From positions 1-32,456 of IMG/VR virus record IMGVR_UViG_3300028563_000056: 32,456 nt of DNA; one strand, 5' to 3'. Under the pieces are notes generated by a model that worked only from the letters and a program-made list of their open reading frames with translations, was not told the DNA's origin and did no database searches. A program made the translations under genes and the position numbers. Positions 1-32,456 of the stretch are shown in pieces. Position 1 is the stretch's first letter. Each line of letters opens with the position of its first letter. The DNA is from a virus.

Positions 1-352
1 CCAACATCGGCGTGTTCGCTTCGGAGAGCCAGTCGGCGGCGAGCCACGCGGCGCGGCCAGCGAGCTCGAGCGAGTAGCTGTCCCAGTTCTCCATCCCGCA
101 CGCCCACGCCACGTGCTCCGGCTCGACGCAGCACACGGTGGACGACTGATCAATGCAGACGTGGGCCGAAGCCTGCGGAGCGATGCGCGGGTTGGCGAAC
201 CACTTCGCGACGCCCATGGCGGTACCGGGCTTGTCGGGCGCCTCCATCGAATGGCACTCGAGGATGCTCACGAAGCGCGGCCGCAGCGGGCTGACGTAGG
301 TCCAGTGTGCCGCCTGGACGAACGGAAGCTCGGGAGCGAAGGGATGGGTCAC
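1..352 (-). CDS. N-acetylmuramoyl-L-alanine amidase (endolysin), 3' end outside window
   Basis: Partial gene reading off the left edge, with 117 codons visible. The translation shows an amidase_2-like layout: strand ILECHS with a candidate first zinc ligand His34, then ASAHVCID (the usual S-x-H-x-x-I-D strand), CVEPEHVAWACG, and N-x-x-S-Y-S-L-E-L, which matches the family's N-x-x-S-I-G-I-E block. This class cleaves the bond between MurNAc and the peptide stem of peptidoglycan during lysis. The start is GTG at 352, overlapping the upstream stop as GTGA. In the block where family members usually read A-W-H-A-G, this protein reads AWACG, so Cys replaces that His. The remaining zinc ligands would lie beyond the edge. 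Position at the end of a lysis cassette supports an endolysin. Confidence 0.85.
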   Translation of the reverse strand, partial: MTHPFAPELPFVQAAHWTYVSPLRPRFVSILECHSMEAPDKPGTAMGVAKWFANPRIAPQASAHVCIDQSSTVCCVEPEHVAWACGMENWDSYSLELAGRAAWLAADWLSEANTPML

Positions 353-585
353 TCGGTGCTCGGCTTCGTCTCTGCGGCGGCGATGGCAGCGAGAACGTCG
401 TCGAGATGCAGGCATTCCTTCAGGTTGGGACACGGGTTGGTTGGGGAGACCGGAGCGATTCGACCATTGCAGAAATCGTTGCCCGGAATCGCGTCGTAAA
501 GAATGCCGATGACCGGCGGTCCGTACGACGGGATCAGAACGACCTTGTCCCCAATCTTTGCCTCACGACCATTCTTGTAATGCAT
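349..585 (-). CDS. Small conserved-looking phage protein, unknown function
   Basis: A 78-residue soluble protein. It starts at ATG 585 with AAGGAG seven bases upstream, one of the clearest ribosome sites in the window. The N-terminal part (Y-K-N-G-R-E-A, then G-D-K-V-V-L-I-P) suggests a small beta-barrel or SH3-like fold, followed by a Gly/Pro/Asn-rich middle with two Cys and an acidic helical tail. It resembles short proteins often seen in phage genomes, but I know no function for them. It is coupled to the amidase by a 4-base overlap, so it is expressed with the lysis genes. Confidence 0.8.
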   Translation of the reverse strand: MHYKNGREAKIGDKVVLIPSYGPPVIGILYDAIPGNDFCNGRIAPVSPTNPCPNLKECLHLDDVLAAIAAAETKPSTE

Positions 586-603
586 TTGTTTTCTCCTTCT
601 GAA

Positions 604-675
604 TCACCATAGGAACACCACCGCCACCGCGAGGACCGCGAGCAGGCAAAGGCTGTCCCAAATCCAACCCCTCAC
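604..675 (-). CDS. 23-residue single-span membrane microprotein
   Basis: A GTG start at 675 overlaps the stop of the upstream two-span membrane protein as GTGA and opens a 23-codon frame. After a short head (V-R-G-W-I-W-D) the rest is a continuous hydrophobic stretch of Leu, Ala, Val, Cys and Phe ending in Trp, enough for one membrane span. Placement between a holin candidate and the amidase suggests a lysis accessory or holin modulator; that role is inference. Very short frames can occur by chance, but the same GTGA coupling recurs throughout this genome. Confidence 0.5.
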   Translation of the reverse strand: MRGWIWDSLCLLAVLAVAVVFLW

Positions 676-863
676 CGGTGCCGTCCGATCGTCAGCGTCG
701 AGAACCCGAAGCCGAAGAACAGGTCGAGCAGCCAGAGCACGACCGCGACGATGACCACGACGCGGATGAGCTTCATGATGGTGGCGTCGAGCGGAAGCTG
801 TCCGACACCCCACAGGAGGACGCCCACGACGGCGAGAATGACGATGACTTCGATTATTGGCAT
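672..863 (-). CDS. Two-span small membrane protein, holin candidate
   Basis: A 63-residue protein starting at ATG 863 with a strong AAGGAG site five bases upstream. There are two hydrophobic segments, about residues 4-20 and 32-52, separated by a short polar turn containing a Lys, with a basic tail (G-R-H-R). It resembles a family of roughly 60-residue two-span membrane proteins that I recall under the label Thivi_2564; this is from memory, not a search. Size, topology and location in front of the amidase fit a class II-type holin, which would permeabilise the inner membrane. The next gene is coupled by GTGA. Confidence 0.75.
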   Translation of the reverse strand: MPIIEVIVILAVVGVLLWGVGQLPLDATIMKLIRVVVIVAVVLWLLDLFFGFGFSTLTIGRHR

Positions 864-873
864 GACTGCTCCT

Positions 874-1569
874 TCACGGCTTCACCCGAATCGTGCGCCG
901 TCCCGTCCGTGATTGCCGTCGTGACTTGCGACGCGCCTTCCGCTCGCCCATGTCTTGCCACGAAAGGGCGTACTGCTGCGTCGCCGAGCCCTTCGAGTCG
1001 ATCTCGATGCAGTACCCTCCACGGGTCATCGCCGGAGCTGCCTTGCCGCCAAGCTTCCCCATGTAGTCCGTCGGCGAGCCGTCCGACTGGTCCTGGAAAT
1101 ACGCCGGCAAGAGGAAGTTCGACACCTTCACGTCCGCCCCGTTCATGGCGATGAGGTAGTAGTCCTCCTCCACCGCGTCGCAGAGCTCGAGAGCCCTGAA
1201 GTTCCCGTCTGGAGTCTGGTGCCAGATCGTGCACGACGGATCGATGAACATCTCCCCCAGCTCGTGGCTCAAAGTGACCGAGACGGTCTCCCCGTCGGCG
1301 AGAGTCGTCTTGGCGAAGACGAAGCCCCTCGGTCGGCCCTTGGGGTCGTTGTCATGGTAGCCAAGGGCCCCCGGCTGGTCGGCGTCGTCCATGACGTACA
1401 TCTCGAGAGCCCCATCGGTGACGGGCTCTCCGGAGAACTCGACCGTCGGCGACTGACGCTCCCAGGCTACCGCGACGTGCTCGCAGAGCTGCTGAGCGCA
1501 CGCGCGGGTCCACAACGCAACCTGCTCGTCGGTGACCACAGTGGACTTGTTGACGACGGCAATCTTCAC
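874..1569 (-). CDS. HELGE-motif protein, putative zincin-like metalloprotein
   Basis: A 231-residue protein starting at GTG 1569, GTGA-coupled to the upstream membrane protein. Residues 101-111 read S-H-E-L-G-E-M-F-I-D-P, an H-E-x-x-E arrangement with a downstream Asp that looks like a divergent zincin site (H102, E103, E106, D110). It is followed by an acidic Cys-containing block (L-E-L-C-D near 130) and V-S-N-F-L-L-P-A-Y-F near 150. I recall bacterial and phage hypothetical proteins with this same order of blocks, but not a proven activity. The last 22 residues are strongly basic. In a lysis cassette it could be a peptidase acting on the envelope, or an unrelated virion protein; neither is shown. 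Confidence 0.75.
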   Translation of the reverse strand: MKIAVVNKSTVVTDEQVALWTRACAQQLCEHVAVAWERQSPTVEFSGEPVTDGALEMYVMDDADQPGALGYHDNDPKGRPRGFVFAKTTLADGETVSVTLSHELGEMFIDPSCTIWHQTPDGNFRALELCDAVEEDYYLIAMNGADVKVSNFLLPAYFQDQSDGSPTDYMGKLGGKAAPAMTRGGYCIEIDSKGSATQQYALSWQDMGERKARRKSRRQSRTGRRTIRVKP

Positions 1570-2081
1570 GGATGCCCCCCGTCTCCGGGAAGGAACTCCG
1601 CGTGCATCTCCAGAAGCCGCGCCTTGACCGCCGTGGTCCCGCGCGCCGCACAGAGAAGGTCGAGGTCGTGGACGATGTCTGTCAGGTCGACCCCGCGGGT
1701 CTGGGCGTAGGCCGTCAGGAAGGTAGCGTCCCCGTTCTCGAGCGCCGTGCACGCTGCTTGCGTGTCCGCCTCGGCCGTGGGGCTAGAGAAATGGAGGAAC
1801 GATGAGCAGGCGAAGAGCATGAGTGCCGCGAGGATGAGCAGCACGTTCACCGGGGGCTTGCCCTTCGGCGTGGCGCGTGGCCCGACGCCGAGCAGCCCGC
1901 CGACTTCGGCGAGCAGGTTCACGAAATCCACGGTGATGGTGTTCACGATGTTCGCGAAGCGCGTTCCAGGGAACACCTTCGATGCGAACTGGTTGAACGC
2001 CGTTCCGAGCGCGCCGAGCGCGAGCAGGAATGGCCAGTACGTCGTGAGTAGCGTGAGAAATGTCGTGACGAATGCGGGCAT
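1566..2081 (-). CDS. Two-span membrane protein, holin-like
   Basis: A 171-residue protein. It starts at ATG 2081, preceded by GAGGAG about ten bases upstream. Hydrophobic segments lie at about 8-28 and 79-97 with a basic linker (T-P-K-G-K) before the second. The second span ends L-M-L-F-A-C, which resembles a lipobox but sits deep in the chain, so it is probably part of the span rather than a processing site. The C-terminal 70 residues are soluble and helical. As first gene of the lysis segment it could be a holin or a spanin-like anchor; the topology is visible, the role is inferred. Confidence 0.7.
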   Translation of the reverse strand: MPAFVTTFLTLLTTYWPFLLALGALGTAFNQFASKVFPGTRFANIVNTITVDFVNLLAEVGGLLGVGPRATPKGKPPVNVLLILAALMLFACSSFLHFSSPTAEADTQAACTALENGDATFLTAYAQTRGVDLTDIVHDLDLLCAARGTTAVKARLLEMHAEFLPGDGGHP

Positions 2082-2099
2082 GGTCGAATTCTCCTCGAG

Positions 2100-4118
2100 T
2101 CAGGGAATGGTTGCAAGGATTCCGGTCGCCAGATCGAAGGCCATCTGTACGAAACCGGCGCTACTGTAATGCGTCAGTTGGCTCGTGATGAGCGCGTAAG
2201 CGTCAGAGCTGTACTCGTGGCAATTCGTCGTCGCGGCGACCGCTGCGGCCTGCTGAGCCTGCATGGCGGCTAGCGTCGCCGGGCCGCCCGCGCCACCGAT
2301 ATCGTGCAGCCGAATGACATGGATTTGGCAGGCAGTGCCCACGCCGAGCAGCGAGCGCAACGCGGCGAAGTTCGCTTCCAGATTGGAAGCGTAGCCGGTG
2401 ACCTGCGAGTCGGTTGACGTGAGGGCGAGCTCGTTCTCTCCCTGGATCCAGATGTAGTGATACCGGAACGTGCAGCCAGGAAATTGCGCCTGAAGGAGCG
2501 GGAGCACCGTCCCCCAGTCGGCCACGAGCGTCGTCCAGCCGCTCGCGGACGGGGGCAACCACGTGCCCTGCAACGACGTGCCCCCTTGGGCGACCTTGAA
2601 GAAAAACGGAGTGAGTCCGAGGTTGGCCAAGATGGCCATCAGCCGTAGTTCGACGCCGTGTTCCGGGGGCGGCGATGTGATGCCGGTGTGCGTCCCGAGC
2701 GCGGTGAGCACGCTCGGCGTGGTGAAGCCAATGTCGTGCGGCCAGTGGAGTAGACCCGCGGGGAAGTCTGGAGGCGTGAACGCGATGCCGGACATGTTCG
2801 ACTGTCCGCTGCCGACGATGACATCCACGATCGTCGGGTCGATGACTGGCTGTCGGAACGACTGCGCGATGGCCACGCGGGTCGGCCCGGTCAGGTACCT
2901 GTAGACGGTCGTGCGTTCCGCGGCAGTGAGCTCGCGATTGTAGATGAGCAGCTCACCTAGGTAGCCGTCGTAAAACGAGTCTGGGTTGTTGTCGGCGTTG
3001 ACGAACAGTGCGAACCTATTCGTAGTGGTCGTGCCAGGGGCGTCAGCGCCGAGACTCGGATCGGCCACGATATTGTCGATGTGGATCGACTCATGCGATC
3101 CGTCGCCATGAAACATGAACACGTGCGGCAGCGCATCTGAAGACTGGCTTGACGTGTGCGCCACCGTCGTTGGCGCGTCGCTGATGGTTCGGCTCGTCCA
3201 GAAGCCGGTTCCGCTGTTGATGCCCCAGTTTTTGGAGCTCTTGCCAGCGACCGCAGAATTGGCCGTGCTACAAATGGCCATGTAGGTGGTCGTTGAGACG
3301 GCTTGCATGACGTAGATGAGCGTGTATGCCTGCCCTGGCTTCGTGGCCGCGACTACGGCAGCCTCGGCCGTCGAGATCCAGGCCGCCGTCCCGTCTCCTT
3401 TCCAGGCCGGATAGAGGCTATTGATTCCCGTCGCGCTGAAGGTCGGGCGCGTTCCGGTCTGTCGCCATACGACGCCGCTCGCCTTGTTCGTGATGGCATC
3501 GACATTGCCTCCCGATACGCTCATCGCGGTAGCATCGAACGGGTCGAGCCATGCAACGAGACCGCTGATAGCGGCGAGCGCGGCGGGGACTTGTGGGACG
3601 ACCACGGCGGAGTGCTGGAAGCCCAGTAGCGCCTTCCCGTTTGACGTGCCCGCGTCCGCGATGTCCGTCTGGATCGCGATGTTGCACAGGTCGCCCTGGT
3701 TCACTGACGCGAAATGCGTCGAGTCGGAAAGGATGAGTCCTGTCGTGTTTTTGTTCCCCGTGCCAGTGATGAACGTGGACACGCCGTTGATTTGCGCTGT
3801 CGCCGTCATCGTGTTCGCCGTGGCGAAGGCTACGGGTAGATTGACGACCAGCATTCCGATGCGCCCCGGCGCGATCGTCGGTAGCTCGGCCGAGACGAGC
3901 GTCGAGCTGAGCGCCGCCGAATTGCTTGGCAGCGGAAACCGCACGGCCGTCGTGTTGCCGTTGCTTGTCCACCCCATCTCGAGAAACGAAGCAAACGGAA
4001 GCTGCTCGAACGTGCACGACTCGCCCGCTGCCGCGCCAGCGGTGGCGTTCTTGATTTTGCCACCACTCGTCAGTACGAGGTCGTTCGTGACGACGGTGGC
4101 CGTGCTATCGGTGCTCAT
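2100..4118 (-). CDS. Tail-associated protein with lectin-like domain and SASA/GDSL esterase
   Basis: A 672-residue three-part protein. Residues 1-170 are a beta-rich domain clearly related to the 172-residue protein encoded at 4528-5046. Residues about 180-415 look like a LamG/concanavalin-type jelly roll, ending in Y-D-G-Y-L-G-E-L-L-I-Y-N-R-E-L-T. Residues about 428-672 form a sialate O-acetylesterase-type hydrolase: G-S-G-Q-S-N-M (nucleophile Ser440), W-I-Q-G-E-N-E (559-563) and L-T-H-Y-S-S-A-G (His650). Three residues before His650, where the family usually has Asp, there is Gln647. Likely role: virion-mounted removal of acetyl groups from host surface glycan. The start is ATG 4118 in a TGATG overlap. 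It precedes the lysis genes. Confidence 0.85.
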   Translation of the reverse strand: MSTDSTATVVTNDLVLTSGGKIKNATAGAAAGESCTFEQLPFASFLEMGWTSNGNTTAVRFPLPSNSAALSSTLVSAELPTIAPGRIGMLVVNLPVAFATANTMTATAQINGVSTFITGTGNKNTTGLILSDSTHFASVNQGDLCNIAIQTDIADAGTSNGKALLGFQHSAVVVPQVPAALAAISGLVAWLDPFDATAMSVSGGNVDAITNKASGVVWRQTGTRPTFSATGINSLYPAWKGDGTAAWISTAEAAVVAATKPGQAYTLIYVMQAVSTTTYMAICSTANSAVAGKSSKNWGINSGTGFWTSRTISDAPTTVAHTSSQSSDALPHVFMFHGDGSHESIHIDNIVADPSLGADAPGTTTTNRFALFVNADNNPDSFYDGYLGELLIYNRELTAAERTTVYRYLTGPTRVAIAQSFRQPVIDPTIVDVIVGSGQSNMSGIAFTPPDFPAGLLHWPHDIGFTTPSVLTALGTHTGITSPPPEHGVELRLMAILANLGLTPFFFKVAQGGTSLQGTWLPPSASGWTTLVADWGTVLPLLQAQFPGCTFRYHYIWIQGENELALTSTDSQVTGYASNLEANFAALRSLLGVGTACQIHVIRLHDIGGAGGPATLAAMQAQQAAAVAATTNCHEYSSDAYALITSQLTHYSSAGFVQMAFDLATGILATIP

Positions 4119-4531
4119 CAGAGTCCCAGGTTCGCGCGCGCTCGCTTATGGGCGTGTTCCGGGTGCCCGTCGGGGTATCCGCGCACGTCGGCCCTCACGG
4201 CGTCCGGGAGGTCATGGCGCGTCTTGGCCTTGTCGATGCCGGCGCTAATTTTGGCGACTTGGTCAGCCTTGATCTGGCCCTTGTCCATCAGCTCGTCCAT
4301 CACGTCGTAGGCCTGCTGGCGTTTCTCCGGCGAAAGCGGCGGAGTTGCAAACGTCCCCGACGGCAGATCGTGAACGTCACCCCACCGCACCGGGGCGTGC
4401 TTGTCCGGGTCATACGGGACGAAGTTGTGCGACGGGTGACCCTGGGCGATGACGGCGTTTGCGTGGTCCTCATCTTCGTAGACGAGATTCGCGACGATGC
4501 CGTGGAACGTCTGTAGGTAGTGCTTTTTCAT
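4118..4531 (-). CDS. Unknown protein between tail-associated genes
   Basis: A 137-residue soluble protein starting at ATG 4531, ATGA-coupled to the upstream gene. The N-terminal half has scattered aromatic residues. The C-terminal half is helical and charged (S-P-E-K-R-Q-Q-A-Y-D-V-M-D-E-L-M) and ends in a His/Arg-rich tail. There is no motif I recognise. It sits between two proteins sharing a common beta domain, so a chaperone or assembly helper for those appendage proteins is possible; that is only inference from position. Confidence 0.7.
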   Translation of the reverse strand: MKKHYLQTFHGIVANLVYEDEDHANAVIAQGHPSHNFVPYDPDKHAPVRWGDVHDLPSGTFATPPLSPEKRQQAYDVMDELMDKGQIKADQVAKISAGIDKAKTRHDLPDAVRADVRGYPDGHPEHAHKRARANLGL

Positions 4532-5046
4532 GTGTTCTGCTTGAACCCTATCGCAACCTTGCCGTTTGATGTCCCAGAGTCCGAGATGTTGAACGTGAGC
4601 CCGATCGAGACGAGGTCGCCCTGGGCCACGCTCGGGAAATGGGCACTGTCACTCGCCACGAGCCCCGTAGTCCCGCTCGTCGCGGTGCCGGTTGGTGTCG
4701 CGTTCACTCCGTTGATGCGCGCCACGACGACGCATGATGCCGCGGTCGCGAAGGCAGTTGGCATGTTGCAGACGAGAAATCCGATCTTTCCCGCCGCCAA
4801 GCATGGGAGCTGACACGTCGTCTCGGTCGCGCTGAGCGCAGCGGAGTTGTTCGGTCCGGGGAATCGCTGAGAGCCGCTCGCGCCGTTCGTCGTCCAACCC
4901 TGTTGGATGATCGGCGAATAGGGAAGCTGGTCGTAGGTCATGACCTCGCCCGTAGCCGCGCCGGGCGTCACTGATTTGCATTTCCCACCAGTCGCCAGAA
5001 CGAGGTCGTTCACGACGATGGCGGCCGTGCTGCTGACGATGGCCAT
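4528..5046 (-). CDS. Stand-alone copy of the appendage N-terminal beta domain
   Basis: A 172-residue protein, start ATG 5046 in a TAATG overlap. It aligns along nearly its whole length with residues 1-170 of the esterase protein: both have V-x-N-D-L-V-L-x-x-G-G-K, Q-L-P-[YF], G-W-T-[TS]-N-G, N-S-A-A-L-S, a strand with [GR]-I-G-[FM]-L-V, I-N-G-V, T-T-G-L, and D-[SA]-G-T-S-N-G-K. The family looks all-beta and structural. A single-domain version next to the multidomain one suggests the domain forms a virion attachment or oligomer interface. Which virion part carries it is not known. Confidence 0.8.
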   Translation of the reverse strand: MAIVSSTAAIVVNDLVLATGGKCKSVTPGAATGEVMTYDQLPYSPIIQQGWTTNGASGSQRFPGPNNSAALSATETTCQLPCLAAGKIGFLVCNMPTAFATAASCVVVARINGVNATPTGTATSGTTGLVASDSAHFPSVAQGDLVSIGLTFNISDSGTSNGKVAIGFKQNT

Positions 5047-5234
5047 TACGGTGCTACCTGCACGGCATTGTTGCCGTTGTTGACCTGAATGAGATTGGTC
5101 ACACTATCGACTTGGATCTTGGTGCCGGTGGGCGGAGGTCCTGAGCCCGCGGCACCTTTGCCCATCAATGGTACTGGCAGGTACCCGTAGCCGTAGCCAT
5201 ACCGCATCTCCTTCGGCTCGTCGGGTTTCTTCAC
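5046..5234 (-). CDS. Small Gly/Tyr- and Pro-rich protein
   Basis: A 62-residue protein starting at GTG 5234, GTGA-coupled to the preceding gene. Notable features are an alternating Y-G-Y-G-Y-G-Y stretch near residue 12, a Gly/Pro linker in the middle and a short beta-like C-terminal segment rich in Val, Gln and Asn. It has no recognised family. It lies in the tail-appendage run, so a small virion component is the simplest reading. Confidence 0.65.
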   Translation of the reverse strand: MKKPDEPKEMRYGYGYGYLPVPLMGKGAAGSGPPPTGTKIQVDSVTNLIQVNNGNNAVQVAP

Positions 5235-5536
5235 CAGATCACCAAAAGCCCACCGATGTCCGTGGTCGTGTGCTGGATACTATTTCCCGCCGGGAGCGTA
5301 GCGCCAACCAGATTCGTCACGTCCAGGGCCACCGAATTACCGAAGTGATCCTTGTAGGTGAGCGTCTTGGTTCCGCTGCCCGCCGAGGTGATAATCCAGT
5401 GGCGGGGAGGCCTTCCGGCCATTCCGCCCAGGATGGCGATACTGTCCGCCTTCAAGTCGATGTCCGAACCGAAGCTCGTGTAGAACTTCTGGGCACACTG
5501 TGCGCCGATGTAGTCAATTCCTGCTGAGAGGTCCAT
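5231..5536 (-). CDS. Small beta-rich protein, probable tail-associated component
   Basis: A 101-residue protein starting at ATG 5536 with TAAGGAC seven bases upstream; the gap to the upstream gene is nine bases. The sequence is beta-like: an N-terminal D-Y-I-G-A-Q-C stretch followed by strands such as H-W-I-I-T-S-A-G-S-G-T-K-T-L-T-Y-K and a Gly-rich end. It resembles small repeating virion proteins in general character but I recognise no family. It sits first in the run of appendage genes, directly after the largest ejection protein. Confidence 0.7.
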   Translation of the reverse strand: MDLSAGIDYIGAQCAQKFYTSFGSDIDLKADSIAILGGMAGRPPRHWIITSAGSGTKTLTYKDHFGNSVALDVTNLVGATLPAGNSIQHTTTDIGGLLVIW

Positions 5537-5544
5537 GGGAGTCC

Positions 5545-8448
5545 TTACTGGCCGAAGCCCCGAATCAAATCTATCAGACTTTGCGTCGGGGGTCGCAGCC
5601 GGTGAGCAAACTCGTCCGCCGCGTTCTCTTCTTCCTTGCGCCCGTGAGCTCCGGCAACCCCTACCGCCGTCTTGACTTCCTGGCTCCGGACGATGGGGTC
5701 CGCGTGGTACTCACCTCGCCGAATCATGCGGTAGAGAAACCCAGGCTGGCTCGTGGACTCGGTCAGGTGCTCGTAGGCCTGGGTCGCCGTGACTGCCCTC
5801 AGCTTGCCCTCAGCTTGTCCCCCGCCGGCCAACTTGAGCAGCGCCTCGTCCCGTTCCTTCTTCGAGCCGAACCCTCGCAGAGCGTCCGCAAGCTGGTCCT
5901 TCGTCATCGAGCTGCCGAGGTCTTCGGCGTTCGTGATTCCTGCCCGCCGGAACGTCGCCTTGATTTCGTCCAGCTTCCCCGCGATGTTGTGCTGGTAAGC
6001 GGCCCACCCCGTCACCTCGTGCCCGTCCACCGTCGCTCTCGCGTTGGCCACCTCGGGCAGGTTGGCGGGTGAACGGAATTGCTCCCGGTCCTTCCTGAAG
6101 GAGCGCTGAAACTCATCCAGGACCGGGTCGTGCTCCCCGCTCGTGCGCTGCCCCTCTTTGGTGAGGGCGTTGAGCTTCCGGATGACCGCGTCCGACTGCT
6201 CGGCGTTCAGCCCCTTCGGGCGGTAGGCGATGACGTACTCACCCGCTGGCACGTTCCGCGGCACCCCGCGCGCCTCGAGCTCCTCGGCGGTCACGAGTCC
6301 CTGTTCCAGGGCCGTCTTGGCCGGGATGGTCAGCGTGCCTCGCAGGTGCCCCGTGGTCGCCTGAGACTTGGTCATCGGCTCCCAGGTCCCCAAGGTGTCC
6401 ATGACCTCCCTGGCCTTGTTGTCGCTGGAGCCGAGGAACGGGATGGGGCCCGGAGCCGTGCGCACCGTCGTCGTGTTCGGAACGACCGCGGGGATGGGGG
6501 AACCTGGGGACGGAAGGGTTGGCCTGTAGTTCTCCTCTGGTCCCGGCTCTGGCTCTCGCTCGGTATGCGGGCCGTTGGCTGCCTCTAGCTTGACGACGCG
6601 AAGGCCGTCTCGCGTGTCCTCGCCAGCGACACGCCATTGCGTTCCGCGGGGAACTAAAGCCTCTCCGAATGTGTTCGAGCCCTCGATGTGGTCCACTGGT
6701 ACGGCTCCGTGCTGGCCGCCGATCTCCAGTAAAACGCCGCCCTTCTTCGCGAAGCGCGTGGCCCCCTCCGGGTCCTTACTGACGGACCAAGTCGACGGGT
6801 TCTCTCCCGTAGAAAGAACATGTTCCAGCTCGGCCTGGCTGGCGCCTCTGTAAACAGGACCGCCGAACGTTGCCCCGCTAGCCTGAGCTTCCCGCAGAAA
6901 GTCAGTAACCTGAGTGCTGGTAGGGTCTTCAAGCCCCGCCTGCTCCGCCTGTCCAACCCTTTGCCTGTCTCGATTCAGGAAGCGATCGAGCGTCTCGTGG
7001 AAGCCCCCCTCTTGGGCTACTTGGTTTGCTTTTGCGCCAGCTTCATCGAAATGAGCCTGGTGGTCCTCTGGCAGCAAGTCGTGCTCGTGGACGTCCTGCC
7101 AGCCCTCTTCCGTCGGGTCCGGAGCAAGCGAGACCTTCGTCTCCTCGCCGGGAATCGTGTGTCTCTTGATCCAGCCGATGGCCGCTTGGAGGGTGCTCGC
7201 GTGCGGGACTCGCTCCTGCCCCTCCGGGCTCTCGTACATCTTCGCCGCCGTCTGGCGGATGGGTTCGTACTCCCGGTCGGAGTACTTCTGGAGCTGGGGA
7301 AGGAGAGCCTCCTGGGCCTTCTGGACAGCAATCTCCTTGGGAGTGAGCACCGGCTCGCCGGGTCCCGCAGGCTTCGCTGCCGCCTCGACGTTGGACTCGA
7401 CTTCAGGCCCACCCTTGAGGCCCGCTAGGACTCCAGTGCCGCCGCCGCCGGCTTCGAGCTGCCGAAGCTCGTGCCCTGCGGTTCCGGCGCGGATGGTGTT
7501 CTCGACGAGCTTTCCGCCACCGCCGAGAACTCCGCCGACGGTCGCAGTGATCGGGTTCGTCCCCCGACTGATGGCGTTCTTCCCCATCGTTTCGAGTGGC
7601 ACTCCCTCGGAAGCGTCGTGGAGAGCCCCCATCGTCGCTCCGGTACCTAGCGCCGCTCCGGCCCCCTTCAGGATGGCCCCAGGGATGCTCTTCGCTGCCC
7701 CCATGAGCTCTGCCGCTCGTCCCGCGACGGCGCCGCCCATGCCCACCGGGGCCGTCGCGATGTCCGTCCCCACTTCCTCGAGCGGCGACTGGCTCTTGAC
7801 GTTGTACTCGATTTGGTCCGCGCGAGCATCATCGCCCACGGCGCGGTTGAACTTCGTCATCGCCGCAGGGATGATGCCGCCAGAGACGCCGTTGAGCATC
7901 CGGTCGGTCCCCGTGTGCATGTTGGTCTCGGCACCAGTGAGAAGGTCGACCCCCATCTTGGGGAAAAGCTTCGGCCGCTGGATCGAGACGCCTCGCCGAA
8001 CCGCGTCGTCGTACGCCTGGGCGTACCGGGCGTTCGCGTAGTGCTGATAGAGCGGAGACTTGTCGGTGAGCTGGTCCGCTGTGGCCGCCATCTCGGGACC
8101 ACCCTTGCGGAGCATGTTCTGCACCTCCTCCACCGACGGCTCCTGGAAGGTGACGCCGTTGAGAAGGGACATCAGTCCAGTTACCCCTGGGATGCGATGA
8201 GGAGGAACGAACTCACTGGGCCGCTCGAGAGCTTTGGCGGCGGCAGTCGCGCTGTCCACGGGGGCAGACTGGGGCTTCTGGGCGACGGGGGGATGGAGCA
8301 CGGAGTCCGCGCTCTCCTGCATCGTCAGGTCACGGAGACCGGCAACGCGCTCGGTATCCCGCTGGTTCGCGCGGAACCTGTCGTAGGCCGCTCGGTCTTC
8401 GGGGTCGAGCTGCTCCACAACCTCGGGAGGAAGTTCCTTACTGGCCAC
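5545..8448 (-). CDS. Large internal virion/ejection protein with ADP-ribosyltransferase-like domain
   Basis: A 967-residue protein, third and largest of the ejection-type set. Start is GTG 8448, overlapping the previous gene by 11 bases. Residues about 225-310 are a Gly/Ala-rich segment able to enter membranes. Residues about 515-610 resemble an R-S-E class ADP-ribosyltransferase: P-V-Y-R-G (Arg534), S-T-W-S-V-S (552-557), a V-L-L-E-I strand and E-A-L-V-P-R-G-T-Q-W-R-V (Glu596). The residue two before Glu596 is Phe594, where the E-x-E motif usually has Glu or Gln. The C-terminal 300 residues are charged and helical. Likely role: stored in the head, injected with DNA; the enzymatic activity is inferred. 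Confidence 0.8.
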   Translation of the reverse strand: MASKELPPEVVEQLDPEDRAAYDRFRANQRDTERVAGLRDLTMQESADSVLHPPVAQKPQSAPVDSATAAAKALERPSEFVPPHRIPGVTGLMSLLNGVTFQEPSVEEVQNMLRKGGPEMAATADQLTDKSPLYQHYANARYAQAYDDAVRRGVSIQRPKLFPKMGVDLLTGAETNMHTGTDRMLNGVSGGIIPAAMTKFNRAVGDDARADQIEYNVKSQSPLEEVGTDIATAPVGMGGAVAGRAAELMGAAKSIPGAILKGAGAALGTGATMGALHDASEGVPLETMGKNAISRGTNPITATVGGVLGGGGKLVENTIRAGTAGHELRQLEAGGGGTGVLAGLKGGPEVESNVEAAAKPAGPGEPVLTPKEIAVQKAQEALLPQLQKYSDREYEPIRQTAAKMYESPEGQERVPHASTLQAAIGWIKRHTIPGEETKVSLAPDPTEEGWQDVHEHDLLPEDHQAHFDEAGAKANQVAQEGGFHETLDRFLNRDRQRVGQAEQAGLEDPTSTQVTDFLREAQASGATFGGPVYRGASQAELEHVLSTGENPSTWSVSKDPEGATRFAKKGGVLLEIGGQHGAVPVDHIEGSNTFGEALVPRGTQWRVAGEDTRDGLRVVKLEAANGPHTEREPEPGPEENYRPTLPSPGSPIPAVVPNTTTVRTAPGPIPFLGSSDNKAREVMDTLGTWEPMTKSQATTGHLRGTLTIPAKTALEQGLVTAEELEARGVPRNVPAGEYVIAYRPKGLNAEQSDAVIRKLNALTKEGQRTSGEHDPVLDEFQRSFRKDREQFRSPANLPEVANARATVDGHEVTGWAAYQHNIAGKLDEIKATFRRAGITNAEDLGSSMTKDQLADALRGFGSKKERDEALLKLAGGGQAEGKLRAVTATQAYEHLTESTSQPGFLYRMIRRGEYHADPIVRSQEVKTAVGVAGAHGRKEEENAADEFAHRLRPPTQSLIDLIRGFGQ

Positions 8449-10045
8449 TCTTCTCCGTCAGCCACTTCTGGAAGCGGGCTTTCGCCTCTTGCTTGCTCAT
8501 GGCTCCCGCTGCCGGGGGTTGCTGCGCGCCGCGGGGAATCGTTCGAGGCTTGGGGGCGAGCGGTTCCGACTTGGACTCTCCACCGAAGTCGTCCGGATTG
8601 TAGAAGTCGAGGCCGGAGAACGCCGTCTTCCAGATGTCCGCCTTGCCTCGCCTAGCCGCGTGAGAAAGACCGCCCAGGTTGCTCGTGGCAGCCCCGTACG
8701 CGCCCTTGAGTTCGTCGTGCCAGACGGTGGACAGGTTGCCGGCTAGTCCCTTGAGGCGAGCAATTTCCTCGGGGGAGTAGTTCGCTTCCGCTCCGCCCTT
8801 CGACGTGAACTCCTGGAACTTGTCCCAGAGCGACTGCATGCCTGGCGTGTGAGCGAAGTCCTGGTCCGAGATGCGGTTGTCGCCACTCGCGCGCACCAGG
8901 AGCTTGATGGCGCTCGTCACGTCCGCCGAAGAGGAGTTCGGATTCTCGAGCAGCTTCTGGGCGTGATTGGCTTGGAAGTAGCCTTCCTTCATGGCCGAGA
9001 GCTTCTCGACGTTGCCCTCGTTCTTGGCCATCGTTTGGCCCTTGAGAACCTCCTTCGATTCGTCCACGCCTTCGCCCCCCCCGCCGCCACCCTTCGGGTG
9101 CTTCACCAGCATCCGGTTCATGGCCGCCGTGCGGTTCGCCGCCGCGTTGTAGAGCGGGACCCGTTCCTTCTCGAGTTCTTCGGTCGTTGGCTCTCCGGAG
9201 AACACCGACTCGCCGATGGGCGCCATACCCTCAGCCTCCGCAACACCGGTCGCCGCTTCCTTGTAGGCCGCCGCCTTGGCCTTCTGGGATGTCATCAGCT
9301 CGTTCGGGTCGAAGGTAAACTTGCTCCCCGTTTTGGTGTCCCGGAAAGTGAACACGGGAGCGGGAGCGGGGGGCCGACTGACGCCAAGGGCCTGCTCCGC
9401 CTGGTTCAGGGCCTGCTCGTGGTCGGGGCCCGTCGTGTCGCCCTCGAACTGCTTCTTCTTCTTGTCGAACTGGTTTTGGTTCGCCCAGCGGGCCAGGTAG
9501 GCCTGGAGGTTCTCGCCTGGAGCCTGAGCGGGCATCGCCGTCACTTGCGGCGGCGGAGCTTCAGGAGGAGCCGCTTCAGGTTGAGTCGTGGTCGGTGCGG
9601 CAGGCGGGACCGGGCCACCGGCTAGTTCCGGGCTGACTGAGGGAACGGACTCATCTTCGACCTTGACTCCTGGTTGCGCTTGCTCTTCCTGCTCGATGCC
9701 GAGATTCTTGAGGACCGTGGTCCACATCGGTTGAAGCTTCTTTGCCGTGTCGGCGTCCGCAGCGTAGCCGGCGCGCATGGCCCCCATCGTCCTATCGATC
9801 ATATCCGTGCGCCACTCGTCGTGATGCTGCGCAAGCTGGGCCGCCTGCCGGTCGCTCTCGCCCTGCTGAGCTTGGGAGGCGCGCTTCTCTTGTGAACCAA
9901 GCTCCTCGTGGCGCCCCTGGGCCTGAGCCCCGAGTTGCTGCTGAAGGCGAAGGTTCTCCTGCTCCTGAGCGTACTGCTCAGCGGGCGTCGGAAGCGGGTT
10001 GACCGGCTTCGCGATCGGAACTGGAGAGAAGAACTGCTCGAACAT
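8438..10045 (-). CDS. Internal virion/ejection protein
   Basis: A 535-residue protein, start ATG 10045 in a TGATG overlap. The N-terminal 75 residues are Gln-rich and coiled-coil-like. A Pro/Ala-rich linker spans about 130-195, and a glycine run (six in a row) occurs near residue 325 before a helical C-terminal half. Low hydrophobicity, long helices and location after the gp10-like plug gene fit a DNA-ejection protein similar in role to P22 gp16/gp20. No enzymatic motif was seen. The assignment rests on composition and gene order. Confidence 0.7.
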   Translation of the reverse strand: MFEQFFSPVPIAKPVNPLPTPAEQYAQEQENLRLQQQLGAQAQGRHEELGSQEKRASQAQQGESDRQAAQLAQHHDEWRTDMIDRTMGAMRAGYAADADTAKKLQPMWTTVLKNLGIEQEEQAQPGVKVEDESVPSVSPELAGGPVPPAAPTTTQPEAAPPEAPPPQVTAMPAQAPGENLQAYLARWANQNQFDKKKKQFEGDTTGPDHEQALNQAEQALGVSRPPAPAPVFTFRDTKTGSKFTFDPNELMTSQKAKAAAYKEAATGVAEAEGMAPIGESVFSGEPTTEELEKERVPLYNAAANRTAAMNRMLVKHPKGGGGGGEGVDESKEVLKGQTMAKNEGNVEKLSAMKEGYFQANHAQKLLENPNSSSADVTSAIKLLVRASGDNRISDQDFAHTPGMQSLWDKFQEFTSKGGAEANYSPEEIARLKGLAGNLSTVWHDELKGAYGAATSNLGGLSHAARRGKADIWKTAFSGLDFYNPDDFGGESKSEPLAPKPRTIPRGAQQPPAAGAMSKQEAKARFQKWLTEKSGQ

Positions 10046-11142
10046 CAGCCCTGCGGCACCTGTCCCCCGATGGCGCCACCGGCCGCTCCACCCAACGCTC
10101 CGCCCGCCACGGTGCCAGCGGGCCCACCGAACGAGCCGAGAATGCTCCCGAGCACTGTGCCGATGCCGGAGCCGAGCTGCCCGTACGAACCGCCCCCCGC
10201 GCCGCCCGACTGGTTCTGCATCTGAACCGCTTGGGAAGGACCGGCCACGAGCGATTCGAGGTAGTTGTTCAGGAGCTGGTCCTGCGAGTTGACGTCGGCC
10301 CCGCCGATGGCGGTTCCCGCTCCCGTCGTCCCCCCGGCGTAGCCCATGAGCTGGTTGATGTACTGGCCTTGGCGTTGCTGTAGGGCCTGCTCGGCGTTTG
10401 ACGCCGCGCCCATCCCAGCCGTGAGCCCCTGAAGCCCCTGACTGGCGGTGTTCCCTGCGAGCTGACCGCCGAGTCCGAGCGTCTGGGCCGTGGACTGGTC
10501 CGCCTGCCCCGCGAGCTGACCACCGAGCTGGCCACGTTGCAAACCGTACTGCGCGTTCGCCTGGGCCTCCTGGCCGCGAAGCGTCTGGTCGGCGGTCGCA
10601 ATCTGGCCCATGGCTGCCGAGGACCCAGAGAGCCCCTGGGCCGCCGCCTGCTTCGACAGGTCCGCGTTCGTGCTCGAGACCGCATTGTCGTAGTAGCTCG
10701 ACATGTCCTGCGGCTGAGAAGCCTGGAACTGCTGGTAGGCCTGATTCGCGTTGTTCCCCTGCGGGTTAGCGAACTGCCCCGAGACGCCGCCCCAGTACTG
10801 CGAGAGCGCGTTGGGCGCGTTGAACTGCCCCTGGTTCTGGCCGAAGTACTGCTCTGCCGCGCCGGGCTGTGAGAGGTCCCCGGTGAAAGACGTGTTGGGC
10901 TGGCTGAACGGCTGCTGAGGGAGAGCGGGACTCGTGGTGCTCCATGCCGGAGCCTGAGCCGGCGCGGAATGGTCGTAGGGGGCCGGTAGCGGCTGACCGT
11001 TCGAACCCGTGTACCCGACGACCTGGGCCGCTGCAATGCCGGCAGGCGAAGCGTTCGGGTACAGGGTTTTACCCGTGTACTGGGACGCCGCGATAGCTGC
11101 CGGTGACGGCTGCGCGGACTGGAGGAGGGGAGGATTTGCCAT
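10045..11142 (-). CDS. Gln/Gly-rich ejection protein with C-terminal glycine-zipper
   Basis: A 365-residue protein, start ATG 11142 in a TAATG overlap. It is rich in Gln, Ala, Ser and Gly throughout, with few charged residues. The last 50 residues repeat small residues at regular spacing (G-x-x-x-G type, such as G-G-A-L-G-G-A-A-G-G-A-I-G-G), typical of segments that insert into or cross membranes. P22 gp7-type DNA-transfer proteins have a similar character. It sits in a cluster with two other ejection-type genes. Function is inferred from composition and position. Confidence 0.7.
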   Translation of the reverse strand: MANPPLLQSAQPSPAAIAASQYTGKTLYPNASPAGIAAAQVVGYTGSNGQPLPAPYDHSAPAQAPAWSTTSPALPQQPFSQPNTSFTGDLSQPGAAEQYFGQNQGQFNAPNALSQYWGGVSGQFANPQGNNANQAYQQFQASQPQDMSSYYDNAVSSTNADLSKQAAAQGLSGSSAAMGQIATADQTLRGQEAQANAQYGLQRGQLGGQLAGQADQSTAQTLGLGGQLAGNTASQGLQGLTAGMGAASNAEQALQQRQGQYINQLMGYAGGTTGAGTAIGGADVNSQDQLLNNYLESLVAGPSQAVQMQNQSGGAGGGSYGQLGSGIGTVLGSILGSFGGPAGTVAGGALGGAAGGAIGGQVPQG

Positions 11143-11726
11143 TACACGAGGTTCGTCCCGTTACCGAAGAACTTCGCATTTTTAATGGCGTTCTGGCGTG
11201 TTTGCCCAACCGCCGCGATGGTCGGGCTAATCGCCCCCGTCATCTGCCCGGTGGGCGTATAATTCTGAGGGCCATTCGGTGACCCGTACGTACCAGTCGC
11301 GTTCATGTGCGGGTTCAACGTCGTGTCGTAGATAGCCTTCTCATCCGGAGAGAGCTCCTGGAACGGCGAACCTAACTGATCGAGGGCCTGGTAGCTCCCC
11401 GGTGTCGCGTTGTGTCCGCCGTACGTCTGACTCAGCGCCTGAGCCACTGGCTGGTAGCTCGACGCTGCCGAATGGAGCATGTTGTCGTACGCCTGTTGCA
11501 CCTCGGGTCCCCTCTGCTGGTAGGCCTTGGCGGAGCTCGCGAGGGCCTGCTGAAGGGCCTGCTCCGCGGCCGAATTCTGGTTCGCGCTCGACTGGAGGTA
11601 GTCTCCAATGATGGCTCCCCCGGACTTCGCCACCTGTCCGAGAACTCCGGCCACTCCCGAACCGGATGACGGAGCCGCCTGAGTGGGTTGCAGGATGCCG
11701 GGTGCCGCGCCTGAATAGTCCGTCAT
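11142..11726 (-). CDS. Ala/Gln-rich virion protein, possible ejection protein
   Basis: A 194-residue protein starting at ATG 11726, one base after the stop of the gp10-like gene. It is Ala, Gln, Ser and Gly rich, with a helical centre (A-E-Q-A-L-Q-Q-A-L-A) and a Gly/Asn/Thr-rich C-terminus. It has no catalytic motif. Position between the head-plug gene and the ejection cluster, and composition like the next two proteins, suggest a small injected protein or an adaptor for them. Confidence 0.65.
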   Translation of the reverse strand: MTDYSGAAPGILQPTQAAPSSGSGVAGVLGQVAKSGGAIIGDYLQSSANQNSAAEQALQQALASSAKAYQQRGPEVQQAYDNMLHSAASSYQPVAQALSQTYGGHNATPGSYQALDQLGSPFQELSPDEKAIYDTTLNPHMNATGTYGSPNGPQNYTPTGQMTGAISPTIAAVGQTRQNAIKNAKFFGNGTNLV

Positions 11727-11727
11727 G

Positions 11728-13185
11728 TCAGTTTCCTAGAATGTTGAACTCTTCCGTAGCGTTAGCGAGACTAAACGGGTCGGTTCCCGAGAACACGAAC
11801 TTCCACTGGCGGGTCCGATAGACCCCTAGGCTCCGGAACTCTACCACCGGCTGGTAGTCGCCACTAGCCCCGAGGGTGAATGAGAGACCGCCCTCCCATT
11901 GCCCGAGGTCGTCCCGCCAATAGAGAAGCCCCTGCTGGTTGTTCCCAGTGAGCCCTCGCCGGAGGGTCAGCCTGACCGCGACGCACTGCTTCCGGGCGTT
12001 CGTGTCGTGGTCGATGAAGCCGGTCGTGGTCGTCGCCAGGATGCGCGTCGTAACGTCCGTGGTGTCGCTCGAGAAGTCCCGCGAGAGCTCACGAATGAAG
12101 CCGGTCGGCCCGACGGCAACCACGTTCTTGTCCTGGTCGCCCCGGAGGAACTGAGCGGTGACCGGGAACTGGGTGAGCGTGTTCGATGTGTCGCTCCACC
12201 CCATCCACTCCGCCCAGCCCTTGCCGTTCTGGTAGGCGAAGGTCCGGCCGTCCGTCGGGAACGTCCAGACCAGGGCGTCGCAGTGCCCCTCGACGAAGCG
12301 GTACCCGAAGCAGTCGGACACCGACGTCATGTCGTTCAGGGTCTGCTGGATTTGGTCGGAGATGGGCTGGAAGGTTCTCCCGTCCGAGACTACGAAGCGG
12401 CGCTTGTCGTCCAGCCACGCGAAGGTCTGGTCGTACTTGACGACCGAAGAGCCAGCAACGCACCCCACCTCGCGCGTAGCCGCCGGAGCGTACGTAACCA
12501 CCGGGTCTGGGTCGAATACCTGAAGCGTCGAGGAGCCGAAGACGAAGACTTCATTCGTGTTGTCCCTCACGGCTACCACCGGATCAGGCCGGGCAACGGC
12601 ATTGAAGAAGCCGGCCGAGTTGTCGATGGCGGGGATCCAGGTTTCCGCTCCGGCGAACGTCACCGACCCGGTAAATACGTCGGAAAACTGGATTTGGCCC
12701 GAAATGACAGGATTGTCGATCAGGAGCCGGGAAGCGTTGGCGACCACGCTCGAACCGTTCGGTGGTCCTCCTCCCAGACGGGAGGAGACCAGGTCGGCGA
12801 ACGTGACCTTCTGCGGGTCACCCCCGGCAGTGAGGACCAGAAGCATCTCGCCTTCCGCGAACTCTGGTCGAAGCGTGCCCGTGAGGTATCCCGCGGTCTG
12901 GTTGACCGACAAGTCCTCGAACCCGTCTGGGCGAACGAGGAGCACGGGCCTTGACGGAGCTGCCCCCCCCACTGCGAACAGGAGCCCCGTCACAGTCGTG
13001 TAGAGACCGTCGATTTCAGCCCCGTAGGCCGCCGTGGGTGCGCTCGAGTAGAGCCCGATGCCGGGCCGCTGCATGACCGCGCCCTTGGAGTCGGTGACGG
13101 TGTTGACGGACAGCGGAGAGGCGCCAGCAAGCTCCTCTTGGCTCGACTCCATGTTGTTGCCGAAGGGGATGGCTGCTTCGGGCAT
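11728..13185 (-). CDS. Packaged-DNA stabilisation protein, P22 gp10-like
   Basis: A 485-residue protein, close to the roughly 470 residues of P22 gp10. The N-terminal half ends with residues following the gp10 pattern: a strand with V-A-V-R-D-N-T-N-E-V-F-V-F-G, then S-T-L-Q-V-F-D, A-P-A-A-T-R-E-V-G-C-V-A, a W-L-D-D strand and I-S-D-Q-I. Proteins of this type bind under the portal and gp4 and hold DNA in the filled head, while building the tail needle platform. I placed the start at ATG 13185 (TGATG overlap) rather than 12 codons upstream. Neighbouring gp4-like and tail-spike genes support the call. Confidence 0.8.
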   Translation of the reverse strand: MPEAAIPFGNNMESSQEELAGASPLSVNTVTDSKGAVMQRPGIGLYSSAPTAAYGAEIDGLYTTVTGLLFAVGGAAPSRPVLLVRPDGFEDLSVNQTAGYLTGTLRPEFAEGEMLLVLTAGGDPQKVTFADLVSSRLGGGPPNGSSVVANASRLLIDNPVISGQIQFSDVFTGSVTFAGAETWIPAIDNSAGFFNAVARPDPVVAVRDNTNEVFVFGSSTLQVFDPDPVVTYAPAATREVGCVAGSSVVKYDQTFAWLDDKRRFVVSDGRTFQPISDQIQQTLNDMTSVSDCFGYRFVEGHCDALVWTFPTDGRTFAYQNGKGWAEWMGWSDTSNTLTQFPVTAQFLRGDQDKNVVAVGPTGFIRELSRDFSSDTTDVTTRILATTTTGFIDHDTNARKQCVAVRLTLRRGLTGNNQQGLLYWRDDLGQWEGGLSFTLGASGDYQPVVEFRSLGVYRTRQWKFVFSGTDPFSLANATEEFNILGN

Positions 13186-14816
13186 CAGATGTTGTTCTGC
13201 CTGGCGGCGCGCTCGACCCACTCGATGATGCCGATGTTGTTGGCCTTGGAGATGTAGTTGATGACCTCGTAGCGGTCGTCGGTGGCGATGGAGAAAGTGG
13301 CTGTCGTGCGACAGACTATGCCCGGCGTGAGCGTTCCGCTGGCCCCTCCGGACTTGTTATGGACGATGAGCGTGAACGTCATCCCCTGCGTCACAGCCGC
13401 GTCTATCGCAATGGTCTGGTTGCCGTTGGTGGTCCTCTTCAGCGTGATCATCTCGTGCTGGAGCGCGGGCAGTGTCGCGCTTGTGGCACCGTCGTCAGTC
13501 ACCTGGTAGTAGGACCCAATTCTGCTTCCTAGATGGAACGTCTGGGCGCTCGTGGGAGAGTCAGGACCAGCAAGGTTGTACCTCTTGCCGACGCCCACGA
13601 AAACGTTCGCCGACTCGCTGAATCCTACCGGCGACGACGACAAGTCCAAATGCAGAGCTGCGGTGAGGACCGTCGCGCTCGCCGCGGTGAACGTGCACCC
13701 CTCGACTGTCCCCGAGAAGGTTCCGCCGTAACGAATGAACTCGGAGCTGCCGCTCACCGCGGCCGAGTCGAAAAGACAACCCGAGATGTCAGACGCAACG
13801 CACGCGACAATCCCTGCCCCTTGCGTGTACGACGAATGTTCCTGGGCGACCGTGCATCCACGAAGCCGCATAAACGGGTTCGTCGTGGTCGAATCTTGAA
13901 CGATGGCCTGCTGTGTGCCACCGAAGAGAACGAAGGTCGTATCGCTACACAGGAGCACGCTGGTCGACGAGTCCTGGGTGACGAGCGCCCCGGTGTTGAG
14001 CGTCCCGCCAATGGTCATCGTGTCGAGGATGACGGTCGACCCGTTCGCTCCCGAGATGACCATGACTGCCCCGGAGTTCGCCTGCTTCGACTGGACCGTC
14101 AGACCATAGAACTCGTTGACGCTGTTCGTCGTCCCGAACAGGAAGGCCTGAGACGTGGCGTGGTCCACGTTGATGATGACGGTGCCCGCGCAGCACCGGG
14201 CGCTGACGTTTCTCGGGACGATGATGAAATCCGTGATCCGGTAGGTGCCAGGAGGAAACCAGACCACTCCCCCGCTGACCCCGGCTGCCGTGTACGCCGC
14301 CTGAATGGCCACCGTGTCGTCGCTGGTGTTGTCGCCCTTCGCTCCGTACGCTGGGGCCTTCACGTTGAAAACGAGCCCGGCCACGGTCGCCATCGCGTTC
14401 TGAATCGAAGATGAGCCCCCGCTCAGCAGGACGTTGAAGTCCGGCTCCCCCGCGCTCGAAAACCACTCATCGAGGACCGACTGGACAGTGACAGGCTTCC
14501 GTGTCCCAACCGCGCCGGTGCTGTAGTCCGCTCCCGTGAAACTTGGCCCCACATACTCGACCGCGTTCGTCGAGTCCATCTCGGTCCAGTTCCGGATACC
14601 GAGTCCGCTCGAGTCGAGGACGGAGCAATCCGTCTCTTCGTTGACGTAGACGACTGCCGAGCCGTTGGCGTCGAGGGTGACTGGGTTTCCGATCGCCGTA
14701 CTGCCGTCGTAGGAACCGTAGATGCTCGCGAGGGATGAGGTTCCACGCTTGTAGAAGTAGGCCTTCCCGTTGCCGCCGCCGGCAACACCCGAGATGAGGG
14801 GAGAGACGCTTCTCAC
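13185..14816 (-). CDS. Tail spike with pectate-lyase-type beta-helix
   Basis: A 543-residue protein. Residues about 15-65 form an N-terminal attachment-like domain (N-G-K-A-Y-F-Y, later G-N-P-V-T-L-D-A-N-G) common at the front of tail appendages. From about residue 150 the sequence enters a pectate_lyase_3-type helix: Y-G-A-K-G-D-N-T-S-D-D-T-V-A-I-Q, then W-F-P-P-G-T-Y-R-I. Irregular beta-helix rungs follow, then a C-terminal beta domain. Expected role: trimeric spike that binds and may cleave host surface polysaccharide. I chose GTG 14816, which gives a GTGA overlap, over the in-frame GTG at 14828. Confidence 0.85.
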   Translation of the reverse strand: MRSVSPLISGVAGGGNGKAYFYKRGTSSLASIYGSYDGSTAIGNPVTLDANGSAVVYVNEETDCSVLDSSGLGIRNWTEMDSTNAVEYVGPSFTGADYSTGAVGTRKPVTVQSVLDEWFSSAGEPDFNVLLSGGSSSIQNAMATVAGLVFNVKAPAYGAKGDNTSDDTVAIQAAYTAAGVSGGVVWFPPGTYRITDFIIVPRNVSARCCAGTVIINVDHATSQAFLFGTTNSVNEFYGLTVQSKQANSGAVMVISGANGSTVILDTMTIGGTLNTGALVTQDSSTSVLLCSDTTFVLFGGTQQAIVQDSTTTNPFMRLRGCTVAQEHSSYTQGAGIVACVASDISGCLFDSAAVSGSSEFIRYGGTFSGTVEGCTFTAASATVLTAALHLDLSSSPVGFSESANVFVGVGKRYNLAGPDSPTSAQTFHLGSRIGSYYQVTDDGATSATLPALQHEMITLKRTTNGNQTIAIDAAVTQGMTFTLIVHNKSGGASGTLTPGIVCRTTATFSIATDDRYEVINYISKANNIGIIEWVERAARQNNI

Positions 14817-15631
14817 GTGCCCGTCCACTGGGTGAGGCCGTCTTGCGACGCCGTAGCCATCACCACGTAGCTCTGAACGGCGCTCCCCATGACCACCTCA
14901 GCGCCGAGCTGAAGCGATGGCGACTCCAGACGAAAGCGGGTCACCGCCTGATTCAGGAAGACGGCGCCGTTCAGGTAACGACCTGAGAAGATGCACGACA
15001 GGAGAGTGATGTCCGTGAGGCTCGCCCCTGAGACGTAAAAGCCGCCCGCAGGAAGCCCCGTGGTTGCCAGCGTCGAGATGAACGTGGTCGAGTCGAGCCG
15101 GGCGTTCGACGCCCCAGCCTGGAGCTCGAGCGCGTAGTTGCCGGAGTCGATGACGCTCGTCTGCTCGAAGTAGCAACCGCGACACTTGAAGCCCGCGCCG
15201 GTGACGACGACCCTGCTCCCCGTGGAGGCCACCTGAGGCGCTGGAAAGTAGATGTTGCGCAATTGCACGCCGGCCGCGGTGATGGCGAACAGCTCCGCCG
15301 TCGAGCCGCTGTTCATGTTCAGCTTGACCGTCGGCTTCCCGTTGGCTTGCCCGGAGGCGACGATGGTCAGGCCGGCCTTGGCGACCGTCAACGTGGACGC
15401 AAACGACTCCGAGTGGCCATCCAGGAGAACGATAAGGTCCCCCGCGCTGGCAGCCCCGTAGGCGTGCGCCGTGGTGGCGAACGGAAAACCCTTGTCGTTT
15501 CCGGAGAACGTGTCGTTTCCGATCAGGCTCGAGACGTACCAAAGGTTATTGCCCGTATAGAACGGCTTGCCGGTGACAAGGGAGTCCCCGAGGATTTCCC
15601 CGGTGCCGTTTGGCAGAATTTGGATGCTCAT
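14813..15631 (-). CDS. Beta-helix virion protein, paralogue of the protein at 16719-17684
   Basis: A 272-residue protein starting at ATG 15631, ATGA-coupled. Residues about 30-75 contain N-D-x-x-S-G-N-D and P-F-A-T, then A-G-D-L-I-V-L-L-D-G-H-S-E-S, a pattern seen at the front of many right-handed beta-helix proteins. The rest has rung-like repeats of short strands with Asn/Ser/Gly turns. The G-D-x-[IV]-V-L-x-G-H-S-E block is shared with the protein next to the major capsid gene. It has no visible catalytic residues. A structural spike or fibre-like part is likely. Confidence 0.75.
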   Translation of the reverse strand: MSIQILPNGTGEILGDSLVTGKPFYTGNNLWYVSSLIGNDTFSGNDKGFPFATTAHAYGAASAGDLIVLLDGHSESFASTLTVAKAGLTIVASGQANGKPTVKLNMNSGSTAELFAITAAGVQLRNIYFPAPQVASTGSRVVVTGAGFKCRGCYFEQTSVIDSGNYALELQAGASNARLDSTTFISTLATTGLPAGGFYVSGASLTDITLLSCIFSGRYLNGAVFLNQAVTRFRLESPSLQLGAEVVMGSAVQSYVVMATASQDGLTQWTGT

Positions 15632-16380
15632 CGCATTCGTCGCCTTCTCGTGCCGTTGTTCATCACGTGCGCCTGACCGGCTACGTGCTGATGAGAGTAG
15701 CTCTTTGCCGTGACCTTTGCTGAAACAGCTTGCGCTCCGAGGACAGCGACGCGGTCAGCGGGCAACGAATGGGCAATCGCCAGCCGACTCGAGAGCTCCC
15801 AGAGGACGAAGTCCATCCAGTACCGCTCGAGATCGAGCGTCGCGTTGCCGTCCGCTGAATCCGTCGGAAGCTGGATGACTTGAAAGCGGATCGTCCCCGC
15901 CTCCGAAGGAACAGGCCACAGGTAGACCTGGACGGGAAAGACCGTCCGATCGCAGTAGTACAGAATGGGCCTGGCCTGAGCGGCCTTCGAGCTCATCCGC
16001 TGCCACGTGTCCCGGTCCTTCTGGAGCACCGGCGTTTCCCCAGTGGCCTGAGTCACGTCCGTGTTCGTCGTGTCGATGTACATTCCCGTGCCCACGACGT
16101 CGAAGACCGTCGGCGGGAAGGCGTAGATGTACGTCCCCTCGGTCGGGCTCGTCGGCGCCGTCAGGGGCAGGTAGTAGAAGATGGTCTGCCGCGAGAAAAT
16201 GCCCTCGTTCTGAAGGCTCGCTAGCAGCGACTGGAGCATGTCCTTCCCGAAGGAGAGCTTGGTCGTCCACGTCGGGTCGCTCGTGCCCTGCCCGGTGTTC
16301 ATCAGGCCGGCGAGCTGGTACGAGCGGAGCACCACCTGAGCGATGGTCAGCTCCGTTCCTCTGGTCGGCGAGAGTGTCAC
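15628..16380 (-). CDS. Head-tail adaptor, P22 gp4-like tail accessory factor
   Basis: A 250-residue protein, start GTG 16380 (GTGA overlap). It has the pattern of gp4-type proteins: a helical N-terminus with D-M-L-Q-S-L-L-A-S-L-Q-N-E-G-I-F, then strand R-Q-T-I-F-Y-Y-L-P-L-T-A, P-P-T-V-F-D-V-V-G, W-Q-R-M-S-S-K, A-R-P-I-L-Y-Y, and V-Y-L-W-P-V-P. In P22 this protein binds beneath the portal after packaging and starts tail assembly. It is longer than P22 gp4 because of a basic C-terminal tail (T-R-R-R-R-M-R). Gene order with the gp10-like and spike genes agrees. Confidence 0.75.
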   Translation of the reverse strand: MTLSPTRGTELTIAQVVLRSYQLAGLMNTGQGTSDPTWTTKLSFGKDMLQSLLASLQNEGIFSRQTIFYYLPLTAPTSPTEGTYIYAFPPTVFDVVGTGMYIDTTNTDVTQATGETPVLQKDRDTWQRMSSKAAQARPILYYCDRTVFPVQVYLWPVPSEAGTIRFQVIQLPTDSADGNATLDLERYWMDFVLWELSSRLAIAHSLPADRVAVLGAQAVSAKVTAKSYSHQHVAGQAHVMNNGTRRRRMR

Positions 16381-16634
16381 CAGGGCCTCGGTACCGGCGG
16401 GGGGTTGGGGTTCACCGGGTTGGGGTTGTCCGCCACGTCGATGGAGCCACCGTCCCGGACGTTCTGCGGCGAGATGGGCTCGAGAGCGCCGGCTGCGTTC
16501 CCTTCGGCCAGGGCGACCATGTCGAGCCCCGGCTGGTCGTCAGGGCACGCCAGGAGCCCGGACTGGTCACGAACGAGCTGGGACCGGTACCACTCGACAC
16601 CGCAGTAGTCGCAGATACAGCGGAAGTCGCCCAT
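16377..16634 (-). CDS. Small zinc-knuckle protein
   Basis: An 85-residue protein. Near the N-terminus are C6, C8, C11 (C-I-C-D-Y-C-G-V-E-W) and C30 (L-L-A-C-P-D-D), a zinc-binding arrangement common in small phage proteins encoded beside head-tail connector genes. The C-terminal 25 residues are Asn/Pro-rich and probably disordered. The start is ATG 16634; no strong ribosome site is visible upstream, so the start is less certain than for its neighbours. A structural or assembly role near the connector is inferred from context. Confidence 0.7.
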   Translation of the reverse strand: MGDFRCICDYCGVEWYRSQLVRDQSGLLACPDDQPGLDMVALAEGNAAGALEPISPQNVRDGGSIDVADNPNPVNPNPPPVPRPW

Positions 16635-16718
16635 CGGCGAGCTTCGCGGTCGGTGGCGTCCAATGGTCCGAATGGGGTTCCTTGAGCCCGAAGCCCTCGG
16701 GAGCCCCGAGCGGATAGA
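16635..16718. other. Short gap with a small hairpin
   Basis: This gap is one of the few non-overlapping junctions in the structural block. On the minus strand it contains CTCGGG-gct-CCCGAG, a perfect 6-bp stem with a 3-base loop. There is no U-run, so it is not a standard intrinsic terminator; an RNA-stability or partial termination element after the beta-helix gene is possible. Confidence 0.3.
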
Positions 16719-17684
16719 TCAGGTGTCCGCGGTCGGGGACAGGATGGCCGAAACCGCCTTGTCGTTCACAACCTTGTTGTCGAAGAACTTTACCAGGACC
16801 GCCGTGCCCCCGATGACGATGCCTACCGAGCCGCTGGTGATGGTGCCGGTGTTGATGACGGCAATCTTGTTCTCGTCGCACATCCCATCGGAGGCCACGT
16901 TGTCGAACGCGAGCCCCGCCGAAGAGGCCGTGTGCGTGTTGTAGATGCGGTTCCCGCGGATGAGCATCCGGAGCGCCGCAGCCGTCACGTGGACGAGTCC
17001 GTTGGCCGCCGTGGCTGACGCAATCATCTCGTTGAACAGGATTCGGCTCCGGAGGACAGCGGCCGTGATTTTGATGCCGTCCGTGACGTTGTGCGTTTCC
17101 GTCCCAGTCACGATGTTGCCGATGAAGGCGAAGTCGTCCGAGCCCGTCGACACCGTGATACCGATGGTCGACTTCGAGGTGGCTCCCTTCGCCCACGAGA
17201 TGTAGTTCTCCTGGAACGAGATGCCGGCCGCCGTGGTCGTGATTGCCGAGGTGATACCGTTCGCGCCATCGCAGAGCAACCGAAGGCCCTGGAAGGTGCA
17301 ATTGGCCTTGGCCACAGCCCAGTTGCCACCTGTCGCCGTCCACTGGAAGGTCGGGGCCGTCGACTGGTTCGGGTAGGGGACTCCGATGACGTTCGTTCCC
17401 GCCACGAGGTTGTCGAGCATATGCCCGTCGACCACGTTCTCCGAGTGGCCCGAAAGAACGATGACGTTGTCCCCGGCCCCTGAGCGGCACTCCGCCAGGC
17501 CAGCGGCCAGAGTCGGAAGGAGCTGGTCCGCAATCTGCTCCTGGTCCCCCGTCTGGACGCCCGTAGAGCGAACGTAGACCGTCTTGACCCCCGGAGGGAT
17601 CATCGACGACAGCGGCGTGGTGAACGCCCCGCCGAAGGTGTCGAACCAGGGCGTGAGCTGGTAAATCGGGAGGTTTGCGGCCAT
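16719..17684 (-). CDS. Beta-helix protein next to the major capsid gene, possible head decoration or fibre
   Basis: A 321-residue protein starting at ATG 17684, eight bases after the capsid gene, with TGAGG upstream. Its rung-like beta-helix segments have a repeating N-x-I / G-N-x-I pattern (S-F-Q-E-N-Y-I, F-I-G-N-I-V, I-R-G-N-R-I-Y-N). It shares the block G-D-[NL]-[VL]-I-V-L-S-G-H-S-E with the protein at 14813-15631. The N-terminal 60 residues differ and may be the attachment part. Immediate linkage to the capsid gene suggests a head decoration or head fibre, but a second tail spike is equally possible. Confidence 0.75.
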   Translation of the reverse strand: MAANLPIYQLTPWFDTFGGAFTTPLSSMIPPGVKTVYVRSTGVQTGDQEQIADQLLPTLAAGLAECRSGAGDNVIVLSGHSENVVDGHMLDNLVAGTNVIGVPYPNQSTAPTFQWTATGGNWAVAKANCTFQGLRLLCDGANGITSAITTTAAGISFQENYISWAKGATSKSTIGITVSTGSDDFAFIGNIVTGTETHNVTDGIKITAAVLRSRILFNEMIASATAANGLVHVTAAALRMLIRGNRIYNTHTASSAGLAFDNVASDGMCDENKIAVINTGTITSGSVGIVIGGTAVLVKFFDNKVVNDKAVSAILSPTADT

Positions 17685-17692
17685 GGGCTACC

Positions 17693-18607
17693 TCAGGCGT
17701 TCGAGAAGATGAGCGAGCGAGGATTCGAGTTGCCTCGAGTCCAGCGACCCGAGATGCCGTACTTCATCAGCTCCTGGTCGTTGTCGATCCAGGTCCGCGA
17801 GCGCGGCTTACGGCGCCACATGAACTTGAAGCCGTTTTCGGCGTCGGTGATTCCGATCCAGTTCGTGGTCGTGTTCTGCCAGTACTTGTTCGGCACCACG
17901 TCCCAGTTCTTCTTGTAGATGACGTTGGGCTGGTTGAACTGTCCCGGCTCCGCCGCCTTCTCGTTCCCCGTGACCATCGAATTCCAGACCGCCCACTGCG
18001 GGACCGGACAGACGATGCACTTGATTTCGTACCCTTCGACGATGCCGTCCTGAGAGGGGTACTGCATCACGTTCGTCTCGGCGATGATGGCCGCCGAACG
18101 CGAGGGCGACAGGGGCGTCGCCAGCGTATTCGAGAACGTTCCGCCTTGAGCGAGGGGATGCGCCGATGCCGCGAGGGCTTGGCCGTCCCCGTAGACGTAC
18201 GACGTGTTCGTTGCCCTCACGAGCATGAGCGTCGAGTCGACGTCGACCGTCTTCCAGAAGCTCCGCTTGAGGCGCATCGCAGCGTCGATGATCTCCGAGT
18301 ACTTCTCGTCCTCGATTGCTTCCTCGGTGACGATGTACTTCCCGGCGAAGGTGCGGGCGATGTACCGGTAGAGGTAGCCTTCCTTGATGGTCAGGGTCCC
18401 CATCTGGGCGCCTTCGGTCTTCTCCCCGATGAGGCCGCCACCAGCTACCTCGAGGTCGTCCATCCAGTTGTCTGGCATGTCGACCTCGGTGCACCACTTC
18501 GGCATCAGGCACTTGGCCTCCACGCCGTCGTTGTCGTCCGTGATGACGCTGTCGAGCGTCTTCTTGAGCCCGTGAGCAATCGTTCCAGTAAAAACTGTGC
18601 CGGCCAT
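17693..18607 (-). CDS. Major capsid protein
   Basis: A 304-residue protein starting at ATG 18607 with GAGGAGAG upstream, among the best ribosome sites on this strand, as expected for the most abundant virion protein. The N-terminus has few charges and is followed by a helix/strand mixture with Y-I-V-T-E-E-A-I-E-D-E-K-Y-S-E-I-I-D, the usual spine-helix style region of HK97-fold coat proteins. Further on is S-A-H-P-L-A-Q-G-G-T-F-S-N-T. It lies downstream of terminase, portal and scaffold candidate. The fold is inferred from pattern and order, not proven. Confidence 0.85.
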   Translation of the reverse strand: MAGTVFTGTIAHGLKKTLDSVITDDNDGVEAKCLMPKWCTEVDMPDNWMDDLEVAGGGLIGEKTEGAQMGTLTIKEGYLYRYIARTFAGKYIVTEEAIEDEKYSEIIDAAMRLKRSFWKTVDVDSTLMLVRATNTSYVYGDGQALAASAHPLAQGGTFSNTLATPLSPSRSAAIIAETNVMQYPSQDGIVEGYEIKCIVCPVPQWAVWNSMVTGNEKAAEPGQFNQPNVIYKKNWDVVPNKYWQNTTTNWIGITDAENGFKFMWRRKPRSRTWIDNDQELMKYGISGRWTRGNSNPRSLIFSNA

Positions 18608-18617
18608 GGTTCTCTCC

Positions 18618-19277
18618 TCAGGTCCCGAGCGCGGTGAAGGGCGCTTCGCTCGTCACGTTCGCCTGTACGATGAGCGACACGTTCTTCCCGCTGAAGTCCT
18701 GTCCCACGCTCATCGAGTAGTCCACGATGCGCCAATGGAAGGTGTTGGTTGTAGCGTGACCGGTGATGTGCAGAAACGGGTCCGCCTTCGGCCGGTTCGC
18801 ATTCGTCGTGTCCACCGCCAGGATGTGCTCGACGTTCTCCCCGAGGAGAGCCAGATAGGCAGCCTCGGTCGTCGCCGTGGTGTTGTCGTCGCAGTCGAGA
18901 CTCCAGAGGTTGCCGAACACCGGGCAGACCCAGACGTATGACATGCGCTCGAGATTCGTCGAGTACGTGATTCCCCCAGTCGGGTAGTACGCGCTCGGAT
19001 CCATTCTCCCGAGCTGGGAGTTGTAGAGAGGCCCGAAGCCCATCACGATGCCCCACGGATTGCCTGCGGTCCCAGGCGTCGCCTCGACCCCGGGACACAG
19101 ATCGACGTAGCCCGTCGAGAGAAGCTCGACCGGGTCGCCTACCTCGAGCCCTACCGCCGTGCCGTTCGCGCTCGGCGAGTAAGCCGACGCGAGGCGCATG
19201 CGCTGAATCTGAGGCTGCGGCTCTCCATGGAGAGAGCGAGCAAACCGAAACCCGTACTTGTGTGAATTGTCAGCCAT
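18618..19277 (-). CDS. Head-associated protein, possible decoration protein
   Basis: A 219-residue protein starting at ATG 19277, overlapping the previous gene by eight bases. It is beta-rich with conserved-looking G-D-P-V-E-L-L-S-T-G-Y-V and an N-P-W-G-I-V-M-G-F-G strand, giving a small barrel-like impression of the kind seen in capsid stabilising proteins. It has several Cys in the second half. It lies immediately before the major capsid gene. No named family recognised; decoration or capsid-stabilising function is inferred from position and character. Confidence 0.7.
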   Translation of the reverse strand: MADNSHKYGFRFARSLHGEPQPQIQRMRLASAYSPSANGTAVGLEVGDPVELLSTGYVDLCPGVEATPGTAGNPWGIVMGFGPLYNSQLGRMDPSAYYPTGGITYSTNLERMSYVWVCPVFGNLWSLDCDDNTTATTEAAYLALLGENVEHILAVDTTNANRPKADPFLHITGHATTNTFHWRIVDYSMSVGQDFSGKNVSLIVQANVTSEAPFTALGT

Positions 19278-19773
19278 CGAGCTGCTCCCCGCTTGCCGCG
19301 ATGCGCGGCTGCCGAAGAATTGCCATTTCCTCTTCGTCCGAAACCGGCTCGGCGAACACCGGCCCGCGGATGCCCCGCTGCGTGTCCGCGAAACCCTTGT
19401 TCTTCACCAGGGCACGCTCGTAGGTGTCCCCGATGCGTTGCCCCTGTCCGGACTGTCCGCCGTACAGGTACTCTTCCTCGTGCTCCTCTTTGGAGATGCT
19501 CATCAGCACGTGGCCGTGAGTCTCCATGGGCTTGCCGAGTTTGGCCTCGTCGAACTTCATCCGCGCGAAACGCGGGCCGTCCTCCTGCCAAGTCTCGACG
19601 ACGTATCCCATGCTCTCGTAGAGCGGAACGCCGAAGTTCACGTCGTTGCCGTCCGGAAGGACGTAGACGCGATCGGGCTTCTTGTTGGCAACTGCCGTCC
19701 AGTCAATGTACTGGGAAGGTCGCGCTGCCGGGTCCCTACGGCGTGCGTTTGCTGGTCTCTTCGCTGCGGCCAT
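19270..19773 (-). CDS. Unknown head-region protein
   Basis: A 167-residue soluble protein starting at ATG 19773. The N-terminus is basic and Ala/Arg-rich. The middle has beta strands with a V-Y-V-L-P-D-G-N-D-V pattern, and the C-terminal third is charged. It is the first gene after the internal promoter near 19.9 kb and precedes the capsid genes, so it is probably made together with the capsid protein. I recognise no family. Confidence 0.7.
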   Translation of the reverse strand: MAAAKRPANARRRDPAARPSQYIDWTAVANKKPDRVYVLPDGNDVNFGVPLYESMGYVVETWQEDGPRFARMKFDEAKLGKPMETHGHVLMSISKEEHEEEYLYGGQSGQGQRIGDTYERALVKNKGFADTQRGIRGPVFAEPVSDEEEMAILRQPRIAASGEQLDG

Positions 19774-19926
19774 GTGCTCTTTGCCTTCGTCGAGATTGCA
19801 GTCCGACGAGACTTCCTCTTGAGCACCTGGCTACCCCGCGAGGTCCGGGGAACCGTTCAGGCCTTCGGGGTGGCTCCCCTTGGACCGGATTCGGAAACGC
19901 TACAGCGACGCGGTTACCCTGTCAAG
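19774..19926 (-). other. Intergenic region between scaffold candidate and capsid cluster
   Basis: This is the largest gene-free gap in the minus-strand block (153 bases). Its upstream end holds a TTGACA promoter (annotated separately). In the middle are ACCCCG and CGGGG segments that can form a 5-bp stem around 19834-19850, and an alternative stem pairing GCTACCCCG with CGGGGTGGC. No U-run follows, so a terminator is not supported; leader structure or RNA processing are possible. Confidence 0.4.
19897..19925 (-). promoter_or_regulatory. Internal leftward promoter before the capsid cluster
   Basis: On the minus strand TTGACA (19925-19920) is followed by a 17-base spacer and TAGCGT (19902-19897). 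The -35 box is a perfect consensus and the -10 matches at three positions, like the other promoters in this window. It lies at the 3' end of the scaffold candidate and would start transcription near 19890, about 115 bases before the next gene. It would give the capsid genes an extra message independent of the long upstream transcript. Confidence 0.5.
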
Positions 19927-20871
19927 CTATTCGGAATCCGCTCCGGATAGATACGACTTCGCCCACGCCTTGAACCGCGCCGTCTTGTCCTTGATATGAG
20001 GATACTTCGCGTTGGCCATCTGCTGGAACGCCTTAGTCATTTTGACCGTACGACGCCCATCCGTCGCCGGGCGTCCAACGCTGCCCTTGGGAGAGCCACC
20101 GAGGCGATTCCGGAGTGACGTGTCCTCCTGCTTCCGACCGATGTTGAACTTCTTCCGGGCCATGTCCATTGCCTCGTCGATGAGCTCCGGCGAGATGGGG
20201 ACGTTGCGCTCGATTTTGAGGGACTCGAGTTGGTGCGTCGCCCACTGGGCCGCCGCGTTGTTCGCGAAGACGTCGGCGTGGCGGGCCGTAAGCGCTTGCT
20301 GCGCGGGAGTCGGGGCCGGCCCGATGCCGTTCTCCCGATTGAACTTCTGGTACTTCGCGCGGTCTCGGCGGTCGGAAATCTCCCGAGCCTTTGCCAGGTA
20401 GTTCTGATGTTCCTGGTCTGGCATCTGGACGTTCTTGCGACGGTACTCGGCGACCTTCTCCTGGAAGTCCTTCGCGAGAAATTCCTCTTCCCGATACGTC
20501 TGCCCGATCATCTGGTCCTCGGGCGCCTGCTGCGTCTGCTGGCGCTGCTGGGTCGCGTGCTGAAGAGCGCCCTCCGTCAGGCGAGCTCGCTCCTCGGCTG
20601 CCGCAGCCCTACGCTCCGCAGCGATGCGCTGCTCGTCGGCGCGGTCCGCTGCTTCCTTCGCTTCCTTGAACCGGTTTCGCTTCTTCTCGTCGCGTGAAAC
20701 GCGCGCAGCGGGAGCGACGTCGATTTCGTCCTCGTCTTCGTCGTCGATCGAAACCTCTTCGGCTCCGTCGTCGTCCTCCGGTTCGTCGGCGCGCTCTGCC
20801 GCTTGGAGGTTCGCCTTGAGGCGCGCCATGTGCGACGCCATCTCGTCTCGCTCTTCTTTGCTATTCGCCAT
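19927..20871 (-). CDS. Scaffolding protein candidate
   Basis: A 314-residue, highly charged protein, start ATG 20871 (TGATG overlap). Residues about 30-55 are almost entirely acidic. About 58-105 form a long Lys/Arg/Glu/Ala coiled-coil-like helix, then a Gln-rich hinge, and the C-terminus is basic (K-A-F-Q-Q-M-A-N-A-K-Y, K-D-K-T-A-R-F-K-A-W-A-K). An acidic or helical body with a basic coat-binding end is typical of phage scaffolds. It lies between portal and capsid genes as expected. Assignment is by character and order because scaffolds rarely keep sequence motifs. Confidence 0.7.
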   Translation of the reverse strand: MANSKEERDEMASHMARLKANLQAAERADEPEDDDGAEEVSIDDEDEDEIDVAPAARVSRDEKKRNRFKEAKEAADRADEQRIAAERRAAAAEERARLTEGALQHATQQRQQTQQAPEDQMIGQTYREEEFLAKDFQEKVAEYRRKNVQMPDQEHQNYLAKAREISDRRDRAKYQKFNRENGIGPAPTPAQQALTARHADVFANNAAAQWATHQLESLKIERNVPISPELIDEAMDMARKKFNIGRKQEDTSLRNRLGGSPKGSVGRPATDGRRTVKMTKAFQQMANAKYPHIKDKTARFKAWAKSYLSGADSE

Positions 20872-21515
20872 CAGCCGTACTCCGGATCGTTGGTTGTGTC
20901 GTCAGGAACCCAGGCGTGCCCCTCTTCGTCGTGGAACTCCACCTGACAGGTCTTCTTGTTCATGCGGTAGCTGACTCTCCGCTCCTTGATATCCCGCGCC
21001 AAGTCCTCGCTCGCGATGAGGCTCCCGACGCGGAGGACCATCAGGTACTGCTGGACGCCCGGAACGGAGAGCACCGGAAGGTGCCAGGGGGACAGGCGCA
21101 TCATGATGACCGTGTGCCCGATGTCCATCCCGTGGCTCTTGAGGCTCTCGAGCGCCTTCGCGCCAGCCGAGACGATGACTCCTCGGGGATGCTCCTGAAG
21201 GTTCAGTTTCTGCGTGTTCTTCGTCGCGTACAGGATGGTCGAGCCCGGAATCTTCCCGTGGCTCTCCTCCGCCTCCTGTGACTCGATTTGATGGAGCAAG
21301 ACGTTGTCGAATACGGCTTGGTATCTAAAAGCCGCGTCGACAATCTTGTACTTCCAGCGCTTCGATTCGAGGAGCCGCGACAGCCCGAGTTTCCGGTCAG
21401 GGTCGCCCTCCGGCTGCATGTACTGCTCGAGCGTCTTGTTGCGCGGGTCGTCGTCGCTGAGGAATGACGCGCTCGCTCCCGGCAGCACCTCGTGGCCTGT
21501 CAGCGTCGCGCTCAC
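20871..21515 (-). CDS. Head-region protein with a GroES-like strand pattern
   Basis: A 214-residue protein, start ATG 21515 (ATGA overlap). The middle contains P-G-S-T-I-L-Y-A-T followed by H-P-R-G-V-I-V-S-A-G-A-K-A-L and M-D-I-G-H-T-V-I-M-M. Spacing resembles the co-chaperonin GroES barrel (R-G-x-V-x-A-x-G, then V-G-D-x-V), which suggests a small beta-barrel; similar hypothetical proteins occur in this position in other phages as far as I recall. A capsid-folding helper or a structural barrel protein are both possible. Evidence for function is weak. Confidence 0.65.
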   Translation of the reverse strand: MSATLTGHEVLPGASASFLSDDDPRNKTLEQYMQPEGDPDRKLGLSRLLESKRWKYKIVDAAFRYQAVFDNVLLHQIESQEAEESHGKIPGSTILYATKNTQKLNLQEHPRGVIVSAGAKALESLKSHGMDIGHTVIMMRLSPWHLPVLSVPGVQQYLMVLRVGSLIASEDLARDIKERRVSYRMNKKTCQVEFHDEEGHAWVPDDTTNDPEYG

Positions 21516-21730
21516 TTGTCGTCTTTCTCAAGGGTCAGCACCGTCATCCGCAAAATCGACACGCGGCCGGCTTGTCCGGTGATGTTCGGATCAGTGCTTG
21601 TCTGAGAAATCTGGAACAGGGCCTTCTCTTCCTTCTCGAGCTGGGCCTTGAACGCCTTCAGCATCCGCTTCGTGTACGACGCCTGCAACCATGCGGTTCG
21701 GTTGTCATCGTTCTCTTCTGCTTCACTCAT
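21512..21730 (-). CDS. Small helical protein between portal and head genes
   Basis: A 72-residue protein starting at ATG 21730, ATGA-coupled to the portal gene and itself coupled to the next gene. It is almost entirely helical and charged: acidic head, then K-R-M-L-K-A-F-K-A-Q-L-E-K-E-E-K and a second helix ending L-T-L-E-K-D-D-K. It has no motif. Conserved synteny with the portal would make it an assembly factor, but this is only inference. Confidence 0.7.
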   Translation of the reverse strand: MSEAEENDDNRTAWLQASYTKRMLKAFKAQLEKEEKALFQISQTSTDPNITGQAGRVSILRMTVLTLEKDDK

Positions 21731-23937
21731 GCTACGGGTCCTCCTGGGCCTGGGGCGTTAGGGGGTGGTTTCGGTGCGCCGTTGGGCGGCATCGGGGGAT
21801 GAGGCGGCGGCACTCCCGGAGGCACCCCTGGCGGCATACCGGGCTGCGGGGGTGGCGCGGGAGGCGGTCCGAACTGCGGACTGGGGGGCGGCGGCGGCCC
21901 GAGAATCTGCACCAGATCGAACCTCTTCATCGCCTCGAAGACGCCCTTGATGGCCGAATACTGAAGGGCGAGATTCGGCTGAAGGAGCGGGTTCGTCGAG
22001 ACGAGCTGGAGCACCTGCATGGCCTCGCCCATCTGCTGCTCTTCGGGCACGAAGCGGAGGTCCGAGCGGATTTCGATCTTGTAGTTCCGCTGGTACATTT
22101 TCCGCGTGACCTTGAGATTGGCGGATTGTCCAACGGCGGGGAAGCCGAGCGCCTGATTCACGACGCTGACGATTTCCTCGTCCCTCAGGTACACCGAGTT
22201 GAGGAAGCTGTTGTTCATCAGAATCTGACGAAGGAAGGGGTTCGCATATCTCCTACCGAACCACGACAGTTGCTTCGTCGCCTGCTCGATGCGAGTTGAA
22301 ATTCCTCGGTAGGTTTCACCGCTCTTCCCCGGCTCACCGGAGAGAACGTCAGGAGCCTGCGCGGCCTCCTGCGACCACTGACTCACCAGGTTGATGAGCT
22401 CGACCATCTGCGGGTTCGCTTGGCCAGGGTCAGGGAAAAGAATCTTGTCCCGCAGGTCCCCACCGGTCATGCCGGTGACCTTGTTCTGCCTGCCGGGGGA
22501 GAGCTCGAGCCCTTCCTTGAACTCGACATCTTCCGTCGTGATCATCGTCCGGCAATTCGACTGCGTTGCCTGGTCGATAAACTGGGAGAGCAAAGTATCG
22601 GCGGCGCGGTTGTGGTCCGCATTCACCCTGCCGTACGAGATGCCGAGGTTCCCCGCCAAGGGCTCGATGCACACCGCGTGGCTGAAGAGGTGGATGGGGT
22701 CCATCCGCGGCTGCTCGGGGGCGGCGTTCGGATCGTCCGGGTTCTCGAGCCACTGAGGCGGCTGCGGCGGCTGCTTCATGGCCTGCGAAATCTGCTGGGT
22801 CGCGGCGATCATGTGCTGGGGCCCAATCTGCCCGGCCACGTGCGCCTGAGCGAGCCTGCTGCCCACCTGCATCAGTTGATGCCCCTCCTGCGCGTGGGCG
22901 TCCTGCGCAGCCCGGAAACCCTGGAGCTCCGTCATCTGCGAATCGTACCGAACTTGGTCCTGCCAGTTCGTTTTCTCGTGAAGAGAGAACTTCAGAACCT
23001 GCTTCGTCGAGTAGTCCACGATGACCTGACAGAAGCGGTCTCTGACCTGACCCGGAATCTCGACCCAACCCTCGTACTGAAGGATGCGGTACGCGCCGTT
23101 GTCGTTGTCCGTCGGGACTTCCACGCCCTGGACTTCGGCCATCGCCTGAAGAAGGACCATATCGGGGTCCTCGTCCCATCCCGACGCTTTCCCCTCGAGC
23201 ACTTCGTCCACGTGCTCCCACTCCGCGCGCTTGCCCTGGAGCTGATGCCGCTGGTACCGAAGAATCTTCACCCGGAACGGGACGTCCGAGTAGTCGGGCA
23301 TCGTCGACACGTTCACGTACGGCGTGACGAACTCGTCCACCGTCAGCATCTCGTGTCGATTGAGACCAGTCGACTGGTCGTAGAAGGAGTGGCACGTGAC
23401 GTCGCCGGTCACGATGTACATCAGGAGGCCCCGCTCCTGCTGGCGGGGGAAGTCGGCAATCTGCTCGCGGAGCTGCCAGTTGCCGTGAATCGTCAGGATT
23501 CGCGCTTCCTGCTTCTCTTCCTCCGTGGGCCCGACGGGGATGACCGTGTACACGTTCGACCAGTCGTCGAAGAGCTCGGACGAAAGCCTGGAGATGATGC
23601 GAAGCGTGTTGGTCAGCAGAATCGGAACGTGGGCGTTCGCCGAGTTCTCGTAGGGCCATGTCTTCTTCGGAAGCTCTCCGCAGAAGATGAGCCAGTCGTC
23701 GGCGACCCGCTTCCGCCACGCCGAACACCCGTCGTACGCTTCGTCGAAGTCGCGGATGACCTTGCTCCCCAGCTCGTCGAGGAAGGCCTGACCCTCCGAC
23801 GTGGCCTCGCACTCGAGGACCATGTTCGGTACCGACAGGTCGGGAACGAAGGCCGTGTCCGATGCCGGCATGTCGTCGACTTCGATAACCGGCTCGGGGT
23901 CGTCTCCTGTGTCCACCTCGGTCATGTCGTCAGCCAT
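21727..23937 (-). CDS. Portal protein
   Basis: A 736-residue protein, similar in size to the 725-residue P22 portal, directly following terminase and the zinc-ribbon gene. I placed the start at ATG 23937 in a TGATG overlap instead of 29 codons upstream. The core has the portal style pattern: long helices, Y-E-N-S-A-N-A-H-V-P-I-L-L-T-N-T-L-R near residue 100, Q-Q-E-R-G-L-L-M-Y-I-V-T-G-D-V, and a central G-D-L-R-D block. The last 60 residues are an extreme Pro/Gly tail (runs of P-P-P and P-P-G-V) that is unlike the rest. It forms the dodecameric ring through which DNA is packaged. Confidence 0.8.
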   Translation of the reverse strand: MADDMTEVDTGDDPEPVIEVDDMPASDTAFVPDLSVPNMVLECEATSEGQAFLDELGSKVIRDFDEAYDGCSAWRKRVADDWLIFCGELPKKTWPYENSANAHVPILLTNTLRIISRLSSELFDDWSNVYTVIPVGPTEEEKQEARILTIHGNWQLREQIADFPRQQERGLLMYIVTGDVTCHSFYDQSTGLNRHEMLTVDEFVTPYVNVSTMPDYSDVPFRVKILRYQRHQLQGKRAEWEHVDEVLEGKASGWDEDPDMVLLQAMAEVQGVEVPTDNDNGAYRILQYEGWVEIPGQVRDRFCQVIVDYSTKQVLKFSLHEKTNWQDQVRYDSQMTELQGFRAAQDAHAQEGHQLMQVGSRLAQAHVAGQIGPQHMIAATQQISQAMKQPPQPPQWLENPDDPNAAPEQPRMDPIHLFSHAVCIEPLAGNLGISYGRVNADHNRAADTLLSQFIDQATQSNCRTMITTEDVEFKEGLELSPGRQNKVTGMTGGDLRDKILFPDPGQANPQMVELINLVSQWSQEAAQAPDVLSGEPGKSGETYRGISTRIEQATKQLSWFGRRYANPFLRQILMNNSFLNSVYLRDEEIVSVVNQALGFPAVGQSANLKVTRKMYQRNYKIEIRSDLRFVPEEQQMGEAMQVLQLVSTNPLLQPNLALQYSAIKGVFEAMKRFDLVQILGPPPPPSPQFGPPPAPPPQPGMPPGVPPGVPPPHPPMPPNGAPKPPPNAPGPGGPVA

Positions 23938-24215
23938 CAGTGATATCCTATCTGCCGAGTTCCGCAGTTGGGGCACATTGTGTAGGCCTCGGTCATGACG
24001 AAGAAGATGTTGCCGCAAGCGCACATCCAGTAGCCCTCGTCGGCCTCCGGAAGAACCATTGCGAACCGAGCGCCCTTAACGGCTCCACATTTTGGGCAAT
24101 CGATATATACCGTGCCCACCGGCGCGACGCCGACCCATGTGTGTCCGCAGTCGAGACACCGACAGTCGCCGGACAGGTGGGGAGCGTGCTCCGCTAGGAA
24201 TAAGACTTCGCCCAT
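23937..24215 (-). CDS. Double zinc-ribbon protein between terminase and portal
   Basis: A 92-residue protein with nine Cys: C18, C20, C23, C40, C43, C65, C67, C81 and C84. Two ribbons are evident: C20-x2-C23 with C40-x2-C43, and C65-x-C67 with C81-x2-C84. Aromatic residues follow each knuckle as in rubredoxin-type folds. Start is ATG 24215 in a TGATG overlap with terminase, and the stop overlaps the portal start. A DNA- or protein-binding adaptor for packaging is plausible from position; no activity is shown. Confidence 0.8.
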   Translation of the reverse strand: MGEVLFLAEHAPHLSGDCRCLDCGHTWVGVAPVGTVYIDCPKCGAVKGARFAMVLPEADEGYWMCACGNIFFVMTEAYTMCPNCGTRQIGYH

Positions 24216-25708
24216 CAGAAGCCTCCGTAGCCGTACTTGCCCCGGTTCACCTTGGGCCGGTAGCCGTCGTCATCGTCGTCCTTGCGCTCGTGCGACGGCA
24301 CGCCCAAGCGGCCATGGCTCGCGAAAGCCACGGCGTAGGCCACCGAGTCGTAGGCGTGGTCCTCCCCGCCGTCCTGGGGGCACTCGGGGTCGGTCGGGTC
24401 CGTTCCGATGGATGGGATCACCTCCACAGCATGCTCGCACTGGCGGAAAAAGACGAGCCCCGGAGTGGTCGAGCCGTTCTCGTGGTCCTTCAGGCGCGTC
24501 ATGATTCGGCGGGCGTTTCCGACCCGGCTCTTCTTGTCGGCCTGTACCCACGGGACGCCCATCGCGTTCATGTTGTCGGCCATGCACTTAGCATCTTGGC
24601 CGCGCTCCTCCCAGAGCTGCGTGTCCGCCGGACCGGTCAGAAGGCTCCGGCCCTTCTTCCACAGCCCCCACTTCGTCTCCCGCTTTTCGATCTCCTCCGC
24701 CACCTCGCGGTCCGTCCGCCGCTGGAACCAATACTCGTCCGTGCAGAACAGATTGTCCTCCGTGTCCATCGCCCACCAGTGCACGCAACCGGGCTTTTTG
24801 TAGCCCCAGTCCATCGACCGGAACCGCTTCCAATCCGGCGGAATGTTGAACGCCGGACAGACGTGGAGCCTCGAGTCCCAGGCGTCCGCGAAGAAGGACC
24901 CGACCGTGACCCACCAGTCGCCGTCGAGGAGGGCCGCCTTCATGTACTGCGGCGCGTTGAGGAGGCTCCGCTTGTACTGCTCGACGAAGGCCTTGTCCGG
25001 GTTGTCGTCTAGCTTGGCGGGCTTGTAGATGCGGGTCCACTTCCGCTCGATGCCGTCCGGGCTCTGGAGCGTCTTCACGAGGACCTTGTTGCCAGCACGC
25101 CACGGCTTCACGAAGTAGTCCCTCACCCAGTGGGGGTTACGCACGGTCGCGCCGCTCATCTCGTCCCGGTGCATCATCGGGTTCGACATGCTCCGGATGC
25201 GCAGCATCTTCGAAAGAACCGGGTCACTCGACCGGACGCGGAGCTTGATTTGCGTATACTGCTCCTCGTCAAATTGAACGAGTTCGTCAAATGCGAGGTG
25301 ACTAAATTCACTGGAGAAATACATCTCCCACGAGTTGATGTCCTTACAGTGACCGAACTGGTACCGAAAACCACTCTTGAAGGTCCACGTGTTCTTGGCC
25401 GACGACCATTCCGCCGTCGGGTCGATGACGGGGATGATACGATGGGAGCGCGCCATCGTCTGCTCGAGCATCGGAGTCGTCCGGCGGAGGTGCAGGGCCC
25501 ACCCGGTGCTTTCGCCCCACCGGAGCTTGTGAGCGTGGTTGCGGTTCCTGCATCGGTCGTCTTCGACCTTGGCCTGGATGAGCGGGTCCATCAGGAGGAC
25601 GGTGGTCTTCCCCGGACCTGCTGACCCGGCCCCCAGCGCCTCGTCCGTCGTGAGAGCGTGGAACTCCGAGCCCCAGCGGCTCGGCACGTAGACGCTCTCC
25701 GGATCCAC
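24215..25708 (-). CDS. Terminase large subunit
   Basis: A 497-residue DNA-packaging motor. The ATPase part has a Walker A, G28-S-A-G-P-G-K34-T35, a Walker B, H-L-A-F-D141-E142, and a coupling motif R-S-M-S-N-P-M near 175. The nuclease part has conserved acidic positions: S-M-D300-W-G-Y, P-A-D362-T-Q, and E-D450-H-A-Y-D454-S. Start is GTG 25708, one base after the stop of a tiny basic gene; the protein therefore begins close to the Walker A, slightly short of most relatives. A small terminase subunit is not recognisable in the window; neighbours upstream are possible candidates. Confidence 0.92.
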   Translation of the reverse strand: MDPESVYVPSRWGSEFHALTTDEALGAGSAGPGKTTVLLMDPLIQAKVEDDRCRNRNHAHKLRWGESTGWALHLRRTTPMLEQTMARSHRIIPVIDPTAEWSSAKNTWTFKSGFRYQFGHCKDINSWEMYFSSEFSHLAFDELVQFDEEQYTQIKLRVRSSDPVLSKMLRIRSMSNPMMHRDEMSGATVRNPHWVRDYFVKPWRAGNKVLVKTLQSPDGIERKWTRIYKPAKLDDNPDKAFVEQYKRSLLNAPQYMKAALLDGDWWVTVGSFFADAWDSRLHVCPAFNIPPDWKRFRSMDWGYKKPGCVHWWAMDTEDNLFCTDEYWFQRRTDREVAEEIEKRETKWGLWKKGRSLLTGPADTQLWEERGQDAKCMADNMNAMGVPWVQADKKSRVGNARRIMTRLKDHENGSTTPGLVFFRQCEHAVEVIPSIGTDPTDPECPQDGGEDHAYDSVAYAVAFASHGRLGVPSHERKDDDDDGYRPKVNRGKYGYGGF

Positions 25709-25888
25709 TCAGTAGCCCGAACGCTTTCGTCCGGCCGACGCCAGCTTGACCATCTTCTGCGGACCCCACTTCTTTTTCCCGATACTCGCCGCCAACCCGC
25801 CAGGGTTCTTGATGCCGGGCTCCTTGCCCAGCTTCGCCTTGAGGGTCTTGAATCGTTTTCCGCTTCCGAGCTTGGGGAGTGCCATCAT
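25709..25888 (-). CDS. Tiny basic protein upstream of terminase
   Basis: A 59-residue protein starting at ATG 25888 (ATGA overlap), too short to be prominent but well packed between neighbours. It contains 15 Lys/Arg and several Gly, for example G-S-G-K-R-F-K-T-L-K-A-K-L-G-K, consistent with DNA or RNA binding. It could be a head-packaged basic peptide or a packaging helper. No family recognised. The start could also be the second ATG at 25885. Confidence 0.65.
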   Translation of the reverse strand: MMALPKLGSGKRFKTLKAKLGKEPGIKNPGGLAASIGKKKWGPQKMVKLASAGRKRSGY

Positions 25889-26094
25889 CGTCCTTTGGTG
25901 AGAGCCTTCAGTTTCTTTCCGTGCTTGTTGGCCTTGGCCAGGTGCTCGTGCATCTTCTCGCGGTGATAGGACGCCGTCCGCTTGGGGAGGGTCCCGAAGT
26001 TGGCCGAGTCGTCGAATTCCTTGACGACCGCCTTCCCAATCTTCTTCTCGTTGGCGTGAAAGTAGCCCTGCTGGGCCTTGCTCTTGTGCGGCAT
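25885..26094 (-). CDS. Small basic protein with S-K-A-Q-Q-G-Y-F-H motif
   Basis: A 69-residue protein starting at ATG 26094 in a TGATG overlap; a possible upstream ATG at 26109 lies inside the previous gene. It begins M-P-H-K-S-K-A-Q-Q-G-Y-F-H-A-N, a pattern common to many small phage proteins (S-K-A-Q-Q-R-[YF]-F type), and ends in a His/Lys-rich helix. Its role is unknown; the basic composition suggests nucleic acid or capsid-surface interaction. Confidence 0.7.
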   Translation of the reverse strand: MPHKSKAQQGYFHANEKKIGKAVVKEFDDSANFGTLPKRTASYHREKMHEHLAKANKHGKKLKALTKGR

Positions 26095-26600
26095 CAGCTC
26101 TGCCTCCATTGCGCCAGGACGGCGTCGTAGGTGTACCGCTTGACCTGCCAGGGCTCCCAGTCTACGTCCGAGCTCCCACCGGTGACCGCCACGCCCTGAA
26201 TGCCGGCGAGACTGAAGACGGTGAGGTTCCCATCGGATGGGTCCGATGCCGCGAAGACGTCGATGGCATCCCCGTCAACTGGGGTCGTCGGCAGCTCGAT
26301 GACGACGCTCGAGGCGGGGTCTTCGATCATGACCCGCGTGTACGCCGTGGCGAGCATGGTCACCGACGTGTGGACGACGGGCCACTGTCCGGGTCCCCAC
26401 ACGAGCTTGCCAGCAAGGGAGGAGATGAGCTGACCGTCGGTGCCGGCCCTGAAGAACTTAAGGAGGAGCTGGAAGTCGGCGAGGAGCTTCTTGGTCGTGG
26501 GTCCGAGCTCTCGGTTGAGGTACGGCCACAGGTCGTCGAGTCCCGTGATTGCGCGGTCCCGGAGGGTCACCGCGAGCGCCGTAGGGTCGAAGTCGCTCAT
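26094..26600 (-). CDS. Protein with virion-type C-terminal beta domain
   Basis: A 168-residue protein starting at ATG 26600 (ATGA overlap). The N-terminal 75 residues are helical. The C-terminal 90 residues have the pattern of small beta domains found at the ends of tail fibres and decoration proteins: I-E-D-P-A-S-S-V-V-I-E-L-P, then D-G-D-A-I-D-V-F, T-V-F-S-L-A-G-I-Q-G, and a final R-Y-T-Y-D-A-V-L-A-Q-W. It is unusual to find such a domain upstream of terminase. A small terminase subunit role is not supported by any motif. Confidence 0.65.
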   Translation of the reverse strand: MSDFDPTALAVTLRDRAITGLDDLWPYLNRELGPTTKKLLADFQLLLKFFRAGTDGQLISSLAGKLVWGPGQWPVVHTSVTMLATAYTRVMIEDPASSVVIELPTTPVDGDAIDVFAASDPSDGNLTVFSLAGIQGVAVTGGSSDVDWEPWQVKRYTYDAVLAQWRQS

Positions 26601-26764
26601 CGCATTCCGGCCTTGTCGAGCAAGAGAGCCGCTGACAGGAAGAAGCCCTTGTGGACGTTCCCCATGGCGAGACCGAAGCACTCGAGGGCTATGCGAACGT
26701 GGACCGTCAGGAAGACGCGGCGCGCATCGTCGAGAGAGCCATCGGCCTCCTCGAAGGCGCTCAC
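26597..26764 (-). CDS. Small protein, unknown, GTG start
   Basis: A 55-residue protein with a GTG start at 26764 in a GTGA overlap and an ATGA overlap at its end. It is helical, with Ala/Leu/Phe-rich stretches (F-L-T-V-H-V-R-I-A-L-E-C-F-G-L) in the middle and F-F-L-S-A-A-L-L-L-D near the end, so it may be a small helical bundle or membrane-associated. The support is mainly its exact fit between two coupled genes. Confidence 0.55.
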   Translation of the reverse strand: MSAFEEADGSLDDARRVFLTVHVRIALECFGLAMGNVHKGFFLSAALLLDKAGMR

Positions 26765-27270
26765 AGGTCGAGCTCCTGTTTGAAGGTGTGGAAGACGGCC
26801 GCGTAGAGCCTCCGCCTGCGAGAGTCGTTTACGGGGCCTCTTCGGACCCAGTCTCGTTTCTGCTCGTCCGACAGGCTCATCCAGTCGCGACGCATGGCGT
26901 CCGGCATCCCAAGAAGGAAGCAGAGGGCCTTGTCCGCCGCGAAGGCAATCTGAGCCACCTGGCCCACGGTGAGCTGTCGGAGCTCCCGGTCGGGAACCGC
27001 GGTCCAGCCGGGAAAGTCGGCGGGGATGCTGCCGTCCCGGTTGAGCCGAATAGGGATGCGGATGTCCTGCATGGCCCGGTCGAGACGCATGTGAGGACCG
27101 TCCTCGTCGTCCGGGTCGGTGACGAGGTAGGCGAGTTGGCCGTCACTGTTCCGCTTGAACCAGGTTCGATGAGGAGGCTCTTCGGGCTCGGGTTCTTCCT
27201 TGCTCTTCTTGTCCTCTGGGTCGGCGATGCCGATACCGGCGTAGCTCGAGATGGGCTTGCCCTTCATCAT
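26761..27270 (-). CDS. Unknown protein with a C-terminal helical domain
   Basis: A 169-residue protein starting at ATG 27270 (ATGA overlap; a second ATG follows immediately). Residues 15-35 are charged and Pro-rich. The C-terminal 70 residues contain V-A-Q-I-A-F-A-A-D-K-A-L-C-F-L-L-G and W-M-S-L-S-D-E-Q-K-R-D-W, a spacing that recalls the short RyR-type domain found in some phage proteins, though I hold this loosely. Being just upstream of packaging genes it could be a DNA-binding small terminase, but no helix-turn-helix is evident. Confidence 0.65.
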   Translation of the reverse strand: MMKGKPISSYAGIGIADPEDKKSKEEPEPEEPPHRTWFKRNSDGQLAYLVTDPDDEDGPHMRLDRAMQDIRIPIRLNRDGSIPADFPGWTAVPDRELRQLTVGQVAQIAFAADKALCFLLGMPDAMRRDWMSLSDEQKRDWVRRGPVNDSRRRRLYAAVFHTFKQELDL

Positions 27271-27716
27271 TCCTTGACTTCCATTTCCTCGAGCTGGGGG
27301 CTCGGCATGGTGACGAAGACCATGGCGAACGCCGGAGGCTGCTTCTGAAGGGCCCGAGCCTTGGCGATGCCCATCACGACGTGCTCGGCCACGCGAATTC
27401 CTACGGGGGCCTTGGCCGTGGGGAGCCACGCGGCCTTGGCGATTCGGAACCTTATCTCGGCCGCTTCTCGCCCGAGAGTCGCGATCCACTCCGGCGGGAC
27501 CTCTCCGTCTTCGGGATTGATTTTGGACCAACAGGCAACGCTGTTGAGGGTTTCGATGGCTTCTTGGTAGAGCTCTTCCTCGACGTCTCGGATGTCTTGG
27601 AGTCGCTGGTCCAAAGGCCGAACGAGCTCGGCATGGTGGACAACGCAATTCGCGTCGCCCCCATCTGGGCCATCTTCCAGTTCATCATCAGGCAGATCAT
27701 CGAGGAAACTCGTCAT
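27267..27716 (-). CDS. Unknown soluble protein
   Basis: A 149-residue protein starting at ATG 27716 (ATGA overlap), after an acidic N-terminus (D-D-L-P-D-D-E-L-E-D). A long helical segment runs about residues 35-60 (L-D-Q-R-L-Q-D-I-R-D-V-E-E-E-L-Y) and again about 85-105. Part of the region resembles small helical proteins of head-gene clusters, but I recognise no family. Its role is unknown. Confidence 0.65.
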   Translation of the reverse strand: MTSFLDDLPDDELEDGPDGGDANCVVHHAELVRPLDQRLQDIRDVEEELYQEAIETLNSVACWSKINPEDGEVPPEWIATLGREAAEIRFRIAKAAWLPTAKAPVGIRVAEHVVMGIAKARALQKQPPAFAMVFVTMPSPQLEEMEVKE

Positions 27717-27907
27717 TCTCCGAAGTCCAGTTCCTTGGACTCCGCCGCGCACTCGCACTCTCGGAGCCGCTCCTTGCAATCCGGGCACCAACCCGCACGA
27801 ATCACCGACTCGACACTCAATCCGTCGTCATCCATGGGCGAACCCGGCCGAAGATACCGCCCACCGGTCAGGCCGGGCTTCTGAATTTGCGTGCTCCTGT
27901 GGTTCAT
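27713..27907 (-). CDS. Small zinc-binding protein
   Basis: A 64-residue protein starting at ATG 27907 (ATGA overlap). Cys residues C41, C44, C51 and C53 (C-P-D-C-K-E-R-L-R-E-C-E-C) form a compact zinc knuckle in the C-terminal half; the N-terminus is basic and Gly-rich. The last residues are acidic. It may bind nucleic acid or another phage protein. No family is assigned. Confidence 0.65.
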   Translation of the reverse strand: MNHRSTQIQKPGLTGGRYLRPGSPMDDDGLSVESVIRAGWCPDCKERLRECECAAESKELDFGE

Positions 27908-28215
27908 GAGGTCAATATGACCGGCTTGGGCTTGAGCACCATACCACTTTGCACCTCGACAGGCACGACGCGGTGAGCGATGGCCTGGATACCTAGCTGG
28001 GCGAGGAGTTCCTTGACGGTCGGGCCCGTCACCGCCCCGGTGGGCGTCGAAATTTTGACCCGGCCCCCTTGGACCACCAGACCGATTTGCTGGTCCCGCT
28101 CCTGGGCCGCGCGCTTGGCGTCCACGTCGTGAGAGAAGCACGCGATGGACGTGACCGACTGCGTCCCGTCGTGGTGCTTCACGACCATCTGGAGAATGTG
28201 AACCGAGTCGCTCAC
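27904..28215 (-). CDS. Unknown protein of the early cluster
   Basis: A 103-residue protein starting at ATG 28215, ATGA-coupled. The N-terminal strand pattern is S-V-H-I-L-Q-M-V-V-K-H-H-D-G-T-Q, followed by a helix with D-A-K-R-A-A-Q-E-R-D-Q-Q and a C-terminal Val/Pro-rich strand region. A small alpha/beta fold is likely. No catalytic motif or family recognised. Confidence 0.65.
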   Translation of the reverse strand: MSDSVHILQMVVKHHDGTQSVTSIACFSHDVDAKRAAQERDQQIGLVVQGGRVKISTPTGAVTGPTVKELLAQLGIQAIAHRVVPVEVQSGMVLKPKPVILTS

Positions 28216-28442
28216 TCGGCGCTCCCGAAGAAACTTGGGTCGACGATAGCCTGCCGCGCGACGACTGTCTCCGGGAACGCGCCGGGGATTTCGAGCTGCC
28301 GAGGATCGCGCGGAACCGGACCCGGTTCCGGCATGTCCTTCGAGTGACCCGTCACCCAGGCCAGCACCCGCTCCCTCGACGACGCGCTCAGCGGCTCGAG
28401 AATCTTCACCATCCGGTTCATCGCTGACAATTCTGCTCTCAT
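28212..28442 (-). CDS. Unknown small protein next to the nuclease gene
   Basis: A 76-residue protein starting at ATG 28442 (ATGA overlap with the VRR-NUC gene). The first 30 residues form a helix (M-N-R-M-V-K-I-L-E-P-L-S-A-S-S-R-E-R-V-L-A), which resembles short helical protein-interaction domains, while the C-terminus is Pro-rich. Close coupling suggests functional association with the nuclease, but nothing more can be seen. Confidence 0.65.
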   Translation of the reverse strand: MRAELSAMNRMVKILEPLSASSRERVLAWVTGHSKDMPEPGPVPRDPRQLEIPGAFPETVVARQAIVDPSFFGSAE

Positions 28443-28780
28443 GGAAATAGCTCTTTCTGTTCTGGTTGCGGTTGAATCCGCTTGCGTACCGCTTCGATTC
28501 CTTCGTGGACGGAAAAGACGAAAATACCCTCGACCCCCATGCGCTTCAGCCGGCCGAGAAACTGGAGCTGCTCCTTGGAGGCTTTTTCTCCGGGGAGTTT
28601 GCACTCCATGAAGAGAGGGCTGGGGAGGAGGGCAAGCAGGTCGAACGTGCCCTTCTCGTTGCCTCGGATGTAGCCACCTTTCGTCGGCGCCATGCCCGAG
28701 AGGATTCGGAGACAGAGCACGCCGGGGATGCTGTTCAACGCCTTAAAGAGAGGCGTGACGATGGTCGATGTCTCACTCAC
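28439..28780 (-). CDS. VRR-NUC type nuclease
   Basis: A 113-residue single-domain protein. It shows the PD-(D/E)xK-type core of VRR-NUC nucleases: G-T-F-D47-L-L-A, strand L-F-M-E59-C-K61 and downstream K-E-Q71-L-Q-F-L-G-R-L. Stand-alone VRR-NUC proteins in phages cleave DNA structures or nick during replication and packaging. The start at ATG 28780 overlaps the previous gene by eight bases. It is the only clear DNA-metabolism enzyme here other than terminase. The assignment by motif is firm; the substrate is unknown. Confidence 0.85.
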   Translation of the reverse strand: MSETSTIVTPLFKALNSIPGVLCLRILSGMAPTKGGYIRGNEKGTFDLLALLPSPLFMECKLPGEKASKEQLQFLGRLKRMGVEGIFVFSVHEGIEAVRKRIQPQPEQKELFP

Positions 28781-28958
28781 TGAGTGCCTTGTCTACCCGT
28801 TGCTTGATGCTCTCCAGAGACACCTTGATTCGGGTCAGCCGCTTCTGAAGGGAGTCAACCAGGTCCATCATGAACACCGCGTCAGAAGACGCGAGGCTGA
28901 GACCCTTATCGACCCGATGACGGATGTCCTGGAGTCTCTCTACCTCAGGCCCCGTCAC
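28773..28958 (-). CDS. Small helical protein, GTG start
   Basis: A 61-residue protein. The frame can be extended upstream without stop, but GTG 28958 gives a GTGA overlap with the previous gene and a plausible compact helical protein (P-E-V-E-R-L-Q-D-I-R-H-R-V-D-K, later L-V-D-S-L-Q-K-R-L-T-R-I). The alternation of charged and hydrophobic residues suggests a coiled coil. No family recognised. Confidence 0.65.
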   Translation of the reverse strand: MTGPEVERLQDIRHRVDKGLSLASSDAVFMMDLVDSLQKRLTRIKVSLESIKQRVDKALSE

Positions 28959-29251
28959 GCCGCCTCGTCCGGGTCGTTCGGCCGGATGCGCTCCCCGCAG
29001 TCCACGCAGAACGGACCGAGGGCCGAGGAAAGATGACCTAGTCGGTCGCAGGACGACCGAGCCCGAATCTTCCGGTTCTCGTACCGGTTCAGCGCCGCCT
29101 GGTAGGTGCCCGCCTCTGACGCTGAGACCGCTCCTTCGGCCGGCTTGCTCACCGGCGGCTTCGGCCTTGGCTCCGTCGCGTGAATGTACAGAGCCGCGAT
29201 GACCAACAGGGCTATCGTCAGCGCCAGCATCCACCAGTCTAATCCGAACAT
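28955..29251 (-). CDS. Membrane-anchored protein with a zinc-binding tail, first gene of the leftward block
   Basis: A 98-residue protein. An upstream extension to 29395 is possible, but ATG 29251 lies just downstream of AAAGGG and about 58 bases from the predicted transcription start. Residues 6-24 are one membrane span (W-W-M-L-A-L-T-I-A-L-L-V-I), then a Pro/Lys linker and a helical region, ending in C68-x4-H73-x8-C82-x2-C85-G-E-R-I, a likely zinc site. Topology of anchor plus exposed zinc domain recalls small phage regulators or host-takeover proteins, but no function is known. Confidence 0.65.
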   Translation of the reverse strand: MFGLDWWMLALTIALLVIAALYIHATEPRPKPPVSKPAEGAVSASEAGTYQAALNRYENRKIRARSSCDRLGHLSSALGPFCVDCGERIRPNDPDEAA

Positions 29252-29268
29252 CTTCGCCCTTTCACTAA

Positions 29269-29305
29269 GTCGCCAGGCCGCCCAGTATGTACGAGGCCAG
29301 GCGAC
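29269..29305 (-). promoter_or_regulatory. 5' leader hairpin of the leftward transcript
   Basis: GTCGCCTGGCC and GGCCTGGCGAC (minus-strand sense, 29305-29295 and 29279-29269) pair as an 11-bp stem with one T-T mismatch around a 15-base loop. With a start near 29309, the hairpin would begin within the first few bases of the leftward message and end 18 bases before the first start codon. It could stabilise the message or control translation. The pairing is visible; the function is inferred. Confidence 0.45.
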
Positions 29306-29315
29306 CTGGCACCCC

Positions 29316-29343
29316 AGACTACTTTGCCTATGGGCTATGTCAA
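29316..29343 (-). promoter_or_regulatory. Main leftward promoter
   Basis: On the minus strand TTGACA (29343-29338) is followed by exactly 16 bases and TAGTCT (29321-29316). This matches the two rightward promoters at 30847 and 31258 (TTGACA, 16 bases, TACTCT) and includes the same TA directly after the -35 box. The CTATGGGC element at 29328-29335 lies inside the spacer, so a protein binding that repeat would block the promoter. It is the only strong promoter upstream of the leftward gene block. Confidence 0.65.
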
Positions 29344-29367
29344 GCGCAAAGGTAGGTTCATGGTAGT

Positions 29368-29397
29368 AAAAAATTGGGAGGAGGGGCCCCCCCACCC
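29368..29397 (-). terminator. Possible intrinsic terminator upstream of the leftward promoter
   Basis: Read on the minus strand, GGGTGGGG pairs with the pyrimidine stretch ending CCTCCTCCC (about 8-9 bp with one mismatch and one wobble), followed by AATTTTTT. It would stop transcripts entering from the right before the leftward promoter. The very G-rich and C-rich halves could also simply be a purine/pyrimidine tract. Confidence 0.4.
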
Positions 29398-29444
29398 TTC
29401 GGCCCCCGCCCTCCCCCCTGGGCCCGGTCGCGGCTCGCTGACCC

Positions 29445-29557
29445 TGTCACGCTATGGGCCTGCACTCTATGTCGACATACAGAGCAGGGGCTTACCGTGT
29501 CGGCGTCACGCTATGGGCATGCCCTGTATGTCGGATATATAGGGCACCCCCTTACCG
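29445..29557. repeat. Two imperfect ~52-bp direct repeats with internal dyads
   Basis: Copy 1 (29446-29497) and copy 2 (29505-29557) both read GTCACGCTATGGGC, eight bases, TATGTCG and finally CTTACCG, at a 59-60 base offset. Each holds an imperfect palindrome: copy 1 about 29462-29485 around a perfect TATGTCGACATA, copy 2 at 29521-29545 with GCCCT and AGGGC arms. CTATGGGC also occurs inside the leftward promoter at 29328. This looks like an array of binding sites for a regulator. Confidence 0.6.
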
Positions 29558-29570
29558 GGATTCGCTGGAG

Positions 29571-29583
29571 AGTGTGCGCGCAC
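29571..29583. repeat. 13-bp direct repeat, copy 1 (AGTGTGCGCGCAC)
   Basis: The 13-mer AGTGTGCGCGCAC, which contains the perfect palindrome GTGCGCGCAC, occurs here and again at 29951-29963. The two copies flank the region holding both strong palindromes. A binding site is possible, chance is not excluded. Confidence 0.4.
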
Positions 29584-29686
29584 TGATTCGGGGAGCGAGA
29601 TTGGGCGGGGCTGGAGGGCCCGTCTTGGGGCCCTTCTGAGGACTCGAGCGCGAGCGGATGTGGGATGATTCGTGCCGCTTCGCTAT

Positions 29687-29704
29687 ACATACGGGGCCGT
29701 ATGT
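29687..29704. promoter_or_regulatory. 18-bp palindrome ACATACGG-GG-CCGTATGT
   Basis: A perfect inverted repeat of two 8-base arms around GG. The right arm continues into TATGTCGG, the same heptamer-type element found in both direct repeats at 29468 and 29527. It is therefore probably a third member of the same operator family with a different left half. Confidence 0.5.
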
Positions 29705-29717
29705 CGGCGCCGTTGCT

Positions 29718-29740
29718 GTTACTTACAATTTGTAAGTAAC
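29718..29740. promoter_or_regulatory. Perfect 23-bp operator-like palindrome
   Basis: GTTACTTACAA, a central T, and TTGTAAGTAAC form two perfect 11-base half-sites. It is AT-rich in an otherwise GC-rich sequence. A dyad of this length without loop is typical of a dimeric repressor binding site rather than an RNA hairpin. It lies between the two divergent gene blocks. The binding protein is not encoded in the window as far as I can tell. Confidence 0.6.
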
Positions 29741-29950
29741 GACATTGAGTGGCGCCTCGCTAAAGACCAGAGGCAGAGGGGAGAGGCAGGCCATAGTCAG
29801 TCACCGGCATAAGCTGCCTCCCCTCGTCTCGCACCTCAATAGAGGTGACTCGCCGGTCCGCCTCCCGAGGCTCGCGGCCCATCGCCTGGAGGGGACAACT
29901 TCAGCCGTCTCTGAGGCCTCATTCCGACGGGTTCCGACACCCGACGAATT
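29741..29950. other. Intergenic stretch without recognisable feature
   Basis: About 210 bases between the 23-bp palindrome and the second 13-mer. Short frames exist on both strands (for example 29745-29969 on plus) but none has a ribosome site, coupling or protein-like composition. I see no tRNA, convincing hairpin or promoter here; a small RNA cannot be excluded. Confidence 0.4.
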
Positions 29951-29963
29951 AGTGTGCGCGCAC
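29951..29963. repeat. 13-bp direct repeat, copy 2 (AGTGTGCGCGCAC)
   Basis: Identical to the 13-mer at 29571-29583, 380 bases apart in the same orientation. It lies 23 bases upstream of the -35 region proposed for the rightward promoter. Confidence 0.4.
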
Positions 29964-29985
29964 GGTTGATTGGCCCCAAAAGACA

Positions 29986-30014
29986 TGTACACCGGTGTTT
30001 GCGATTGATATGCT
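29986..30014 (+). promoter_or_regulatory. Possible first rightward promoter
   Basis: TGTACA (29986-29991), a 17-base spacer and TATGCT (30009-30014) preceded by TG-A, which makes an extended -10 box. The -35 matches TTGACA at four positions. Transcription would start near 30021, 44 bases before the first rightward gene. It is weaker and less certain than the TTGACA promoters. Confidence 0.4.
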
Positions 30015-30064
30015 GGTTGTGTCAGACGATGAGTGCTGACGCTTGCTCCACCAAAGGAAACCCC

Positions 30065-30316
30065 ATGTCAATCCGAACACTTGCCGCATTCAGCATCGTC
30101 AACATCAGCATCCTCATCGCCGGCTACGCTCATGCCGCGCCTCGTGCCAAGGGCAAGGTCGTGTGCGAGGTGGACACCATCCGGCACGGGCAGCGCGTCC
30201 GGCTCGACCCGGCCGACTACACCGCTCGTGAGGCCGTGGCCATCGTGACGGTGGTCAATAAGACCGGCTCGGTCAGCGTCTTCGCCGTGTGCGGGATTGA
30301 GACGGTGGCGCCGTGA
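30065..30316 (+). CDS. Small secreted protein with signal peptide
   Basis: An 83-residue protein starting at ATG 30065 with AAAGGA upstream; longer in-frame starts exist but are not supported by a ribosome site. The N-terminus is a clear signal peptide: M-S-I-R-T, hydrophobic S-I-V-N-I-S-I-L-I-A-G-Y, and an A-H-A cleavage site near residue 26. The mature part is about 57 residues, beta-like with two Cys (C-E-V-D and V-C-G-I-E) that could form a disulphide. Export to the periplasm or outside is likely; a role such as superinfection exclusion or envelope modulation is speculative. Confidence 0.7.
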   Translation: MSIRTLAAFSIVNISILIAGYAHAAPRAKGKVVCEVDTIRHGQRVRLDPADYTAREAVAIVTVVNKTGSVSVFAVCGIETVAP

Positions 30317-30516
30317 GCCGCGATCTGGTCGTGCTGGAGACGATGCCGGAGTGGTGCCGCGGCGTCCACCGCGCCGCCGAAAACTGGGGACAGTACCCGC
30401 ACAACGGAGCCGAGCGGCGCGTGGCCACTCGCAAGGAGGCCGAGGAGATCGTAGGCGCGGACAAGGACGAGTACGATCACATCGTGCGCACTGCGACCGC
30501 GGGAGACGACCAGTGA
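30313..30516 (+). CDS. Small soluble protein, unknown
   Basis: A 67-residue protein with GTG start at 30313 in a GTGA overlap. It contains M-P-E-W-C-R-G-V, then R-K-E-A-E-E-I-V-G-A-D-K-D-E-Y-D, mostly helical and acidic toward the C-terminus. It has no recognised family. It is translationally coupled to genes on both sides. Confidence 0.6.
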   Translation: MSRDLVVLETMPEWCRGVHRAAENWGQYPHNGAERRVATRKEAEEIVGADKDEYDHIVRTATAGDDQ

Positions 30517-30776
30517 GCCGCTACGTAGCCCAGTTCGCCTTCTGCCGGCTCGAGTTCTCCGCCAACCTGGCGGACGCTGGAGCTCCCATCGCCCTCGTGG
30601 TGGACGGCGAGGAGTGTCCGACCCGTTGGCAGACCGCCGACGCTCGTCACGACCCCTTCGAGGCGGCAGAGCTCATGCTCCGCGACCAAGGCCGAGACTT
30701 CTTCGCCGAGCCACGCGACTCGCGCTCCACCGACGACATCGTGTTCGACCTGATGACCGATTGCGAGGTCCAGTGA
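30513..30776 (+). CDS. Small soluble protein, unknown
   Basis: An 87-residue protein with GTG start at 30513 (GTGA overlap); an in-frame upstream start would overlap the previous gene by 216 bases. It begins with a strand (Y-V-A-Q-F-A-F-C-R-L-E-F), followed by a V-V-D-G-E-E-C strand and a helix with E-A-A-E-L-M-L-R-D-Q. A small alpha/beta protein is likely. No family recognised. Confidence 0.6.
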   Translation: MSRYVAQFAFCRLEFSANLADAGAPIALVVDGEECPTRWQTADARHDPFEAAELMLRDQGRDFFAEPRDSRSTDDIVFDLMTDCEVQ

Positions 30777-30850
30777 ACGCCGTAGCCTTCGTCGCCCTCT
30801 TCACGGCGGCCGCCATCGCCTTCTCACTCGTCGACATACTTTGCACTTGA
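30773..30850 (+). CDS. 25-residue single-span membrane peptide
   Basis: GTG start at 30773 in a GTGA overlap, 25 codons. The peptide is hydrophobic almost throughout (A-V-A-F-V-A-L-F-T-A-A-A-I-A-F-S-L-V) and would span a membrane once. Its 3' end lies inside the 94-bp duplicated cassette: the last 15 codons and stop are encoded in that repeat. Its function is unknown. Confidence 0.5.
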   Translation: MNAVAFVALFTAAAIAFSLVDILCT

Positions 30851-30897
30851 CATATACCGTGACTCGACTACTCTACTAATCAGGAGGACATCATGAC
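30804..30897 (+). repeat. 94-bp promoter/ribosome-site cassette, copy 1
   Basis: This segment recurs at 31215-31308 with only two differences (A to G at offset 35 and at offset 72). It includes the end of the 25-residue gene, a TTGACA promoter, the leader, AGGAGG and the first five bases ATGAC of the next gene. Copy 1 is probably the ancestral one because here the upstream half is the real 3' end of a gene. Confidence 0.9.
30847..30874 (+). promoter_or_regulatory. Rightward promoter in cassette copy 1
   Basis: TTGACA (30847-30852), 16-base spacer and TACTCT (30869-30874), followed after seven bases by AGGAGG (30882-30887) and ATG at 30893. The transcript leader would be very short, about ten bases. 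The -35 overlaps the stop codon of the 25-residue gene. Confidence 0.6.
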
Positions 30898-31078
30898 GAG
30901 CCATTACACAACGGGCATGTGGCGAGTGAACTTCGGCAACGGCCAGGTCGTGTCGGTTCCCTCTAAGAAAGCCGGCGTGCGGCTTTTGGCGGAATTGAGC
31001 GACTGTTTCGCGTATCTCGAACGGTACTACCCCGGTTACGCGGACGATCCCGGTGACTGGTTTCGGGTGCGCACGTGA
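30893..31078 (+). CDS. Small soluble protein driven by cassette copy 1
   Basis: A 61-residue protein, ATG at 30893 with a perfect AGGAGG five bases upstream. It starts with W-R-V-N-F-G-N-G-Q-V-V-S-V-P, a strand turn strand, followed by a helix (A-G-V-R-L-L-A-E-L-S-D-C-F-A-Y-L) and an aromatic acidic tail. It is probably a small single-domain protein. No family recognised. Strong translation signals indicate it is made in quantity. Confidence 0.7.
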   Translation: MTSHYTTGMWRVNFGNGQVVSVPSKKAGVRLLAELSDCFAYLERYYPGYADDPGDWFRVRT

Positions 31079-31290
31079 CCGGTCATTGCCGGGCCGTGGC
31101 TGACGTGTCATGCGCGGCACGGGCATGCGTCTCTGGGCCAGTCGGCCTTGGCCTCGACACGCCCGTCGGCGGCCTTTCCGGCCTGGCCATAATGCTGCTT
31201 GGGGCCTTGCTGCTCGGCGGCCGCCATCGCCTTCTCACTCGTCGACATGCTTTGCACTTGACATATACCGTGACTCGACTACTCTGCTAA
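31075..31290 (+). CDS. Small membrane protein, C-terminus encoded by the duplicated cassette
   Basis: A 71-residue reading frame with GTG start at 31075 (GTGA overlap). It has one hydrophobic stretch near residues 34-49 (L-S-G-L-A-I-M-L-L-G-A-L-L-L-G) after a Cys/Ala-rich head. The final 25 residues come from cassette copy 2 read in a frame different from copy 1, so they are probably an acquired tail and not original. An alternative frame is poorer. Real but possibly degraded. Confidence 0.45.
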   Translation: MTGHCRAVADVSCAARACVSGPVGLGLDTPVGGLSGLAIMLLGALLLGGRHRLLTRRHALHLTYTVTRLLC

Positions 31291-31308
31291 TCAGGAGGAC
31301 ATCATGAC
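31215..31308 (+). repeat. 94-bp promoter/ribosome-site cassette, copy 2
   Basis: Duplicate of 30804-30897, shifted by 411 bases, with G at 31249 and 31286 instead of A. It carries the 3' remnant of the 25-residue membrane peptide gene without the rest of that gene, then the promoter and ribosome site for the next gene. This marks it as the derived copy. Confidence 0.9.
31258..31285 (+). promoter_or_regulatory. Rightward promoter in cassette copy 2
   Basis: TTGACA (31258-31263), 16 bases, TACTCT (31280-31285), then AGGAGG at 31293-31298 and ATG at 31304. It is identical to copy 1 in both boxes and spacing. Confidence 0.6.
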
Positions 31309-31564
31309 CAAGACGTTTGCGTTACTCGGACTCGTTCTCTCCACGGCGTGCGCTGCGGAGCAACCTCGGACCTACACCCAATGGGAGGTGGTGTCGGTAG
31401 ACGCCAGGCTCAATGCTGGGGCTGGGGGCCTGCGGGTCGCTGACATCTGCGACGAGCAGACCTCGGACGAGGGTAACCGCCTCGTGTGCATCGACCGGGC
31501 TCGTCAGTTCCAGGCTGAGGACGGCGTGCAATATGCAGTGGTGGCGGAAGAGGTGTCGCCGTGA
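31304..31564 (+). CDS. Small exported protein, possible lipoprotein
   Basis: An 86-residue protein, ATG at 31304 with AGGAGG. The N-terminus has a short signal sequence: M-T-K-T, hydrophobic F-A-L-L-G-L-V-L, then S-T-A-C16, a near-lipobox lacking the usual Leu at -3; alternatively signal peptidase I could cut after A-C-A. The mature part has two more Cys and a strand-rich acidic sequence. Envelope location is likely. Only copy 2 of the cassette precedes it. Confidence 0.65.
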   Translation: MTKTFALLGLVLSTACAAEQPRTYTQWEVVSVDARLNAGAGGLRVADICDEQTSDEGNRLVCIDRARQFQAEDGVQYAVVAEEVSP

Positions 31565-32052
31565 TTACCTACAGCAAGTTCCGTCCCTCGGGCTTCGACA
31601 CGGCCGGCCTGAACCTTCCGGAGCGGCAAGAGTGGCTCGTGGCGCCATGCGGTCGCAATCGCGATTCCTCGGTGCTGGACGAGAGCAACTTTGAGGCGTG
31701 CCTCACTGGGCTCGGACAGGAGGGCGAGGATGTCGAGGTGCATCGCTTCGGTCACTGGGCATGCGGATGGTTCGAGATCATTCTGGTGCGCCCTGGCAGC
31801 GCGGCAGAGGTGGACGCCCTCGACACAGAGAGCGCGCTTGCTGACTATCCCGTGCTGGACGACAGTGACTACTCGGAACGGCTGGAAGTGGCGGCCGGGA
31901 AAAGCTGGGCCGAATTCGGTCAGCGTGGCAGGTTCGAGTACTACCGGAAGCATGCTTCGGACTTCTCGTTCCGCTGCTTCTCCGACATGCTCGGATGCCT
32001 TCGAGGCAAGTTCTTTGCTGGCGATACCATGTCGTTCGCGGAGGGCACGTGA
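31561..32052 (+). CDS. Soluble protein with H-W-x-x-G-W-F-E-I-I motif
   Basis: A 163-residue protein with GTG start at 31561 (GTGA overlap). The centre reads V-H-R-F-G-H-W-A-C-G-W-F-E-I-I-L-V-R-P, followed by A-L-A-D-Y-P-V-L-D-D-S-D-Y-S. I recall this pair of blocks from small hypothetical proteins of plasmids and phages, without a known activity. The C-terminus is aromatic and helical with three Cys in total. It is the longest gene in the rightward block. Confidence 0.75.
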   Translation: MITYSKFRPSGFDTAGLNLPERQEWLVAPCGRNRDSSVLDESNFEACLTGLGQEGEDVEVHRFGHWACGWFEIILVRPGSAAEVDALDTESALADYPVLDDSDYSERLEVAAGKSWAEFGQRGRFEYYRKHASDFSFRCFSDMLGCLRGKFFAGDTMSFAEGT

Positions 32053-32213
32053 ACCCGCTCGTTCTGGTCAACCCGACCGACCGAGACTGGACCAAGGGCC
32101 GCTACGTGCTGGCCTTCGGAGCCTACGGCTGGACTCGCCTCATGGTTTGGGCGAGCAGTCTGGAAGACGCGCTTATTGAACAGGGCATGCGCGCCCTTTC
32201 GGTGACCGCGTGA
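32049..32213 (+). CDS. Small protein, unknown
   Basis: A 54-residue protein with GTG start at 32049 (GTGA overlap); an earlier frame start would extend far into its neighbour. It begins with N-P-L-V-L-V-N-P-T-D-R-D-W and continues Y-V-L-A-F-G-A-Y-G-W-T-R-L-M-V-W-A, a strand and helix mix rich in aromatics. It leads by GTGA overlap into the repeat gene. No family recognised. Confidence 0.6.
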   Translation: MNPLVLVNPTDRDWTKGRYVLAFGAYGWTRLMVWASSLEDALIEQGMRALSVTA

Positions 32214-32456
32214 CCTCCTCAGGCTGCTCGGACTGCTCGGGCTGCTCGCGCTGCTCGGACTGCTCGCGCTGCTCGGACTGCTCGCGCTGCTCGTACTGCT
32301 TGGACTGCTCGCGCTGCTCGCGCTGCTCGGACTGCTCGGGCTGCTCGGGCTGCTCGTACTGCTCGCGCTGCTCGGGCTGCTCGTACTGCTCGGGCTGCTC
32401 GTACTGCTCGGGCTGCTCGTACTGCTCGCGCTGCTCGTACTGCTCGGACTGCTCAG
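32210..32456 (+). CDS. Cys/Ser tripeptide-repeat protein (X-C-S)n, open at window edge
   Basis: GTG start at 32210 in a GTGA overlap, then V-T-S-S and 26 consecutive tripeptides X-Cys-Ser with no stop until the edge. X is Gly (7), Asp (6), Arg (7) or Tyr (6), always encoded by GGC, GAC, CGC or TAC; the only deviation is Leu for Ser in repeat 9. The DNA is a perfect 9-bp tandem array with constant TGCTCG. Every third residue is Cys, which could bind metal, form disulphides or stack in a solenoid. I recall similar low-complexity C-S-x proteins in phages, but no known function. Confidence 0.75.
   Translation, partial: MTSSGCSDCSGCSRCSDCSRCSDCSRCSYCLDCSRCSRCSDCSGCSGCSYCSRCSGCSYCSGCSYCSGCSYCSRCSYCSDCS

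Follow-up and report, generated by a model that had tools for sequence, protein, structure and literature searches.

The pentapeptide repeat is a right-handed quadrilateral beta-helix, and the antifreeze protein of Tenebrio is a beta-helix with 12-residue turns in which every third side chain points inward. Phage genes for pentapeptide and hexapeptide solenoids are common and mostly unexplained. The phage repeat described here, a Cys tripeptide (C-x-x) array, replaces such solenoids in front of the same C-terminal modules and has a similar exposed alphabet, which suggests one shared rod job. Nothing on this C-x-x array family was found in the literature searched for tripeptide or CxxC repeats in phages.

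The window analysed is a complete virus record of 32,456 bases, and the Cys-Ser-X array (32225..32456, + strand) runs to its right end, where it stops because the contig stops; as there is no record beyond the window, the array past the right edge cannot be seen and its end lies outside the record. The open-ended reading frame (32210..32456, +) starts with a GTG at 32210, matches phrog_15341 (E 2.6e-8) and reads VTSSG(CSX)n, that is, VTSSG followed by 26 Cys at exact three-residue spacing from position 32225, so that the protein is one-third cysteine within the array. Tandem Repeats Finder reported a period of 9, 26.3 copies and no indels over 32218–32454 with a score of 285, compared to a score of 51 for the only other tandem array in the window. 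The description of 26 uninterrupted tripeptides in the initial annotation holds for the Cys at every third residue and for the lack of indels, but there are 25 full 9-bp units, the 26th is cut (TGC TCA G), and a single unit (32297..32305, +) is the variant C-L-D, encoded by TGC TTG GAC. Three of the nine nucleotide positions vary among the full units: bases 1 and 2 of the third codon (G/C/T and A/G), and one C-to-T change that gives the single Leu. The X codons are limited to GAC, GGC, CGC and TAC, corresponding to the units CSD, CSG, CSR and CSY. Since Cys codons make up 2.4% of the codons over the six frames of the window, 26 Cys in a row at a fixed phase are not a product of chance.

Relatives were sought by a pattern scan of viral contigs followed by reading by eye, which separated true array proteins from simple repeats; of the 120 pattern hits, many turned out to be simple repeats without relation to the family (poly-Cys, CSG arrays) and were left out. 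A family profile was built from an alignment of five array proteins. The search of other phages for such Cys arrays, as proposed initially, was successful: the profile identified at least 374 relatives in viral contigs, along with 36 loci in GTDB genomes, of which the clear ones are mostly alphaproteobacterial and some are prophages. In complete viral members an N-terminal module (e.g. with the motif W-x-D-x-N-G-N-x-C-S-V-E-Y-F-G-S-E-E-A-A) is followed by about 9 to 60 units, and a linker then leads to the C-terminal module. In PHROGs, the N-terminal part together with the array is phrog_15341 and the commonest C-terminal part is phrog_31265, both without an assigned function. Pfam and NCBIfam gave no match for the window or family proteins, and a Pfam search of the window ORF and four relatives at E up to 5 returned none either, PF00805 with its pentapeptide A(D/N)LXX units included. 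Two cultured phages carry the array, Vibrio phage 1.238.A (gp68) and Flavobacterium phage FL-1.

Several further proteins were noted. Five chromosomal or MAG sequences (L241, L243, L245, L246 and L248) have irregular CxxC arrays with a YCFGCVGL- or FGCxxLR-type tail; these look like cellular relatives in style and are perhaps another group of Cys solenoids. Two Gemmatimonadota MAG contigs (L247, L256) encode short proteins in which a CxxC array comes after a KL-x-LSLDDLRVE leader, so that they resemble modified-peptide precursors, and a Prevotella MAG (L237) encodes an apparently exported, lipoprotein-like protein with C-x-x arrays in separate blocks. In L307, L313, L173 and the FL-1 record (L347), the N- or C-terminal module lies in another frame than the array; such frame splits, found in or near a minority of arrays, are either sequencing errors or real frame changes.

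Several other frames are also stop-free through the window array. As the repeat itself leaves them open, a stop-free frame alone is weak evidence of coding, and it is the relatives that point to Cys-Ser-X as the probable coding frame. The 100 sampled loci use 14 synonymous forms of the Cys-Ser unit, a count that takes in the final base of the third codon and includes both TCN and AGY serine; examples are TGC TCG, TGC TCC, TGC TCT, TGC TCA, TGT TCG, TGC AGT and TGT AGC. Within one locus, about 95% of the Cys-Ser units share a single form. The variety across loci means that the peptide, not the DNA, is conserved, whereas the near-uniformity per locus indicates that units spread by copying inside a genome while selection between genomes acts on the peptide, which makes this a clean natural example of such copying with selection at the protein level. 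The initial annotation had read the repeat as protein-coding, and this conserved Cys-Ser peptide, written in different synonymous units, bears it out. The open frames and the lack of any synonymous variation among the window units would also suit a non-coding 9-bp microsatellite, or translation in another frame (Leu-Leu-Gly/Ala/Val on the + strand, Gln-X-Glu on the − strand). That reading is very unlikely, because across all 14 forms the relatives keep only the Cys-Ser-X reading and they carry homologous N- and C-terminal modules in frame with it; a simple microsatellite was rejected on the synonymous re-encoding across loci and is strongly disfavoured.

The second variable residue, X2, is restricted at the codon level: base 2 is a purine in 2957 of 3013 units and base 3 a pyrimidine in 2992 of 3013 (98% N-purine-pyrimidine overall). 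The residues used are D, G, R, Y, N and H, and E, K and hydrophobic residues are nearly absent. The arrays evolve faster than their surroundings. Two loci (L145 and L158) without a single difference in 1500 bases downstream and 373 bases upstream nevertheless possess 36 and 41 units, respectively, a difference to which assembly error may contribute, and in locus pairs with flanks near 86% identity the arrays are no longer alignable.

The family has long, uninterrupted C-x-x arrays with X1 mostly Ser/Thr and X2 drawn from NRY codons, and the window copy resembles it with its 26 Cys and its X2 codons GAC, GGC, CGC and TAC. The family has three types of N-terminal module, of about 30 residues or more, and complete viral relatives (L173 excepted) have about 30 or more residues before the array; the window copy has no such module and only the five residues VTSSG. 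A module hidden upstream was considered and rejected, as the upstream frame has none and the 54-aa frame there does not match the family profile. The C-terminal modules of the family are of the WHTC/HCRAGW, GCFxG or WPV-HxQIGC type, and the C-terminus of the window copy lies off the contig. Judged on its sequence, the window array is of the family kind, whereas full membership of the whole gene is not proven.

Upstream of the array is a run of small genes, all on the + strand. The first (31304..31564, 86 aa) has an AGGAGG ribosome site and, by eye, a lipoprotein-like hydrophobic N-terminus with a Cys; the LSTAC in this N-terminus resembles a lipoprotein signal. It is followed by a 163-aa phage protein without assigned function (31561..32052; phrog_4313, E 1.5e-7), by the 54-aa frame (32049..32213), for which we found neither relatives nor a family profile match, and by the array frame. 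GTGA stop/start overlaps at 31561, 32049 and 32210 link the four frames into a chain; the last of them (32210..32213) places the start of the array frame on the stop of the 54-aa frame (translational coupling) and confirms the coupled GTG start that had been claimed. The run is preceded by a 99-bp leader (31210..31308, +) with a TTGACA box, AGGAGG and ATGAC, which is the second copy of a leader found at 30799–30897 in front of the gene at about 30893. Both copies are 96% identical and the TTGACA box lies within the shared stretch; a sigma-70 scan of the duplicated leader called no promoter, and an Rfam search gave no informative result. The genes likely form a coupled operon behind the duplicated leader.

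Sequencing of the right side had been suggested initially; other contigs of the same phage do not extend it, as the three metagenome contigs that are 99.5–100% identical to the window (L348, L349 and L350) end at 29276, 29938 and 26669, all before the array. More distant relatives of the window phage have no array in their records or fetched regions, and none was found in the fetched flanks of the 18 viral-contig relatives of the 163-aa phrog_4313 protein (0/18). These contig ends, none of which confirms the junction, would be compatible with an assembly artefact, in which the contig end is misjoined and the array comes from another phage in the sample; the missing N-terminal module fits such a misjoin, and short-read contigs do break in such arrays, which are found at an open contig end in 16 of 80 family hits. 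The junction, however, falls inside the third consecutive GTGA overlap, GC does not change (0.63 for the coupled genes as for the window as a whole) and no long repeat that could mislead an assembler is present at the left junction, leaving only a slim chance of a misjoin.

The initial annotation had called for structure prediction, and the AlphaFold models of two relatives (L013 and L068) answer this in part: the terminal modules are confident, and the arrays are of low confidence (under 50). In the low-confidence array of L068, bridges at 101, 104, 107 and at 113, 116, 119 give a 12-residue pattern, which is a hint only. Foldseek and VIA returned no informative match for either model, and the top match in BFVD (56% identity over 68 columns) appears to be the FL-1 protein, judging by its 74 residues. 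The best PDB match of the family profile is the Tenebrio antifreeze protein (1EZG, E 3.3e-5) over nearly its whole length, with a bias of 42.9 bits, so that the match may be largely one of composition. Periodicity along the arrays gives at most a weak hint of 12-residue turns: Tyr at X2 recurs at a spacing of four units (1.41×, z 3.4), and like charges tend to avoid spacings of four and eight units, but each of the two effects is small and was picked among many lags.

Vibrio phage 1.238.A gp68 has been deposited as an insect antifreeze protein with IPR016133, and together with the 1EZG match this could be taken to mean that the family binds ice. Ice binding is highly improbable and was rejected, as the array has no Thr-Cys-Thr motif (Cys is preceded by D/G/R/Y and followed by Ser) and the window ORF and four relatives have no match to Pfam at E up to 5. 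The geometry of the antifreeze beta-helix is nevertheless relevant to the orientation of the cysteines. The initial annotation had placed the thiols on one face; an outer face is not supported, and the Cys more likely form the core, because every third residue of that beta-helix points inward.

The main argument for a solenoid comes from the modules that follow the arrays. When viral loci were collected with the WHTC/HCRAGW domain alone, a C-x-x array preceded the domain in 70 of 80, and the other 10 are truncated, frame-split or unparsed. The same domain is found after about 45 pentapeptide units, a Pfam-confirmed solenoid, in a protein of the Bordetella plasmid pA (WP_306230003). The GCFxG domain of L065 follows repeats of the YdcK/hexapeptide type in Bacteroides, Bacillus and Chryseobacterium phages (E 3e-5 to 9e-3), cultured ones among them, and pentapeptide repeats precede the WPV-HxQIGC domain of L250 (and, by eye, of L095) in Caulobacter, Acinetobacter and Manatee Spring phages. 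All 119 units counted in four such pentapeptide arrays have G, D, Y, R or C at i+2, which is close to the X2 alphabet of the tripeptides. As at least three C-terminal modules are common to C-x-x arrays and solenoid repeats, both would do the same structural job. The solenoid raised in the initial annotation is thus the likeliest form, given this module sharing and the 1EZG profile match, and the fold of the array itself is what we infer from them.

A thiol- or metal-binding array would be a different use of the same residues: a very long metallothionein or poly-CxxC binder of zinc or iron-sulphur, in which clusters hold the chain and titrate metal or oxidants during infection. Cys at one-third of all residues in an endless CxxC spacing speaks for it, as do zinc-binding CxxC proteins among the weak PDB profile matches, but these are far weaker than the antifreeze match, and neither Pfam nor NCBIfam gave a match to a metallothionein-like family. 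The narrow choice of residues at X1 and X2 speaks for a folded rod instead, as do the C-terminal modules shared with pentapeptide and hexapeptide solenoids, which need no metal. We therefore consider metal binding unlikely, though worth bearing in mind.

The neighbours of the family genes bear on the role of the rod. The majority had no assignable name; the others are single-strand annealing proteins, DnaB/primase, repressors, methyltransferases and nucleases, and virion genes are very scarce among them. The viral relatives that were read have no obvious export signal. The surface-coating repeat suggested initially is therefore unlikely, and replication, recombination and regulatory neighbours fit an early cytoplasmic role. 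Such neighbours would also fit a rod that mimics DNA to block a host nuclease, gyrase or defence protein, for which the interchange of C-x-x arrays with pentapeptide solenoids is a further argument and MfpA a precedent, as this pentapeptide protein binds GyrB by mimicking DNA (PMC10886550). The arrays are, however, close to neutral, with a net charge that averages −0.10 per unit (62 of 91 negative), unlike acidic mimics, the window array has 7 Arg against 6 Asp, and PADLOC gave no match, which makes a DNA mimic quite unlikely.

On balance we favour, by a modest degree, the array as the repeat body of a phage scaffold protein, a narrow beta-solenoid with inward Cys that acts early and in the cytoplasm. 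Each turn of the C-x-x chain would take up about four tripeptides (12 residues); the Cys side chains would stack on the inside to form the core, and the pairs S-D, S-G, S-R and S-Y would lie on the outside. Exchangeable N- and C-terminal modules would cap the rod in complete relatives, and its length changes quickly by gain or loss of 9-bp units that never shift the frame. Expression is probably early in infection, and in the reducing cytoplasm a stable, protein-binding rod of variable length may present its surface to a host or phage macromolecule, as pentapeptide-repeat proteins do; what the rod binds is a guess. A rod with a pure cysteine core would, if confirmed, be an unusual protein architecture, and the exchange of array and solenoid provides a system for tests in phages that are in culture (Vibrio phage 1.238 and Flavobacterium phage FL-1).

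Compared to described systems, the window array is closest to phrog_15341, with which it shares a C-x-x array of Ser and Asp/Gly/Arg/Tyr; complete relatives match this family with E values down to 7e-26, whereas the window ORF, at 2.6e-8 and without the N-terminal module, matches through its repeat only. Among cultured phages, gp68 of Vibrio phage 1.238.A (YP_010093418.1), which belongs to a series of small coupled genes that lie downstream of an RNA polymerase gene, has the C-x-x array of the family but a different N-terminal module, K, E, W and F as additional array residues and a short C-terminus. Flavobacterium phage FL-1 (KY421186) has a C-S-X array and a WHTC domain but these are not annotated as one gene, and the record has the array in one frame and most of the C-terminal domain in another. 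The Tenebrio protein is likewise Cys-rich with every third residue pointing inward, but it is a secreted, disulphide-bonded insect protein with a Thr-Cys-Thr ice-binding face, and its inward residues are not all Cys. The pentapeptide-repeat proteins of phages and plasmids (WP_306230003, Caulobacter phage Jess A) have the same C-terminal modules, arrays of variable length and a similar exposed alphabet, but differ in their five-residue unit and their Ala/Leu core without Cys. Tentatively, the C-x-x arrays might constitute a new class of beta-solenoid with an all-Cys core (one per three residues), perhaps redox- or metal-switchable and interchangeable in phages with pentapeptide and hexapeptide rods, which would present a similar outer alphabet (Ser with Asp, Gly, Arg and Tyr) on different scaffolds.
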